From an uncultured Lachnospiraceae bacterium (GTDB taxonomy: Bacteria > Bacillota > Clostridia > Lachnospirales > Lachnospiraceae), in contig ONHG01000016.1 in the NCBI GenBank assembly GCA_900317585.1, positions 62,001 through 126,000 on the forward strand: a stretch of DNA of 64,000 bases. Direction: 5' to 3'. The number at the start of each line of letters is the position of its first letter. Within the stretch, counting starts at the first letter, position 1. The position numbers were made by a program, and so were the translations under genes. The notes under the pieces were generated by a model. The model did not search any database, had not been told where the DNA came from, and was given only the letters and a program-made list of their open reading frames with translations. Below, piece by piece: positions 1-64,000 of the stretch.

Positions 1-476
1 TTGTCAGCATGACAGGAACCTTCATTGATACAATAGTTATATGTACACTTACAGGACTTTCCATCGTGCTCACAGGCGCATGGCAGGTTGACGGACTCGA
101 GGGCGTGCAGGTTACTACATACGCATTCCAGAATGGTCTTCCTTTACCGAAAGAGTTATCAGCATTTGTACTTATGCTGTGTCTTGTATTTTTTGCCTTT
201 ACAACTATACTCGGTTGGGATTATTATAGTGAGCGGTGCTTAGAGTATTTGAGTGGCGGAAGGATGAAATATGTAAAGGTTTATCGCTGGATATATATAC
301 TTGCAGTTTTCATCGGACCTTATATGACTGTAAGTGCGGTGTGGACTATCGCTGATATCTTCAACGGTCTCATGGCTCTGCCAAATATGATAGCGCTGTT
401 TGCTCTTAGTGGTGTTGTTGTTAAGGAGACAAAGCATTTCTTCGAGCGACATAGAAATGGGGAAATCGAGGATTAA
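1..476 (+). CDS. Alanine/glycine:cation symporter (AGCS family), C-terminal part
   Basis: The reading frame is open to the left edge, so only the C-terminal ~158 residues are present. These proteins import alanine or glycine with Na+ or H+ across the cell membrane. The stretch GTFIDTIVICT followed by a tryptophan-containing loop, and FAFTTILGWDYYSERCLEYL, match the last conserved blocks of the AGCS family as I know it. At least three hydrophobic segments are visible, and the charged tail KETKHFFERHRNGEIED ends the protein. An internal ATG at 9 is not the true start, because conserved residues lie around it. It ends 2 bp before the next gene, so the two may be co-transcribed. Substrate cannot be told from this fragment. 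Confidence 0.85.
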   Translation, partial: VSMTGTFIDTIVICTLTGLSIVLTGAWQVDGLEGVQVTTYAFQNGLPLPKELSAFVLMLCLVFFAFTTILGWDYYSERCLEYLSGGRMKYVKVYRWIYILAVFIGPYMTVSAVWTIADIFNGLMALPNMIALFALSGVVVKETKHFFERHRNGEIED

Positions 477-478
477 TT

Positions 479-1033
479 ATGTTTTATATTTTGCGACATG
501 GAAGAACAGATTGGAATGAGGAGCACAGACTGCAGGGGGAGGTGGATATCCCACTCAACGAAACCGGCAGGCAGATGGCTTACGATGCCGCAGAAAAATA
601 TAAGGATATAGACTTTGACATATGCTACTGCTCCCCGCTTAAGAGAGCACAGGAGACGGCAAGGATTTTTCTTGCAGACAGAAACCCTGCAGTAGAGATT
701 ATCACTGACAACAGGCTTCACGAGATGTGCTTCGGTGATTATGAGGGAGTGAAGAACATCAGGCAAAAGCCCGAATGCCCTGTCTACCTGCTCTTTGAGG
801 AGCCGGAAAAATATGTGGCAAAGGACGGCGCAGAGAGCTTTGAGGAGCTATATCACAGAACAGGCGAGTTTATAGAGCAGGTGCTGAGACCGCAGCTTGA
901 GGCAGGCAAAAATGTGCTTGTCGTGGGACACGGTGCAATGAACTGCAGCATAGTCAATCAGTTTCGCGGCACACCTATAAAGGATTTCTGGAAGGATATG
1001 CAGGGAAACTGCGAGTTGCTTAGGGTTGAATAA
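479..1033 (+). CDS. Histidine phosphatase family protein (phosphoglycerate mutase-like)
   Basis: A 184-residue soluble protein of the histidine phosphatase superfamily. The N-terminal catalytic motif LRHGRTDWNEE carries the phospho-accepting histidine, and a later VVGHGAMN supplies the second catalytic histidine. The arginine in SPLKRAQETA and the glutamate in HEMCFGDYEG complete the usual active site. Length fits small-molecule phosphatases of this family, including alpha-ribazole phosphatase (CobC-like) and GpmB-like enzymes. No cobalamin genes are near, so the substrate is unknown. It starts 2 bp after the symporter stop, probably in the same transcript, and is followed by a hairpin terminator. 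Confidence 0.88.
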   Translation: MFYILRHGRTDWNEEHRLQGEVDIPLNETGRQMAYDAAEKYKDIDFDICYCSPLKRAQETARIFLADRNPAVEIITDNRLHEMCFGDYEGVKNIRQKPECPVYLLFEEPEKYVAKDGAESFEELYHRTGEFIEQVLRPQLEAGKNVLVVGHGAMNCSIVNQFRGTPIKDFWKDMQGNCELLRVE

Positions 1034-1071
1034 ACTTAGATTATTCTGAATAGTTATATCGTTTGTAATAG

Positions 1072-1101
1072 ATAGGGCATACCGGTTATGGGGTGCCCTA
1101 T
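1072..1101 (+). terminator. Hairpin terminator after the phosphatase gene
   Basis: ATAGGGCA pairs with TGCCCTAT around a short loop, followed by a weak T-containing stretch. It closes the two-gene unit on its left. Confidence 0.5.
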
Positions 1102-1205
1102 TGCTGTCAGAAACCAATTTCAATAGCATTTATTTATAAGTAAATGAATATTATATTATAAGTAATACTAAATTGACCACATAGCCTTATGCTCGTAAAA
1201 TAATT

Positions 1206-1236
1206 TTGTTAATTTTTTAGTAAATAAGAGTATAAT
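1206..1236 (+). promoter_or_regulatory. Putative sigma-A promoter of the purine permease
   Basis: TTGTTA at 1206 and TATAAT at 1231 with a somewhat long spacer of 19 bp, just upstream of the ribosome binding site at 1242. The preceding 130 bases are very AT-rich; I did not find a purine riboswitch in them. Confidence 0.4.
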
Positions 1237-1251
1237 TATTTGGAGGAACCA

Positions 1252-2724
1252 ATGAAAAAGACAACGAACTCTTCACCTTACCAGTTTGAGGGCAGAATAC
1301 CTCTGTCTCAGGCTATTCCGCTTGGTCTGCAGCATGTTATGGCTATGTTCATCGGAAACCTTACACCTCTTATCATTGTTATGGGAGCATGCGGGCTCAC
1401 AGCGGACGCTGGCTTTGCGGAGCTTAGAACTGCTCTCTTACAGAATGCAATGATTATCGCAGGTATTGTAACATTAGTACAGATGTTTTCCATCGGACCT
1501 GTCGGAGGAAAGGTACCTATCGTTATGGGAACCTCTTCGGGCTTTCTTGGAGTATTAAATAATACAGTTGCAGCGTGTGGCGGCGGAGTTATAGCATATG
1601 GTGCTATTATGGGAGCCTGCCTTGTAGGAGGTATCTTCGAGGGCATACTTGGAGCCTTCTTAAAGCCTTTGCGCAAGTTTTTCCCGGCAATCGTTACAGG
1701 CTCAGTTGTTATAGCAATCGGACTTTCACTCCTTGGAGTAGGAATCAACTACTTCTGTGGTGGAACAGGCAAAAATGATTACGGCTCACTGCCAAACCTT
1801 TTTATTGGAATGGTTGTACTTATAGTAATCGTGCTTCTTAAGCATTTTGCACCATCGCGCAGTATTTTTTCATCATCTGCCATCCTTTTTGGTATCCTGG
1901 CAGGATATGTTGTAGCAATCATTATGACACTTACCATGTCACACACAGGTGTGACCGCTGACGGTGTTAAATACACATACTCATGGGTTGTAAACTTTGA
2001 TGAGGTTAAAAATGCGGCATGGATAGCAGTTCCAAGCTTTATAGGCTTTGGAAAGCTGTCAGATGTGGGAATTTCCTTCCATGCCAATGCAATCATCCCA
2101 ATCGGCATCATGTTTATCGTTACTGCAATCGAGACAGTTGGCGATATCTCAGCCTGTGTGGAGGGCGGAATGGACAGAGAGGCTACAGATTCAGAGCTTT
2201 CAGGCGGTGTTATCTGTGATGGTATTGGTTCATCATTTGCAGCGCTTTTCGGAGTACTGCCAAATACCTCATTCTCACAGAATGTAGGTCTTGTTTCAAT
2301 GACAAAGGTTGTCAATAGATTTGCTATTTCAATGGGAGCTATATTCCTCGTTATTTGCGGCTTCTGCCCAAAGATTGGAGCTCTCATGTCAATCATGCCT
2401 CAGTCAGTGCTCGGTGGAGCTGCTGTTATGATGTTTGCCTCTATCCTGATTTCGGGAATTGAGCTCATCACAAAGGAGCCAATCGGCAGCCGTGAGATTA
2501 CAATTATCTCAGTTGCAATCGGTTTAGGCTACGGACTTGGCGCTACAACCGGTGCTACATCACATCTGCCATACTATGTACAGCTTATATTTGGCGGTTC
2601 AGGTATCGTGCCTTGCTCACTTTGCGCTATTCTTCTCAATATTATTTTGCCGAAGAAGTCAAAGAACGCGCCATATATGTGGGATATGGACGAGAAAGAT
2701 GATGTGAAGCGTGTGGATGACTAA
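1252..2724 (+). CDS. Xanthine/uracil permease (NCS2 family)
   Basis: A 490-residue multi-pass membrane protein of the nucleobase:cation symporter-2 family. The opening block LGLQHVMAMFIGNLTPLIIVMG is the family hallmark, and the NTSFSQNVGLVSMTKV block and the central ETVGDISACVEGG region match the substrate-binding helices of bacterial xanthine/uric acid permeases. A TTG in the same frame lies at 1240, but it would place GGAGG inside the gene; ATG at 1252, six bases after that site, is the better start. It sits directly upstream of yqeC, yqeB and, beyond an insertion, the molybdenum hydroxylase genes. Context therefore favours xanthine or another purine as substrate. A strong terminator follows. 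Confidence 0.9.
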   Translation: MKKTTNSSPYQFEGRIPLSQAIPLGLQHVMAMFIGNLTPLIIVMGACGLTADAGFAELRTALLQNAMIIAGIVTLVQMFSIGPVGGKVPIVMGTSSGFLGVLNNTVAACGGGVIAYGAIMGACLVGGIFEGILGAFLKPLRKFFPAIVTGSVVIAIGLSLLGVGINYFCGGTGKNDYGSLPNLFIGMVVLIVIVLLKHFAPSRSIFSSSAILFGILAGYVVAIIMTLTMSHTGVTADGVKYTYSWVVNFDEVKNAAWIAVPSFIGFGKLSDVGISFHANAIIPIGIMFIVTAIETVGDISACVEGGMDREATDSELSGGVICDGIGSSFAALFGVLPNTSFSQNVGLVSMTKVVNRFAISMGAIFLVICGFCPKIGALMSIMPQSVLGGAAVMMFASILISGIELITKEPIGSREITIISVAIGLGYGLGATTGATSHLPYYVQLIFGGSGIVPCSLCAILLNIILPKKSKNAPYMWDMDEKDDVKRVDD

Positions 2725-2738
2725 CGCTTAGGATTTTG

Positions 2739-2776
2739 AAGCCGTCCGGTGCATTAAGTACACCGGCGGCTTTATT
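2739..2776 (+). terminator. Rho-independent terminator after the permease
   Basis: GCCGTCCGGTG pairs with CACCGGCGGC around CATTAAGTA, followed by TTTATTGTTT. Confidence 0.8.
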
Positions 2777-2800
2777 GTTTGTGGGAAAGTATGGAAATAT

Positions 2801-3403
2801 ATGGAAAAAGTGATTTCAATAGTAGGCGCAGGTGGCAAGACCACACTCGTTCATAAGCTTGCAAGGGAATATCACAGGAGTGGAAAAGGTGTGCTTGTCA
2901 CAACAACAACGCACATGTATGTCGAAGCTGACACTGATCTATCCTGCGATTTTTTTGCGTTAAGGGATAAAATAATAAAAGATGGATATTGTATGGCGGG
3001 GCAGAAAATTTCTGAACAGTCAAAGTCAAAGATGTGCGGACTGCCGTATGATTTGCTTGATAAACTGATTAAAGACATGCCACAGGCGTTAGATTATGTT
3101 ATAATCGAAGCAGATGGGGCAAAGCACCATTCCCTCAAATATCCGGCAGCGGATGAGCCGGTCATATATCCGGGTACCACAGATGTTATCATAGTGCTTG
3201 GCACATGGGAAAAGGGCAGGTCATGTAGGGACGTTGTATTTCGATATGAGCTTATGCAAAAGGAACTTGGAACGGCAGAGGATGCAGTGGTTGATGATTC
3301 GATTATTGATACGCTGCGGCAGGTTTATGTCAGAAAGCTGCGCGATAGCGGGTTTGAAGGACGAGTATCGTGCGTTTTTGCGAATGAGCGTGGGTGGTTC
3401 TGA
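2801..3403 (+). CDS. yqeC: Selenium-dependent hydroxylase accessory protein YqeC
   Basis: A 200-residue protein with an N-terminal P-loop, IVGAGGKTTLVHKL (residues 6-19), and a TTTTHMY block, both typical of the YqeC family. YqeC proteins accompany molybdenum hydroxylases that carry a labile selenium cofactor; the biochemical role is not settled, but the P-loop suggests nucleotide hydrolysis. The segment DYVIIEADGAKHHSLKYPA matches the second conserved block. The protein is slightly short for the family. The ribosome binding site is weak. It lies just ahead of yqeB, and with selD, yedF and the hydroxylase genes further on it forms a selenium-molybdenum locus. Confidence 0.85.
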   Translation: MEKVISIVGAGGKTTLVHKLAREYHRSGKGVLVTTTTHMYVEADTDLSCDFFALRDKIIKDGYCMAGQKISEQSKSKMCGLPYDLLDKLIKDMPQALDYVIIEADGAKHHSLKYPAADEPVIYPGTTDVIIVLGTWEKGRSCRDVVFRYELMQKELGTAEDAVVDDSIIDTLRQVYVRKLRDSGFEGRVSCVFANERGWF

Positions 3404-3449
3404 ATAGTTGCAAATATGGAAATAATAAGGTAACAGGGTAATTAATCAT

Positions 3450-4412
3450 ATGAGCATGAATCAGAGCAATAATCAGATAATAAAGAAAAATTTGTTAATC
3501 ATATGCCGCGGCGCAGGAGACCTTGCGACCGGCATCATCCACAGACTGCACCGGGCAGGGCATAGGGTGATAGCGCTTGAGACAGACTATCCGGCAGCCA
3601 TACGGCGCCAGGTGTCCTTTTGCGAGGCAGTGTATGATGGGAGCGCAGCTGTAGAGGGTGTGACAGCCAGACTTGTTCCTGCCTTGGCTGATGCAGAGAC
3701 TGATACAGAGACATATTCAGGGATAAATGACACACCGGCAGCTCATATTGCATCAGAAAAGTGGGATAGTTCAGCCATCGAAGCTGTGCTTGAATCCGGG
3801 GAGGTCCCGCTTCTTATAGACCAAAAGGGTGAGTCAATTGCACTTTTGAAACCGGATGTTGTGGTAGATGCCATAATAGCAAAGAAAAATCTGGGTACCA
3901 CAATCAATATGGCACCGCTTGTGATAGGAGTAGGCCCGGGCTTTACGGCAGGGCAAGACGTGCATCTGGTGATTGAGTCCATGCGTGGGCACAATCTGGC
4001 GCGCATCATTACCGATGGCATGGCACAGCCCAACACAGGTGTTCCGGGAAATATCGCCGGCTTCACAAGTGAGCGTGTGATTCACGCTCCGGCGGCAGGA
4101 TATATTCATGACGTCAGAAAAATCGGAGATATAGTGCAAAAGGGCGATGAGATAGCGCGGATATATCCGGATAAAGAAAGCTATGACAATGCATTGTCTG
4201 AATATGTTCCGGTAAATGCTACAATTACAGGCATCATACGAGGCCTTATCCGTGAGGGTTATTATTTCAGGGAAGGCTTCAAGATAGCGGATATCGACCC
4301 GCGCGAGAGTGAGCTAACAAACTGCTTTACAATCTCTGACAAGGCAAGGAGTATAGCAGGCAGTGTGCTTGAGGCGGTATCGGCATTTGAGCACGGCGTA
4401 AAGATTTATTAA
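3450..4412 (+). CDS. yqeB: Selenium-dependent molybdenum hydroxylase maturation protein YqeB (EF2563 family)
   Basis: A 320-residue protein that opens with LLIICRGAGDLATGIIHRLHRAGH, a Rossmann-like nucleotide-binding start characteristic of the EF2563/YqeB family. Later blocks LLIDQKGESIALLKPDVVVDAIIAKKN and VGPGFTAGQDVHLVIESMRGH also fit. Members occur almost only in genomes with the selenium-cofactor trait and are thought to act in selenium insertion into molybdenum hydroxylases. About 25 residues around position 75-100 look like a variable insert. It should continue into the modABC/selD block, but here the next 12.6 kb is foreign DNA. Confidence 0.88.
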   Translation: MSMNQSNNQIIKKNLLIICRGAGDLATGIIHRLHRAGHRVIALETDYPAAIRRQVSFCEAVYDGSAAVEGVTARLVPALADAETDTETYSGINDTPAAHIASEKWDSSAIEAVLESGEVPLLIDQKGESIALLKPDVVVDAIIAKKNLGTTINMAPLVIGVGPGFTAGQDVHLVIESMRGHNLARIITDGMAQPNTGVPGNIAGFTSERVIHAPAAGYIHDVRKIGDIVQKGDEIARIYPDKESYDNALSEYVPVNATITGIIRGLIREGYYFREGFKIADIDPRESELTNCFTISDKARSIAGSVLEAVSAFEHGVKIY

Positions 4413-4519
4413 ATAATAAATGAGGGACTTTAATTAAGAATAAAGTCTGAGTTATAATTTAAATAGAAAAAATGAGACTAATAGATAGCAGTTCTATTTT
4501 AGGAAAGGTGGATATTTGC

Positions 4520-5953
4520 ATGGATTATAAAAGCAAAGTGAAAGAGCTAATTGAATATCCTAGAGAAGCGAATTGGTATGAATTCAAGACCAACTGGTAT
4601 GAGCCAGCAGGAATTGGTGAATATATTTCTTCGTTGTCAAATGCTGCCGCATTGGAAGGGCGCGAAGCCGGATATTTGGTATGGGGAGTAGACAATGATA
4701 CTCATGAAATTATTGGAACAACTTTTGATTATACGGTTGATGTAAAGAATGAGCCACTAGAGCATTATTTGGCAAGACAGGTTTTTCCGGATAACAATTT
4801 TTCATTTCACGAAATTACAGTAGAAGGAAAAAGGGTTGTCATTTTAGATATACCTGCAGCAACTAAAGTACCGACCAGTTTTGATAATAACAGATATTTA
4901 CGCATTGGATCCAGTAAAGTAAATCTGAATAAATACCCAGAGCGTGAGTCGAACCTATTTCATGTATTGCGTGTTGGGCTACCTACGATTTGTAATACAG
5001 AATCGGAGAATCAAGAATTAACATTTGATAAATTGTTTGTATATTATGCATCAAAGGGAATTACACTAAATAAAAGAACTTTTAAGAAGAATCTTGGCTT
5101 TTTGCTGGACAATGGGAAATATAATATGTTGGCGCAGTTAATGTCAGATAATAGCGGCATTCCGATACGTTTTGCAATTTTTAAAGGTAAAGATAAAACA
5201 TCCACGATGTATTCTGTTCGTGAATTCGGAAATACCTGCTTGCTGATGTCGTTAGATATAGTTCTTGAGTATGGTGGTGTACTGAATGTTCCACAGGCAG
5301 ATGAACGAGAAAGAATAGTGGAGAGAAAAGAGATTCCTCTATTTGATGAAGAGGCATTCCGAGAAGCAATGATAAATGCATTTGTGCATAATCAGTGGAC
5401 AACGGGGAATGCGCCAATGATAACAGCGTTTTCTGACAGAATAGAGATTTTATCCAGAGGAACAATTCCTCCGGGACAGACAATGGAAGGATTTTTCGCG
5501 GGTGAATCTGTACCGGTAAATCAAAAATTATCAGATATGTTATTGCAACTGCACATAAGTGAGCGTACAGGTCGTGGAGTCCCAAAGATAACAGAGGTTT
5601 ATGGAAAAGGAACATATGAGTTCAGGGAAAATTCTATTGTCGTGTCCATTCCGTTTACCAGGGTATCAACAGAGGATGAGGACCCAAGATGGACCCAAGA
5701 TAGGACCCAAGATAGGACCCAAGATGGAACTCAAGAAGATAGTAAGGGTAGTTCGGAGGATGAGAAAATTAAGCGTATTTTGGAATTTTGTCAAACCCCG
5801 AAAGGTATATTAGAAATCACAGAAATGTTAGGATATTCCGGAAGAAAGCCAACGAAGAAATATGTCAAACCATTGGTTGAACAAGGACGTTTGGCGATGA
5901 CGATTCCGGATAAGCCTCAAAGTAAGAATCAAAAGTATGTAACCGTGAAGTAA
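4520..5953 (+). CDS. AlbA_2 (Schlafen-like) domain ATP-binding/DNA-binding protein
   Basis: A 477-residue protein with an N-terminal AlbA_2/Schlafen-type domain (EYPREANWYEFKTNWYEPAGIGEYISSLSNAA) and a C-terminal half typical of the ATP-dependent helicase-like or regulator annotations (EAFREAMINAFVHNQW; ERTGRGVPKITEVYG). Near residues 385-405 a TQDR/TQDG repeat links to a winged-helix-like tail (ILEITEMLGYSGRKPTKKYVKPLVEQGRL). An upstream in-frame ATG at 4472 has no ribosome site, whereas AGGAAAGGTGG precedes ATG 4520. Family members are common in mobile and defence-rich regions; a role in regulation or defence is possible but unproven. It stands alone and may be part of the inserted DNA. Confidence 0.75.
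   Translation: MDYKSKVKELIEYPREANWYEFKTNWYEPAGIGEYISSLSNAAALEGREAGYLVWGVDNDTHEIIGTTFDYTVDVKNEPLEHYLARQVFPDNNFSFHEITVEGKRVVILDIPAATKVPTSFDNNRYLRIGSSKVNLNKYPERESNLFHVLRVGLPTICNTESENQELTFDKLFVYYASKGITLNKRTFKKNLGFLLDNGKYNMLAQLMSDNSGIPIRFAIFKGKDKTSTMYSVREFGNTCLLMSLDIVLEYGGVLNVPQADERERIVERKEIPLFDEEAFREAMINAFVHNQWTTGNAPMITAFSDRIEILSRGTIPPGQTMEGFFAGESVPVNQKLSDMLLQLHISERTGRGVPKITEVYGKGTYEFRENSIVVSIPFTRVSTEDEDPRWTQDRTQDRTQDGTQEDSKGSSEDEKIKRILEFCQTPKGILEITEMLGYSGRKPTKKYVKPLVEQGRLAMTIPDKPQSKNQKYVTVK
5680..5737 (+). repeat. In-frame short repeats encoding a TQDR-type linker
   Basis: Four near-tandem copies of GGACCCAAGAT, spaced 11 to 13 bases, plus a diverged fifth (GGAACTCAAGA). They encode the Thr-Gln-Asp linker of the AlbA_2 protein. 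Two copies sit head to tail without the AG spacer, so copy number can probably change by slippage. Confidence 0.8.
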
Positions 5954-6185
5954 TTAATGGTGGGTGAATAGAACGATGGACTAGTTTGGAAGGGCATTTT
6001 AAAGAATAAGAAGTATTGTGCTTATTTCAACCAAAATCTGGTGCGTTTTCCTTAAAAAACAGCAACCCTGTCCATAGACAAACACAAAAACCCATCGTAT
6101 AATGAATACACGATTTGCAAATTTCATACTCTGCCGAAGTGTACAATTACTGACCGAAGCGGTATGATACTTTTGCATAAATCAG

Positions 6186-6213
6186 AAAAAGGTCACAAAC
6201 TGACACCTTTTTC
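6186..6213 (+). terminator. Hairpin with flanking A and T runs
   Basis: AAAAAGGTCA and TGACACCTTTTT pair around a short loop, giving a bidirectional terminator-like hairpin. It lies in the 815-base gene-free stretch after the AlbA_2 gene. The only other thing seen at 5954-6240 is an imperfect CATAC/GTATG repeat around 6125-6170. Confidence 0.45.
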
Positions 6214-6389
6214 GAGAAAATAAACCATGATAGTACCTTGTGGACGACACCGGATTGGTTTATACTATATCCAGGCTTGAGACAAGCCAATGAGAAAATG
6301 AAAATTGACAACTGAATATCAGTTACAGATTTGAGTAAAATTACGGATCATATACCCGCAGGATGAAAGTCACAGTTATCATATTAGTA

Positions 6390-6720
6390 GGCTGATGGAT
6401 TGAGAGATGAAGGTCAAGAGGCTGGACGGAAGTTCGGGCAATGCGGGAGCAGGTATGTTGCGTAAGGATAATAACCCATGAGGGGCGAGAAGTTCGTCCC
6501 GATCCCCGTAATGCAGGTAGGGGAGATAGTGCTTCTCCGGAATGGAGAAGGGCGTCGTGAACACAGATAGTGGCTCATCTGTAATTCCCGGAGGTGAGTA
6601 CACCTCTACGTATACGGGGCGATGAGGGGTCAGAAAGACCGGCGTATACCTTCATAGGACGTTAAGAGAAGTCCAAAACAGAATTAGTGATAACCAAAAT
6701 CGTTATCCATAGTTTATGCA
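6390..6720 (+). ncRNA. Putative large structured RNA upstream of the recombinases
   Basis: About 330 bases without a gene but dense in hairpins: GGGGCGA/TTCGTCCC (6482-6500), TCCCC/GGGGA (6503-6524), CTTCTCC/GGAGAAG (6532-6550), ACAGAT/ATCTGT (6562-6581), GGAGGTG/CACCTCT (6590-6607), GTATAC...GTATAC (6610-6658), GGAC/GTCC (6657-6674) and GATAAC/GTTATC (6689-6707). GC is higher here than in the neighbouring AT-rich DNA. It leads directly into a small ORF with its own ribosome site. I do not recognise the family; group II intron domain V was looked for and not found. Function could be a leader RNA or part of the recombination/regulatory region. Confidence 0.5.
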
Positions 6721-6768
6721 TTTTCAAATGAGCTATGGGTAGCGATTTTTTTAATGGAGGTAACGCAG

Positions 6769-6926
6769 ATGGAGGAAAAATAGATATTAAAGTAAAGACA
6801 ATTAAGATGGATACGGGTAAAGGGAATACCATAAAAGTAACCATGTCATACGGTGAACAATCAACTTTGGAAGAGTTGTTGATAGCCTATTTGGGGCAGG
6901 AAATAGCAGGTGGAAGTGCAGCATAA
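6769..6926 (+). pseudogene. Small element protein with a -1 frameshift just after the start
   Basis: GGAGG at 6756-6760 is well placed for ATG 6769, which opens MEEK and then hits TAG at 6781. Slipping back one base on the AAAAA run (6776-6780) continues as IDIKVKTIKMDTGKG and runs to 6926, giving a ~52-residue protein ending LGQEIAGGSAA. The in-frame ATG at 6735 has no ribosome site, so the shift is the better explanation. Either an A was lost (a broken gene or a base-calling error) or the run is a programmed slippery site. Small proteins of this size are common ahead of recombinases in such elements; function unknown. Confidence 0.5.
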
Positions 6927-7571
6927 TAGTGGCTGCCCGATGATTTATAAGGGCTCGTGTGATGGTTGTGACTGGTAAAAATGCTGAAAATTATATTTTG
7001 TCAGAAAATGTGGAAAAAAGTGGTAGACAAATATTTGCTTGGAATGTAATATAAGCATGTGGCAGGAAAACAGATTAAAAAATAGCCACAATACCTGTAA
7101 AACATTGCGAACGCCTAGCCAACGTGATGACCAATGTTAAGTTTTTCTAATTGAATAGTTGACAGCAAGACAGCTTGAAAATGTCGGTGCAGATGAGACA
7201 CCATGAAATAATAACCGCTGTCCATGGTCAACAAAGTAAGCGCAAGCTTACATACATATTTACATACGGAAACATCGTATGGATGCAGAGTATGGCGTCA
7301 GAGATTATAAGAATATATGACGTCAAAACAGTTTAAGTTGAAATGAATATCGAACCAGAATGAAGAAAAGATGTAAGTTATTTAGCTTTTCTGTAGGGTT
7401 TGTGCTTTTCGGCTTTCGTGTGTAAATGTGATATGTAGCGCGGTTGTTACAGCAGATGTAACAAGAGACTTTGTTAACTATGGAGAGCGGTTTTTGTGTC
7501 GCATGATTTAGCCATAAGGAGGACATTTTCAGGCTGTTTTTCATTTTTGAAGGGAAGGAGAAGAGTGTATT
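6927..7571. other. Gene-free stretch before the recombinase operon
   Basis: No credible gene. Two short hairpins are visible: GTAAGC-GCAA-GCTTAC at 7236-7251 and CATACG/CGTATG at 7263-7281. A 22-codon ORF at 6981-7049 lacks a clear ribosome site. AT-rich. Confidence 0.4.
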
Positions 7572-7754
7572 TTGCAGGAAACAGATACGAAAGAGCGGAA
7601 TGTGACGGAGTGTTCGCAGCATGATGCAAAACAACAGGGAAAGGCGAAACGGTATGGAAAATATACTGTTCAGTCCACCTTTGCAGGAAGCTGTAGCATT
7701 ACGGATGTTATGAATTGCTATATAGAACGGAAAGCGTCACTTAGATATCAATAG
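7572..7754 (+). CDS. Small conserved-looking protein upstream of the recombinases
   Basis: A 60-residue ORF starting at TTG after GGAAGGAG (7553-7560). The second half, KYTVQSTFAGSCSITDVMNCYIERK, resembles the short proteins that precede recombinase genes in Firmicute integrative elements, which read as small DNA-binding or regulatory factors. The first half is polar and Lys/Gln/Glu-rich. It ends 43 bases before the first recombinase and is probably co-transcribed. No named family can be assigned. A TTG start and the small size keep confidence moderate. Confidence 0.5.
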   Translation: MQETDTKERNVTECSQHDAKQQGKAKRYGKYTVQSTFAGSCSITDVMNCYIERKASLRYQ

Positions 7755-7797
7755 AAGCTATTTTTACAGCAGTTGAAGAACGATAGGAGGAATTGTA

Positions 7798-9507
7798 ATG
7801 AGTAAGAAACAGATTGATATATACAGAACAGGAATTTATCTGAGATTGTCTCAGGGAGATGAAGATATTGATGGACTGGAGAAGAAGGAAAGTAACAGTA
7901 TTTCCAACCAGAAACTTTTGCTGGAGGGATTTATAGGTGCCAATGATGATTTGAAGCTGGTGGATATTTTTATTGATGACGGTTACAGCGGAAGTAATTT
8001 TGACAGACCGGAGTTTCAGAGGATGATGGCATCCATGAAAGCGGGGAAGCTTGACTGCATTATTGTAAAAGATTTATCCCGACTTGCCAGGGAGCGTATT
8101 GGTGCGGATGAGCTGATACAGAAAACTTTTAAGAAATATAATGTGCGTTTTATTGCGGTATCGGAAGGGTACGATAGCCTGACTGCCAGTAGCAGTGAGA
8201 CGCATACGATCATTCCTTTCAAGAACCTGCTGAATGAGCAGTATAACGGTGATACGTCCATGAAGGTTCGTACCAGTCAGGGCATTTTGAGAAGAAATGG
8301 GCTGTTTATCGGCGCATTTGCACCATATGGTTATCAAAAGGCAGAGGATAATAAGAATCATCTGGTGCCGGATCCTTATGCAGCCGGTGTGGTTCAGGGG
8401 ATATTTGCAAAGAAGCTTTCGGGAATGAGTGCATCAGGAATTGCAAGGATTCTTAACAAGAATGGCGTGCTTGCACCATCGGAATATAAGGCAAAATGCG
8501 GAGAAAAATACAGTACCAGTTTTAAAGGCGCAGGACAGTCAAAATGGTCTGCCCAGACAGTGTCCAGGATTCTTAAGAATGTGGTGTATATCGGAACATT
8601 GGCGCAGGGAAAACGAACAACTGTCAGTCACAAGGTTAAGAAGGAAATAGCAGTACCGGAATGTGACTGGGTGGTAGTGGAGAATGCGCATGAAGCAATT
8701 ATCAGCAGGATGGACTTTGATGCAGTACAGATTCTGATGAGTCGGGATACCATAGCAGTTGCTGGAAAAAACGAATCATATATGTATGCGGGAATTTTAT
8801 ATTGTGGTGATTGTGGCAGCAGTATGGTTCATCGCAAGGAGTCATACAAGGGCAGGGAATATATCAACTATATCTGTTCTAATTATAACCGGAACGGTAA
8901 AGATGCCTGCAGTCGTCACTGCATCCGTGAGGAGGACCTGAATCAGATTGTGCTGGGAGAATTACAGGGATATATCAACAGTATGTGCGACTGTGAAAAG
9001 GTGCTGGCACATCTGGATGAGCTGAATGTGAATTATGATGAGGCCGTTGCCCATGATAAAGAGATTGTTGCACTGAAGCAGGAGCTTACAAAATGTTCTG
9101 CATTTAAGGCTTCACTGTATCAGGATTTGCGTGATGAGATTATCAGCAAAGAGCAGTTTACAAGGTACCGCGAGGAGTTTTCGGCAAAAGAGCGGGAGCT
9201 TGAACAGGCAATCAGGGAGCAGGAGACAATCATCCGCAATATATATGAAAATGGAATTGTTGTGGCAAAGGATCTGGAGCAGTTTCGTGAAGGTCTGGTG
9301 ATTGGAAATCTGGATCGTGTGGCACTTGTTTCATTTATTGACAGAATTTTGATCTATGATGATTTCAGGGTGGAAATTGTGTTTAAGTATCGTCAGGAGA
9401 TGGAAAAGGTTACCGGATTGTTTGATGTCGTTAATGAGAAAGATGCGGAACCTGTGTACACCATGGTAGATGGTTTGCCAGTGCTGGAGCTTAAGGAGGC
9501 GGTGTAA
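7798..9507 (+). CDS. Large serine recombinase 1
   Basis: A 569-residue site-specific recombinase. The N-terminal resolvase domain has the catalytic serine at ~18 (GIYLRLSQGDED), DDGYSGSNFDRPEF and CIIVKDLSRLARE. The recombinase domain (YGYQKAEDNK to about residue 300) is followed by a zinc-ribbon (GILYCGDCGSSM...YICSNY...CSRH) and a coiled-coil tail rich in Glu/Lys (residues 420-480). GGAGG precedes ATG 7798. It ends exactly one base before recombinase 2, so all three form one operon. In related elements two or three recombinases act together in integration and excision. All catalytic residues I can check are intact. Confidence 0.93.
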   Translation: MSKKQIDIYRTGIYLRLSQGDEDIDGLEKKESNSISNQKLLLEGFIGANDDLKLVDIFIDDGYSGSNFDRPEFQRMMASMKAGKLDCIIVKDLSRLARERIGADELIQKTFKKYNVRFIAVSEGYDSLTASSSETHTIIPFKNLLNEQYNGDTSMKVRTSQGILRRNGLFIGAFAPYGYQKAEDNKNHLVPDPYAAGVVQGIFAKKLSGMSASGIARILNKNGVLAPSEYKAKCGEKYSTSFKGAGQSKWSAQTVSRILKNVVYIGTLAQGKRTTVSHKVKKEIAVPECDWVVVENAHEAIISRMDFDAVQILMSRDTIAVAGKNESYMYAGILYCGDCGSSMVHRKESYKGREYINYICSNYNRNGKDACSRHCIREEDLNQIVLGELQGYINSMCDCEKVLAHLDELNVNYDEAVAHDKEIVALKQELTKCSAFKASLYQDLRDEIISKEQFTRYREEFSAKERELEQAIREQETIIRNIYENGIVVAKDLEQFREGLVIGNLDRVALVSFIDRILIYDDFRVEIVFKYRQEMEKVTGLFDVVNEKDAEPVYTMVDGLPVLELKEAV

Positions 9508-11205
9508 ATGGCGAGAACGAAGAACAGATTTAATGCAGTTCAGATACCGGAAGCGGTAACAGCTGGTGTACCTGTAAAGCAGAGAAAATCCTTTCGTGTT
9601 GCACTTTATGCCAGATTGTCGGTGGAACTGAAATCCAGACCGTCGGAGTCCATAGCCAACCAGCTGAGTATTTTAAGAGAATTTATCAAGGATAAGGCTG
9701 AATTTGCAGAATACCATGAATATGTTGACAGTGCAGTGTCGGGAACCAGTTTTGACAGACCTGCATTCGGGCAGATGATGGATGATGTCAGAGAAGGGAA
9801 AATCAGCTGCATTATTGTGAAGGATATGTCCCGTTTTGGCAGGGATTATATCGAAGCCAGCAACTATATTGAGACGATATTCCCGTTTCTTGGGGTACGT
9901 TTTATATCGGTAAGTGATCATTTTGACACGGAAGCAGAATTTAACCAGAATAAGGCGTTGGAAATAGCGTTGAAAAATCTGGTGAATGACATGTATGCCA
10001 AGGATATTTCAAAGCGTGTTTCAGTCAGTCGCAGGCTTGATATGGAAAGGGGCAAATTTACCGGAAGCAATGCACCATATGGTTATAAGGTGGATAGCGG
10101 GGATGCACTTCGCAAGTATGTGATAGACAGGGACGCGGCGGCAGTTGTCCGTCAGATTTTTGAACTGGCAGCAGATGGAGTGACGCTCAGGGAGATTGCG
10201 AAAGCACTTCAGGAGTATCGTCTTGCATTACCGGGAGATTATCTGAAAACAGGGAATCTCTATGTGGAGGAAGGTGCAGAGGCAAAGGCGTGGTATCCCG
10301 GTACGATTTCCAACATCCTGAAAAATCAGGCTTATATTGGGAACATGGTACAGGGGAAAAGGCGTACCAGCCTGTATGATAACGAGGCAAGGCATGCTAC
10401 GGATGAAAATGATTGGATTGTGGTTGAAAATACACATGAAGCGATTGTGGATAAGGAACTATTCGATAGGGTAAGAGCTGTTATGGATAAGAAGGTGGAA
10501 GAAAGCATTTTCACATCTGGCAGGGGAAAGAATCTGCCAATAAAAGAGGATATCTTTGCAGGAATTTTATTCTGTGGAAATTGTGGCAGAAGAATTCCTT
10601 TAGCTTCCAGAATCCTGGAGAAGGACGGAGTGCTGGAGCGCCAGTATTTTTATTCCTGCAGATACAATTATGATTTCGGTGGGAAACAGTGTGGCTGTAC
10701 CATTATGGAGCAGGAGCTTATAAAGGTAGTGCATAACCTGCTTACAACTCAAATTGCAGTACTTACAGACAGTGCCAGGACGGAGGCTTCCATGCGAGGT
10801 GTGATGGACAGGGAACTGAAAAATCATGATGTGCGTATTCAGAAAATTCAGAAGCAGATTGACAGAAAGAATTATGAAGAGAGTAAGGCATATCAGTCTT
10901 ATGTTACCGGTGAGATTACTAAGGCTGATTTCAAGTACAGGCAGGAGAAAAATGCTGATGCCATAATGAGACTTCGGGGACAGATATCGGATGAAGAGGC
11001 AAGCCGCAGGCGTGTGAAGAGATTTTGTGAGAAGAAGATACAATGGCTGAAAGCAATTTATCGTTTTCAAAGTGCGGTTACCCTGGATAGAAATATGATT
11101 AAAATTCTAGTCGACAGCATTTACCTGTATCCGGATAAGAGGCTGGTAATTAATCTGAATTTTAAAGATGAGTATGCCAGGATGGCAGACGGAGAGGAGA
11201 TATAG
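9508..11205 (+). CDS. Large serine recombinase 2
   Basis: A 565-residue recombinase with catalytic serine at ~38 (VALYARLSVE) after a longer N-terminal extension than its neighbours. IIVKDMSRFGRDYIEASNYIETIF and the recombinase domain follow, then a zinc-ribbon (GILFCGNCGRRI...YSCRYNYDFGGKQC) and a charged coiled coil. Its ATG abuts the stop of recombinase 1, with GGAGG inside the end of that gene (GCTTAAGGAGGCGG), so it is translationally coupled. It is clearly divergent from recombinases 1 and 3, which suggests distinct roles at the two ends rather than a recent duplication. Confidence 0.93.
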   Translation: MARTKNRFNAVQIPEAVTAGVPVKQRKSFRVALYARLSVELKSRPSESIANQLSILREFIKDKAEFAEYHEYVDSAVSGTSFDRPAFGQMMDDVREGKISCIIVKDMSRFGRDYIEASNYIETIFPFLGVRFISVSDHFDTEAEFNQNKALEIALKNLVNDMYAKDISKRVSVSRRLDMERGKFTGSNAPYGYKVDSGDALRKYVIDRDAAAVVRQIFELAADGVTLREIAKALQEYRLALPGDYLKTGNLYVEEGAEAKAWYPGTISNILKNQAYIGNMVQGKRRTSLYDNEARHATDENDWIVVENTHEAIVDKELFDRVRAVMDKKVEESIFTSGRGKNLPIKEDIFAGILFCGNCGRRIPLASRILEKDGVLERQYFYSCRYNYDFGGKQCGCTIMEQELIKVVHNLLTTQIAVLTDSARTEASMRGVMDRELKNHDVRIQKIQKQIDRKNYEESKAYQSYVTGEITKADFKYRQEKNADAIMRLRGQISDEEASRRRVKRFCEKKIQWLKAIYRFQSAVTLDRNMIKILVDSIYLYPDKRLVINLNFKDEYARMADGEEI

Positions 11206-11206
11206 A

Positions 11207-12799
11207 ATGGAGCAGATAGCAATATATTTGAGATTATCAAAGGAAGATGAATTTGTAAAAGATGAGAGCAACAGTATTACCAATCAGCGTGCTTTTATCC
11301 GTGGATTTATTAATAAAAATAAGGAACTTCGCAAAATGAGTGTGGTTGAGTTTGTGGATGATGGCTATTCTGGTAAAAATATGGACCGCCCGGATATGCA
11401 GAGAATGCTGGAAATGGTGAAAAGAAAGCAGATTTCATGTGTTATTGTAAAGGATTTCTCCAGATTTTCAAGAGATCATATCGAGCAGGGAAAATATATT
11501 GAACAGATATTTCCTTTTATGGGTGTGCGATTTATTGCCATAAATGATAATTATGACAGCGCAGATTATGTGGGTGGTATCGGTGAGATTGATGTTGCAT
11601 TTAAGGGGATTCTATATGATTTCTTCAGTGAGGAACAGTCTTCCAAAGTATCATTGACACTTGATACAAAGCGTGGCAATGGTAAATACATAGCTACCTA
11701 TGCTCCTTATGGCTATGTGAAAAGTCCGGAGGACAAGCATAAGTTGGTTGTGGATGAGTTTGCCAGTCAGATTGTAAAGCGCATTTTCAAAGAGTTTCTG
11801 TCTGGAAAATCTATGTACAAAATTTCAGAAGGACTGAACCGGGATGGAATAGATACGCCGGGAGTGTATATTGCCATGCAGTCTGGAAGTGAAAAGCAAC
11901 TTGCCAGATATCGTGAGAAAAAGCCTCTCTGGAATAATGTTGCAATAGGAAGAATCCTTGGAAATGAGCAGTACACCGGCACGATGGTTTACAGCCGATT
12001 CAAGAGTGAGAATGTTGGCGATAAACACGCCAAAGCACTTCCAGAGGATGAATGGAAGCGTGTGGAAAATTGTCACGAAGCAATTGTCAGCAAGGCGGAT
12101 TTTGAAAAAGTCGCTGCCATGCGAAAAGGAAATACATGTGCCAGTGCCAAAAGAAAGCATGAAACACATTGCCTGACTGGTAAAATGATCTGTGGTAACT
12201 GTGGGCATCGCCTGTCTCATACTTATGCCGGTCGACCGAAGTATTATTGTGCAAATCATTATCTGGACAAGACTGATGAAAAATGCAATATCAGTGTGCT
12301 GGATGCGGATATGGAGAGCGTTGTGAAGAAAGCACTTCAGATGATGATTGATGTCCTGGTAGATTCCAGAAATGTTGTGGATATGCAGCGGGAGAAACAG
12401 GCAGAGCGATTAAAGCAGGCAGAGAAGCATCTTTCAGATATGGAGCATAGCCGTGAACTAATTGAAAAGGATTTGCGTGAAGCTTATGAAAGCTACAAGC
12501 TGGAAATGACAGATAAAGAAACATATCTGGAACAGCGTAAGACATATGAGCAGATGCTTGAGCGCCTACAGGAGAATATCGAAGAGCAGATGGCAGCAGT
12601 CACCAAGATGGCAGATATGGATGTGCCGGAAGTGGCAGGTTTGGAGATGCTGGAAGGGCAGCTGAAGCTGACGGGACTTAACAGAGAAATGGTGGATGCT
12701 TTTGTGGAGGAGATTGTCGTGTATGCAAAGGACAGGGTGAAGATAAAGTGGAAGTTTCGGGATGAGTTTGGGGAGGTGGGAAAGGCTCGAAAGCCTTGA
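11207..12799 (+). CDS. Large serine recombinase 3
   Basis: A 530-residue recombinase with serine at ~11 (AIYLRLSKED), DDGYSGKNMDRPDM, CVIVKDFSRFSRDHIEQGKYIEQIF, a recombinase domain, a short zinc-ribbon (MICGNCGHRLSHTYAG...YYCANHY) and a long Glu-rich coiled coil. An in-frame upstream start at 11168 lies inside recombinase 2; ATG 11207, two bases after that gene's stop and preceded by GGAGAGGA, is the right start. It is the last gene of the recombinase operon. Downstream cargo begins after about 100 bases. Confidence 0.93.
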   Translation: MEQIAIYLRLSKEDEFVKDESNSITNQRAFIRGFINKNKELRKMSVVEFVDDGYSGKNMDRPDMQRMLEMVKRKQISCVIVKDFSRFSRDHIEQGKYIEQIFPFMGVRFIAINDNYDSADYVGGIGEIDVAFKGILYDFFSEEQSSKVSLTLDTKRGNGKYIATYAPYGYVKSPEDKHKLVVDEFASQIVKRIFKEFLSGKSMYKISEGLNRDGIDTPGVYIAMQSGSEKQLARYREKKPLWNNVAIGRILGNEQYTGTMVYSRFKSENVGDKHAKALPEDEWKRVENCHEAIVSKADFEKVAAMRKGNTCASAKRKHETHCLTGKMICGNCGHRLSHTYAGRPKYYCANHYLDKTDEKCNISVLDADMESVVKKALQMMIDVLVDSRNVVDMQREKQAERLKQAEKHLSDMEHSRELIEKDLREAYESYKLEMTDKETYLEQRKTYEQMLERLQENIEEQMAAVTKMADMDVPEVAGLEMLEGQLKLTGLNREMVDAFVEEIVVYAKDRVKIKWKFRDEFGEVGKARKP

Positions 12800-12908
12800 T
12801 AATACTGATTATTCTGGTAGAGATTAATGAGGGGAGGTGGTATAATTGGAATGGGAGCGAAAAGTCAAAACAAATATATATTGTCAAGAAGGAAAAGAGG
12901 TGAAGTGA

Positions 12909-13487
12909 TTGAAGAAGCAATTGATTATTTTGTCGTTAAGTCCGTTATTTTTACTAACAATACTGCAATATTTTCCATTTGAGAAGTTTGGTTGTGTGGT
13001 TGGCAATTTGTTCAATATTCAGATGATTTATAAACATTTGCCGTTATATATAGGAATGTGGATTTGTTTGATTTGGGTTATTGTGTCTTTGATCATATTT
13101 ATTAAATTTGTATGTTTTCAACGATATGACGTAGTTGGGGGTTATGAAGTTAAGGATATCAAAGAAGAAAAAGATGCCGGATTGAATTTCTTTCTTACAC
13201 TTATTTTGCCATTGTTGGTTAACGATATTTCGACGTGGAATGGTTTATTATTGATGATTTTTCTAGGTGTTATAATAATATGTTTGTTGTCGAAAACCAA
13301 TTTATACTATCAAAACCCAGTACTAATAATACTGAAATATAAGGTGTATAAATTTAAATTTGTTGATAATGAGCATTTGCCAGATGGAGAGTATATTGCA
13401 TTGATAAGAGGCAATATGGATAGTCGCAACACAATAGAGTACAAGAAGATAGAGGATAATGTTTTAGTTATCAGAAAGGAAGGATAA
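12909..13487 (+). CDS. kwaA: Probable Kiwa antiphage protein KwaA (four-helix membrane protein)
   Basis: A 192-residue protein with four hydrophobic segments at about 5-22, 45-70, 90-106 and 110-127, then a soluble C-terminal tail of ~65 residues. This topology, the length and its placement four bases before a KwaB-like gene match the KwaA/KwaB pair of the Kiwa defence system, in which KwaA senses infection at the membrane. I base KwaA on context and topology more than on sequence motifs. The start is TTG at 12909; the GTG at 12905 is out of frame. Low GC, unlike the chromosome flanks. If not KwaA, it is an unassigned small membrane protein. Confidence 0.6.
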   Translation: MKKQLIILSLSPLFLLTILQYFPFEKFGCVVGNLFNIQMIYKHLPLYIGMWICLIWVIVSLIIFIKFVCFQRYDVVGGYEVKDIKEEKDAGLNFFLTLILPLLVNDISTWNGLLLMIFLGVIIICLLSKTNLYYQNPVLIILKYKVYKFKFVDNEHLPDGEYIALIRGNMDSRNTIEYKKIEDNVLVIRKEG

Positions 13488-13491
13488 ATTC

Positions 13492-14445
13492 ATGAATAAA
13501 CAAGAGATAACATCAAAAATTAAAGAAATTACAGAAACAGGTGCAGTGTGCGGTGTTGATGTATACGTCTGCTTAAAAGGTGAGGAGCAGGGATTTTATA
13601 TTGAGAAGATGATATCGATGAATTCCTTGAAAGATAGAATTCGGTCTATTGCTTTGGAGATTATTAATACACAGTATTTGCAAGATGAGGTGGTGTACTG
13701 TGATATTTTAGATGTTATAGATAATAAAAAGGCAGTTTATGTTTTGGAGCAAAGTGATGAGTACAAACCATTTGCCTTGCTAAATGATGATAGTATGGAT
13801 GAGGTTTTCAATTTTGACGAAAAGGACATAGGAAATGTCCTTGGCTTTTTATTCAAAATAAATCTAAATAGCAAGAAATTGTTTATATATCAGCAAGCAT
13901 ATGTAGGATCCAGATTGCAAGCAAAAAATAATCTAAGAATAATACAAAAAGATAATGTGTTTGAAATTGTCGATAAAGAAATGCTGAAAATCGATAAAAG
14001 AGGAGAATTACTTATCTTAGATAATACTATATTGGTAAGAAATGTTAAGGTTCTTCAAGATTTTTTTGGCTTTCAAGTGTTTGTCCGTAACCAAGCACAG
14101 AGTGTTATTTCCAAACTGGAAGAATTAGATATTATTGGAAATATAGCTACATTGAAGGAATATCAAACTGGAGAAAAATTAACTATATCCAAAAAACTTA
14201 TGAAAGTGAAGAATTCACCGGTGTTGGCAATGGATAAAGATGAACTCATAAATAAAATACCATTAGTTCCTCGATATAAAAATATTATACATATTGAAAA
14301 TGGAAAGATTCGTACAAATACGAAAAAAGATGTCGATAATCTTATGAAATTGCTTAATGATGATTATGTTAAATCGGAATTGACTGATATGGAGTATGAT
14401 AGTACGTCCAAAACATTATTAAATAGTGAAAGTCAAGATGAATGA
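13492..14445 (+). CDS. kwaB: Probable Kiwa antiphage protein KwaB (DUF4868)
   Basis: A 317-residue soluble protein. The central block KKLFIYQQAYVGSRLQAKNN followed by FEIVDKEMLKIDKRGELLILDNTILVRNVKVLQDFFGFQVFVRNQA fits the DUF4868 pattern (a YQ/F segment, a basic turn, an 'ID..FD' strand and a 'K.FE..F.F' helix) known from KwaB. The length is typical for KwaB. In Kiwa, KwaB acts with the membrane partner KwaA against invading phage DNA. It starts four bases after kwaA and shares its AT-rich composition, so the two are surely one unit. An HMM search for DUF4868 would settle it. Confidence 0.68.
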   Translation: MNKQEITSKIKEITETGAVCGVDVYVCLKGEEQGFYIEKMISMNSLKDRIRSIALEIINTQYLQDEVVYCDILDVIDNKKAVYVLEQSDEYKPFALLNDDSMDEVFNFDEKDIGNVLGFLFKINLNSKKLFIYQQAYVGSRLQAKNNLRIIQKDNVFEIVDKEMLKIDKRGELLILDNTILVRNVKVLQDFFGFQVFVRNQAQSVISKLEELDIIGNIATLKEYQTGEKLTISKKLMKVKNSPVLAMDKDELINKIPLVPRYKNIIHIENGKIRTNTKKDVDNLMKLLNDDYVKSELTDMEYDSTSKTLLNSESQDE

Positions 14446-14446
14446 A

Positions 14447-14578
14447 TTGTAATGCTTTAATTTCCCAACCCCTGCGGTATGCGCATGGTTATAAAGTTTC
14501 AAATGTAGGAAGATAGCGTAACTCATAATCATGCATGGGCAATTGCAAAGTGGGGAATTTCTCATTACCATATTACAA
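14447..14578. repeat. Long imperfect palindrome between kwaB and the DUF4868-downstream gene
   Basis: ATTGTAATGC...AATTTCCCAAC at 14447-14467 is the imperfect inverse of GTGGGGAATTT...ATTACAAT at 14549-14578, and GCGCATGGTTAT is the near-inverse of ATAATCATGCAT inside it. It could fold into one long hairpin that separates the Kiwa pair from the next gene. No long T-run, so not a standard terminator. Confidence 0.5.
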
Positions 14579-14637
14579 TGTAAAAAGATGAATTGCAGAA
14601 TTAACAAAAAGTGTTTGGTTTGAAAGGAATGTATGCA

Positions 14638-15645
14638 ATGGAAAAACTACCAGTATATAGTTTGAATAAAAAGAAGGGGAATCTTGCGGCAGATTATTTA
14701 AAACGAGTTATATCTAATTTTGCTGTTGTTAATATTATTGATGAATCAGTAGACTTAGGAATAGACATGAGAGCAGAATTGCTTAAGGAAACTTCACCGA
14801 TAGGTTTATTTTTTAATATTCAGAGTAAAGGAAAAGATGAGGTTGATAGCGAAACAGAAAAACAAGGGTATTTTACAGTGCCGATTAAAATATCAACGAT
14901 AAACTATTGGCGTCAGCAGAATGATGTAACAATTTTGTTTGTTGTGGATAATGTTATGGGTAAATGTTATTGGTGTAATCCGCTTGAGCAGATTGCGGAT
15001 AAAATTTCAAGTATCCAAAGCCAAGATACAGTGACAATAAGGGTATATTTGAATAAATATATCGATTTGAGTTCACAAGAATGTCCTAGTAGCATAAGAC
15101 AAGATATAATGTTATATATGGTAAACCAAGTGGAACATATAAATGAAAAGTTGGAAAAAATCAAGAAAGAATTAATTTCAGGAAGTAAAGTAAATACAAA
15201 AACCTCAATTGAATTGCTGAAAAGAATCACTAAAACCGCAAGCCAAACAGTAGGAACATATGAGTCTGTATGTGAGGTGCTAATTGACAATATAAAAAAA
15301 CAATTTAGTGAAGCATATAATTACGCATGTGAATTAGAAGTCTTGGATGCGATGATTGTGAAAAAATGGTGTAAGAGTGGGGTGTTTGAAGAAAAGGGAT
15401 TTACGAGAAGCAAGAAGTCATTGAGAGATTTACAAAAAGAAATTGATGAACTGATAAATAAATATGAAAATGACAAGGAAAATCTTGATTTATTGGAACA
15501 GTTGCAAACATATGATTATGAGGTTGAAGATTTACTAAAAAATATAGGTGCTTTTTTGTATGAAATGGCGTGTGAGGATAGTCCTTTTGGTGATCATACA
15601 GAACTATATCATAAAACAGTTGAAAGAGAATGGAAATATAATTAA
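14638..15645 (+). CDS. DUF4365 domain protein (putative PD-(D/E)XK-like nuclease)
   Basis: A 335-residue protein. The N-terminal ~140 residues (LAADYLKRVISNFAVVNIIDESVDLGIDMRAELL, FFNIQSKGKDE, VPIKISTINYWRQQNDVTILFVVDN) match DUF4365, a domain with a restriction-endonuclease-like fold: the D in 'DLGID' and the QxK in 'IQSKGK' would be catalytic. The rest is helical, with a Glu/Lys-rich region at residues 250-310. DUF4365 proteins occur in defence islands. A GTG at 14611 is in frame, but AAAGGA at 14623-14628 points to ATG 14638. It is followed closely by a HEPN-like gene, and the two may be a functional pair. Confidence 0.68.
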   Translation: MEKLPVYSLNKKKGNLAADYLKRVISNFAVVNIIDESVDLGIDMRAELLKETSPIGLFFNIQSKGKDEVDSETEKQGYFTVPIKISTINYWRQQNDVTILFVVDNVMGKCYWCNPLEQIADKISSIQSQDTVTIRVYLNKYIDLSSQECPSSIRQDIMLYMVNQVEHINEKLEKIKKELISGSKVNTKTSIELLKRITKTASQTVGTYESVCEVLIDNIKKQFSEAYNYACELEVLDAMIVKKWCKSGVFEEKGFTRSKKSLRDLQKEIDELINKYENDKENLDLLEQLQTYDYEVEDLLKNIGAFLYEMACEDSPFGDHTELYHKTVEREWKYN

Positions 15646-15676
15646 AGCAAATATATGCTGAAAGTAGGTGAAATAT

Positions 15677-16718
15677 ATGAATCATGTAAAATTCATGTTT
15701 AATAGAATAAACAACTACGATTTGCTTTATGAAGATATTATGGAAGGTAACCAAGAGTGGGGAGAAAACACTAAACGAGTTGAAGATCATACTAAAGAAT
15801 ATGTTACACAGGTGATGAAGGATATAATGCCTAATCTTTTAAATAAAAGCACTTTGAAATGTTTGGGATGTTTAGAACGTATTGCTAATGAAGTTTTCGC
15901 ATTGGAAACCGATTCTGCTGAATATAAAATTACTTTTACTATTGATACGTTTCAGAATAAAGATGCGAGAATTATTATAGACATAGTACCAAAATACATT
16001 TATGAGGGTATAGAAAAGTGCTATGATCGTTATTTGGAAAAGTTAAAAATAGAAATTAAGAAGAGAATGAATGTAGACTGGAAAAGATGTGATTGGTTGA
16101 TTGATGAGCCTTCGGAAGCATTATGTACCGAATTGTATTCTGAATTCTTTAAGTTAGAAAATAGAATTCGGTCTTTTGTAAGTAGAGTACTTACATTACA
16201 TTTGGGGGTAGATTGGCTTAGTAGCTGTGGATTGGAAAAATATTATAACTCAGCAATACAGTTGTCAGAGACATTTAAGCAAAAGGTTCTGGAATTAGAT
16301 GATATTAATGCCGAGTTGATTTCTCTGACATTAGAATCTGTGTTTGAAATTGTTTTTAAATGTAAGGTGTATGAGAATGATATTGTTCTTTCGAGAGCGG
16401 AATATGTACAGCTTGAAAAAATTTTGACGTCAGGCAAGGAAAATGAAAACGCAAAGAATTTTATTCTGAAAAGAAGAAAAAAATTGCTGATATATGGGAA
16501 GATATTTTGAAACAATTTCAGTGTGATCCTTGTTTTGATATTGAAGAAATTGAAACAACTATATATGATGGAAAAACACATTTTTCGATATAAAGTGTAA
16601 GGCATTAGAGCATAATACTGTTGAAGTATACTTTGAGATGTTTATTGATGATGATATGGGAGAGAGTAGTTCATGTTCAATTATTTATTTGCAAAACAGA
16701 AATTGCAGAAATCTTTAG
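15677..16718 (+). pseudogene. HEPN-like protein gene with two frameshifts
   Basis: The first 277 codons form an open frame ending at 16510. Region ELYSEFFKLENRIRSFVSRVLTLHLGVDWL resembles HEPN/Swt1-type helices (R...H pattern); this is a resemblance, not a firm family call. At the seven-A run 16477-16483 one missing A would restore a frame reading IADIWEDILKQFQCDPCF; at the five-T run near 16580 a missing T would restore DIKCKALEHNTVEVYFEMF to a stop at 16718. Both breaks lie in homopolymers, so they are either base-calling errors or real decay. It follows the DUF4365 gene by 31 bases. ATG 15677 fits the AGGTG site better than GTG 15668. Confidence 0.55.
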
Positions 16719-16771
16719 AGCAAAATGCCTCTTTGTTAATGGAAGCGGTTGCGAAGGAGATGAATGTTTGA
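16673..16771 (+). CDS. Very small protein, 32 residues
   Basis: ATG 16673 follows GGGAGAG and opens MFNYLFAKQKLQKSLEQNASLL, a helical Lys/Gln/Leu-rich peptide that ends at TGA 16771. The stop overlaps the ATG of the next gene by one base, and the end of the peptide carries that gene's ribosome site. It may be a real mini-protein or simply a coupling leader. No family recognised. Confidence 0.35.
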   Translation: MFNYLFAKQKLQKSLEQNASLLMEAVAKEMNV

Positions 16772-17019
16772 TGCAGGCAGAACAGGATTCAGAGTATGAT
16801 GATTCGGAGGTAGAAGAATTAAAACTCAAACTTATAAAATATGTAATAGAGAAGCTGAATCCCATGATTGCTCAATTGAATCTCATTAAGGAAGATAAGA
16901 AAAAACTAAAAGAATTTGTTTCAGATAATGAGTGTGAAGAATGTGGGAACTTTGGAATATCAATTAAAGCTGATTTTTATCCAATTGGTAAGTGCTGTTA
17001 TTGTGGAACTGAAAATTAA
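16771..17019 (+). CDS. Small zinc-ribbon protein of the element
   Basis: An 82-residue acidic protein. The N-terminal half is a charged helix (DDSEVEELKLKLIKYVIEKL), and the C-terminal half has two CxxC pairs (CEEC at ~55 and CCYC near the end), typical of a rubredoxin-like zinc ribbon. AAGGAG at 16754 is correctly placed for ATG 16771; the longer in-frame ORF upstream has no such site. It is the last gene before the right edge of the element. Function unknown; possibly a partner of the DUF4365/HEPN-like genes. Confidence 0.6.
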   Translation: MQAEQDSEYDDSEVEELKLKLIKYVIEKLNPMIAQLNLIKEDKKKLKEFVSDNECEECGNFGISIKADFYPIGKCCYCGTEN

Positions 17020-17061
17020 ATAACCCTATCAAAAAAAGTTAAAAATTTCCCCATCACACCC

Positions 17062-17967
17062 TTGACACGAGCGGGTACTGATGGAGCAGTAAAGGAGCGC
17101 AAGGGCTTAAAGAGAAAATTTAAAGCATATGCAGGACTTGCGTTTGGACTTATCCTTATAGCAGGACTTTTTGCGGGCTGTGGAAAAAATGATACAGCAG
17201 ATGCAGATGTCGATTTATCAATTTTTGCGGCAAAGAGCTTAAACGGTGTTATGGATGAAATATGTGCAGCCTACACCAGGGCGCATCCAAATGTAAACTT
17301 CCAGAACAACTATGACAGCTCCGGAACTCTGATGGCACAGATTAAAGAGGGGGCGAAGTGCAACATCTTTGTCTCAGCAGGAGTGGCACAGATGGATGAG
17401 CTTCAGAATGGCTACGATGGAGGAAGCGTGGTGGACGGTACTCGTGTTGACCTATTAAATAATCAGGTGTGCCTTGTTACATATAAGAATAGTGGCACGG
17501 CAGTTACCGGCTTTGCAGACATCTCAAAGGCTAAAAACATGGCGCTTGCTGACGGAACAGTTCCTGTAGGACAGTACACCAGAGCAGCGTTAGTAAATTC
17601 AAAAATGGTTGAAGGTGATGCTTCAAATCCACAGGCTATTTCAGATTCTGATATCTCAAAGGCACTTGACGGTCTGGAAATAAACAGCTGTGCCAATGTA
17701 GGTGCGGTTGCATCTGCCGTAGCTGAGGGCGCAAATGAGATAGGAACAGTTTATTACTCAGATACATTCGGATACGAGAACCAGCTTGATATTATAGAAA
17801 AGCTTCCAAACAGCTTAACAGGCGATGTCATCTATCCGATAGCAGCCTTAAAGGGAGACAGCACCACATCAGATGAGCTGGAAACAGCGAAGGAATTTAT
17901 CGCATACCTTCAGACAGATGAGGCAATGTCAGTATTTGAGAAATATCATTTTTCGGTAAATGAATAA
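17062..17967 (+). CDS. modA: Molybdate ABC transporter substrate-binding lipoprotein ModA
   Basis: A ~285-residue periplasmic-type binding protein with a lipoprotein signal (AYAGLAFGLILIAGLFAGC, lipobox LFAG-C) and mature-domain blocks ASIFAAKSLNGVMDEI-like (LSIFAAKSLNGVMDE), NYDSSGTLMAQI and LADGTVPVGQYTRAAL typical of ModA. It binds molybdate for delivery to ModB/ModC. No ATG lies in frame upstream; TTG 17062 opens the frame but has no ribosome site. The natural start codon has probably been lost or displaced by the insertion that ends just before. The stop overlaps the ATG of modB by one base. Confidence 0.88.
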   Translation: MTRAGTDGAVKERKGLKRKFKAYAGLAFGLILIAGLFAGCGKNDTADADVDLSIFAAKSLNGVMDEICAAYTRAHPNVNFQNNYDSSGTLMAQIKEGAKCNIFVSAGVAQMDELQNGYDGGSVVDGTRVDLLNNQVCLVTYKNSGTAVTGFADISKAKNMALADGTVPVGQYTRAALVNSKMVEGDASNPQAISDSDISKALDGLEINSCANVGAVASAVAEGANEIGTVYYSDTFGYENQLDIIEKLPNSLTGDVIYPIAALKGDSTTSDELETAKEFIAYLQTDEAMSVFEKYHFSVNE

Positions 17968-18692
17968 TGGGAACGATTGATTTTACACCGCTTTGGGTAA
18001 CATTAAAAACAGGAATAGTAGCGTCAGTTTTTTCTTTTTTTATAGGAATAGCTTTTGCTGAGCTTGTCATAAACACAAAGGGCAGAGTGAGGGCATTCTG
18101 GGATGGACTGCTGACACTTCCTATGGTACTGCCACCTACCGTGGCTGGATACATTCTTTTAAGGATTTTCAGCACAAGGCGTCCTTTTGGAGGCTTTTTA
18201 AGCCATAGTATGGGGATACAGGTAGTACACACGTGGCTTGGCTGTGTGGTGGCAGCAACCATCATTGCACTCCCTCTCATGTACAGAAATGCGAGAGCGG
18301 CATTTGAGCAGATAGATGAAAATGTCATATATGCGGCGCGCACTCTCGGCATAAGTGAGTGGAAGATTTTCTGGAAGATACGTCTGCCGATGGCAAAGCC
18401 CGGCATCATTTCGGGTGTCACACTGGCCTTTGCCAGAGCTATCGGTGAGTACGGAGCCACATCGATGCTTGCCGGAAATATAGCAGGAAAAACCTCGACC
18501 ATATCACAGCAGATAGCAATGGTCATCCAAAGTGGAGACTATGCCACAGCGGGCTTCTGGTGCATAGTAATCATAGCGATTTCGTTTGCATGCCTTGTAT
18601 CAATAAATATGATATGCGGCAAAAGCAAGGGTATAAAGAGAAAGAGAAAAAATAATGTCGCTCATAGTAAAAATAAAAAAACAATTGGATAA
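17967..18692 (+). CDS. modB: Molybdate ABC transporter permease ModB
   Basis: A 241-residue membrane permease with five to six hydrophobic segments. The EAA-type coupling loop is visible as AARTLGISEWKIFWKIRLPMAKPGIISG, and SFFIGIAFAEL and LPPTVAGYILL are typical ModB blocks. It forms the membrane channel of the molybdate importer that feeds the molybdenum hydroxylase encoded downstream. It overlaps modA by one base, and modC starts inside its last 38 bases. Confidence 0.92.
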   Translation: MGTIDFTPLWVTLKTGIVASVFSFFIGIAFAELVINTKGRVRAFWDGLLTLPMVLPPTVAGYILLRIFSTRRPFGGFLSHSMGIQVVHTWLGCVVAATIIALPLMYRNARAAFEQIDENVIYAARTLGISEWKIFWKIRLPMAKPGIISGVTLAFARAIGEYGATSMLAGNIAGKTSTISQQIAMVIQSGDYATAGFWCIVIIAISFACLVSINMICGKSKGIKRKRKNNVAHSKNKKTIG

Positions 18693-19725
18693 TTTCATGC
18701 TCTCGGTTGACATGGAGCTTACGGACGAGGTTGTGTCCGTAATCGGTATGTCGGGCTCAGGAAAGAGTATGACATTAAAGTGCATAGCAGGGATAGAGAC
18801 ACCGGACTCAGGCTTTATATCATTAAACGGCCGTGTGCTGTATGATTCGAAAAAGCGTATAAATCTGCACCCGGGTAAGCGCAGGGTAGGCTATTTGTTT
18901 CAGGACTATGCATTATTTCCGACAATGACTGTGATGGAAAATATATGCATAGCAATGAGCCAGCGTAACGAGGAAAAAGTGAAGGGCTGGCTGAAGAGGT
19001 ATGGGCTTGAGGGCATGGCATACACATATCCCAATCATCTCTCCGGTGGTCAGAGGCAGCGCGTGGCAATGCTTCGTATGCTTGCAGCTAAGCCGGAGTG
19101 CATACTGCTCGATGAGCCTTTTTCGGCACTGGATGAGCATGTAAAAAGAAGCATGGAATCAGAGCTTATGGAGATGCTGACAGATTTTAACAATCCTGTT
19201 GTTTTTGTGTCACACAATCGCGATGAGGTGTATCGCCTGGCCGGGCGTATCGGAAGCATGGAGAGCGGTGTACTGAGTACAGTCCGCGACAAAAAAGATT
19301 TCTTCATGCGGCCTATGTCTGTGGAGCAGGCACTGCTTGTGGGCTGCAACAATATATCAGAGGTAAAATGGCAGGATAAGCATCATTTGCTTGCGGTGGA
19401 ATGGGATAGTGTATTTGAGGTCACTGATGAGCAGCTTGAACAGACTGCAATGAGTATGGACGGCATATCGCACATAGGTGTTTTCCCACAGGATATTATA
19501 ATATCTGCAGGCAAAACAAAAACGGCACTTGCATATACTGATAAAAATATAATCAGGATTAAAGATTATAAAATGATTGAAGAGTTGAAAAGCTGGGAAA
19601 TATTGTGTAAATTAAATAACGATTCAATAATTTACGCAAGCCTTCCGAGGCATACAGAAGCAAATATGCTTAGCAAAAATATAAATGATGAGCTTTATAT
19701 AAAGAATTTTTATCTGCTTGGATGA
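18655..19725 (+). CDS. modC: Molybdate ABC transporter ATP-binding protein ModC
   Basis: A 356-residue ABC ATPase. Walker A GMSGSGKSM (~residue 32), signature LSGGQRQRVAMLRML, Walker B CILLDEPFSALDE and the H-loop VFVSHNRDE are all intact. The last ~120 residues are a molybdate-binding (TOBE/MOP-like) extension, lengthened relative to minimal ABC proteins. It powers molybdate uptake through ModB. ATG 18655 lies inside modB (38-bp overlap), so translation is coupled. Confidence 0.9.
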   Translation: MSLIVKIKKQLDNFMLSVDMELTDEVVSVIGMSGSGKSMTLKCIAGIETPDSGFISLNGRVLYDSKKRINLHPGKRRVGYLFQDYALFPTMTVMENICIAMSQRNEEKVKGWLKRYGLEGMAYTYPNHLSGGQRQRVAMLRMLAAKPECILLDEPFSALDEHVKRSMESELMEMLTDFNNPVVFVSHNRDEVYRLAGRIGSMESGVLSTVRDKKDFFMRPMSVEQALLVGCNNISEVKWQDKHHLLAVEWDSVFEVTDEQLEQTAMSMDGISHIGVFPQDIIISAGKTKTALAYTDKNIIRIKDYKMIEELKSWEILCKLNNDSIIYASLPRHTEANMLSKNINDELYIKNFYLLG

Positions 19726-19745
19726 GAAGTAAATGAGGACATACT

Positions 19746-20909
19746 ATGATTTACCTGGACAATGCTGCCACAACAATTAAAAAGCCGGATGCGGTATATG
19801 ATGCAGTCCTTGATGCAATGAAGCACTGCGGCAATTCCGGGCGCGGGGCATCGGATGCATCGCTTGATGCGTCGAGGAAAATATATGAGGCCAGAATGTG
19901 TCTTACAGAATTTTTCGGCGGAGATGATGCGGCCAGACTCGTTTTTACGGCAAATGCCACTGAGGCACTAAACATTGCAATCCACGGACTGTTTGAGCCG
20001 GGGGAGCATGTGATTACAACACAGCTCGAGCATAATTCTGTGCTCAGACCTCTTTATATGCAAAGGGAGCGGGGCGTGGGTGTGGATATTGTACCATGCA
20101 GTGATGCAGGCATAAAAAGGGGGATAATTTCCCCATTGGATATAGAGGCTTTAATCCGTCCGGATACAAAAGCCATCGTCTGCACACATGCTTCAAATCT
20201 CACAGGCAACGTGGTGGATATTAAGTCGATAGGGCAAATCGCACGAAAGCATAACCTTTTATTTATAGTCGATGCATCGCAGACAGCCGGTGTACTTCCT
20301 ATAAATATTAGGGAAATGAATATTGATGTGCTCTGCTTCACAGGCCATAAGGGGTTGATGGGACCGCAGGGCACCGGAGGACTTTATGTGGGAGAGAGAG
20401 CAGATATAAAGCCGTTTAAGAGCGGTGGTACCGGCGTGCTAAGCTTTCTTGAGAACCAGCCTATGGAGCTTCCGACAAGACTTGAGGCCGGTACCTTAAA
20501 CGGTCCGGGAATCGCAGGGCTTTTAACAGGTGTCATGGAGCTTGAGAAAATCGGCCTCGACAATATATACGCTAAAGAGCATGAGCTGATGCAGGCATTT
20601 ATAGAAAAAATAAAGACAATCCCCGGAATCAGGATATATGGAGATTTCGATATGCTTCCTGACAATGGTATGCACTGTGCGATTGTTTCAGTAAATATAG
20701 CTGATATGGACTCGGCGGAGGTGTCGGACATACTTATGAATGAGTATGGCATTGCAACAAGGAGCGGCATACACTGCGCACCGCTGATGCATAAATTCTT
20801 TGGAACACAAAATCAGGGTATGGTGAGATTCTCATTTTCATATTACAATACAGTTGATGAGATAAATGAGGCCGCTGAAGCGCTTATGCAGATTGCGGCA
20901 TTGCGATAA
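19746..20909 (+). CDS. Class V aminotransferase / cysteine desulfurase (selenocysteine lyase-like)
   Basis: A 387-residue PLP enzyme. The PLP lysine is in [20 protein letters not shown], and the catalytic cysteine in [17 protein letters not shown], the arrangement of the CsdB/SufS group that can also act on selenocysteine. The opening [14 protein letters not shown] is the family hallmark. Placed directly before selD, it is likely to supply reduced selenium (or sulfur) to SelD and the hydroxylase maturation pathway. The start at ATG 19746 follows GAGGA. Confidence 0.9.
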
Positions 20910-20938
20910 ATAGTATTAAACAATTGAAAGGAGCAAAA

Positions 20939-21967
20939 ATGCCACAGGAAATAGTGTTTTGCAAGGGCGGTGGCTGTACTGCAAAGCTTGGTCCGGATTT
21001 GTTAAGTCATGTTTTAGCAAAGCTGCCAAGGGGTGAAAAAGACAGCAATCTGCTCATCGGATATGATAGCTGTGATGATGCGGCAGTGTACAAAATTTCA
21101 GATGACACGGCGGTAGTCCAGACGCTTGATTTTTTTCCGCCGATGGTTGATGATCCGTATACGTTTGGACAGATAGCGGCTGCAAATGCGCTCAGTGATA
21201 TCTATGCTATGGGCGGCACAGTAAAGACCGCATTGAACATCGTCTGTTTCCCTGAGAAAATGGACCTGAATATACTCGGCAAAATAATGCAGGGCGGTGC
21301 CGATAAGGTGATAGAGGCAGGCGGCACACTTGCGGGCGGCCATTCTATAGCAGACAGTGATGTAAAATACGGTCTTTCAGTCATGGGTACGGTCCACCCG
21401 GAACATATTTACAGCAACAATACAGGGCAGCCGTCAGATGTGCTTATACTTACAAAGAAACTCGGAGTGGGGCTTGTATGCAACGCAAACCGCGTAGGGG
21501 AGGCTCCGTTAGGTGCAATTGAGGATGCGGTAAGCTCTATGACCACACTGAATAAGGCAGCATCCGAAATCAGTCATGCTTTCGATATACATGCATGCAC
21601 AGATGTCACGGGATTTAGCTTTTTAGGACATCTGAGTGAGATGTTAAATGATGATATAACAGCACTTATCGACTCGATTTCCATACCGGTCATTACCGGA
21701 GCATTGCGATGCGCAGATGAGTTTTTCCTCACGGCAGCGGCCCAGCGCAACAGAAACCATGTAGGTGATAAGGTGTGCTTTGCAAAAAATATACCTTTCT
21801 CAATGGAGGAGGTACTTTTTGATCCGCAGACCTCCGGAGGACTGCTGTTTGCAGTAAAAGTCTCTGAGGCAGATGCATTTTTGCACGAGCTTAAAGCCGC
21901 AGGGCTTCCGGCTGCAAAAGTGGGACGATTTGTTAAGCGGCGAGATGTGCCGATATATGTGAACTGA
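20939..21967 (+). CDS. selD: Selenide, water dikinase SelD
   Basis: A 342-residue enzyme making selenophosphate from selenide and ATP. The catalytic Cys/Lys pair is in the N-terminal motif [11 protein letters not shown], and the ATP-binding aspartates are in [27 protein letters not shown] and [15 protein letters not shown]. Here the active-site residue is encoded by TGT (cysteine), not by a TGA selenocysteine codon. TTG 20924 is in frame but covers the AAGGAG site, so ATG 20939 is the start. With yedF, yqeB and yqeC in the same locus and no SelA/SelB in sight, its product probably serves the selenium cofactor of the hydroxylase. Confidence 0.94.
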
Positions 21968-22064
21968 CTTTAAGCTGTCATAGCTTATGCAAATTTGCTG
22001 ACAGGCTGCATGCCCTGCATTTTGAGGGCTGACGAGTTAAAATAACATAGGGAGGATTATAAAT

Positions 22065-22682
22065 ATGATAACAGTAAATGCAATAGGGGATACATGTCCA
22101 ATCCCGGTAGTAAAGACAAAGAAAGCAATCGAGGCTCTCACACAGCCGGATACGGTGGAAACACTTGTGGACAATGAAGTTGCAGTGGAAAATTTAAAAA
22201 AGATGGCTGCACAGAAGGGCTATAGCTGTGATAGCAGTAAGCTCGATGACGGAAGCTATAGCGTAAAGCTGACAATTGAAGCTGTAAATGCCCATGAGCT
22301 TTCGGATACAGACGAAGCTTCACAGTATACATGCAGGCCGGCCGCAGATAACAGAGTTGTTGTAATCCGCTCTTCATATATGGGAGAGGGCAGTGAGGAG
22401 CTTGGCAGTGTACTTATAAAGGGCTTCATCTATGCGCTTTCGCAGCAGGATAATCCGCCTGAAACCATGCTTTTCTATAATGGAGGAGCGAAGCTGACCT
22501 GTGAGGGCTCAGAGTCACTTGAGGATTTAAAGGAGCTTAAGAGCCGTGGGGTGAAAATTCTTACCTGCGGAACATGCCTGAACTACTATGAGCTGTCAGA
22601 TAAGCTTGCAGTCGGAGAGGTGACCAACATGTATGATATCGCAGAAAAGATGGCTGGGGCATCTCTTATTGTAAGTCCTTAG
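22065..22682 (+). CDS. yedF: Selenium metabolism protein YedF (TusA-like plus DsrE-like)
   Basis: A 205-residue protein of two parts. Residues 1-75 are TusA-like with the CPxP motif (GDTCPIPVVKTKKAI); residues ~95-205 are DsrE-like (VVVIRSSYMGEGSEELGSVLIKGFIYALSQ; CGTCLNYYEL). YedF proteins accompany selD in selenium-using bacteria and are thought to carry selenium or sulfur. GGGAGG precedes the ATG. The DUF3343 carrier follows 22 bases later. Confidence 0.9.
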   Translation: MITVNAIGDTCPIPVVKTKKAIEALTQPDTVETLVDNEVAVENLKKMAAQKGYSCDSSKLDDGSYSVKLTIEAVNAHELSDTDEASQYTCRPAADNRVVVIRSSYMGEGSEELGSVLIKGFIYALSQQDNPPETMLFYNGGAKLTCEGSESLEDLKELKSRGVKILTCGTCLNYYELSDKLAVGEVTNMYDIAEKMAGASLIVSP

Positions 22683-22703
22683 AGTTATACAAGGTGTGAG
22701 GTA

Positions 22704-22958
22704 ATGGATAAAAATTTGGCAAGAGAAAAGAAAAAACGGCTAATCATCACCTTCGAGACTACCACAGCACCGTTAAAGCTTGATATCAAGGGCAAGGCAT
22801 GTGGTATTCCGGGGCGCACGATTCCTCTTCCGTCTGTCATATCGGCGGGCTGCGGGCTGGCATGGAGAGCAGAGCTTTCTGACAGGGAGTGCCTCATAGC
22901 CTTTATGAAGGAGCATGACATCAGGTGGGAAGCGATGTATGAAATCGAAATGAGGTAG
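22704..22958 (+). CDS. DUF3343 putative Se/S carrier-like protein
   Basis: An 84-residue protein. The block RTIPLPSVISAGCGLAWRAEL is characteristic of DUF3343, a small family found next to selenium and sulfur-transfer genes. A single conserved cysteine (CGLAW) is the likely carrier residue. It sits between yedF and the hydroxylase FAD subunit, so it probably hands over selenium or sulfur during cofactor maturation. Confidence 0.82.
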   Translation: MDKNLAREKKKRLIITFETTTAPLKLDIKGKACGIPGRTIPLPSVISAGCGLAWRAELSDRECLIAFMKEHDIRWEAMYEIEMR

Positions 22959-22997
22959 CTGATAGTTACCTATATAACAGGATAACAGGAGAAAAAT

Positions 22998-23849
22998 ATG
23001 TTTTATTACAATCAGTATGTGAGGGCGCAAAGCCTTGATGAGGCATATGAGCTTTATCAGAAAAAACCGAATTTTGTGCTGGGCGGCATGCTCTGGCTCA
23101 AAATGAAAAATAAGACGCTTGGCACGGCAATTGACCTGTGCGACCTCGGGCTTGACCAAATTGATGAGGATGAGAACGAGTTTAGAATCGGTGCATATGC
23201 AACACTCAGGCAGATAGAGACTCATGAAGCACTGAATGCATATACACATGGCGCAATCGCAGAGTCGGTCAGACACATTGTCGGAGTGCAGTTTAGAAAT
23301 GTGGCAACTGTCGGAGGAAGCATCTGGGGCAGATTCGGATTTTCAGATGTCATGACGATTTTCAGGGCACTGGGAGCAAAGGTGCAGCTTCACAAGGCAG
23401 GAATTATGGATTTGGACGAGTTTGCGGCACTTCCAAGAACAACGCGCGATGTGCTTGTGTCAGTAATAGTACCGAAAAATGCAAAGGGCGTAGTATACTT
23501 AAGCCAGAGAAATCAGTCAACAGACTTTCCGGTGCTCACATGTGCAGTGGCAAATAGAAGCGGCAGGTATGTGGCGGTCATCGGAGCATCACCATATATG
23601 GCAGAGCCTGTGTGGGATGAGGAGGGCATACTCGATGGTTTAGCAGATGCAAAGACAGACGGTAATGCAGCTTTGACAGATAACTCCGAAACCAATGCAA
23701 AAATAGATAAATTTGCTGAATATATTGCAGAGCATATCCGTTTTGGAAGCAATATAAGGGCAGGGGCTGAGTACAGAGAGATAATCTGCAGGGTGCTTAC
23801 ACGCCGCGCTATCACACAGTCGCTTGACATCTGCGATGATATAATGTAA
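22998..23849 (+). CDS. xdhB: Molybdenum hydroxylase FAD-binding subunit (XdhB/CoxM type)
   Basis: A 283-residue FAD-binding subunit. The NPNFVLGGMLWLKMK-like opening is degenerate, but EFRIGAYATLRQIETHE, GVQFRNVATVGGSIWGRFGFSDV and the C-terminal RAGAEYREIICRVLTRRAI match the CO dehydrogenase/xanthine dehydrogenase flavoprotein family. It passes electrons from the 2Fe-2S subunit to FAD and NAD(P). The usual (A/G)GGT FAD loop is GGML here, a mild deviation. A 125-base gap separates it from the iron-sulfur subunit. Confidence 0.88.
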   Translation: MFYYNQYVRAQSLDEAYELYQKKPNFVLGGMLWLKMKNKTLGTAIDLCDLGLDQIDEDENEFRIGAYATLRQIETHEALNAYTHGAIAESVRHIVGVQFRNVATVGGSIWGRFGFSDVMTIFRALGAKVQLHKAGIMDLDEFAALPRTTRDVLVSVIVPKNAKGVVYLSQRNQSTDFPVLTCAVANRSGRYVAVIGASPYMAEPVWDEEGILDGLADAKTDGNAALTDNSETNAKIDKFAEYIAEHIRFGSNIRAGAEYREIICRVLTRRAITQSLDICDDIM

Positions 23850-23973
23850 TTGTCGCCAGTCACATGTAAGGTAAACAGATTTTTGGCAGCTCTATTAGTG
23901 CGATGGCGTCAATGCATTAGCATTAAGAACGAGTATTAAGCACGAGCATTAAGATGGGAAGGAATTCATATAT

Positions 23974-24507
23974 ATGGATGTTAAAATAAAATTAAATGGA
24001 AAGTTAATAACCGACTCGGTAGACCAGGATATGGTCCTTTTAGACTTTTGCCGCAAGCACAATTGCTTTTCGGTGAAGAGAGGCTGTGAGTCAGGCAACT
24101 GTGGTCTTTGTACAGTGCTTCTGGATGGAAAGCCTGTGCTGTCATGCAGCACGCCGATAGGCAGGGCAGACGGCAGAGCGGTGGACACCCTCGAGGGACT
24201 TGAGGAGGAAGCTAAGCAGTTTACAGGATTTTTTGCTGCACAGGGAGCGGATCAGTGCGGCTTCTGTAATCCGGGTTATATTGTAAATATTGTGGCGCTT
24301 CTGAGAGAAAATCCTGACCCGACTGATGAGGAAATTCTTGAATATCTTTCAGGAAATCTGTGCCGTTGTACAGGATATCAGAGTCAGCTGCGCTCAATCA
24401 GAAATTTCTTAAACAGTAAGAAGGAGGGTGCACCTCTTAATCTTGAGGCAGGCGTCTACGGAGAGGATGTCGGAAAGGAGTGGCAGGATGAGCACAAATC
24501 AAACTAA
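23974..24507 (+). CDS. xdhC: Molybdenum hydroxylase 2Fe-2S subunit (XdhC/CoxS type)
   Basis: A 177-residue iron-sulfur subunit with both clusters: a plant-ferredoxin motif C(E)SGNCGLC plus a later C (residues ~45-70), and the C-terminal CGFCNPGYI...GNLCRCTGYQ motif. It carries electrons between the molybdenum centre and the flavin. It ends 20 bases inside the large subunit gene, which is thus coupled to it. Confidence 0.93.
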   Translation: MDVKIKLNGKLITDSVDQDMVLLDFCRKHNCFSVKRGCESGNCGLCTVLLDGKPVLSCSTPIGRADGRAVDTLEGLEEEAKQFTGFFAAQGADQCGFCNPGYIVNIVALLRENPDPTDEEILEYLSGNLCRCTGYQSQLRSIRNFLNSKKEGAPLNLEAGVYGEDVGKEWQDEHKSN

Positions 24508-26863
24508 TGAAAACAGCTTCAACCGCTCCAGAAGGGATTACCACGCAGTTGGAAAATGTATACCTAAAAAGGACTCGAGCCAGCTTTTACTCGGAAAGCC
24601 GGTATTTACCGATGATATCACACCGCGTGATGCGCTTGTCATAAAGCTTCTTAGAAGCCCGTATGCAAATGCAATTGTCGAGGATGTAAAGACAGATATC
24701 GCTCTTAAGGTGCCGGGCATGGTCGCAGTATACACCTGGGAGGATGTTCCGAAAAAGCGTTTTTCTATCGCAGGCCAGACTTTTCCGGAGCCGTCACCAT
24801 ATGACAGATTAATCCTTGACCGCCATGTGAGAAGCGTAGGTGACGCCGTCGCTATAGTGGTCGGAGAATCTGAAAAGGCGGTGGACAAGGCTCTTAACAT
24901 GATAAAAGTAAAGTACACGGTGCTTGAGCCGGTGCTTGACTTTAGAAAGTCGCTGGATAACAAGGTACTCGTGCATCCTGAGGATGACTGGTCATCCAGC
25001 ATAGATACAGGCGATGTAAAGCGCAATCTCATTCACCATGAGGAGGATGAGCATGGAAATGTAGAGAAAATTCTGTCAGAGTGCGATGAGATTATTGAGC
25101 ACACATATCGCATAAAGGCAGCGCAGCAGGCATATATGGAGACCTGCAGGGCATATTGTGAGATAGACAGATACGGCAGACTTCACTGTATCAGCTCGAC
25201 ACAGATAGTTTTCCACCTGCGCCGGATACTGGTAAATGCACTTGATATTCCAAAGTCTATGGTGCGCGCTGAAAAGCCACGTATCGGAGGCGGTTTCGGT
25301 GCCAAGCAGACAGCGGTCTGTGAGGTGTATCCGGCATTTGTTACCTGGAAGACAAAGCGTCCGAGCAAGATAATCTACAGCAGAAAAGAGTGTCAGACTA
25401 TCGCGTCACCGCGTCATGAGATGGAGGTTACCGTGCGTCTCGGAGCGATGAAGGATGGTCATATAAGGGCAATCGATCTTTATACGCTGTCAAATGGTGG
25501 AGCGTACGGAGAGCATAGCACTACAACAGTAGGACTTTCAGGTCATAAATCGCTTCCGCTTTATACAGGAGGCTGCGAGGCAACCAGATTTTCGTGCGAT
25601 GTTGTGTATACAAACGTGCAGGCGGCAGGAGCATACAGAGGCTATGGAGCCACACAGGGTATCTTTGCACTTGAATCAACGGTCAATGAGCTTGCTGAAA
25701 AGCTGCATATAGACCCGGTTGAGCTTCGTTTGAAAAATATTGTACGCGAGGGCATGTTTATGCCAGCATATTTTGGCGAGACAGCAAATGCATGTGCACT
25801 CGACAGATGCATAATGCACTGTGCGGACAATTTCCACTGGGCAGAAAAGTATCCTGTCCGCGACATGGGAAATGGCAAGGTTCGTGCGGCAGGCATGGCA
25901 CTTGCAATGCAGGGCTCCTGCATATCCAATGTAGATGTCGGCTCGTGTACCTTAAAGCTTTCAGACTGTGGCACCTACAATATGATGATAGGTGCGGCAG
26001 ACATGGGAACAGGCTGTGATACAATACTTGCGCAGATGGCGGCTGAGGTGCTCGACTGTGAGCCGGATGATATAACAGTGTTTGGAGCGGATACGGATGC
26101 TTCTCCTTATGACTCGGGTTCATATGCCTCATCAACCACCTACATCACAGGAATGGCCACACAGAATGCAGCACTTGAGCTTCGTGAAAATATAAAGAAA
26201 ATCGGTGCACAGCTGCTGGGCTGTACTGCATCAGAGGTGGATTTCGATGGTAAAGAGGTGTATATCATAAATCCGGACGGTGCAGACAATGGGGCAGTTT
26301 CCGTAAGTCTTTCCGATATAGCAACAAAAGCACAGGTCAACAACACGATACCTGTAGATGTCACCGCCACATATTCATCACCTGTCTCACCGCCTCCGTA
26401 CATGGTAGGCATGGTCGAAATAGAGCTTGATAAGGAGACAGGAGCAGTTAAAATACTTGATTATCAGGCTGTCGTGGACTGCGGAATCCCTGTCAATCCA
26501 AACCTCGCGCGCGTGCAGACAGAGGGTGGCATAGGTCAGGGAATCGGCATGGCACTTTATGAGAATGTCACATACAATGCCGGTGGTAAAATCGCAGAAA
26601 ATGATCTCATGCAGTACAAGATACCGACACGACAGGATGTGGGACATATCAATGTCGAATTTGAGACAAGCTATGAGCCTTCAGGCCCATTTGGAGTCAA
26701 GTCAATCGGCGAGATAGTTATCAATACACCGGCTCCTGCACTGGCACATGCCATTTATCGCGCAACAGGTGTGTGGCACAGGACAGTTCCGTTTACCCCA
26801 GAGAAAATACTTATGGGAATGGTCGACCCAAACTGGCACGAAAAGGACCTTAGAGTGAAATGA
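24488..26863 (+). CDS. xdhA: Selenium-dependent molybdenum hydroxylase, molybdopterin-binding subunit (XdhA type)
   Basis: A 791-residue catalytic subunit of the xanthine dehydrogenase family. It has the N-terminal a/b hammerhead domain (GKPVFTDDI...KLLRSPYANAIVED), the molybdopterin motif IGGGFGAKQ, and the C-terminal GVKSIGE with the catalytic glutamate. In-frame ATGs upstream (24428) lie within the 2Fe-2S gene; AAGGAG at 24474 picks ATG 24488. The locus-wide selenium genes make a labile selenido-molybdenum centre likely. Purine hydroxylation is inferred from the permease upstream. Its TGA overlaps the ATG of the next gene. Confidence 0.92.
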   Translation: MSTNQTNENSFNRSRRDYHAVGKCIPKKDSSQLLLGKPVFTDDITPRDALVIKLLRSPYANAIVEDVKTDIALKVPGMVAVYTWEDVPKKRFSIAGQTFPEPSPYDRLILDRHVRSVGDAVAIVVGESEKAVDKALNMIKVKYTVLEPVLDFRKSLDNKVLVHPEDDWSSSIDTGDVKRNLIHHEEDEHGNVEKILSECDEIIEHTYRIKAAQQAYMETCRAYCEIDRYGRLHCISSTQIVFHLRRILVNALDIPKSMVRAEKPRIGGGFGAKQTAVCEVYPAFVTWKTKRPSKIIYSRKECQTIASPRHEMEVTVRLGAMKDGHIRAIDLYTLSNGGAYGEHSTTTVGLSGHKSLPLYTGGCEATRFSCDVVYTNVQAAGAYRGYGATQGIFALESTVNELAEKLHIDPVELRLKNIVREGMFMPAYFGETANACALDRCIMHCADNFHWAEKYPVRDMGNGKVRAAGMALAMQGSCISNVDVGSCTLKLSDCGTYNMMIGAADMGTGCDTILAQMAAEVLDCEPDDITVFGADTDASPYDSGSYASSTTYITGMATQNAALELRENIKKIGAQLLGCTASEVDFDGKEVYIINPDGADNGAVSVSLSDIATKAQVNNTIPVDVTATYSSPVSPPPYMVGMVEIELDKETGAVKILDYQAVVDCGIPVNPNLARVQTEGGIGQGIGMALYENVTYNAGGKIAENDLMQYKIPTRQDVGHINVEFETSYEPSGPFGVKSIGEIVINTPAPALAHAIYRATGVWHRTVPFTPEKILMGMVDPNWHEKDLRVK

Positions 26864-27681
26864 TTCATATCATATACATGGCGGCTGGAAACAGCCGCCG
26901 TTTTGGAAGTAACAAGCTGTTTTATAAGCTGGATGGAAAACCTATGTACAGGCATCTGTTTGAACGTTTGATAGAAATTAAAGATAGATATAATAAATTA
27001 AAAAATACCGGAACTAATAAGCCTTTAGACAGTGATAGAATGGATACTGATACTGTTATTGATAATTATATTGGCACAGACATCGGTTTATCAAAAAAGG
27101 CTGGGACAAAAAATGCAGAATCGAATAACCCGGTCATAGATATAACCGTCGTTACACGTTACCGGGAAATACTGGACTACTGCTCATCTATCCCCGATTG
27201 CCATGCAGTCTTAAGTCCGGACAGCGAAAAAGGCATATCCTACACCATAAAAGCAGGAATTATGGCGGTGCAGGAGCAGAAAAAGACCGGTATGCATATG
27301 TGGCAAAGCAGTGTGTGGCAGAAAAAGCCGGAAAAAAACAGTGGCTCGTTACATAATACAGTCGAAACAGAGGACTATTACATGTTTGCAGTAGCTGACC
27401 AGCCATATTTAAAAAGTCAAAGCGTGATTAAATTAATAGACAAAGCACTTGAAAATAAAGGGAATAAGCGATTAGTATTTTCGCTTCGCTGTGGAGACGC
27501 TGTAGGCAATCCATGTGTATTTCATTCATCGCTTATCCCGCAGCTTTTATCACTGGAGGGTGATAAGGGTGGCAGAAGTGTGGCAAAGAAGTATGACTGT
27601 GTATATGTGGATATCGCAGATGAGCGTGAGCTGATGGATATAGATAACTTATCAAATTCAAAACATACCGTGACATTATAA
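26860..27681 (+). CDS. mocA: MobA-like nucleotidyltransferase (Mo-cofactor cytidylyltransferase type)
   Basis: A 273-residue protein with the NTP-transferase signature MAAGNSRRFGSNKLFYKLDGKPMYRH at the N-terminus, a MobA-like D in VAVADQPYL and the block NPCVFHSSLI. Such proteins attach CMP to molybdopterin for hydroxylases. About 40 residues (45-85) form an unusual polar insert (NNTGTN...RMDTDTV). The start overlaps the xdhA stop by four bases (ATGA), so it is the last gene of that operon. Confidence 0.78.
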   Translation: MIHIIYMAAGNSRRFGSNKLFYKLDGKPMYRHLFERLIEIKDRYNKLKNTGTNKPLDSDRMDTDTVIDNYIGTDIGLSKKAGTKNAESNNPVIDITVVTRYREILDYCSSIPDCHAVLSPDSEKGISYTIKAGIMAVQEQKKTGMHMWQSSVWQKKPEKNSGSLHNTVETEDYYMFAVADQPYLKSQSVIKLIDKALENKGNKRLVFSLRCGDAVGNPCVFHSSLIPQLLSLEGDKGGRSVAKKYDCVYVDIADERELMDIDNLSNSKHTVTL

Positions 27682-27799
27682 AAGCTATTATGAAAGAGCA
27701 CTGTGTCAGTGCATACCGAATGTATATTTTGTTCAAATTCCCATATACTACCTCCAAAGCATGAATGCAAATGCAAAAAAGTAACCGGAGGACAATAAA

Positions 27800-28345
27800 G
27801 TGAAAATCACAGGATTGACCAGAAGAGTAGACTCACTCGGCAGAATAGTCATACCGAAGGAGCTTCGCAGGATGCTGCATATAAAAGAGGGAAGCCCACT
27901 GGAAATATATATGGATGCGGACGAGACGATAGTGCTAAAGAAATATTCGCAGGTGGGAAGCCTGAAGAATATATCACAGGCATATGCACAGAGCCTGTCA
28001 AAGGTAACAGGAGCCATGGTATGTGTGGCAGACCGGGATGAGATAATAGCGGCAGCCGGGAAAAACCACAAAAAATATATAGGCAGGGCTCCGTCAAAAG
28101 AGCTTGAAGACATTATTGATAAGAGAAAAAGTGTATTGTACAGTAAAAAAGACGATAACCTGATACCTGTGGTAAAGGACGATAAAGCAGACTGTGAAGC
28201 CCAGGTGATAGCTGCAATAGTGCATGATGGTGACAGTGCAGGAGCCGTTATACTGTGTGCTTACGATGAAAAAGCCGATAAGCCTGATATTGCCGAAAAG
28301 CTGGTGAGTGCAGCAGCAGAATTTCTGTCCGGACAGCTCGGCTAG
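27800..28345 (+). CDS. spoVT: Stage V sporulation protein T-like AbrB-family regulator
   Basis: A 181-residue transcription factor. The N-terminal AbrB swapped-hairpin (GLTRRVDSLGRIVIPKELRRMLHIKEGSPLEIYMD) is near identical in pattern to SpoVT, and the C-terminal GAF-like domain completes the usual length. SpoVT tunes sigma-G genes during forespore development. It starts with GTG after GGAGG. Upstream at 27719-27755 TGTATA and CATATACTA are spaced like a sigma-G promoter, but that is only a visual match. Confidence 0.88.
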   Translation: MKITGLTRRVDSLGRIVIPKELRRMLHIKEGSPLEIYMDADETIVLKKYSQVGSLKNISQAYAQSLSKVTGAMVCVADRDEIIAAAGKNHKKYIGRAPSKELEDIIDKRKSVLYSKKDDNLIPVVKDDKADCEAQVIAAIVHDGDSAGAVILCAYDEKADKPDIAEKLVSAAAEFLSGQLG

Positions 28346-28416
28346 AGACCACGAAAAGCATTGTAAAAAACTATTTACTTGACTACAATAGCAGTAAAGA
28401 TGTAAAATAGCTTGAT

Positions 28417-28440
28417 AAAGGGAGCAATTAGCTTCCTTTT
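28417..28440 (+). terminator. Small terminator-like hairpin after spoVT
   Basis: AAGGGAGC and GCTTCCTTTT pair around AATTA. Weak, with a short T stretch. No other feature is seen up to the PBP gene except a TATAAT at 28503. Confidence 0.4.
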
Positions 28441-28598
28441 GTGCTATAAAGGTATATTGAAAATTAAGCAATTATTAATTATCTGATGTAGAGGCATTGT
28501 AGTATAATAGACAGTACATATTTGTAATAGTTGTCAATTATCTATAAAGTATGCCGATATACAATGGTATACCGATAGTTTGGAGGTAACATATAGAA

Positions 28599-30995
28599 AT
28601 GGCAAAACAGAAAAAGAAAAAGAAGAAAAAGCAGCATCGCGTTTTCTGGTTTTTCATAAAGCTTCAGATTTTTTTGATGGTACTGATACTTGGTGGATTA
28701 TGCTTTTACTACTTTGGAGGCTATGCAGACAAGGTGGCGAAGCTTCACTCAGAGGCAGTAGAGCTTGTGCAGAAATCTGACAAAAACACATTTTTACCGG
28801 CGAGGACGAGTACACTCTACGATACAAACGGTGATGAGATATCCGAGACAGCCACTACCAAAAAGGCTGACTATGTAAAGTATGCTGATATCCCACAGAA
28901 CTTCGTAAATTGTATGGTCAGCATCGAGGACAAGAAGTTCTATAAGCACAATGGTGTGGATTTAAAGGCAATAGTGCGTGCCGCAAAGTCCATCATAAAG
29001 AACAAGAGAATTACCCAGGGTGGCAGTACCATCACGATGCAGCTCGCCCGAAATATTTACCTGGATACGAACAAGAACTGGCAGCGAAAAGTCAAGGAAA
29101 TGTTCATAGCGATGGAGCTGGAAAAGAAATATTCCAAGAACGATATTATGGAGTTCTACCTGAATAACGTCTATTTCATGAATGGATATTATGGTATTCA
29201 GGCAGCGTGCCATGGCTATTTCAACTGTGAGCTTTCGGATCTTGATATGTCGCAGACGGCCTTTTTGTGTGCTATTCCGAACAGCCCGACGTACTATGAC
29301 CCGATAAATAATAAGGATCATACACTGACGCGTCGCAATCTCATATTGAAAAACCTAAGGGAAGACGGCAAAATCACACAACAGGAATATGAGTCTGCCA
29401 TAAACGAGGAGATTACCCTCAATATGCCTGAGAAGGAAGATACGGTCAAGTATAACTACGTGGATACCTATGCATATTACTGTGCTACGAGAGCACTCAT
29501 GGAAAACGAGGGCTTCAAGTTCAAGTATTACTTTGATTCGGACGAGGAAGAAAAGGAATATGATGCATCGTATGATGAGATGTATTCGTATTGCCAGAAA
29601 AAGCTGTATTCAGAAGGCTATAAGATTTATACGTCGATAGACCTGACCAAACAGCAGCAGCTTCAGGATTCAATCGACCTGACATTATTGGACTTCACAG
29701 ATACCACTGATGATGGTACATTTAAGCTTCAAAGTGCAGCAACCTGTATTGATAATGCGACAGGCTATGTTGTTGCAATAGTTGGTGGACGAAGCCAGGA
29801 TGCGACCAATCATACGCTGAATCGTGCTTTCCAGAGTCACCGTCAGCCGGGAAGCTCTATTAAGCCACTCATCGTGTATACGCCATCGTTTGAGCGTGGC
29901 AAGACACCGGACACAATAGTAAATGACCATAAGTTTGATGGTGGACCGTCTAATGCCGGTGACAGCTATTATGGTGATGTAACAATCAGATTCGCGGTAG
30001 AAAAATCATTGAATACTGTGGCATGGCAGCTTTATGATGAGCTGACACCTAAGGTTGGCTTACAGTATCTTAAGGACATGAATTTTACAAATATTGTCAA
30101 GGATGATTATGTTACAGCGACAGCATTAGGTGGATTTACCACAGGTGTATCACCGCTTGAGATGGCATCAGCCTATGCTACCCTTGAGAATGACGGAATG
30201 TACAGGAATCCGACCTGTGTTACATCTATTGTGGATTCAGACAACAACATTATATATACCTCATCACAGAAGGATGCAGTAATTTACTCAGAGAATGCCG
30301 CAAGAACGATGACAGACGTCATGACCGGTGTTATGACAGAGGGAACCGGTCGCAAGGCGAAGCTGGACAATGGTATGCCGAGTGCCGGAAAAACCGGAAC
30401 TACAAACGATAAAAAGGACGGATGGTTCTGTGGATTTACCAGATATTATACGACCTGTGTATGGGTTGGCTGTGATATGCCGGAGACTATAAATGGTTTG
30501 ACAGGAAGTTCATACCCGGCAGAAATCTGGAAGACATATATGGATCAGATACATTCAGATCTGACACCTCTCAATTTCCTGCCATATGAGCATATGTCAG
30601 ATGAAAGTCAGGACAATCAGGAAAGCCAGGAGGTTCAGGACACACCTGCAGATGATCAGACCCAGAATAATCCTACAGATCAGACTGTGACCACACCGGA
30701 TGCTGGAACTACAACTGATCAGACTACGGCAGAGGATCCGAATAAGACAGATGCTGCTGGTGGTAACATCGGTGGAAATACCGGAGGCAATACAGACGGA
30801 ACAACAGGCGGAAATACCGGAGAAAACAACGGTGGTAACACAGGCGGAAATGGTGGACAAAACACCGGTGGCAACACAGGCGGAAATACCGGAGAAAACA
30901 CTGGTGGCAACACAGGCGGAAATACCGGAGAAAACACCGGTGGCAACACAGGTGGAGCTAACAGCGGTAACACCACCGGAGGTGCAGCCCAGTAG
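28599..30995 (+). CDS. Class A penicillin-binding protein 1A (transglycosylase/transpeptidase)
   Basis: A 798-residue peptidoglycan synthase. After a Lys-rich cytoplasmic tail and one membrane helix (~12-42), the transglycosylase domain shows SIEDKKFYKHNGVD (~105) and RITQGGSTITMQLARN. The transpeptidase has SSIKPL (~417), SLN (~467) and KTGTT (~598). From ~660 to the end the chain is Gln/Asp-rich, then a GGNTGGNTGEN repeat tail. Gly/Asn tails are a feature of Gram-positive PBPs and may lie in the wall. GGAGGTAACA precedes ATG 28599. The gene ends in a remnant of a thiamine transporter. Confidence 0.93.
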   Translation: MAKQKKKKKKKQHRVFWFFIKLQIFLMVLILGGLCFYYFGGYADKVAKLHSEAVELVQKSDKNTFLPARTSTLYDTNGDEISETATTKKADYVKYADIPQNFVNCMVSIEDKKFYKHNGVDLKAIVRAAKSIIKNKRITQGGSTITMQLARNIYLDTNKNWQRKVKEMFIAMELEKKYSKNDIMEFYLNNVYFMNGYYGIQAACHGYFNCELSDLDMSQTAFLCAIPNSPTYYDPINNKDHTLTRRNLILKNLREDGKITQQEYESAINEEITLNMPEKEDTVKYNYVDTYAYYCATRALMENEGFKFKYYFDSDEEEKEYDASYDEMYSYCQKKLYSEGYKIYTSIDLTKQQQLQDSIDLTLLDFTDTTDDGTFKLQSAATCIDNATGYVVAIVGGRSQDATNHTLNRAFQSHRQPGSSIKPLIVYTPSFERGKTPDTIVNDHKFDGGPSNAGDSYYGDVTIRFAVEKSLNTVAWQLYDELTPKVGLQYLKDMNFTNIVKDDYVTATALGGFTTGVSPLEMASAYATLENDGMYRNPTCVTSIVDSDNNIIYTSSQKDAVIYSENAARTMTDVMTGVMTEGTGRKAKLDNGMPSAGKTGTTNDKKDGWFCGFTRYYTTCVWVGCDMPETINGLTGSSYPAEIWKTYMDQIHSDLTPLNFLPYEHMSDESQDNQESQEVQDTPADDQTQNNPTDQTVTTPDAGTTTDQTTAEDPNKTDAAGGNIGGNTGGNTDGTTGGNTGENNGGNTGGNGGQNTGGNTGGNTGENTGGNTGGNTGENTGGNTGGANSGNTTGGAAQ
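30760..30992 (+). repeat. Gly/Asn/Thr repeat tail of the PBP
   Basis: Tandem degenerate copies of a GG-N-T-GG-N-T-G-EN unit (15-30 bases of GGCGGAAATACCGG type) in the 3' end of the PBP gene. About 15 units are seen. Such repeats expand and contract by slippage or recombination, so length can vary between strains. Confidence 0.85.
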
Positions 30996-31179
30996 ATTTT
31001 TATTTGCAGCATACGCACCTGTCACGATAGGAAACAAGACGATAGATGCGCTCATATATTCAGTGCCCTACAACGGCTCATATCTTGCAGTAGAAGGAAT
31101 TATCACAATCATAGTGATATCAATTCCACCGGTTAAGAAGGCACTCGACTATGTGAAGCAGATGGCGAACAGTCGGTAG
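30994..31179 (+). pseudogene. C-terminal remnant of a thiamine transporter (ThiT/YuaJ-like)
   Basis: In another frame, the region right after the PBP tail reads RFLFAAYAPVTIGNKTIDALIY then SVPYNGSYLAVEGIITIIVISIP to a stop at 31179. The YNGSY...(P/E)xIITI pattern resembles the last two helices of energy-coupling thiamine transporters (ThiT). No upstream part or start codon exists; the frame upstream is only the repeat DNA. It looks like the 3' end of a gene whose front was lost, perhaps through recombination at the PBP repeats. The family call is from memory and moderate. Confidence 0.5.
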
Positions 31180-31210
31180 ATAATCTATATCTAAATAATT
31201 AGAATATGTA

Positions 31211-31254
31211 AAAAGGAGCAGCATAGGTAGAAATACTTGTCCTGCTCTTTTATT
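31211..31254 (+). terminator. Terminator downstream of the PBP/ThiT remnant
   Basis: GGAGCAG and CTGCTC pair across about 23 bases, followed by TTTTATT. The remaining 380 bases up to the next gene hold no gene and only AT-rich sequence. Confidence 0.5.
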
Positions 31255-31633
31255 GTTCGAAAAAAGCAAAACAAAACACTCGAAAAATATAAAATTGCAA
31301 TCTTACAGACGAAAATATAATGACAAATACAGCTCACTATGCTACAATTATACTAAAGCATTATATTTCTGTTGAGCGACACCACAATACACATTTTCAT
31401 CGGTGCGTATCACTTTGAAGAGGGCAGAACCACTTAATATTTTTCGACAAAGACATGGAAATTTTCAATGCTTTAAGTTACCTATCAATAGCAGGGAAAA
31501 ATGGATATGTCGATTGAGATAATCTTATGTGAATGAAGCGGACTGGGGTTGCTGATGCTTTATATTGACAAGAAATTTAGTATCATGCGATATTATATTC
31601 TCCCTGTTCACACAACTAAATAGGAGGAGAATA

Positions 31634-32533
31634 ATGTCGGGAGAGACAAAAGAAGTTTTGGGCAGTAATTATGGCCAGAACGATGTAATCATCAACAGAT
31701 TGATTGATAAAATGACATTGTTTGATGACAATCTGATGAGTCTTGTATTCGGGCAGAATATCGAGACGACAGAGCTGCTGCTTCGCGTAATAATGGAGCG
31801 TGATATTAAGGTTATAGACGTCAGGGGGCAGGATGAATTAAAAAATCCGGTGATTGGCGGGAGATGTATTACTCGGGACGTGCATGCAATAGATGTCGAT
31901 GGCAGGCATATTGATATCGAGGTGCAGATTAATGCGGAGGGCTCGCATGTCAGAAGAGCCAGATATCACAGCAGTATGATGGATGCGAGGATGCTGCAGG
32001 AAGGACAGAAGTTTAAGGAGATTAAGGATTCCTACGTGATTTTTATTTATGATCACGATAAGTTCAGAAAAGGACTGCCATTTTATCACATTCAAAGACG
32101 TGTTGATGAAACAGGCGAAGTCTTTGGAGATGGTTCACATATCATCTATGTAAATGGAAGGTATGAAGGTAATGATGATATAGGTCGGATGATGAGAGAT
32201 TTTCATCAGTGCAGGCCGGAGCAGATAGAAAGTGAGACATTGTCAAAAGCAGTGGCGTATTATAAAGAAAAGGAAGGACGTGGTGCTATGAGTGAAGCAG
32301 TAAGACAGTATGCAATGGAATATGCAAAAGAGTATGCAAAAGAATATGCTAAAGAATATGGTGAAGAACAAAAACAGGAAGGCATTCAGACAGGGCGTCG
32401 TACAGAGATATATTTATCTGTACAGGATGGAGATTACTCTGTACAAAGAGGTGCTGAAAAAGCTGGATTATCGCTTGAAGAGTTCGAAAAATCAATGAGC
32501 GAAGCCGGATATAAGCTTCCTGAGCCTATATAA
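31634..32533 (+). CDS. Rpn/PD-(D/E)XK nuclease-family transposase
   Basis: A 299-residue protein of the PF12784-type nuclease/transposase group. The N-terminal half has DEL..NPVIGGR and DVHAIDVDGRHIDIEVQIN, the D...E-V-Q catalytic core of the PD-(D/E)XK fold. The C-terminal has three EYAKEYAKEYAKEYG repeats and a helix-turn-helix-like tail (SVQRGAEKAGLSLEEFEKSM). ATG 31634 is preceded by AGGAGGAGA; upstream in-frame residues are not coding. These genes are often multi-copy and are linked to recombination. It is alone, with its own terminator. Confidence 0.85.
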   Translation: MSGETKEVLGSNYGQNDVIINRLIDKMTLFDDNLMSLVFGQNIETTELLLRVIMERDIKVIDVRGQDELKNPVIGGRCITRDVHAIDVDGRHIDIEVQINAEGSHVRRARYHSSMMDARMLQEGQKFKEIKDSYVIFIYDHDKFRKGLPFYHIQRRVDETGEVFGDGSHIIYVNGRYEGNDDIGRMMRDFHQCRPEQIESETLSKAVAYYKEKEGRGAMSEAVRQYAMEYAKEYAKEYAKEYGEEQKQEGIQTGRRTEIYLSVQDGDYSVQRGAEKAGLSLEEFEKSMSEAGYKLPEPI

Positions 32534-32576
32534 TGTATCATTGGTAAATCCATAACCATATCAACAAAATATTGAG

Positions 32577-32624
32577 CAGACTGTAAAATTGAGCTGACCA
32601 CTCAAAATTACAGTCTGTTTTTTA
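32577..32624 (+). terminator. Rho-independent terminator after the Rpn gene
   Basis: CAGACTGTAAAATTGAG and CTCAAAATTACAGTCTG pair almost perfectly around CTGACCA, followed by TTTTTT. Confidence 0.9.
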
Positions 32625-32641
32625 TTGTATATCATTGTCAC

Positions 32642-32920
32642 GGTGTGAGGGACTTGCGGGGCGGGTGAGGGACAGTGGCACAGCTTACAACGGTTGAATA
32701 GCGAAGCTGCTTAGATAATGTAGAATTATGCTTTGAAATACAGAAATGCCCCACCATGGACGGTGGGGCAAGGCGTTATGCGCCATGGACGGTGCATAAA
32801 AGCCGGTTTCGTCCAGCTACAAGAAACTATAAGCATAATTCGTACAGTATCTTAGCAGCGCAGCGTAAACCATTGTAAGCTGTGCCACTGTCCCTCACCC
32901 ACCCCCACAAGTCCCGTACC
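32642..32920. repeat. Palindromic intergenic element, copy A (~279 bp)
   Basis: A near-perfect long inverted repeat. GGGACTTG...GGGTGAGGGACAGTGGC on the left is the inverse of the right arm up to 32920. Inside, AGCTGCTTAGATA...GAATTATGCT pairs with AGCATAATTC...TATCTTAGCAGC. At the centre are two hairpins with the same loop: GCCCCACC-ATGGAC-GGTGGGGC (32748-32769) and TATGCGCC-ATGGAC-GGTGCATA (32777-32798). A second copy lies at 49595-49870 with the same core but different outer arms. It sits between the Rpn gene and the fatty acid operon. Confidence 0.9.
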
Positions 32921-32949
32921 ATAAAAATGAAAAATAAAAATACTTTGAC

Positions 32950-32977
32950 TTGACAACTATTTAAAATGTGATATACT
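32950..32977 (+). promoter_or_regulatory. Promoter of the fatty acid synthesis operon
   Basis: TTGACA (32950-32955) and TATACT (32972-32977) with a 16-bp spacer; transcription would begin near 32984, on the operator palindrome. Confidence 0.75.
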
Positions 32978-32983
32978 TTCACT

Positions 32984-33023
32984 ATCAAATGATTTGATTA
33001 GGAAAATATTTGATAAACAAACT
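32984..33023. promoter_or_regulatory. Putative MarR/FabT operators of the fab operon
   Basis: ATCAAAT-G-ATTTGAT is a perfect 7+7 palindrome at 32984-32998, starting at the expected transcription start. A second related site, ATTTGATAAACAAAC, is at 33008-33022. Both resemble the FabT box of streptococci (TTTGATTATCAAA). The operon encodes a MarR-type protein at its far end, so autogenous control is likely. Confidence 0.65.
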
Positions 33024-33082
33024 AGTGCAAACGTACCAGCACACAATACCGAAAATAAACACAGAAAAAGGAGAACAGAAAT

Positions 33083-33316
33083 ATGTTGGAGAAAATCAAG
33101 GAAATCGTAGCAGATCAGTTAGGAATTGACGAGGATGATATCAAATTAGAGTCAAACTTCAAGGAGGATCTTGAGGCAGATTCATTAGATCTTTTCGAGC
33201 TTGTAATGGCACTCGAGGAGGAGTACGGAGTAGAAATCCCTTCAGAGGATTTAGAGAAAATCGCAACAGTAAACGACATCATTGAGTATCTTAAGAACAA
33301 AGGTGTAGAGGCTTAA
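33083..33316 (+). CDS. acpP: Acyl carrier protein
   Basis: A 77-residue acidic protein with the phosphopantetheine serine in the classical motif [19 protein letters not shown]. It carries growing acyl chains for the FASII enzymes encoded next. AAAGGAG precedes the ATG. First gene of the operon. Confidence 0.97.
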
Positions 33317-33321
33317 AAGAC

Positions 33322-34230
33322 ATGGAGACAAGAATAACAAAGCTTCTTGGAATCAAATATCCGGTCATTCAGGGTGGCATGGCATGGGTAGCAACCCATG
33401 AGCTTGCCAGCGCTGTGTCCAATGCAGGCGGACTTGGCATCATCGGAGCAGGCGGAGCCCCGGCTTCATGGGTAAAGGAGCAGATAGTCGCTGCAAAGAA
33501 GGAGACCGATAAGCCGTTCGGAGTCAACCTCATGCTTATGAATCCGGAGGCTGATGAGATAGCAAAAATCATCGCCGAGGAAAAGGTAAAGGTAGTCACC
33601 ACCGGCGCAGGAAATCCTGCAAAGTATATGGACATGTGGAAAGAAGCAGGCGTCATCGTAATCCCTGTAGTTGCAAGCGTAGCACTCGCAAAGCTCATGG
33701 AGAGAGGCGGGGCAAGTGCAGTAATCGCAGAGGGAATGGAGTCGGGCGGACATATCGGAGCACAGACTACAATGACACTTGTGCCACAGGTTGTTGATGC
33801 AGTGAGTATCCCTGTTATCGCAGCAGGCGGAATTGCAGACAACAGAGGCTTCAATGCAGCATTTGCACTCGGTGCAGAGGCAGTCCAGATGGGTACACGC
33901 TTTGTCACCGCAAAAGAATCGATAGTACATGAAAACTATAAGCAGAAGGTCATTAAGGCCAAGGATATAGATTCCGAGGTTACAGGAATGAGCACAGGCC
34001 ATCCAATCAGAGTACTCAGAAACAAGATGACCAGACAATATCTCAAGCTGGAAAAGGAAGGAGCTCCATTTGAAGAGCTCGAAAAAATGACACTTGGCGC
34101 ACTCAGAAAAGCCGTTGTAGACGGAGATACCGTATATGGCAGCGTCATGGCAGGTCAGAGCGCAGGCCTCGTAAAGAAAGAGGAAACCTGCAAAGAAATC
34201 ATTGAGGATGTAGTGGGACTGAACAAATAG
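33322..34230 (+). CDS. fabK: Enoyl-ACP reductase II FabK
   Basis: A 302-residue FMN-dependent enoyl-ACP reductase of the nitronate monooxygenase fold. Opening ITKLLGIKYPVIQGGMAWVA, FGVNLMLMNP, GGHIGAQTTMTLVPQVVDAV and AAGGIADNRGFNAAFALGAEAVQMGTRF are FabK signatures. It catalyses the last step of each elongation cycle. FabK replaces FabI here, as in many Firmicutes. It starts five bases after acpP. Confidence 0.94.
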   Translation: METRITKLLGIKYPVIQGGMAWVATHELASAVSNAGGLGIIGAGGAPASWVKEQIVAAKKETDKPFGVNLMLMNPEADEIAKIIAEEKVKVVTTGAGNPAKYMDMWKEAGVIVIPVVASVALAKLMERGGASAVIAEGMESGGHIGAQTTMTLVPQVVDAVSIPVIAAGGIADNRGFNAAFALGAEAVQMGTRFVTAKESIVHENYKQKVIKAKDIDSEVTGMSTGHPIRVLRNKMTRQYLKLEKEGAPFEELEKMTLGALRKAVVDGDTVYGSVMAGQSAGLVKKEETCKEIIEDVVGLNK

Positions 34231-34259
34231 ACAGTATCCACTTTTACATGCAAATTTAA

Positions 34260-34298
34260 GGATACCGGGCCGCCTGAAAAGAGCGGCTTACGGTATCC
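34260..34298 (+). other. Hairpin in the fabK-fabD gap
   Basis: GGATACCG..CCGC pairs with GCGG..CGGTATCC in the 93-base gap inside the operon. No T-run, so it is more likely a processing or stability hairpin than a terminator. Confidence 0.6.
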
Positions 34299-34323
34299 TG
34301 TCAGAAATAAGGAGAAACCGAAA

Positions 34324-35250
34324 ATGGGTAAGAGAGTATTTATGTTTCCCGGACAGGGCTCACAGTATATAGGAATGGGTAAGGAGTTTTACGATACAAT
34401 GCCAAATGCAAAGGCTGTAATCGACCTTGCCAGTGAACAGACAGGCTTGGATATTCCGGCACTTTGCTTTGAGGAAAATGACAAGCTGAATATTACAGAG
34501 TACACACAGATATGTATGCTTGCAGTTGAGGCAGCTATATATCAGGCAATCATTGACAAAGGTATCACACCTGATGTCACAGCAGGCTTAAGCCTTGGGG
34601 AATATGGTGCTCTCATCGCATCAGGAGCCATGACTATGGCAGATGCATTTGCAGTTGTCAGAAAAAGAGGAATCTACATGCAGGAGGCAGTTCCTACAGG
34701 TGGAGCCATGACAGCGGTTTTAGGACTTGATCCGCAGGTCATTGAGGATATCTGCAAAAAGACAGCAGATGAGACAAATTCAGTGGTATCGGTAGCTAAC
34801 TATAACTGCCCGGGACAGATTGTTATCACAGGAGAAAAGGCAGCAGTAGATGCCGCCGCAGCAGCATGCAGCGAGGCTGGCGCCAAGAGATGCGTACCGC
34901 TCAAGGTCAGCGGACCTTTCCACTCAGCAATGCTTAAGGGCGCAGGAGAAAAGCTCGCAGATGCACTTGAGAGTGTAGAAATCCACGATATCAAGGTGCC
35001 ATATATCACAAACGTCACAGCAGACTATGTGAAGTCACCGGCAGATGTCAAGGATTATCTGACAAAGCAGGTTTCATCGTCAGTGCGCTGGCAGCAGACC
35101 ATCGAGCGTCTTATCGCAGACGGTGCAGATGAGTTCGTGGAAATCGGACCGGGACGCTCACTCAGCGGATTTATGAGAAAGATAAATAGAGACGTAAAAG
35201 TCGTAAACATAGATAAACTGGAGGATTTTGAAAAGTATGTTAACAGGTAA
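34324..35250 (+). CDS. fabD: Malonyl-CoA:ACP transacylase FabD
   Basis: A 308-residue transacylase loading malonyl groups on [17 protein letters not shown] opens the protein; the nucleophile elbow is [10 protein letters not shown] (serine ~92) and the catalytic His is in [15 protein letters not shown] precedes ATG 34324. Its last 14 bases overlap fabG. Confidence 0.96.
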
Positions 35251-35977
35251 AAATGCCCTGGTTACAGGCGCAAGCCGCGGAATTGGAAGACAGATAGCTC
35301 TTACACTTGCCGCAGCACACGCCTTTGTAATAGTAAATTATAATGGTTCAAAGGAAAAGGCAGATGCCGTTGTTGCAGAGATAAAGGCAGCAGGCGGTGA
35401 TGCAGTTTCTTATCAGTGCAATGTATCTGATTTTGACGAGTGCCAGAATATGATAACAGCGCTCATCAAGGAGTACAAGCACATAGATATCCTCGTAAAC
35501 AACGCAGGAATCACAAGAGACGGTCTCATCATGAAGATGAGCGAGGCAGACTATGACGCAGTGCTCGACACAAACCTTAAGGGCACGTTTAACACAATCC
35601 GTCACATGTCACGCTATTTCTTGAAGCAGAAATCAGGAAGAATTATCAATATTTCATCAGTTTCCGGCATACTCGGAAATGCAGGACAGGCCAACTACAG
35701 CGCCAGCAAGGCGGGAGTTATAGGACTCACAAAGGCTGTAGCCAGAGAGCTTGCCAGCCGGGGAATCACAGTAAATGCAGTGGCACCGGGCTTTGTAGAG
35801 ACAGAGATGACAGATGTGCTTGCCGATGCGGCAAAGGAGAATCTTTTATCACAGATTCCGCTTGGCAGACCGGGAAACACAAAGGATATCGCAAACGCAG
35901 TATTATTTTTAGCATCAGATGCAGCAGGCTACATCACAGGCCAGGTGCTGTCTGTTGACGGAGGAATGGCAATATGA
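35237..35977 (+). CDS. fabG: 3-oxoacyl-ACP reductase FabG
   Basis: A 246-residue short-chain dehydrogenase. The cofactor motif [22 protein letters not shown] and the catalytic S...YSASK (NISSVSG...ANYSASKAG) are intact, plus the C-terminal [20 protein letters not shown] at 35228 is in frame; ATG 35237 after GGAGG (12 bases) is preferred. It overlaps fabD by 14 bases and fabF by four. Confidence 0.95.
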
Positions 35978-37206
35978 GTAGAAGAGTAGTTGTAACAGGA
36001 CTTGGAGCAGTAACACCAATCGGAAATAATGTGGACGATTTCTGGACATCGGTAAAGGCCGGAAAAATCGGCTTTGACCATATCACAAAATTTGACACAA
36101 CAGATTATAAATGTCACATTGCAGCAGAGCTTAAGGACTTTAACCCACAGGATTTTATGGACAGAAAGGCTGCAAAGAGAATGGAGCCATTCTCACAGTA
36201 CGCTGTGGCTGCAGCAAAGCAGGCAATTGATGACAGCGGACTTGATATCGAAAAGGAAGATCCATACATGGTTGGATGTGCCATCGGTTCAGGTATCGGA
36301 AGTCTTCAGGCTATGGAGCGCGAGACACAAAAGCTTTATGAAAAGGGACCAAACAGAGTCAATCCTCTGCTTGTTCCGCTTATGATCTGTAACATGGCAG
36401 CAGGAAATGTTTCTATCCAGTTCGGTCTCAAGGGAAAGAGTATCAATGATGTAACAGCCTGTGCTACAGGAACAAACACAATCGGTGAGGCATACAGAAG
36501 CATCCAGTATGGTGAGGCTGACGTGATGGTAGCCGGTGGTACAGAGGGCAGTGTATGTCCTATCGGAATCGCAGGATTTACAGCACTTACAGCGCTTTCT
36601 ACAGTAGATGATCCGGCAAAGTGCTCACTTCCGTTTGACAAGAACAGAAGCGGCTTTGTAATGGGTGAGGGCGCAGGAGTAGTTATCCTTGAAGAGCTTG
36701 AGCATGCAAAGGCAAGAGGTGCAAAGATTTATGCAGAGGTAGTCGGATACGGCTGCTCATCGGATGCATACCATATCACATCTCCGCAGGAGGATGGCGC
36801 AGGCGCAGCAAGAGCCATGACCAATGCCATGAGCGATGCAGGTGTCACACCGGCAGATGTAAAATACATCAATGCTCACGGAACAGGCACTCATCACAAT
36901 GATCTCTTTGAGACAAGAGCAATCAAGCTTGCGTTCGGTGATGAGGCTGCAAATCTTAAAATCAATTCAACAAAGTCTATGATAGGACATCTGCTCGGAG
37001 CAGCGGGAGCTGTTGAGTTTATAACATGTGTGAAGGAAATCCAGGATGGATTTATACATAAGACAGTTGGCTATGAGACTCCTGATGAGGAGATTGACCT
37101 CAATTACTGCAAGGACAGCTATGAGGAGCCTGTTGAGTATGCACTGAGCAATTCACTGGGATTTGGTGGACATAATGCAAGTATTCTGCTCAAGGCTTAT
37201 AAATAA
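35974..37206 (+). CDS. fabF: 3-oxoacyl-ACP synthase II FabF
   Basis: A 410-residue condensing enzyme. Catalytic Cys in [16 protein letters not shown], the His pair in [14 protein letters not shown] and [13 protein letters not shown] show the thiolase-fold active site. It extends acyl-ACP with malonyl-ACP. ATGA overlap with fabG indicates coupling. The 272 bases downstream hold only a palindromic element rather than the accB gene often found here. Confidence 0.96.
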
Positions 37207-37226
37207 ATAGCTTCTGCTTTTTTAGG

Positions 37227-37438
37227 GGCTTCGCGCATTCAGGCTGTGAGGTCCGGTGGAGCACACAGTATATTCCTCGTGAAAAATATGAAGTCAGTCA
37301 CGGCATTTTGCACGGACAGGCTGTGATATGGTGTTAGCACTTCATGCTATTGGAGCGGATGGAACGCCGTGACAGTTCATATTTTTCATTCAGAACACAC
37401 TGTGCGCTTCCCGGCTACACGTTATTGAGCGCGAAGCA
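37227..37438. repeat. Long imperfect palindrome between fabF and fabZ (element C)
   Basis: GCTTCGCGC at 37229 is the inverse of GCGCGAAGC near 37429; inside, CACAG/CTGTG, GAAAAATATGAA/TTCATATTTTTC and AGTCACGGC/GCCGTGACAG also pair, so the whole ~210 bp can fold on itself. Its sequence is unrelated to elements A and B. It interrupts the fatty acid operon between two genes without a terminator-like T-run. Confidence 0.75.
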
Positions 37439-37478
37439 TGTAGATAGTTTGGAGTAAGTTGAGAAAGGATAGATGTAT

Positions 37479-37907
37479 ATGTCAGTTTTGAATACGCAGC
37501 AGATTATGGATATTCTGCCGCACCGCAGTCCGTTTCTTCTCATTGATACGGTTGAGGAGCTACAGCCGGGCGTAAAGTGTGTGGCTAAGAAGAATGTGAC
37601 TATGAATGAGCCACATTTTATGGGACATTTTCCGGGAAATCCGGTGATGCCGGGAGTGCTTATTATTGAGGCTTTGGCGCAGACAGGTGCAGTTGCCATT
37701 CTTTGTCAGGATGAGTGGAAGGGCAAGACTGCATATTTTGCAGGCATCAATAATGCCAAGTTCAAGCAGAAGGTGGTTCCGGGAGATACGCTGGAGCTGA
37801 CCACTGAGATTATAAAGGTTAAGGGTCCTATCGGTGTGGGCAAGGCTGTTGCCAGGGTAAACGGCAAGGTTGCCTGTATGGCGGAGCTTACATTTGCAAT
37901 AGGTTAA
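37479..37907 (+). CDS. fabZ: 3-hydroxyacyl-ACP dehydratase FabZ
   Basis: A 142-residue hot-dog fold dehydratase. [12 protein letters not shown] with the catalytic His, and [23 protein letters not shown] with the catalytic Glu, are the standard motifs. ATG 37473 lies only three bases from AGGA; ATG 37479 is better spaced. It removes water from 3-hydroxyacyl-ACP before FabK acts. Confidence 0.95.
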
Positions 37908-37924
37908 TTGCATAAGGAGACATG

Positions 37925-39727
37925 ATGAAGTTATTCAAGAAGAAAGATAAAAAAATAGAGGCTGAAGAGACTTTAGCAAAGAACGCTGAGAGCGCAAAAA
38001 CAGCCGCAGAAGGCAAAACGGTCGCAGATGGAAAAGCAACCGCAGATGGCAAAAATGCCGGTGCAGCACAGGAAACAAAAGAGGATGTCCCTGAGACAAT
38101 CGTTTGTCCCAAGTGTGGCAAGACTGTGCTCAAATCAGTTGTAAAACAGCACAAATACGTCTGCTATGAGTGTAATTATTATTTCCGTGTGCGTGCTAAA
38201 AACAGAATCAGAATGGTTTCCGACAAGGAAGCATTTGAGCCATGGTTTACAGAGCTTACAACAGGAAATCCTCTCAATTTCCCTGAGTATGAGGAGAAAA
38301 TTGCAAAGACTCAGGAGAAAACAGGACTTTCTGAGGGCATTGTCATCGGTAAGACAAAGATTTACGGCGAGGAGACAGTGCTTGGTGTAATTGATTCAAG
38401 ATTTATGATGGGAAGCATGGGCCATGTGGTGGGTGAGAAAATCACAAGCGCATTTGAGCGTGCCACAGAGGAAAGACTTCCTGTTATATTATTCTGCTGT
38501 TCAGGCGGTGCCAGAATGCAGGAGGGTATCATTTCACTGATGCAGATGGCAAAGACCTCAGCAGCAGCAAAGCGTCATTCAGAGGCAGGACTTTTATATG
38601 TGCCTGTACTCACAGATCCTACAACAGGTGGTGTGACAGCCAGCTTTGCAATGCTTGGAGACATCATTCTTGCAGAGCCAAAGGCACTTATCGGCTTTGC
38701 AGGTCCTCGTGTTATCGAGCAGACCATCGGACAGAAGCTGCCTGAGGGCTTCCAGAGGGCAGAGTTTCAGCTTGAGCACGGCTTTGTGGATATGATAGTT
38801 GAGCGTGAGGATTTAAAGAAGACTCTTTACAAGATTTTACGTGCTCACAGACCTATCACTGGCTATGCCAATTTTGATCCGCTTCACTCAGACGACAATT
38901 ACGAGCCGACAGAGCTTATGAAGGAGCGCGAGGCAAAGGCCAAGCCATTTAAGGTATGGGATAAGGTCAGCGCCGCAAGACAGATTAAGAGACTTGCATC
39001 GGTTGACTATATGGACTATATTTTTGATGAGTTTATGGAGCTGCACGGAGACAGATATTTCCGCGATGACCCGGCTATCGTAGGTGGAATCGCATATTTA
39101 GACGGCCAGCCGGTCACAGTTATCGGTGTTCACAAGGGAAAAGACCTTGAGGACTGCGCAAAGAGAAACTATGGTATGCCGTCACCTGAGGGCTACCGCA
39201 AGGCACTGCGCCTCATGAAGCAGGCAGAGAAATTCAACCGTCCAATCATAACCTTTGTCAATACATCAGGAGCTTATCCGGGAATGGAGGCAGAGGAAAA
39301 CGGACAGGGTGAGGCAATCGCAAGAAACCTTTATGAGATGAGCGGCATCAAGGTGCCAATCCTTTGTCTCATGATAGGAGAAGGCGGAAGCGGCGGAGCT
39401 TTAGCTCTTTCTGTAGGAAATGAAGTGTGGATGATGGAAAATGCCACATACTCAATCCTCTCGCCTGAGGGCTTTGCATCTATCCTCTGGAAGGACGGAA
39501 AGCGTGCAAAGGAAGCCGCAGAGGTAATGAAGATTACAGCACACGACTTAAAGGAGCTTGATGTCGTGGATGATATAATACCTGAGTTTGGCGGAGCCGA
39601 CGAGGATGCTCTTTCATCAATCGGAAACTACATGAAGGGCAACATGAAGAAATTCTTGGAAAAAGAAAGCAAATTGACAAAGGACCAGCTCTTGGAGGAA
39701 AGATACAAGCGTTTCCGCAAGTTTTAG
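37925..39727 (+). CDS. accDA: Fused acetyl-CoA carboxylase carboxyltransferase AccDA
   Basis: A 600-residue protein combining both carboxyltransferase halves. After a ~50-residue Lys/Ala-rich linker there is a zinc finger ([10 protein letters not shown]...CYECNYYF), the AccD crotonase domain ([38 protein letters not shown]) and the AccA half ([42 protein letters not shown]). It makes malonyl-CoA together with AccB/AccC, which are not in this operon. ATG 37922 and 37925 are both possible; spacing favours the second. Confidence 0.93.
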
Positions 39728-39745
39728 TCCCGGAAAGGAAATTCT

Positions 39746-40714
39746 ATGAAGATAGTTGGAACAGGAAGCTGCCTGCCACAGAGAGTGGTCTCAAACGATG
39801 ACCTGGCAGCCATAATGGATACATCTGACGAGTGGATCAGCTCGCGTACAGGAATAAGAAACAGACACATTGCAACTACTGAGACAACCACCTCACTTGC
39901 CTGTGATGCAGTAAAAAGTGCGCTGCAGGATGCGGGAATTGACGGAAGTGAGATAGACCTGATAATAGCGGCAAGCGTATCCACAGACAAAATCGTTCCA
40001 TCGCTCGCATGTCAGATTCAGGCTGAGATAGGTGCTGGCAGTGCAGTGGCATTTGACATAAATGCCGCATGCTCAGGCTTTTTATTCGGGCTTGCCACAG
40101 CAGATGCGTATTTTAAGACCGGCAGGTTTCACAAGGCAGTCGTAGTGGGAGCTGAGGTTCTTTCAAAAATAATGGACTGGAATGACAGAAGCACCTGTGT
40201 ACTCTTTGGAGACGGAGCAGGCGCAGCGGTTGTGACAGACGAGGGCGATGCCTTCAAGGGCTTTGTACAGGGTTCTGACGGAAAAGGCGGTGAGGCGCTT
40301 GACGGAGACAACCGTCCCGTAGTCAATCCGTTTACCGACAATGGAAAGCAGTCTGCACTCGGTGGCTATGTCACCATGGACGGTCCTGCTGTATACAAGT
40401 TTGCGGTAAAGACAGTGCCAAAGGCTATAAATGAGCTGCTTGAAGAAATCGGCTGGAGCGCAGATGATGTGGATGTCTATGTGCTGCATCAGGCCAATAT
40501 CCGTATTATTGAGTCGGTTGCCAAAAGGCTTAAGCAGCCTATGGACAAATTTCCGACCAATTTACAGCAGTGTGGAAATATTTCTGCGGCAAGTGTGCCG
40601 ATTTTGCTTGATAAAGTCCGCAAAGATGGTATGATAAAGCATGAGGAAAAAATAATTTTATCAGGCTTTGGAGCAGGACTTACATGGGGAGCCTGCGCCA
40701 TAGAGTGGCAATAG
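39746..40714 (+). CDS. fabH: 3-oxoacyl-ACP synthase III FabH
   Basis: A 322-residue initiating condensing enzyme. The catalytic Cys is in DINAACSGFLFGL, the His in YVLHQANIRIIES, and the Asn in QQCGNISAASVP. DEWISSRTGIRNRHIA is the usual N-terminal signature. It starts 18 bases after accDA, following GGAAAGG. Confidence 0.96.
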   Translation: MKIVGTGSCLPQRVVSNDDLAAIMDTSDEWISSRTGIRNRHIATTETTTSLACDAVKSALQDAGIDGSEIDLIIAASVSTDKIVPSLACQIQAEIGAGSAVAFDINAACSGFLFGLATADAYFKTGRFHKAVVVGAEVLSKIMDWNDRSTCVLFGDGAGAAVVTDEGDAFKGFVQGSDGKGGEALDGDNRPVVNPFTDNGKQSALGGYVTMDGPAVYKFAVKTVPKAINELLEEIGWSADDVDVYVLHQANIRIIESVAKRLKQPMDKFPTNLQQCGNISAASVPILLDKVRKDGMIKHEEKIILSGFGAGLTWGACAIEWQ

Positions 40715-40726
40715 AAAGAGGTATTT

Positions 40727-41221
40727 ATGACGGCAGATGAAACTTTAAATGAATTATTGGTGTGTCTGTTCAAGGATTTGACAGAGATAGAGGGCAGATG
40801 TCTGATAACAGACGAATTTTCTGATATTTCTATCAACGATATGCACATAATAGAGGCAATAGGAGTCGATGAGCCGAAGCGCTCAGGCACCGTAGCCAAG
40901 CTTATGTCTATCACTCTGGGCACGCTGACAAAGGCAATAGATGGTCTCACCCGCAAGGGATACGTGAACCGTATCCGCAGTGAGGAGGATAAGCGTGTGG
41001 TAAAGCTCTCACTCACCGACAAGGGAAAGAGTGCATACTATCATCATGAGCAGTTTCACCGTCATATGATAGAGCATATAAAGGACGGTCTTTCGGATGA
41101 CGAAATGAAAGTTCTTATAACTTCACTTGCAAAACTCTCGGATTATTTCAAGGTGGTATATTCCGATGATGAGGAGAATCAGTACCAAAACTGGGATAAT
41201 ATAAATGAAGATAATAAATAA
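40727..41221 (+). CDS. MarR-family regulator (FabT-like)
   Basis: A 164-residue winged-helix regulator. SVAKLMSITLGTLTKAIDGLTRKGYVNRIRSEEDKRVVKLSLTDKG-type residues (AKLMSITLGTLTKAIDGL...RKGYVNRIRSEEDKR) form the MarR DNA-binding helix and wing. It is the last gene of the fab operon, 12 bases after fabH, and the TTTGAT palindromes before acpP are its probable targets. In streptococci FabT responds to acyl-ACP; that ligand is inferred, not shown here. Confidence 0.8.
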   Translation: MTADETLNELLVCLFKDLTEIEGRCLITDEFSDISINDMHIIEAIGVDEPKRSGTVAKLMSITLGTLTKAIDGLTRKGYVNRIRSEEDKRVVKLSLTDKGKSAYYHHEQFHRHMIEHIKDGLSDDEMKVLITSLAKLSDYFKVVYSDDEENQYQNWDNINEDNK

Positions 41222-41309
41222 AATGAATTTTTTTTATATAAAACCTTCAAAAATTACTTGATAATAGCAATAGATTTATATAAAATAAACTTGTTGATGT
41301 GAAAAATAA

Positions 41310-42689
<1,380 letters not shown>

Positions 42690-42716
42690 TTGTAAATTCT
42701 TAAAATAATAAAGATA

Positions 42717-42760
42717 AATAAGCTGTAAAATTCTTCGTTGAATTTTACAGCTTATTTTTG
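42717..42760 (+). terminator. Rho-independent terminator of gdhA
   Basis: AATAAGCTGTAAAATTC and GAATTTTACAGCTTATT form a perfect 17-bp stem around TTCGTT, ending in T. Confidence 0.95.
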
Positions 42761-42811
42761 TATAATATATATGTAAATAAAGAAATTATACCTAAGAAAG
42801 GATTTGATTTT

Positions 42812-43060
42812 ATGTCGAATATATTACCTGTATCAGATTTAAGAAATTATAATGAAGTACTGAAAAATTGCCAGGTTGGAGAACCCGTGTTTTTGACCAA
42901 AAATGGAAGAGGCAGGTTTGTGGTTATGGATATTGAGGACTATGAGCGTGAAAAGGCGGAGAAAAAGCTGTTGATGAAGCTACAGGAAGCAGAAGAAGCA
43001 GTTAAGGATGAAAGTGCCTGGATGAGCATGGATGAACTTAAGAAATCTGTAGGGGTATAG
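42812..43060 (+). CDS. Phd/YefM-type antitoxin
   Basis: An 82-residue protein. ILPVSDLRNYNEVLKNCQVGEPVFLTKNGRGRFVVMDIEDYER is the classic Phd/YefM DNA-binding N-terminus (VSxxRxN...G..v.iTknGk...vl...dYe). The C-terminal third is acidic and would neutralise the toxin. In-frame ATG 42758 lies in the terminator; AAAGGA at 42797 marks ATG 42812. The toxin gene begins three bases after its stop. Confidence 0.85.
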   Translation: MSNILPVSDLRNYNEVLKNCQVGEPVFLTKNGRGRFVVMDIEDYEREKAEKKLLMKLQEAEEAVKDESAWMSMDELKKSVGV

Positions 43061-43063
43061 CTT

Positions 43064-43375
43064 ATGATGAAATTACGGATTAACCCTATTGTGGCAGAGG
43101 ACTTAAAGAAAATTAAAGAGTTTATTGCCGAAGACAATGAAGAAATGGCAGTAAAGACCATTCAGGAAATATATGCTCGAATTGAGAATATACAGCAATT
43201 TCCTTATATGGGAGCTGATCTTGCTAAGAGGGTCAGCTTCCGGACGGATTATAAGTATGTGATTTGTGGGAATTATGTTGTGCTGTATAAGATTGGGAAA
43301 GAATATGTGGAGATTTACCGAGTGGTAAATCGATATCAGGATATTACGAAGATATTTCTTTCAAATTGGTGTTGA
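43064..43375 (+). CDS. RelE/ParE-family toxin
   Basis: A 103-residue basic protein. It has the RelE/ParE pattern: PIVAEDLKKIKEFIAEDNEEMAVKTI, a FPYMGADLAK core and a C-terminal YKYVICGNYVVLYKIGKEYVEIYRVVNRYQDI strand pair. It would inhibit translation or gyrase unless bound by the partner antitoxin. ATG 43064 or 43067 are both possible. A terminator follows the gene. Confidence 0.85.
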   Translation: MMKLRINPIVAEDLKKIKEFIAEDNEEMAVKTIQEIYARIENIQQFPYMGADLAKRVSFRTDYKYVICGNYVVLYKIGKEYVEIYRVVNRYQDITKIFLSNWC

Positions 43376-43425
43376 TTGAAATCGTCCGACAATCACTCTA
43401 TACACGTGATATACAACCGACCTCA

Positions 43426-43463
43426 AACCCCCTCCCACAGACTTCTATCTGTGGGAGGGGGTT
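43426..43463. terminator. Bidirectional terminator between the TA pair and the anti-sigma gene
   Basis: AACCCCCTCCCACAGA and TCTGTGGGAGGGGGTT pair over 16 bp around CTTCTA. It separates convergent genes and could stop transcription from both sides. Confidence 0.8.
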
Positions 43464-43491
43464 GTAATAATATTTCAAAGAGAAAACTAAT

Positions 43492-44499
43492 TTATTTTTT
43501 ATTAGCAAATGCTTTAATACCGCCTGCTATAAAAAGTATAGAGGCGATAATAACGCCGGACACAAGCACAATAGCGTAAACATTGGCATTCACGCAGATA
43601 TTGGAAGTCCAGTCAGAAAAATTCACGGACTTTATAGTGATTTGTCTGGTGCCAAAAATTAAAAATTCGCATATGTCATCGGCAAAAGCTGTCCAAACCG
43701 AAGCTATCAAAACTATAATTGCGGATTTTATAAATCCGTTTGCGTTTAAATATCGTGCATCAAAGAATATGAGCCAGGCCGCAAGTACAAAGACAAATGC
43801 TATAATACAGCCGGCCTTCATTCCGGCAACATCGTTTGTATGACCACACACCTCAATGATTGTGAGGAAAAGCCATAAGGTATCCCACAGCATAGTGATA
43901 AGAGCTTTTTTGTCTGATAAAACAGGTGGAAGTTCAATTCCTCTGATGACAAACGGAAAAAGAACAATTGATAATCCAAATATAGTTGGAACAGACCAAA
44001 GCATAAATTCATTTGAACTATACATTCTGTCGACAAAAAAGAATATCAAAAGCAGAGCAAAAACACTGCAGATTATGCATTTGGTCAGTTTTTTCTGCTG
44101 TGCCATAAGTGGAACAACTGTCATTGCAGCCACAAGAAGCATAGATGCTGTTACCACCGCAAAGGTATTTAAACCACCGCCATTTGACAGACACACTATG
44201 AATGTGATGAGTATTGGGATAAGCAGTAGTCCGGCTATTATGACTCCGGTCTTGTAGGCAGCAGATTTTTCCTTTTTCTCATGCTGCTTTAATACACTGT
44301 CGGCCTCTTTTTTTATCATTGAATCAATAGAATCGTTTTTTAGCTCATTGTATGTATTTTGACATTTTTCACAAGCCTTAAGGTGTTTTTCAACAAGCCT
44401 TTTGCTTGAGGGACTGCATACATCGTCATAGTATAGTGGGAGTAAATCCTGAACTATATTGCAGGTTTCATCGGTTAATTGTGTAATTGGATTATTCAT
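43492..44499 (-). CDS. Putative anti-sigma factor with zinc finger and membrane helices
   Basis: A 335-residue membrane protein. The first ~55 residues (ETCNIVQDLLPLYYDDVCSPSSKRLVEKHLKACEKCQNTY) carry an HxxxCxxC zinc-finger of the ZAS/zf-HC2 type. Eight or more hydrophobic segments follow, with no known enzyme motif. Its start overlaps the sigma factor end by eight bases, the usual arrangement of a sigma/anti-sigma pair. What signal releases the sigma factor is unknown. Confidence 0.75.
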   Translation of the reverse strand: MNNPITQLTDETCNIVQDLLPLYYDDVCSPSSKRLVEKHLKACEKCQNTYNELKNDSIDSMIKKEADSVLKQHEKKEKSAAYKTGVIIAGLLLIPILITFIVCLSNGGGLNTFAVVTASMLLVAAMTVVPLMAQQKKLTKCIICSVFALLLIFFFVDRMYSSNEFMLWSVPTIFGLSIVLFPFVIRGIELPPVLSDKKALITMLWDTLWLFLTIIEVCGHTNDVAGMKAGCIIAFVFVLAAWLIFFDARYLNANGFIKSAIIVLIASVWTAFADDICEFLIFGTRQITIKSVNFSDWTSNICVNANVYAIVLVSGVIIASILFIAGGIKAFANKK

Positions 44500-44980
44500 T
44501 TCTATTCATCCTTTCTTTGATTTTCAGTCTGGCTCTATGGTAAGTTACCCGTGCCCAGTTCTCTGTTTTTCCAAATATCATGCCTATTTGGGAGAATGGC
44601 AATTCACCAAATATTCTAAGCTGAAAGACCTCCTTGTAGGGCTCATCAAGCTCGTGCAGTATAAGATGAATCTGAAGAGCTGTATCTTTATTTTCTAGGC
44701 TTTTTACCATATTATCGGGTTGTTCGAGCTGCTCTTCGTCAAGCTCTGTAAATTTTGTGTTTTTTCGGCATTCGTCCATTGCCAGATTTCTTGCTATGCT
44801 GCAAAGCCAGGTAAGCTCACTTGATTTGCCTGCATATGCCTTTTTTGCGGTCATGGCCTTATAAAAAGTATTCTGGGTAATTTCCTCAGCCTGATGTCGA
44901 TTTTTTACAATTGTCATTACATATGAGTATACTTGCAAGTAATAGGAATTGTACAATTTCTCATAATCCAGAACTGTCAC
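44492..44980 (-). CDS. ECF-type RNA polymerase sigma factor
   Basis: A 162-residue sigma-70 family protein. Region 2 (YEKLYNSYYLQVYSYVMTIVKNRHQAEEITQNTFYKAM) and region 4 (LDEPYKEVFQLRIFGELPFSQIGMIFGKTENWARVTYHRARLKIKERM) are intact. The GTG start at 44980 abuts the GGAG site, so the true start may be a few codons later; no ATG is available close by. Coupled to the zinc-finger membrane anti-sigma gene. Target promoters are unknown. Confidence 0.82.
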   Translation of the reverse strand: MTVLDYEKLYNSYYLQVYSYVMTIVKNRHQAEEITQNTFYKAMTAKKAYAGKSSELTWLCSIARNLAMDECRKNTKFTELDEEQLEQPDNMVKSLENKDTALQIHLILHELDEPYKEVFQLRIFGELPFSQIGMIFGKTENWARVTYHRARLKIKERMNRNE

Positions 44981-45092
44981 CTCCTTTGTTCATAGGTTAG
45001 ACGTAGAAAGGATTGTTTTGTTACAAAAAATTTTAAGATTTTTTAATCGATGTATGATTATAGCATAAATTTTATCAAAAATGAAAATAATC

Positions 45093-45121
45093 TTGACATC
45101 CAAACCGCAAAGGTTTACTAT
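45093..45121 (+). promoter_or_regulatory. Promoter of the riboflavin operon
   Basis: TTGACA at 45093-45098 and TACTAT at 45116-45121 with a 17-bp spacer, 27 bases ahead of the riboswitch. Confidence 0.7.
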
Positions 45122-45147
45122 GGTTAGCGTAAGCTAATTAAATAATT

Positions 45148-45257
45148 ATTCTTCAGGGCAGGGTGCAATTCCCTACCGGTGGTATAGCCCACGAGCCGCA
45201 AGGCATGATTCGGTGAGATTCCGAGGCCGACAGTAAAGTCTGGATGAAAGAAGATGT
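45148..45257 (+). ncRNA. FMN riboswitch (RFN element)
   Basis: TCTTCAGGGCAGGGTGCAATTC, CCGGTGGTATAGCCCACGAGC, GATTCGGTGAGATTCCGAGG and CCGACAGTAAAGTCTGGATG..AGAAGAT match the conserved strands of the FMN aptamer; TCTTC at 45150 pairs with GAAGA at 45249. When FMN binds, it should promote the downstream terminator and shut off rib gene expression. Confidence 0.97.
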
Positions 45258-45349
45258 GGATATGATATATGCAGAGTATAGATAGCTGGGTTTTAGATTC
45301 AGTTTCAGATATAGATACAGCACATATCATAGTTATAAAAGATATCTAC

Positions 45350-45383
45350 TCTGGAGTGTTTCATACATTCCAGATTTTTTTAT
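45350..45383 (+). terminator. Riboswitch-controlled terminator
   Basis: TCTGGAGTG and CATTCCAGA pair around TTTCATA, followed by TTTTTTTAT. It is about 93 bases after the aptamer. Confidence 0.85.
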
Positions 45384-45478
45384 CTCAAAATATCTTTTGA
45401 CACTCATATCATGAAATGCAGCTAGTGCATATTTTTTTGAGATTATGATATTTGAAATCATGATATTTGAAATTACTA

Positions 45479-45511
45479 GGCCCTGAACATTAATAGTTTG
45501 GGGCTTTTTTA
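45479..45511 (+). terminator. Second terminator-like hairpin before ribD
   Basis: GGCCCTGAAC and GTTTGGGGC pair (two G-T wobbles) around ATTAATA, followed by TTTTTT. Just before it, ATGATATTTGAAAT is directly repeated at 45446 and 45461. A second stop before ribD is unusual. Confidence 0.7.
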
Positions 45512-45546
45512 GTGGGCATATAAAGAATATGCAGAAAGGAACTCAA

Positions 45547-46707
45547 ATGACTGATGAACAATATATGAGAAGAGCGATTGAGCTTGCAAAACGCGGCATG
45601 GGATATACCTCGCCAAACCCGATGGTCGGAGCTGTGATAGTAAAGGACGGCAGAATAATCGGAGAGGGCTGGCATGAGAGATACGGAGAGCTGCACGCGG
45701 AAAGAAATGCGTTAAAGCATTGCAAGGAATCGCCACAGGGAGCGGAAATGTATGTGACTCTTGAGCCCTGCTGTCATCATGGCAAGCAGCCGCCATGTGT
45801 GGAGGCAGTGATAGAAGCCGGTATAAAAAGAGTATATGTGGGCTCTGATGACCCGAATCCGCTTGTCGCCGGGGGCGGTATCAGAATCCTTAAAGAGCAT
45901 GGGATAGAGGTTGTCACGCAGGTGCTTAAAGACGAGTGCGACAGGCTGAACGAGGTATTCTTTTACTTTATACAGACCAGACGTCCATATGTCGCTATGA
46001 AATATGCCATGACGATGGACGGAAAGATAGCCACATATTCAGGGCTTTCAAAGTGGATAACAGGAGAAAAAGCGAGAGAACATGTGCAAAACCTGCGCCA
46101 CAGATATAAAGCCATAATGGCAGGAATAGGAACAGTGCTTGCAGACGATCCACTGCTTACATGCAGAATCGAGGGCGGAGTAAATCCAATCCGCATAATA
46201 TGCGATACGCACCTTAAGCTTCCACTGGAATCGCAGATAGTAAAGACTGCAAAGGAAGTGCCGACGATTGTTGCAGTCAGTGAGCGATATCGTGAAAACG
46301 CACAGTCAGAAGCCTTACCTGATACTGAAAAAGATAGTATAGAAGAAAACAATAATTATCAAAAAAACAGAAAAATAACACGGCTTGAAGAAAACGGAAT
46401 AGAAATTCTGTATGTAGCTGAAAAAAACGGTCATATTGATTTAAATGACCTCATGCAAAAGCTCGGCGAAAGAAGCATAGACAGCATTTTGCTTGAGGGA
46501 GGCGGAATACTCAACTGGTCAGCCCTGGAGAGTGGGATTGTAAATAAGGTATACGCTTACATTGCACCAAAGCTTTTCGGCGGAGCGGATGCAAAAACAC
46601 CGATAGAGGGCATGGGAACCGACTCACCGGCACATGCCGTGATGCTTGGAAACAGTAAGGTGACAAAGCTTGGTGATGATTTCCTTATCGAGTGTGATGT
46701 TGTGTAA
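45547..46707 (+). CDS. ribD: Bifunctional riboflavin deaminase/reductase RibD
   Basis: A 386-residue enzyme of the second and third riboflavin steps. The zinc deaminase has LHAERNALKHC and EPCCHHGKQPPC; the reductase domain has MKYAMTMDGKIATYSGLSKWITG and LLEGGGILN. An extra polar segment lies at ~255-285. ATG 45529 precedes the AAAGGAACT site; ATG 45547 is the start. First gene of the operon under the FMN riboswitch. Confidence 0.95.
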   Translation: MTDEQYMRRAIELAKRGMGYTSPNPMVGAVIVKDGRIIGEGWHERYGELHAERNALKHCKESPQGAEMYVTLEPCCHHGKQPPCVEAVIEAGIKRVYVGSDDPNPLVAGGGIRILKEHGIEVVTQVLKDECDRLNEVFFYFIQTRRPYVAMKYAMTMDGKIATYSGLSKWITGEKAREHVQNLRHRYKAIMAGIGTVLADDPLLTCRIEGGVNPIRIICDTHLKLPLESQIVKTAKEVPTIVAVSERYRENAQSEALPDTEKDSIEENNNYQKNRKITRLEENGIEILYVAEKNGHIDLNDLMQKLGERSIDSILLEGGGILNWSALESGIVNKVYAYIAPKLFGGADAKTPIEGMGTDSPAHAVMLGNSKVTKLGDDFLIECDVV

Positions 46708-46823
46708 TTGATGTAATTGTTACTGTTTCGCCTTGGTGAGACCGGAAACAATTGTAAACAATTTACCATGTAAATTATGCAAATGAGTGTGAGGAAAATA
46801 TAGAAAAAGAAAGGCGATACACA

Positions 46824-47543
46824 ATGTTCACAGGAATAGTTGAAGAAGTTGGAACAATAGATACAATTTCACGTGGAGCAAACTCAGCAGTACTTACAAT
46901 CAGAGCTGAAAAAGTGCTAGCTGGAACAAAGGTCGGAGACAGCATAGCGGTAAACGGTATCTGCCTCACGGTCACAAGGCTCATGCCACATGCGTTTACA
47001 GCGGATGTCATGCACGAGACACTAAACCGTTCATCGCTTGCAAATGCGATGAGAGGAGCACCTGTCAATTTGGAGCGTGCGATGGCAGCAGATGGCAGAT
47101 TCGGCGGGCACATCGTGTCGGGACATGTTGACGGAACAGGAAGGATTGTGGAGGTCAAAAAGGATGACAATGCCATCTGGTATACAATACAGGCCACACC
47201 ACAGCTCATGCGCTATATAGTCGAGAAGGGCTCCGTCACAATCGATGGAATAAGCCTCACAGTCGCAAAGGTGGCAGAGGATAATTTCTCGATATCAGCG
47301 ATACCGCACACGGTAAGCCAGACTGTTCTAAAGGACAGAAAAGTGGGAGCTGTCGTAAATCTGGAAACAGATATCATAGGAAAATATGTTGAGAAGCTGT
47401 TGTTTAAAGGGCAGTCGGAAGGAATAACAGAAGAAATGACAGGAGCACAGACAATTAGGGAAAATGCACCACATAAATCCGGCGAAAATAAAAAACAACC
47501 GGATGGAATAACAAGAGATTTCCTGGCAAAATACGGCTTTTAA
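46824..47543 (+). CDS. ribE: Riboflavin synthase alpha subunit
   Basis: A 239-residue trimeric synthase with two similar domains: MFTGIVEEVGTI...INGICLTVT and GHIVSGHVDGTGRI...SVTIDGISLTVAKV. The last ~35 residues (EEMTGAQTIRENAPHKSGENKK) exceed the family norm and look like a flexible tail. It dismutates lumazine to riboflavin. Confidence 0.93.
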   Translation: MFTGIVEEVGTIDTISRGANSAVLTIRAEKVLAGTKVGDSIAVNGICLTVTRLMPHAFTADVMHETLNRSSLANAMRGAPVNLERAMAADGRFGGHIVSGHVDGTGRIVEVKKDDNAIWYTIQATPQLMRYIVEKGSVTIDGISLTVAKVAEDNFSISAIPHTVSQTVLKDRKVGAVVNLETDIIGKYVEKLLFKGQSEGITEEMTGAQTIRENAPHKSGENKKQPDGITRDFLAKYGF

Positions 47544-47649
47544 CATAAAAGCACGGGTACCGTGCGGTTTTGCAAATGTGCGTGGGCTGAATGGTTAAAA
47601 AATTATGTAATTGAACAGCTTCAAAATCATAAGAGAAAGGATATAAAAT

Positions 47650-48846
47650 ATGAAATTCAACACAGTAGAAGAAGCACTTGATGAGCTTCGTGCAGGGAAA
47701 ATAATACTTGTCACAGATGATGAGGACAGAGAGAATGAGGGCGATTTCATCTGTGCGGCAGAATTTGCCACAAGAGAAAACATCAACTTTATGGCGATGC
47801 ACGGCAAGGGTCTGATATGCATGCCGATGTCGCAGGAATATGTAAAGAAGCTTCGTTTTCCGCAGATGGTGCAGGAAAATACAGACAATCATGAGACAGC
47901 ATTTACAGTATCAATAGACCATGTCTCAACAACCACAGGCATTTCCGCAGCAGAGCGCTCAATCACAGCAATGAAATGTGTCTCTGATGACGCAAAGCCT
48001 GAGGATTTCAGACGTCCGGGGCACATGTTTCCGCTTCTTGCAAAGAAAAACGGCGTACTGGAGAGAAACGGACACACAGAGGCAACAGTCGATTTATGCA
48101 GGCTCGCAGGACTAAAGGAATGTGGACTGTGCTGTGAGATAATGCGTGAGGACGGTACCATGATGCGCACAACAGAGCTCATGGAGCTTGCAAAAAAATG
48201 GGACATCAAATTCATCACAATAGCGGCACTTCAGGAATACAGAAAGATACATGAAAAGCTCGTTGACCGTGTCACAGAGGTAAAGCTGCCGACCAAATAC
48301 GGCGAATTCAAGGCATATGGCTTTGTCAACAGATTAAACGGAGAGCATCATGTGGCACTTGTAAAGGGCGAAATCGCAGATGGAAGGGATGTGCTCTGCC
48401 GAGTACATTCAGAGTGTCTCACAGGAGATGTATTCGGTTCACAGCGCTGCGACTGTGGACAGCAGCTGGAGGCAGCCATGAGACAGATAGACGAGGAGGG
48501 CAGAGGAATACTGCTCTACATGCGTCAGGAGGGCAGAGGCATCGGCCTGATAAATAAGCTGAAGGCTTATGAGCTTCAGGAGCAGGGCATGGACACACTC
48601 GAAGCAAATCTGGCACTCGGCTTTGCCGGAGATGAGCGCGAGTACTATATCGGAGCCCAGATATTAAGAGAGCTTGGCGTACACAGCCTGCGCCTTCTCA
48701 CAAATAACCCTGACAAGGTATACCAGCTCTCAGAGTTTGGTATGGAAATCAGCGAGCGTGTGCCAATCCAGATGAGCGCCACAGCGCATGACCTGTTTTA
48801 TCTGAAAACAAAGCAGAACCGCATGGGACATATACTCTCATACTAG
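47650..48846 (+). CDS. ribBA: Bifunctional DHBP synthase/GTP cyclohydrolase II
   Basis: A 398-residue fusion. The first half has [19 protein letters not shown] and RPGHMFPL of DHBP synthase; the second has [25 protein letters not shown] and [10 protein letters not shown] of GTP cyclohydrolase II, including the zinc cysteines. It feeds both branches of the pathway. Standard placement between ribE and ribH. Confidence 0.96.
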
Positions 48847-48966
48847 TACAGCGAATAATAAGTAATTGATATATTGACCGGTCTGCGATTCCGATAGCAC
48901 ATGCCAAAAAGCCTTGACGTAGCCCGCTACGCCTGCGTAAATAAAAAAACAAAAGGAGAACGAAAA

Positions 48967-49431
48967 ATGAACGTAATCGAAGGAAAAATGACACAGGATG
49001 GAATCAAGGTAGGAATCGTAGTAGCAAGATTCAATGAATTTATCACATCAAAACTCTTAGGAGGAGCAAAGGACGGACTCGTAAGACACGACGTGCCGGA
49101 GGAAAACATAGACGTAGCATGGGTGCCGGGAGCATTCGAGATACCACTCATTGCAAAGAAGATGGCAAAAAGTGGAAAATACGATGCAGTCATCTGCCTC
49201 GGAGCAGTAATCAGAGGCGCAACAAGCCACTATGACTATGTGTGCAACGAAGTATCAAAGGGAATCGCATCAGTATCACTCGAATCAGAAATCCCGGTAA
49301 TGTTTGGAGTAGTCACCACCGAAAACATCGAGCAGGCAATAGAAAGAGCCGGAACAAAAGCCGGAAACAAAGGATATGACTGTGCACTCGGTGCAATCGA
49401 AATGATAAATCTTGTCAGACAAATCGGATAA
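48967..49431 (+). CDS. ribH: 6,7-dimethyl-8-ribityllumazine synthase
   Basis: A 154-residue enzyme. [55 protein letters not shown] and [17 protein letters not shown] are its motifs. The in-frame ATG at 48901 has no site; AAAGGAG at 48952 sets ATG 48967. Last gene of the rib operon. Confidence 0.96.
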
Positions 49432-49505
49432 TATGATTAAAGGGTCAAAAGGTATCATCGATGCATGCTTGCATGTAGTAATCCACCAAAAAATAACTTT
49501 CAAAC

Positions 49506-49535
49506 GCAAGCTTGACAGCGTGTTGTCAAGCTTGC
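49506..49535. other. Perfect 12-bp hairpin after ribH
   Basis: GCAAGCTTGACA and TGTCAAGCTTGC pair around GCGTGT. No T-run follows, so a protein-binding or processing hairpin is as likely as a terminator. Confidence 0.7.
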
Positions 49536-49594
49536 AACCAACCAATAACTAAAAAACCGCAAATCATAAATTGTAAATTACTGTCACAACGTAA

Positions 49595-49870
49595 GTGGCG
49601 TAAGCGCCGGGCATCCGGCAGCGCACACGCACTCCCGAGCAGGCGAATAGCGAAGCTGCTTAGAGACTGTAGAATTATGCCCAAGAAAAACAGAAATGCC
49701 CGGCCATGGACGGCCGGGCAAGGCGTTATGCGCCACGGACGGCGCATAAAAGCCGGTTTCGTCAAGCATAGAACCACCCCAAGGCATAATTCGTACAGCT
49801 CTCTTAGCAGCGTAGCGTAGCAGGCGCGGGAGTGCGTGTGGGCTGCACGGATGCCCGGCGCTTACGCCAC
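49595..49870. repeat. Palindromic intergenic element, copy B (~276 bp)
   Basis: GTGGCGTAAGCGCCGGGCATCCG at the left pairs with its inverse at the right end (49848-49870), and the complementarity continues through AGCTGCTTAGAGA...GAATTATGC. The centre holds GCCCGGCC-ATGGAC-GGCCGGGC (49698-49719) and TATGCGCC-ACGGAC-GGCGCATA (49727-49748). The core from GAATAGCGAAGCTGCTTAGA to CTTAGCAGCG is shared with copy A, but the arms are unrelated to those of A. It lies between ribH and the exopolysaccharide genes. Confidence 0.9.
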
Positions 49871-49977
49871 GCCCTCCCAACAAAAAAGAAGAAAAATTTA
49901 ATATCTAAAGAATTGCACGAAAAAACTGTATATAGTATAATAATAGTTCAGGAAAACAAAACGGAGGACCATGAATT

Positions 49978-50679
49978 TTGATAGATATACATTGCCATTT
50001 ATTATACGGAGTGGACGACGGCTCAAAGTCGCTCGAGGAATCGGTAGAGATGCTCAAGATAGCCAAAAAGCAGGGCGTGAAAGGAATAATACTCACACCG
50101 CATCTGCGCCATGGCATGTTTAAGCATCAGCTGGACAAAATCGAGAGACACTATAAAAAGCTATTACCTTATGCCAAAAAGCTTGGAATAGACTTAAAGC
50201 TCGGTACAGAGTATCATGTGGCAACAGATATGATAGATGACTTTCAGGAGGGACGCTGTCATACACTGGCGGATACGCAGTATATACTCACAGAGTATTC
50301 GCATTCGAGTGAGTGGTCGTTTGTACACAAGATGACCAGAGAGGCGATATTTGCAGGATATATACCGGTAGTAGCCCATGTTGAGAGATATGAATGCCTG
50401 AGGGATATCGGACGAATCGAGGACCTGCAGGAGATGGGAGCACTCATACAGATAAATGCGGATTCAGTGCTTGGCATAGATGGCAGGATGTTCAAGAGAT
50501 ACACCAAAAAGCTTCTAAAGGCAGGGCTTGTGGATGTGATAGGCAGTGATAGCCATGGAACAAAGGAGCGTGTCTGCAATCTGAAAAAATGCTATGAGTA
50601 TGTGGCAAAGAAGTATGGTGAGGATTATGCAGAGGAGATTATGCAGACCACACCGGAGAACATTTTAAACGGAAGATAA
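49978..50679 (+). CDS. CpsB/CapC-type protein-tyrosine phosphatase (PHP fold)
   Basis: A 233-residue metal-dependent phosphatase. DIHCHLLYGVDDGSKSLEES, ILTPHLRHG, the EYSH-type residues and DVIGSDSHG are the metal ligands of the CpsB/YwqE family. It dephosphorylates BY-kinases in capsule/exopolysaccharide control. Start is TTG 49978, ten bases after GGAGG; an ATG at 49971 is out of frame. First gene of the polysaccharide-regulation operon. Confidence 0.9.
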   Translation: MIDIHCHLLYGVDDGSKSLEESVEMLKIAKKQGVKGIILTPHLRHGMFKHQLDKIERHYKKLLPYAKKLGIDLKLGTEYHVATDMIDDFQEGRCHTLADTQYILTEYSHSSEWSFVHKMTREAIFAGYIPVVAHVERYECLRDIGRIEDLQEMGALIQINADSVLGIDGRMFKRYTKKLLKAGLVDVIGSDSHGTKERVCNLKKCYEYVAKKYGEDYAEEIMQTTPENILNGR

Positions 50680-50704
50680 CCGGTGAACAACGCGGGGATA
50701 CATA

Positions 50705-51481
50705 ATGGAAAGAGAACAGGATTTTGATAACGAGATAGAAATAGATTTAAAGGATCTGTTTCTGGAGATAATTTCATATTGGAAATGGATTATTCTGGTC
50801 ACTATAGCAACAGGCGCAGTGGCTTTTGCAGTGAGCAGATTTATGATAACACCGATGTATGAATCCACATCTGAGCTTTATGTACTTTCAAAGAGTACCT
50901 CAATCACAAGTCTTGCGGATATACAGACGGGTACCAGCCTGACCAACGACTATATAGTAGTCGTAAAGGGACGACCGGTATTGGATAAGGTCATAGAAAA
51001 CCTTGGACTCAATGAGAACTATAAGACCCTTGGCAGTCGTGTAACCATTGACAATCCTTCCAATTCGCGAGTGCTCAATATCACAGTCACAGATCCCAAT
51101 CCGCAGATGGCGAAGACGATAGCGGATGAGATTGCAAAGGTTGCAGCCTCATATATTGCAGAAAAAATGAAGCAGGACTCACCTACAATTATACAAAGCG
51201 GATATGATGATGGTGGTGCAGTAAGTCCTAATATAGGCAAAAACACAGTACTTGGAGCATTCGCCGGAGCGTTTATTTCGATAGCAGTTATAGTGGTTAC
51301 ATATCTGTTCAACGATACAATAATTGATACAGAGGATGTGGAGAAAAAGCTTGGCATGAATGTGCTTGGCACACTTCCGCTTGATGAGGCGGAGGATGAT
51401 GGCGAGCATTACAGAGGCAGAAAAAAACGCAAAGGTAGTCACAGGAAGAACAAGAAAAAGCAGTCAGCTTCAGCAAAATAG
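50705..51481 (+). CDS. Polysaccharide chain-length/BY-kinase activator protein (Wzz family)
   Basis: A 258-residue inner-membrane protein. Two membrane segments flank an external domain (WKWIILVTIATGAVAFAVSRF at ~30; VLGAFAGAFISIAVIVVTYLF at ~185), with YESTSELYVLS and GRPVLDKVIENLGL of the Wzz group. The basic C-tail (KKRKGSHRKNKKKQ) contacts the kinase. In Firmicutes it activates the separate ATPase domain encoded next. Confidence 0.92.
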   Translation: MEREQDFDNEIEIDLKDLFLEIISYWKWIILVTIATGAVAFAVSRFMITPMYESTSELYVLSKSTSITSLADIQTGTSLTNDYIVVVKGRPVLDKVIENLGLNENYKTLGSRVTIDNPSNSRVLNITVTDPNPQMAKTIADEIAKVAASYIAEKMKQDSPTIIQSGYDDGGAVSPNIGKNTVLGAFAGAFISIAVIVVTYLFNDTIIDTEDVEKKLGMNVLGTLPLDEAEDDGEHYRGRKKRKGSHRKNKKKQSASAK

Positions 51482-51505
51482 AAGCCGGCATCAGGAGATG
51501 GGCAG

Positions 51506-52219
51506 ATGGAATTAGTAAAATTTGGCAAGTTAAAAGAACAAAGCTATACGATGAAGGAATCGCTTCGTGCTTTGAAGACAAATATACAGTTTTGCGGTGA
51601 TGATATACGCACACTTCTTGTGACCAGCTCAGTTCCGAATGAGGGCAAAAGTACAGTAGCGCTTGATCTGGCAAGATCATTGACGGAGTCAGGCAAGAGG
51701 GTACTGTTTATAGACAGCGATATGCGAAAATCAGTTCTTGCAGGAAGACTGCGTGCATCTGCGGCAAGTGGCGGTGAGCTGTGCGGTCTGTCACATTATC
51801 TGTCAGGTCAGAGAAGGCTGGATGAGGTATTGTATGGCACACAGATACAGGGGCTTTTTATGATATTTGCAGGACCGTCAGTGCCGAACCCGACAGAGAT
51901 ACTTGAAAAAAAATATTTTCAGGAGCTTCTCAATTTTGGAAAAGAGCATTTCAACTACATAATCATAGACTGTGCGCCGATAGGCGCTGCTATTGATGCG
52001 GCAGTCGTGGCCAAGTATTGTGATGGGGCTATAATTGTGATAGGTCAGGGCATGGCGAGCGCCAGAATGATACAGAGCGTCAAAAAACAGCTCGAGGCAT
52101 CCGGAGTCAGGATACTCGGCGCTGTGCTCAACAAGATCAACAATAAGAAAAGCAGTCATGTCAGCGGTTACTATGGCAATTATTACGGCAGCTATTACGG
52201 CAAGTCGGACAAATCATGA
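51506..52219 (+). CDS. BY-family protein-tyrosine kinase (CpsD/CapB type)
   Basis: A 237-residue cytoplasmic kinase. Walker A SSVPNEGKSTVALDLARSL, Walker A' VLFIDSDMRKS and Walker B YIIIDCAPIG are present. The C-terminal YYGNYYGSYYGKS tyrosine cluster is the autophosphorylation tail. It works with the membrane activator and the phosphatase of the same operon. Its stop overlaps the next gene by four bases (ATGA). Confidence 0.93.
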   Translation: MELVKFGKLKEQSYTMKESLRALKTNIQFCGDDIRTLLVTSSVPNEGKSTVALDLARSLTESGKRVLFIDSDMRKSVLAGRLRASAASGGELCGLSHYLSGQRRLDEVLYGTQIQGLFMIFAGPSVPNPTEILEKKYFQELLNFGKEHFNYIIIDCAPIGAAIDAAVVAKYCDGAIIVIGQGMASARMIQSVKKQLEASGVRILGAVLNKINNKKSSHVSGYYGNYYGSYYGKSDKS

Positions 52220-54114
52220 AAAGTATAGATGTAGAATTAGTAAAATCAAATATGCTGCCTATGCTTGCGAGTCAGCGGTTTTATGCGTCATGGAAGGCTT
52301 TTATAAGGGAGCTTGTGCTCAATGCAATAGATGCGTGTAATGTGCGTCAGGCACTTGAATGGAGCTGGGGCACGGAATTTCTGGAAATGGAGCAGGCAAA
52401 TCAGATGCGAGAGGTCAGACAGATATATGAACCGCGCATAGATATTACCTATGACAGCACCAACAGGATTCTCACCGTAGAGGACAATGGAATAGGCATA
52501 AATGAGTACGACCTGAAGCATTATGTGGCAAAAATCGGGGAAAGCTATTACACAAGCAGGGATTTTGAGAACCAAAAGCTGCAATATGAGCCATTTTCAT
52601 ATTACGGAATCGGTCTTAGCTCCTGCTTTACGGTGTCGAAGGCAATACTTATAGAGTCCAAAAAGGACAGGGTTATAAATACAGCGTGGAATGTAAGCAA
52701 TCCACAGGATACTGCGCCTGTTATGGCAAAGTGGTTTGGGGAAAGCGGTCAGATAGAGTATGTGATTTCACAGAAAAAGACACCGGGAACCAGAATCACC
52801 ATTCCTATAAAGCCGTCGTATGCTCCGTACATCGACATGGCATTTATCGTAAAAACCATAAATCATTATATGCTTACCATTCCAATTCCGATACACGTAA
52901 AATACGACGTAGAGGAAAAATGCATTTATAAACCAAAGGTACAGTGGAACTATCCGCTGAATGAGCTGGTCGGAATGAATGTTATCAGGGTTGAAAATAA
53001 CCTGCTCGAGGGATATGTGGCAATATATCATCCGAAGCACAGAGGATATTTTCAAAAGTCCACGCTATATCAGCAGGGAGTGCTTGTGACAGAGTCCACA
53101 GATGTATTGGGGCTGAAACCGGCATGGATAGACAATTTCTCGTATCAGCTCAATATCAAAACACGGTTTTTAAATATAAATATATCCAGGGACGGAGCGG
53201 CATTTGATGAAAAGCTCATAGAGCTCCGCCAGTATATAGGACAGATTATCATAGATGCCTTTGGGCAGAGTCCACTGACCCTGGGGCAGTATTTATCAGA
53301 TGGACGAAGCAGGCTGGTATGTGAGTATGAGGCAGAAAATGAGTTAATCAGCAGGGCAATCCGCGTACTTGTGTATCTGAAGGAGCGTGAGGTTGAAGTG
53401 CCGATAAAGACAGTAATAAACGGCTTTACCGGCAGGAAAATAAAGCTGGCGTTCATGCAGAGGGCACTTTTTGCACACTATAGGGAGAACTACCCTTATG
53501 ATTATGGTCAGTTTATTGACAAATACGATATCATAGTATTTGAGCAGAATATCAGAGCCTTCTGGCAGTTTATGACACCGTATATCACATCGATGGAGTA
53601 TGTTATGGGTGACATGCCGGGCATCATATACACTGATGTATCGGCAGACTTAACCATGGCAAAGACAGCAGCAACGTTTCGAAACGACTACGTGCTAAGA
53701 CCGGAGTATTATGATCTGGATCCTGTATTTTGTCTGGTGTCAAATGAGCTGACAGACCCGATGGAGCTGGTGATAAATACCCACAACCGCAATGCAATGC
53801 TTTTGCAGCGCGCCGAAAAGTACAAAAAGGTAAGGATTGCAAGAGCTGTGATCATAGAAAATATCAAGCAGAGGATACTGGGCAATGCATCCAGATGGAA
53901 CAGTATCATAGATTTTGGAGGCGAGCTCGTGCACCAATATGAGCTGGAAAAGCCAATGAGCCTGCAGGCACAGTGGTGCCTCGAGAGAGACTTCCCGGAT
54001 GAAATCAATGCGTATATAGCAAAGACCTTTACAGATAGGGAAATCGCAGATTACGGGCTTACAAGTCTTTATTTTACAAGGAAGGACTTTATAAAGTGGT
54101 GGATGGCACCATAG
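52216..54114 (+). CDS. Hsp90-like ATPase domain protein coupled to the BY-kinase
   Basis: A 632-residue protein. The GHKL/HtpG-type N-terminus is clear: ELVLNAIDACN, VEDNGIGINEYDL, and YYGIGLSSCFTVSKAI. The middle and C-terminal parts are not canonical HtpG; they are long and contain ISRDGAAFDEKLIEL. It is translationally coupled to the tyrosine kinase (ATGA overlap), which suggests it acts on the kinase or the polysaccharide machinery. It could be a specialised chaperone or an unknown regulator; no name fits. Confidence 0.7.
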   Translation: MKSIDVELVKSNMLPMLASQRFYASWKAFIRELVLNAIDACNVRQALEWSWGTEFLEMEQANQMREVRQIYEPRIDITYDSTNRILTVEDNGIGINEYDLKHYVAKIGESYYTSRDFENQKLQYEPFSYYGIGLSSCFTVSKAILIESKKDRVINTAWNVSNPQDTAPVMAKWFGESGQIEYVISQKKTPGTRITIPIKPSYAPYIDMAFIVKTINHYMLTIPIPIHVKYDVEEKCIYKPKVQWNYPLNELVGMNVIRVENNLLEGYVAIYHPKHRGYFQKSTLYQQGVLVTESTDVLGLKPAWIDNFSYQLNIKTRFLNINISRDGAAFDEKLIELRQYIGQIIIDAFGQSPLTLGQYLSDGRSRLVCEYEAENELISRAIRVLVYLKEREVEVPIKTVINGFTGRKIKLAFMQRALFAHYRENYPYDYGQFIDKYDIIVFEQNIRAFWQFMTPYITSMEYVMGDMPGIIYTDVSADLTMAKTAATFRNDYVLRPEYYDLDPVFCLVSNELTDPMELVINTHNRNAMLLQRAEKYKKVRIARAVIIENIKQRILGNASRWNSIIDFGGELVHQYELEKPMSLQAQWCLERDFPDEINAYIAKTFTDREIADYGLTSLYFTRKDFIKWWMAP

Positions 54115-54177
54115 GCTGTACCGCCATGACATATATTATCAAACACTTATTGAAGCATGAATAAGGAGAACATGAAA

Positions 54178-54798
54178 ATGGAGATATTAGACTTAAACAA
54201 CGAAGAAGACACAAAAACAACCGATGAGATGGAGCCAAAAAAGCCGGAGGAAAAAACATCACCTGTCAAGGAAATCTTAAGCTGGGTGTTAACAATCGCA
54301 TTTGCCATTGTAGCGGCAATACTCATAAAGAACTATGTCATTATAAATGCAAATATTCCGTCAGGTTCGATGGAGAACACCATACAGATTGGAGATGACA
54401 TATTTGGCTTCAGGCTCGCATATACATTTTCAGACCCAAAGAGAGGGGATATAGTCATATTCAATGCACCTGATTCGCCTTCTGAGAAATACATCAAGCG
54501 TGTAATAGGTCTGCCGGGAGAGACAGTCACCATAGAGGACGGCAAGGTGTATATAGACGGTGAGGCGCTTGAGGAGGATTATCTCAAGTCAAACCAGAGC
54601 GGTGAGGATCCGTGGACAGTAAATGCCGGACCTTACGAGTTTAAGGTGCCACAGGACTCATATCTGCTGCTCGGTGACAACAGAAATGGCTCATCAGACG
54701 CTAGAGTCTGGGAGCACACATATGTGTCCAAGGACGATATACTTGCAAAAGCGATATTCAGATATTACCCATTCGACAGATTCGGAGCGGTAAAATAA
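54178..54798 (+). CDS. lepB: Signal peptidase I
   Basis: A 206-residue membrane protease. After an acidic N-tail and one helix (ILSWVLTIAFAIVAAILI), the catalytic Ser is in NIPSGSMENTI and the Lys in YIKRVIGLPGE; the GDNRNGSSDAR box is intact. It removes signal peptides at the cell surface. ATG 54157 and 54172 also occur, but the AAGGAG spacing fits ATG 54178. Confidence 0.95.
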   Translation: MEILDLNNEEDTKTTDEMEPKKPEEKTSPVKEILSWVLTIAFAIVAAILIKNYVIINANIPSGSMENTIQIGDDIFGFRLAYTFSDPKRGDIVIFNAPDSPSEKYIKRVIGLPGETVTIEDGKVYIDGEALEEDYLKSNQSGEDPWTVNAGPYEFKVPQDSYLLLGDNRNGSSDARVWEHTYVSKDDILAKAIFRYYPFDRFGAVK

Positions 54799-54816
54799 AA
54801 AATAGAGGTAAAGTAA

Positions 54817-55968
54817 ATGCCAGAGATAACAGAAACAGACATTGAAAAACGAAATAAATATGGCATGCTGTGCGGTATAGTCGGCATATTTTTAAACCTC
54901 ATACTCTTTGCCGGCAAGCTCTTTGCAGGAATGCTTAGCGGTGCAATCTCGATCACTGCGGATGCATTCAACAACCTGTCAGATGCAGGCTCATCAATCA
55001 TCACGATAGCAGGCTTCAAGATGGCGGCACAGAGAGCCGACGAGGAGCATCCATACGGACATGCGAGGATGGAGTATGTGGCTACACTGGCAGTTGCAGC
55101 AATCATACTCATCATGGGCTTTGAGCTGTTCAGGGATTCCTTTGGCAAAATCATAAAGCCGCAGGACATAGAGTTTTCATGGCTTATTGTAGCGATACTA
55201 CTGGCATCAATAGCCGTAAAATGCGTCATGGCGGTATACAATTTCTATTTTTCAAAAAAGCTTGATTCATCAACACTCGAAGCGACAGGCAGGGACAGTC
55301 TGTCAGACTGTATCGCTACATCTGTAGTACTTGCAGCCACACTCATAGCGCACTTTTTGGGACTCAATCTGGATGGAATAGGCGGTGTATTTGTGTCATT
55401 GTTTATATTCTATTCAGGAATATCATCAGCCAGAGAGGCGATAGACCCGCTGCTTGGAGCAAAGCCGGAGCCGGAGTTTGTCGATAGACTCAAGGAGATG
55501 GTACTGGACTTTGACAAAAACATACTCGGTATGCATGACCTTATGGTGCATGATTATGGACCGGGACACAGGATAGTATCGTTTCATGCAGAGGTGCCGG
55601 AGGACGGAGATATGGTCGAACTGCACGATATAATCGATAATCTGGAGCGCAGGATACGAAGGGAGCTGGGCTGTATAGTGACCATCCACATGGACCCGGT
55701 AGCGATAGAGGACGAGGAGGTAGCCGGACTGAAGGCCGAGGTGCTCTCCGTGATAAAAGGGCTTGATTCGCACATAAATATGCATGATTTCCGTATTATC
55801 AGAGGCGATACACATACGAATCTGGTTTTTGACATTGCAGTTCCATTCGGCTATATCACCTCAGATGACGATATATGCAACGCAATACAGGAAAATGTCA
55901 GGAAAAAGCTTGGAAAGAATTACTATACCGTGATAGAGGTAGACCGCGACAATTACATAAATATATGA
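54817..55968 (+). CDS. Cation diffusion facilitator (CDF) metal transporter
   Basis: A 383-residue exporter with six hydrophobic segments. SITADAFNNLSDAGSSIITI and DSLSDCIATSVV contain the metal-binding Asp/Asn pairs of the CDF family, and the cytoplasmic end has the usual ferredoxin-like domain. It exports Zn2+, Mn2+ or Fe2+; the exact metal cannot be told. It is 18 bases after lepB, perhaps in the same transcript. Confidence 0.9.
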   Translation: MPEITETDIEKRNKYGMLCGIVGIFLNLILFAGKLFAGMLSGAISITADAFNNLSDAGSSIITIAGFKMAAQRADEEHPYGHARMEYVATLAVAAIILIMGFELFRDSFGKIIKPQDIEFSWLIVAILLASIAVKCVMAVYNFYFSKKLDSSTLEATGRDSLSDCIATSVVLAATLIAHFLGLNLDGIGGVFVSLFIFYSGISSAREAIDPLLGAKPEPEFVDRLKEMVLDFDKNILGMHDLMVHDYGPGHRIVSFHAEVPEDGDMVELHDIIDNLERRIRRELGCIVTIHMDPVAIEDEEVAGLKAEVLSVIKGLDSHINMHDFRIIRGDTHTNLVFDIAVPFGYITSDDDICNAIQENVRKKLGKNYYTVIEVDRDNYINI

Positions 55969-56024
55969 CATTGTAACTGTAAGACGCTTAGAAGGACTGT
56001 AAGGTGGTTATAGGGAAATAACAT

Positions 56025-56091
56025 TACCAAATAGCACCGAAATGATACTAAATAGCACATATTTATTGATTAAATTTCTAATGGATAGTAT
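56025..56091 (+). promoter_or_regulatory. LytTR-type direct-repeat promoter, copy 1
   Basis: TACCAAATAGCAC (56025) and TACTAAATAGCAC (56046) repeat with a 21-bp period, as expected for an AgrA/LytTR dimer binding on one face of DNA. TAGTAT, the presumed -10 box, is at 56086, 28 bases after the second repeat. The same layout occurs at 60007-60073. It stands before the peptide genes 56191 and 56334. Confidence 0.8.
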
Positions 56092-56190
56092 GGTTGACAT
56101 TGTAAATGATATTACTAGGTATTAAGTAATATTACTTTAAAAACCACAAGTGCGCGCAGTGAATAATTAAATTATAAGGAGATAAGAAAC

Positions 56191-56307
56191 GTGGAAATTT
56201 CATTAAAAAACGGTTTTGAAGAAATGTCACAAAATGATGAGCTAAATATTGAGGGAGGATCAACTAAAATTGCAGCTGGAGTTTTAGGAGTTATTCCAGC
56301 ACCATAA
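56191..56307 (+). CDS. Short double-glycine leader peptide
   Basis: A 38-residue peptide starting at GTG after AAGGAGATAAG. The leader MEISLKNGFEEMSQNDELNIEGG ends in Gly-Gly, leaving a 15-residue core STKIAAGVLGVIPAP. It is short and hydrophobic with no cysteine: perhaps a signalling peptide or the small partner of the peptide at 56334. It lies directly after the LytTR promoter. Confidence 0.7.
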   Translation: MEISLKNGFEEMSQNDELNIEGGSTKIAAGVLGVIPAP

Positions 56308-56333
56308 AAGTCAGATAAAGGAGAAAACAATAA

Positions 56334-56540
56334 ATGAAGTTTAAAGATTTAGGTTATGATGAAATATATGAAGTAGATGGTGGAATAGCAGTTTCAGCAA
56401 TTTGTGCTATTGCAAGTGGTATTTGCTATATGGGGGCGGGTGTTGCATCATGGACGGGACATAATAAAGTTTCAGCAGGATTGACAATTGCAGGTGGAAC
56501 ATGTGATGTGGCAGCAGGAATTGCTATGCTGTTACCTTAA
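56334..56540 (+). CDS. Double-glycine class II bacteriocin precursor
   Basis: A 68-residue precursor. After the leader MKFKDLGYDEIYEVDGG comes a 51-residue core rich in Gly, Ala and Ile with several GxxxG motifs and two Cys (AICAIASGICYMGAGVASW), typical of class II bacteriocins that insert into membranes. A small hairpin follows, then the probable immunity gene. Co-transcribed with the peptide at 56191. Confidence 0.78.
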   Translation: MKFKDLGYDEIYEVDGGIAVSAICAIASGICYMGAGVASWTGHNKVSAGLTIAGGTCDVAAGIAMLLP

Positions 56541-56552
56541 AATTTATGAATA

Positions 56553-56595
56553 AAATGAGGTTAGGAATAAATCTTATTTATTTCTAACCTCATTT
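56553..56595 (+). terminator. Hairpin between bacteriocin and immunity genes
   Basis: AAATGAGGTTAGGAATAAAT and ATTTATTTCTAACCTCATTT pair around CTT. It could reduce expression of the downstream gene or end the transcript. Confidence 0.65.
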
Positions 56596-56612
56596 AGAAT
56601 AGGAGAATTAAG

Positions 56613-56804
56613 GTGAAATTTCTAAAAAAAAGTTCAATTTTATTGATAATTATTTCGTCAATAGGGATAATAATAAGTCAAGCTTTGATGCTATATGGAG
56701 TAGATTTTTCGTATAATAAAGTAAATGGAGTTTCTTTTATGGGTTTAGGAATAGGGGCAATTTTATTTGGAATATATATATTAAAGAAAACAAACAGGAA
56801 TTAG
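56613..56804 (+). CDS. Small membrane protein, probable immunity protein
   Basis: A 63-residue protein of two hydrophobic helices (ILLIIISSIGIIISQALMLYG and GVSFMGLGIGAILFGIYIL) joined by a short loop, with a basic end. It starts at GTG. Position right after a bacteriocin gene suggests immunity, but no family signature is visible. Confidence 0.5.
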   Translation: MKFLKKSSILLIIISSIGIIISQALMLYGVDFSYNKVNGVSFMGLGIGAILFGIYILKKTNRN

Positions 56805-57003
56805 TAATATATAAAATAATGATATTTAAATTGTTGTTTTAGATAGATATTTATTTTTCGTTTATAATTTGAGTAATTAAATTGAAACATTGGCATAAAG
56901 AAAATGAGAAAGTGATTTAGTGATATTTTGTGAAAATATATTCACGGAGAAAAATCAATAAAAATAAATCAGTTATAAAATACCATAAAAAGGAATGCAA
57001 TAT

Positions 57004-57777
57004 ATGCAAAGCGAAGATATAAAAGTAGCAATATGCGATGATGAAGAATTTTACAGAAGTCAGCTTGATGATATGGTAAGTGTATATGGAAATGAGATGG
57101 ATGTTAATATGAGCATAGATCTCTATGATAATGCAAAAGAACTCATGAATAATATATTTTCTAAGAGTAAGGAATATGATTTATTGTTTCTTGATGTGGA
57201 AATGCCCGGTATGACAGGTATTGAGATGGCTGATGCATTAAGAAAAATCAACCCATGGATATGTATCTCATTTGTGACGAGTTATGATGCATTTGCGATA
57301 CAAGCATTCAGACTTGATGCACTTGATTATGTTATGAAACCGATAAAATATACACAGGTAAAGCACATTATCGAAAAAGCAAGAATTCAGATTGATTATC
57401 GTAAAAATGCACAAAAAGCGGAAAAAAGATATCTAAAAATTAAATCCGGATATGAAGATGTTCTCATAGACCTTCAAAATGTAATATATATAGAAAAACG
57501 CAGAAATCAGTGTGTATTCCATAAAAGGGATGAGGAAATATGCTGTTATGAGCCTCTGAAAAATGTATATGAAAGATTGGATAATGATGTATTTATGTAT
57601 ACACATCAGGGGTATATAGCCAATTTTAATTACATTAAAGAAGTAAAAAAAGATGTGGTATGCTTTGGACGAGGCATGGAAGTTCCTTTGAGCAGGAGAT
57701 ACCATGATCGGATAAAAAAACTTCATTTGGACAAGATAAGGAGAGCATATAAAGATCAGAAGGAGTTGGAAAAATAA
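57004..57777 (+). CDS. AgrA-like LytTR response regulator
   Basis: A 257-residue regulator. The receiver has CDDEEF, the phospho-acceptor D in LLFLDVEMPGMTG, and KP in YVMKPIKY. The C-terminal LytTR domain (KIKSGYEDVLIDLQNVIYIEK to RYHDRIKKLH) binds direct repeats such as those at 56025 and 60007. ATG 56995 touches the ribosome site; ATG 57004 is nine bases away and preferred. It should respond to the kinase at 58367-59641. Confidence 0.88.
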   Translation: MQSEDIKVAICDDEEFYRSQLDDMVSVYGNEMDVNMSIDLYDNAKELMNNIFSKSKEYDLLFLDVEMPGMTGIEMADALRKINPWICISFVTSYDAFAIQAFRLDALDYVMKPIKYTQVKHIIEKARIQIDYRKNAQKAEKRYLKIKSGYEDVLIDLQNVIYIEKRRNQCVFHKRDEEICCYEPLKNVYERLDNDVFMYTHQGYIANFNYIKEVKKDVVCFGRGMEVPLSRRYHDRIKKLHLDKIRRAYKDQKELEK

Positions 57778-57779
57778 AA

Positions 57780-58370
57780 TTGGAGCATAGAAATATAGCA
57801 ATATGTGACCAAAGAGATGAAAATACTATCATGCTTAAACAGATGATAAATGTTTTTGGAAATGAAGAAGATATTGATATCAATGTAATAGTATATGACA
57901 ATGCAGATAATTTGAGAAAGGATCTGGATGGAGGAAAACAAATAGATATATTGATATTAAACGCTGAATTTCCGGGAATGTGGCGCATGGATGTTATAGA
58001 CTGGATGCGGAATATAGGCAAAGATGTGCAAATATGCTTTATAATGGGCGATGAGGAATGCTATCTTGGCCGTTTTTACAAAGCAAAGGTTTGGAACTTT
58101 TATAAACCATTTAAATATAGGGAGTTTAAATGTATTTTAGAAGAAATTGAATATGAAATATGCAGAAAAAGAAGCCCAATAGAGGCTAAAAAAAGGTATA
58201 TGGAGGTAGAAAGTGTACCATGCAAAGTTGTTATTGATCTAAGTCGGGTTAAAAGTATACGAAAAAGAGGAAAGAAGTGTATATTTTACAAAGTTGATGG
58301 AGAACAGGTGTGTTATGAATCTCTAAAAAAAATTTATTCAAGACTTCATGAACACCTGTGCTTCATTTAA
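57780..58370 (+). CDS. Degenerate paralogue of the LytTR response regulator
   Basis: A 196-residue protein like its neighbour in receiver plus partial LytTR domain. The phospho-acceptor is changed: LILNAEFPGMW where the upstream regulator has LFLDVEMPG, so Asp is replaced by Asn. CDQ replaces CDD in the acidic pair. The protein stops at the same position where the DNA-binding domain would be about half finished. It starts at TTG (weak site) two bases after the upstream stop. It could be a decaying copy or a phosphorylation-independent modulator. Confidence 0.78.
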   Translation: MEHRNIAICDQRDENTIMLKQMINVFGNEEDIDINVIVYDNADNLRKDLDGGKQIDILILNAEFPGMWRMDVIDWMRNIGKDVQICFIMGDEECYLGRFYKAKVWNFYKPFKYREFKCILEEIEYEICRKRSPIEAKKRYMEVESVPCKVVIDLSRVKSIRKRGKKCIFYKVDGEQVCYESLKKIYSRLHEHLCFI

Positions 58371-59641
58371 TTGTAATTAGGAATTTCTGCTTTTACACTA
58401 AAACATTCGCTGGAATAAGAGAAATCAATTTGTCCGTTAAGGTTGGAAACGACTTTACGGACATTTTTTATGCCTATTCCATGAGGTAAGACCTTGTCAT
58501 TTTTGGTAGATGTAAATTCACCATTGTTTTCTATAATATTTCCGGAGTAGGAATTTTGAATAACTATATTCATATATGAGCCGGTCTGGGTTAGGGAGAA
58601 TCTGATCCAGCCATGTTCACACTCAGAGGCTGCTTTTATCGCATTATCAAACAGATTACCTATTATGGTCGTAATTGAAAAATCGTCAATATTAATACCG
58701 GGTGTACTTATATTAATTTCGCATCTGATATTTTGTGACTTTGCCTTGTCCTCTTTTTCTGCTATAAGAGCTGAGACGATATGAGAGCCTGAATCTACAG
58801 CATTTGTCAGAGAAAGGTCTTCAGAAATATTATGAATATATTCATGAATTTTCTTATCATTGTGCTGTGAAGCATAACCATCAATTACTATCAGATGGTT
58901 TTTCATATCATGTCTTAAAGAATGGAGCTGCTTTAATTTATCGTCGAGCTTGGCATAATATTCCTGTTCCATTTTATCAAGTTCAAGTTTGAACCGGTAA
59001 TTTGTGTTTTCTTCAATAATAGATAAGAATTTATTATATAAAGAGATGCAAATAATAATTAAGACAAAAATAGTAGCAAAGATAACCGGAAGTATAGTTG
59101 AACCCGAATCCCATAGATTTAAAGAAAGGGTTGTGTAACCAAGAATGACACTGATGGAAATTACTACCGCATTAAAAAATAAGATGTATATACTTTTAGT
59201 AATATTTATTTGTACAAGATTTGAAGTTAATGCATAGATTATATATGTTAATAAATTTATTATAGCGGATTTGTAGGTACTATATTGTTGTGAAATAATA
59301 GTAATATCCTGATCATTAAAGAGGAGCGTATAAACAATCACAATAATAATATATATGATAAAATAAAAAATTACAAATTCAAAAAAATTCCTCAATGCAA
59401 TCCGGTAATTTTTAGGGAAAACATATAAAGAATATATTAGTGGTAATGTAATAAAACATAAAATAACTGAAAAAAGTGATGCATTAAGAAAATAAGATAT
59501 ACAAAATAAAATTAGGCAATACATTAATTTTGTGTAGTAGGATACAGGTTTATCTTGTCTGTTTTCTGAAATACGAAAAAGAAGAAGTGCCAAAGGAATA
59601 TCAAAAAGTAATTCAAAATATATTTTGTAAATGGTTTGCAT
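58367..59641 (-). CDS. AgrC/GHKL-type sensor histidine kinase
   Basis: A 424-residue membrane kinase. Six or so hydrophobic segments in the first ~200 residues are followed by a coiled coil and the H-box LHSLRHDMKNHLIV (~240). The GHKL ATP-binding part has NAIKAASEC and GIGIKNVR. It is typical of peptide-sensing kinases. It faces the regulator genes and shares four bases with the end of the degenerate regulator. Divergent from the peptide genes at 60101, across a gap with an inverted repeat. Confidence 0.9.
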   Translation of the reverse strand: MQTIYKIYFELLFDIPLALLLFRISENRQDKPVSYYTKLMYCLILFCISYFLNASLFSVILCFITLPLIYSLYVFPKNYRIALRNFFEFVIFYFIIYIIIVIVYTLLFNDQDITIISQQYSTYKSAIINLLTYIIYALTSNLVQINITKSIYILFFNAVVISISVILGYTTLSLNLWDSGSTILPVIFATIFVLIIICISLYNKFLSIIEENTNYRFKLELDKMEQEYYAKLDDKLKQLHSLRHDMKNHLIVIDGYASQHNDKKIHEYIHNISEDLSLTNAVDSGSHIVSALIAEKEDKAKSQNIRCEINISTPGINIDDFSITTIIGNLFDNAIKAASECEHGWIRFSLTQTGSYMNIVIQNSYSGNIIENNGEFTSTKNDKVLPHGIGIKNVRKVVSNLNGQIDFSYSSECFSVKAEIPNYN

Positions 59642-59707
59642 TAGAATCTCCGTAATTTTCTATATTATGATTTGAGGGAAAACAACCTCTTAAAAAACAG
59701 TTTGTAC

Positions 59708-59910
59708 ATTGAAAATTTCACATAAACGATTTTAAAGTATGGAAGAATTCATGTCACCATCTTTTTTAGTTTTCAAGCGCAGCTTGTCATCTTCATTTTG
59801 TTTGTGAAGATAAACAACAAGATCTTAGACATAAGTGGTTTCCTTGCTTACTACTACTTATATAATACCAATTTTTGCTGATAAAATCCTCATTTATGTG
59901 AAGTTTTCAA
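59708..59910. repeat. Inverted-repeat segment upstream of the sensor kinase
   Basis: TTGAAAATTTCACATAAA (59708) is the near-perfect inverse of TTTATGTGAAGTTTTCAA (59893), 17 of 18 positions; a smaller ATCTTCA...TGAAGAT hairpin lies inside at ~59800. No gene is present in this 459-base gap. It may be a MITE-like sequence or a leader structure. Confidence 0.6.
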
Positions 59911-60006
59911 GGTGCAAATTTATGGTTATAAGGTATCTTTAACAGAATATCTTTTGAACCTCAAATCATATTATACTACCAAAATAAAAAAATTTGTATA
60001 TTATTT

Positions 60007-60073
60007 TACCAAATAACACGGAAATCCTACCAAATAGCACATAATTATTGATATGGTGTCGATGAAATAGTAT
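60007..60073 (+). promoter_or_regulatory. LytTR-type direct-repeat promoter, copy 2
   Basis: TACCAAATAACAC (60007) and TACCAAATAGCAC (60028) repeat with a 21-bp period. TAGTAT at 60068 begins 28 bases after the second repeat, exactly as in copy 1. It should drive the peptide cluster starting at 60101 and probably the exporter. Confidence 0.8.
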
Positions 60074-60100
60074 GATGCTCGATGAAAGGAGAGAGAGAAA

Positions 60101-60223
60101 ATGTTTAAAGAGCTAAATAGAAAAGAACTGAACCAATGTAATGGAGGAAATGTTACAGGTAAAGTTTCATCAATCCTTACATTGAATTTTACAAAATTTG
60201 TCAAGATGTTAAAGGAACTTTAA
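60101..60223 (+). CDS. Double-glycine peptide, pheromone candidate
   Basis: A 40-residue precursor with leader MFKELNRKELNQCNGG and a 24-residue cationic core NVTGKVSSILTLNFTKFVKM plus LKEL. It is the first gene after LytTR promoter 2 and divergent from the kinase, the usual place for an inducing peptide. AAAGGAGAGAG precedes the ATG. Confidence 0.72.
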   Translation: MFKELNRKELNQCNGGNVTGKVSSILTLNFTKFVKMLKEL

Positions 60224-60272
60224 TATTTTAGGAGAAATCTGATTATGAAAACAAAAGAAAAAATTAGAAACA

Positions 60273-60392
60273 ATGAATAACACTATGCTTATGAAGGTTG
60301 ATGGCGGTTTCGTAATAGGATCGTTAATAAGTCCAGTAAAATATCTTATTCACAAAATCAAAAATTGGATTTATAAAACACAGTTGGTATAG
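60273..60392 (+). CDS. Double-glycine peptide with an ambiguous start
   Basis: A 39-residue frame from ATG 60273 with a short leader ending VDGG and a 27-residue core FVIGSLISPVKYLIHKIKNW plus IYKTQLV, cationic. The strong AGGAG site at 60231 instead serves ATG 60245, which is one base out of frame and stops after 11 codons. Removing one A in AAAA (60248-60251) would join them as MKQKKKLETMNNT... and give a normal-length leader. So the gene may carry a one-base insertion, or start at 60273 without a good site. Confidence 0.6.
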   Translation: MNNTMLMKVDGGFVIGSLISPVKYLIHKIKNWIYKTQLV

Positions 60393-60512
60393 AATATGTA
60401 GTACTGCTGTACCGCAAGATAATTATGGTATGAAGCAAGAAATTGCTTTATATATATATTCTCAACAATGCGCAGAAAGAGAAAATAGGAATTATATGAA
60501 GGGAGAAAGATC

Positions 60513-60665
60513 ATGGAATTAGCATTACAATTTGAAAATTTGAATTGTGAAGAGTTATGTGCGATTGATGGTGGAAAAAGAAACTATTCAATTGAGAAAT
60601 ACGTGAAAAACTATTTGGATTTTATAAAAAAGGCTATAGACATTTTTAGACCTATGCCTATATAA
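60513..60665 (+). CDS. Double-glycine peptide
   Basis: A 50-residue precursor after GGGAGAAAG. Leader MELALQFENLNCEELCAIDGG; core KRNYSIEKYVKNYLDFIKKA plus IDIFRPMPI (29 residues), amphipathic and cationic. It may be a bacteriocin or a signal peptide. Confidence 0.72.
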   Translation: MELALQFENLNCEELCAIDGGKRNYSIEKYVKNYLDFIKKAIDIFRPMPI

Positions 60666-60807
60666 ATTATTTAGGTAATTGATAAATGGCGTTAAAAGAA
60701 ATCTAATGGTATTTAGTAGCCATAAATTAATCACAAAAACCTGTGAAATCAATGGGTTAAGGTATTTATAAAATGCCTAAAGAAAAAATATTATAAGGAG
60801 AATTAAA

Positions 60808-60951
60808 ATGGAAGTAAACGAAAAATTTTGCGTCATGACGCAGGAAGATGAACTGATGGTAGATGGAGGAATAGCACCGATACTCATTTATACAGGAGCT
60901 CTAGTAGGAGGATGGGTATTAGGACATGTTGTAGGATATTTTGCTGGTTAA
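60808..60951 (+). CDS. Double-glycine class IIb-type peptide
   Basis: A 47-residue precursor after AAGGAG. Leader MEVNEKFCVMTQEDELMVDGG; core of 26 hydrophobic residues with GALVGGWVLGHVVG, the GxxxG spacing of two-peptide bacteriocins. It is paired in tandem with the next peptide gene. Confidence 0.78.
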   Translation: MEVNEKFCVMTQEDELMVDGGIAPILIYTGALVGGWVLGHVVGYFAG

Positions 60952-60966
60952 AGAAAGGAAACAAAA

Positions 60967-61119
60967 ATGGACAACTTTAAAAGATTAAGTATGCAAGAAT
61001 TATATGATGTAGAAGGTGGAGTATTTGGTGTAGATGATGCTATATTTTGGACGCTTGTTGCAGCTGGCTTTGCAGGCGGCATAGCCACTGGAGTTAGTAG
61101 AAAAAATAGAAAAAAATAG
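60967..61119 (+). CDS. Double-glycine class IIb-type peptide, partner
   Basis: A 50-residue precursor after AAAGGAA. Leader MDNFKRLSMQELYDVEGG; core VFGVDDAIFWTLVAAGFAGG plus IATGVSRKNRKK with an AGFAGG/GIATG helix and a basic tail. Together with the preceding peptide it resembles a two-peptide bacteriocin. Confidence 0.78.
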   Translation: MDNFKRLSMQELYDVEGGVFGVDDAIFWTLVAAGFAGGIATGVSRKNRKK

Positions 61120-61133
61120 AAAGGAACAATGCT

Positions 61134-61295
61134 ATGAATAAAAAAGTTGGGCTTCCAATTGGTGTTGCAGTAGGAACGGCAATTGGTGTAGCAATTAGTG
61201 TTGCAACAAACAATATAGTGATGTTGCCAATTGGAACTTCATTTGGCTGTGCCTTGGGAATAGCATTGGGTTCTAAATCTGATAAAAAAGATTAA
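61134..61295 (+). CDS. Small Gly-rich membrane protein without GG leader
   Basis: A 53-residue hydrophobic protein (two helices: IGVAVGTAIGVAISVA and GTSFGCALGIALGS) with a charged end and no Gly-Gly leader. By position it may protect against the peptides encoded just before; no family recognised. Confidence 0.5.
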   Translation: MNKKVGLPIGVAVGTAIGVAISVATNNIVMLPIGTSFGCALGIALGSKSDKKD

Positions 61296-61310
61296 GTAAG
61301 TGATATTGAT

Positions 61311-61342
61311 ATAAATGCCAGAACATATTTCTGGCATTTATA
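61311..61342 (+). other. Hairpin before the exporter gene
   Basis: ATAAATGCCAGAA and TTCTGGCATTTAT pair around CATAT (13 bp). There is no T-run, so transcripts probably read through into the exporter gene. Confidence 0.6.
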
Positions 61343-61374
61343 TTGAAAGTAGCGATAGCGAAAAGGAACAATAA

Positions 61375-63588
61375 ATGATGAAATACTATTGTATAAAACA
61401 GCACGATATAACCGACTGTGGAGCTGCATGTCTTGCAACAATCTGCAGACAGAACGGATATAAAATAGGGATAAGTAAAATCCGTGAAGTTGCCGGTACG
61501 GACAAGCAGGGAACAAATGCATACGGTGTTATAAAAGCAGCCGAGCAGCTTGGATTTAGCGCCAAAGGAGTAAAGGGAGATAAAAAAGCATTTTTCTCAG
61601 AGTTTCCATTACCATGTATAGCACATGTTATAGTAGATGGAGCATTACTGCATTATGTTGTTATTCATAAAATAACGAAAAAGACGGTAGTGATTGCAGA
61701 TCCGGGAGAAGGCATTGTAAAACTTACCCCGGAGGAGTTTTTTGGAGAAGTGCATGATGAGGGAAAACCTCCGAAATATCAGTGGAGCGGTATCCTTATC
61801 CTTCTTGTTAAGAATGAGACATTTGAGAAAAAGGATGAGACAAAAGGAATTTTCTCCAGATTTTTTCAGCTGCTCATGCCACAGAAGAAACTTATATTTC
61901 AGATTTTTTTAGCATCTCTTATATATACCGTACTTGGAATATTGGCAGCATTCTATTTTCAGATATTAATAGACAGTGTTCTTCCGGATGGATTGAAGAA
62001 AACGCTCATGACTTTATCAATAGGAGTGATACTGCTTAATCTTTTCAGGGTAATTCTTAATGCATTCAGATCACATTTACTTTTGTATCTTAGTCAGAAA
62101 CTGGATATTGCGTTATTATTGGGATATTACAGGCATGTAATGGAACTTCCGATGAACTTTTTCGGAACAAGGAAGGTCGGAGAGATTATCTCCAGGTTTA
62201 ATGATGCAGGAAAGGTAAGGGATGCCATATCGGGAGCAACACTTACCATAATGATAGATACACTTATGGCTGTTGCCGGAGCAATTATTTTATACATACA
62301 GAATTCAAAATTATTTTTTATCACGATCATAATGATCGTACTGTACGCAGTAATCGTACTTGGATTTAATAAATGGTATGAAAAACTTAATCGAAAAGAA
62401 ATGGAAGATAATGCCAAGCTTACGTCTTATATGGTCGAGTCTCTTAATGGAATACAGACTGTAAAGGCTTATAATGCGGAGAGAAAAGTAAACAGGGAAA
62501 CAGAGATAAAATTTGTAAAACTGTTAAGAAGTGTATTCAATCTCACATGGGCTAACAATATACAAGTGTCACTGAAAACTTTCGTAGAACTCATAGGTGG
62601 TGTAGTTATCCTGTGGGCAGGCGGTGTCAGTGTTATAAACGGAGACATGACAATAGGTGCACTTATCACATTTAATTCACTGCTGGCATATTTCCTTGAT
62701 CCTGTAAAGAATCTGGTAGATCTGCAGCCACAGATGCAGACCGCAGTCGTAGCGGCAGACAGACTGGGTGAAATACTCGATCTTGAAGCTGAAAAGCAGG
62801 AAAATGAACAAAGAAAAATGGCACCCGAAAGTCTTGCCGGGGATATAAAATTCGAACATGTGAATTTCAGATACGGAACAAGGCAGAGGGTACTTGAGGA
62901 TATAGATTTTACAATAAAAAAGGGCGAAAAAATTGCCTTTGTTGGAGAAAGCGGTTCAGGAAAAACAACATTATCGAAACTGCTTTTGCACTTATATCAG
63001 GCAGAGTCAGGTAATATTCTGATAAATGATAATAATATAGAAGATATACAGATAGAGACACTTAGAGACAAAATCGCATATATACCACAGGAAACATTTT
63101 TGTTTAGTGGTTCAATATTTGAAAATCTTACACTGGGACTGGATGATGCAACGATGGATGACATCATAGAGGCATCAAAAAAGGCGCAGGCACATGAATT
63201 TATTAATAAACTGCCACTCAGATATGAGACAAGACTGGAGGAAAACGGAGCAAACCTGTCAGGCGGTCAAAGGCAAAGGCTGGCTATAGCAAGAGCCATG
63301 CTTAAAAAACCGGATATATTGATATTGGATGAGGCTACGAGTAATCTTGATGCAATAACTGAAAGAGCACTTGATAAGACAATAAGTGAATTTTCAAAAG
63401 ATGTTACAACTATCTTTATAGCACACAGACTCAGCACTATAAAAAATTGCGATAAGATATATGTGCTGGAAGATGGAAAGATTATAGAAAGCGGTGATCA
63501 TGCATCATTGACAGCACTGGGGGGAAAATATGCGCAGCTTGTAAAACAGCAGTCGCTTGATACTGTGGATGTTAAAGCAACCGCATAA
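61375..63588 (+). CDS. C39-peptidase bacteriocin ABC exporter
   Basis: A 737-residue protein of three parts. The C39 peptidase has Cys15 in TDCGAACLAT, His in LLHYVVIH and Asp in IADPGEG; it would cut the GG leaders. The membrane part has about six helices (residues 165-440). The ATPase has Walker A GESGSGKTT (~523), LSGGQRQRLAIARAM (~627) and Walker B ILILDEATSNLD (~648). It processes and exports the peptides encoded before it. ATG 61375 or 61378. Confidence 0.93.
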   Translation: MMKYYCIKQHDITDCGAACLATICRQNGYKIGISKIREVAGTDKQGTNAYGVIKAAEQLGFSAKGVKGDKKAFFSEFPLPCIAHVIVDGALLHYVVIHKITKKTVVIADPGEGIVKLTPEEFFGEVHDEGKPPKYQWSGILILLVKNETFEKKDETKGIFSRFFQLLMPQKKLIFQIFLASLIYTVLGILAAFYFQILIDSVLPDGLKKTLMTLSIGVILLNLFRVILNAFRSHLLLYLSQKLDIALLLGYYRHVMELPMNFFGTRKVGEIISRFNDAGKVRDAISGATLTIMIDTLMAVAGAIILYIQNSKLFFITIIMIVLYAVIVLGFNKWYEKLNRKEMEDNAKLTSYMVESLNGIQTVKAYNAERKVNRETEIKFVKLLRSVFNLTWANNIQVSLKTFVELIGGVVILWAGGVSVINGDMTIGALITFNSLLAYFLDPVKNLVDLQPQMQTAVVAADRLGEILDLEAEKQENEQRKMAPESLAGDIKFEHVNFRYGTRQRVLEDIDFTIKKGEKIAFVGESGSGKTTLSKLLLHLYQAESGNILINDNNIEDIQIETLRDKIAYIPQETFLFSGSIFENLTLGLDDATMDDIIEASKKAQAHEFINKLPLRYETRLEENGANLSGGQRQRLAIARAMLKKPDILILDEATSNLDAITERALDKTISEFSKDVTTIFIAHRLSTIKNCDKIYVLEDGKIIESGDHASLTALGGKYAQLVKQQSLDTVDVKATA

Positions 63589-63613
63589 CTTCGATTATGA
63601 AAAGAGGAAAATT

Positions 63614-64000
63614 ATGAAACCTATAATTGTGGATTTAAAGGATATAAGTGACAGTACGGAAGTATATGATTCTAAGCCAAACAGATTTGTGCCGTACACC
63701 ATATATATAATATGTGCAATTCTGGCAATAGCCCTGATCTGGATGTATCTTTTCAGAATGGATATAGTTGTAAAAGCCGACAGTGTGTTTAGAGGTGACG
63801 ATGACAGCACCGCAGTAAGCTGTGCAGTTACAGGAAAGATAACTAAAATGTCGGTAAAGGACGGACAGTATGTGAGTGAGGGGGACGAACTGTATGAGGT
63901 AGATATTGAAAACCTTGGAAGTACTATCGAAGATTATAAGAGTAAACTTGATAGTGTACAGCAGCGTCTTGACATGCTAAATGCATATCAGAAGAGTCTT
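63614..64000 (+). CDS. HlyD-family bacteriocin secretion accessory protein, N-terminal part
   Basis: The frame is open to the right edge; 129 codons are seen. A cytoplasmic tail (KPIIVDLKDISDSTEVYDS) and one membrane helix (YTIYIICAILAIALIWMYLF) are followed by a biotinyl-lipoyl-like strand (VTGKITKMSVKDGQYVSEGDELYEVD) and the start of a coiled coil. This is the usual start of BlpB/LcnD/HlyD accessory proteins. GAGGAAAATT precedes the ATG, 25 bases after the exporter stop. Confidence 0.87.
   Translation, partial: MKPIIVDLKDISDSTEVYDSKPNRFVPYTIYIICAILAIALIWMYLFRMDIVVKADSVFRGDDDSTAVSCAVTGKITKMSVKDGQYVSEGDELYEVDIENLGSTIEDYKSKLDSVQQRLDMLNAYQKSL

Follow-up and report, generated by a model that had tools for sequence, protein, structure and literature searches.

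The DNA analysed here (the window, 64,000 nucleotides) comes from a draft genome of 2.57 Mb (G000; 52 contigs, 87% complete) and contains two copies of a large palindromic element, whose features are all given on the plus strand. Copy A spans 267 nt (32649..32915), as delimited by a repeat search and an inverted-repeat alignment that allows mismatches. Its neighbours on the two sides are a gene for a transposase of the PD-(D/E)XK nuclease family (31565-32533) and, at 33083, an acyl carrier protein gene, and a simple scan gave a promoter-like site downstream of the element (32950-32977). The transposase gene, which is also on the plus strand, has relatives at 89-94% at two other places in G306, a close relative of G000 assembled in one contig of 3,449,685 bases. 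Copy B (49595..49870; repeat search and inverted-repeat alignment) has a lumazine synthase gene on one side and a CpsB/CapC-type gene on the other. The window carries two further structured RNAs on the plus strand, namely a Clostridiales-3 RNA (RF02942) at 6385-6654 with 254.6 bits and an FMN riboswitch (RF00050) at 45145-45259, which precedes a stretch including the lumazine synthase gene (48901-49431).

Both copies match the covariance model of the TwoAYGGAY RNA (RF01731) over its full length with 149.2 bits each, the gathering score being 43. The match covers model positions 1-168 at 32699..32866 in copy A and lies at 49648..49818 in copy B. Within the model, the closing stem of copy A is formed by a 5' strand at 32707..32731 and a 3' strand at 32833..32858, which covary. 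On this stem stand two apical hairpins that are evident from sequence, fold and covariation, hairpin 1 with a 9-bp stem at 32747..32770 and hairpin 2 at 32776..32799. According to sequence and fold, both end in the loop ATGGAC (32756-32761 and 32785-32790), which in hairpin 1 reads CANGGANG when the closing pair is included. Copy A thus has the two terminal hairpins with A-Y-GGA-Y loops that characterize TwoAYGGAY, and these are at the same time ANGGA hexaloops closed by a C-G pair, as expected of a CsrA-binding sRNA. Apical hairpin 1 of copy B lies at 49697..49720 (sequence and fold). An earlier note on this DNA, made from the letters alone, had missed both the RNA family and the CsrA-type loops.

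In both copies the palindrome extends past the Rfam model on both sides. The left outer arm of copy A (32649..32698) is copy-specific, and the right outer arm (32867..32915) is its inverse, as found by repeat search and arm alignment; the segments 32658-32695 and 32868-32905 are 95% complementary over 38 nt. In copy B, the arm blocks 49595-49617/49848-49870 and 49618-49640/49824-49846 are 100% and 91% complementary, respectively. The pairing of each left arm with its own right arm, on which the earlier note had built its case, is therefore real, and the apical stem does change in step between the two copies. A shared core exists as well, although the description "near identical" was slightly too strong for 85% identity over approximately 172 nt. 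The termini of copy A, a left one at 32639..32648 that is part of TTGTCACRGTGTRAGGGA and a right one, GTACCAT, at 32916..32922, are common to a different element that occupies the same site in G306, and ends like the right one occur in many copies.

G000 contains 33 full RF01731 copies, all 33 matches being above the cut-off, and G306 contains 49. An alignment of the 33 G000 copies has 41 consensus pairs, 26 of which vary on both sides with the pairing kept. Altogether, 96.9% of the core cells are paired, compared to 83.2% in shuffles (none of 500 as high) and 26-46% with slid partners. The loops are nearly fixed. CANGGANG loops are present at 61 of the 66 hairpin positions in G000, that is in 30 of 33 copies for hairpin 1 and in 31 of 33 for hairpin 2, and the corresponding numbers for G306 are 45 and 44 of 49. 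All four bases occur at loop positions 2 and 6. We take the CANGGANG loop to be the loop consensus of CsrA/RsmE.

The TwoAYGGAY RNA goes back to Weinberg et al. 2010 (PMC2864571). In 2014 it was predicted to bind CsrA, in a report that describes its external stem as poorly conserved (PMC4333381). A 2020 paper counts the external stem among the helices that were lengthened by extra covarying pairs (PMC7657543), the Rfam 15 report mentions two covarying pairs added to the family (PMC11701678), and a 2025 preprint describes the two hairpins as unequal in stability (PMC11661157). Our literature search found no experimental follow-up of the 2014 prediction in the material that it returned, and a search for CsrA sRNAs in Lachnospiraceae gave nothing on topic for this family among the matches listed. 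The RNA family and the CsrA prediction are consequently known; new are the copy-specific palindromic DNA arms around the RNA and the flips of its core. The window copies share with RF01731 the full-length match, the two NGGA-loop hairpins on a closing stem and the occurrence in Clostridia, whereas the family as described is without their 30-75 bp copy-specific palindromic arms and without inversion in place. Within the CsrB/RsmZ type, a single RNA carries many CsrA sites. In contrast, TwoAYGGAY has two sites per RNA and 33-49 dispersed loci, while CsrA-type GGA hairpin loops in paired sites are common to both, for TwoAYGGAY according to the published prediction (PMC4333381).

The RNA tends to occur together with CsrA. 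Among 299 genomes sampled across the family, 45 have an RF01731 match, where nine candidates per genome were scored and misses are possible, and 154 of the same genomes possess CsrA (PF02599). CsrA is present in 44 of the 45 genomes with the RNA but in only 110 of the 254 without it (Fisher p 1.7e-13, shared ancestry being ignored); the sole RNA-bearing sampled genome without CsrA is G168. G000 itself has two PF02599 matches, one of them a typical-looking and the other a divergent member of the CsrA family. Occurrence of the RNA is patchy within the genus of the window, where it was found in two of eight further species tried, and a second species pair (G328 and G329) has 15 copies in each genome. 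Because of the loop motif and the co-occurrence with CsrA, we treat the core as a putative CsrA-binding RNA, and the repeated hairpin, which is a known RNA, probably serves to soak up CsrA. With its two CANGGANG hairpins at a distance of 29 nt, the RNA could be clamped by a single CsrA dimer, and all copies of a genome together would form a sink for CsrA. Genome co-occurrence and the nearly fixed CANGGANG provide comparative support for the CsrA sponges of Lachnospiraceae predicted in 2014.

The orientation of the RNA relative to tandem neighbours is even, with 11:11 in G000 and 18:14 in G306. This fits no simple read-through and implies that the RNA either has a promoter of its own or is insensitive to orientation, and inside the two window copies the simple scan showed no promoter-like site. 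A simple terminator role was also considered, since hairpin 1 is called terminator-like on the minus strand; it was rejected because one such case was found where 0.6 and 1.2 were expected.

In a perfect palindrome, one transition should produce G-U and A-C mispairs equally often, except where selection acts on one of the strands as RNA. G-U pairs outnumber A-C mispairs on the plus strand by 74 to 27 at 10-30 bp outside the Rfam model (p 3e-6), in bins that were picked after a pooled arm count and with cells that are not independent, as the copies share descent. Counted per copy at 8-30 bp outside the model, 43 copies have more G-U and 16 have more A-C (p 6e-4). Beyond 30 bp the bias is absent (54 G-U, 63 A-C), though pairing persists. 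The apical stems gave 15:1 in G000 and G306 together, but 2:3 and 3:3 in the other genera, where the sets are smaller. An initial count pooled over the arms had been unbiased (96:74, p 0.11), and the reading drawn from it, that the arms lack a strand bias, was dropped when binning revealed a bias confined to 10-30 bp. A second anchoring, which took the unpaired junction for stem (226 A-C at -45 to -30), was set aside for the core; its bins from -30 to 0 gave 97 G-U and 60 A-C, compared to 98:31 for the inner stem in the initial count. The G-U excess near the core identifies the plus strand as the folded RNA, and together with the plus-strand Rfam matches it led us to reject the minus strand, at which the earlier note had hinted on account of three differences between the arms of copy A. 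These three differences are present in the arm alignment and are indeed A-C on the plus strand. Since the bias reaches to about 30 bp and not beyond, some 30 bp of arm probably belong to the RNA, while pairing farther out would be strand-neutral.

A search for further copies and the complementarity of their arms had been set beforehand as tests that could refute the element, and it came through both. Next to the 33 copies in the genome, the arms outside the Rfam model are copy-specific and self-complementary (arm score of 10 passed) in 112 of 118 copies. This set comprises the 33 copies of G000, 19 found only in G306, 22 from other genera and 44 from seven genomes; the selection excluded 26 copies of G306 that have an ortholog in G000, another four of G306 that are truncated, six loci duplicating others and L071, which has no arms. 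The binned G-U and A-C counts and the second anchoring rest on the same selection. One copy per genus from 29 other genera gave arm scores of 12.5-39 in 25 cases and of 7-9 in four, the maximum in 87 shuffles being 8.

The arms of paralogs have little in common. Within G000 their median identity is 0.54 compared to a shuffled mean of 0.48, and even the 15 closest core pairs, with cores 86-90% identical, have arm identities of only 0.49-0.72. The left arms of copies A and B (L037 v L038; 0.55) are likewise unrelated in pairwise comparison, as the earlier note had stated. However, this does not hold in a 49-copy alignment, where a weak common arm consensus points to many arms being homologous and strongly diverged; this consensus exists inside a lineage and differs between lineages. 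Orthologous arms are inherited, since between G000 and G306 the cores are 97.8%, the arms 94.0% and the intergenic flanks 97.0% identical (21 of 26 pairs, five being left out). Local or recent duplicates (G306 1481197/1485100 and four copies in G122) share arms as well as core, which indicates that arms are not renewed at each duplication.

Comparison between relatives revealed that the core can be inverted in place. For 26 of the 33 G000 copies there is a flank match to a G306 copy. Both flanks are matched at 22 of these sites, of which 16 have the same orientation and six (L032, L035, L044, L046, L048 and L067) are inverted; the four sites with one matched flank have the same orientation. 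At the six inverted loci, the cores are 92-99% identical on one strand, while the flanks of approximately 1.2 kb are swapped and match on the other strand. With the arm mismatches as markers, the crossovers fall inside the arms, cleanly in L032, L035, L044 and L046 and less so in L048 and L067. In the second species pair, three of seven sites with both flanks matched are inverted (an odd match between the neighbouring copies L299/L300 was left out). Inversion in place hence occurs in two lineages, at nine of 29 sites in both pairs together, with cores 82-99% identical and flanks of approximately 1-1.3 kb each. Twenty of the 29 sites keep their orientation. In a third strain, A. rectalis DFI.5.28, the four copies in one record are all oriented as in G306, including one at a site inverted in G000. 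The record in question, NZ_CP143948.1 (L280-L284), is a 251-kb "plasmid" that bears ribosomal protein and RNA polymerase genes and looks like a piece of the chromosome.

Inverted loci are also enriched in changes of both arms that keep Watson-Crick pairing. Such changes were found in nine of 299 pairs in inverted loci compared to three of 712 in loci of the same orientation (p 0.0014), although five of the nine stem from L067 and the sites with one matched flank (L033, L037, L040 and L063) were left out of this test. One of these, L040, has the same orientation in both genomes and four both-arm changes.

We consider it likely that these loci are genes for a CsrA-sponge RNA lying in a DNA palindrome, whose arms copy each other by template switching or recombination, so that pairing is kept and the core is sometimes flipped. 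Complementarity of the arms would then be kept in two ways, namely by selection on RNA pairing, reaching approximately 30 bp outside the Rfam model, and, at the level of the DNA, by the copying of one arm onto the other. The palindrome would stall or mislead replication or invite recombination, a copy of one arm made from the other would restore the pairing, and a switch spanning the loop would invert the core in place. Both alternatives raised by the earlier note have thus gained support at once: selection on folding by the RNA-type covariation in the core and the proximal arms, and a joint renewal of the arms by the way in which these act as inverted repeats in the DNA, being rewritten jointly and turning the core over. 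In yeast, template switching between inverted repeats is described as leading to arm homogenisation and spacer inversion (PMC8604942), and it has been proposed to create and maintain RNA hairpins (PMC8794818). These published marks, arms altered together and an inverted spacer, are both found here and support arm copying, although the spacer or loop inversions in these reports are a few bases long, whereas TwoAYGGAY flips a core of approximately 170 bp. The putative enzymatic path would be template switching and not another recombination route.

An origin as a MITE-like mobile element, with arms set at insertion, such as through an inverted copy of the host flank or through insertion into hairpins that were already there, is possible but unlikely. 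It would fit the high copy number and the conserved, lineage-specific ends of some elements (TGARACGAAACA / GTCC in G268, GGAAATC / GATTTCC in G328/G329). In G122, four similar copies have core and inner arms in common but differ from each other in the outermost 8-20 nt, which are nevertheless palindromic in each copy, and this hints that host flank was copied in inverted form. The congener G359 is devoid of the element at one of the G122 sites, where it has a sequence like the right outer arm without an inverted partner; this single case, with 75% identity, is in favour of arms set at insertion and argues weakly against insertion into a pre-existing hairpin. Elements have also been exchanged at two sites, and copying between arms is by itself no explanation for this. 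G306 carries another element at the site of copy A, where the flanking sequences match as far as TTGTCACRGTGTRAGGGA and TCCCGTACCAT, but the core has only 67% identity and the arms are different; at L295/L305 in the second species pair, the element between orthologous flanks differs and is inverted, with a core identity of 82%.

Against an insertion mechanism stand the 11 sites in G000 or G306 that lack the copy of the other genome. At least seven of them (L050, L056, L060 and the G306 sites 495876, 1521678, 223816 and 2455686) retain part of an arm or of the core and are therefore deletions, and none of the 11 has a clear insertion junction or a target duplication. Almost nothing of the element is kept at L049 and L055, as insertion would predict, and L057 and G306 614033 are ambiguous. 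Moreover, the inheritance of arms by orthologs, at 94% identity, speaks against such an element. REP/BIME palindromes go with RAYT transposases. They resemble TwoAYGGAY as many dispersed intergenic palindromes, some of them in close inverted pairs, but TwoAYGGAY is much larger, with a conserved RNA core, and of seven genomes searched for a Y1 transposase (PF01797), G000, G306, G086 and G042 have none, while G268, G122 and G008 do. A RAYT/IS200 mover was accordingly rejected for G000 and G306. Carriage by phages or viruses was rejected as well, since a 35-nt core pattern had no exact match in the viral contigs of IMG/VR and the core of copy A had no blastn match in phage records.

We regard it as improbable that RNA selection acts by itself, with the entire long stem transcribed and kept paired through ordinary compensatory mutation, the inversions being incidental. 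The strong covariation of the core and the G-U excess at 10-30 bp outside the model are what this explanation predicts. However, pairing farther out persists without such an excess, both-arm changes are enriched at inverted loci, and eight copies of G268 have near-perfect arms of 30-35 bp that are unlike from copy to copy. Ordinary compensation should also leave more one-sided intermediates. The findings also carry a caution, since strong covariation in such stems may partly stem from DNA copying and not from RNA function alone.

A wider version of arm copying appears quite doubtful to us. According to it, the loci would form a self-renewing set of CsrA sponges, in which arms are continually rewritten, cores flip and the flips alter which strand faces local transcription, so that the dose of the CsrA sink is slowly reshuffled. 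It is very improbable that the loci are true invertons, that is, phase-variation switches whose core is turned over by a dedicated recombinase and which expose sense or antisense RNA to neighbouring promoters. As in invertons, the DNA between inverted repeats does occur in both orientations, namely among relatives in two lineages. In TwoAYGGAY, however, the repeats are copy-specific, which makes a common recombinase site unlikely, even though short conserved ends exist; no recombinase is known for them, and the flips come from comparisons among relatives, not from a single culture. The retained orientation of most sites and of all four copies in the third strain points to rare flipping. Since six of 22 sites are inverted at 2-3% divergence, flipping seems to be infrequent on the time scale of a culture, and we do not call it a phase switch. 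Finally, although G000, G328 and G329 are drafts, inversions that merely reflect misassembled palindromic repeats are hardly credible, since the exact inverted repeats of the six inverted loci have maximum lengths (13-51 nt in G000, 14-40 nt in G306) that are short compared to usual assembly word lengths, inversion occurs in two independent genome pairs, and there is agreement between two other strains at L044.

The TwoAYGGAY loci offer an unusual opportunity to study in nature how long RNA hairpins remain paired. In the same loci, selection on the RNA strand close to the core goes together with pairing that is strand-neutral at greater distance and with inversions that cross over in the arms, and joint rewriting of the arms together with occasional core flips would help to account for long hairpins staying paired.

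Some further observations concern the surroundings of the elements. Hairpin-targeting group II introns insert beside hairpins, and this is also seen here. Four G306 copies (L169, L170, L172 and L173, at 2053357, 2184758, 2406493 and 1468841) contain the same insert near position 1500, on the minus strand and at one position just past the stem-loop of hairpin 1. It is a group II intron in the two copies scanned (RF02001, RF01998), with a reverse-transcriptase ORF in one. At the site of the G306 copy 495876 (L281), where G000 has an arm remnant, the flanks are the same in DFI.5.28 but enclose a different sequence. Oppositely oriented pairs of copies a few hundred bases apart, similar to BIMEs, were found at L224 and L225 (G008), L245 (G037) and L246 (G208), and another close pair in opposite orientation, reminiscent of BIME pairs, lies in G000 at C30:79251-79875. 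Inverted ends of the GGTGTCAAAA type extend some arms (L208-L210 and L214 in G122, L237 in G042) and look as if another small palindromic repeat encloses the TwoAYGGAY element.
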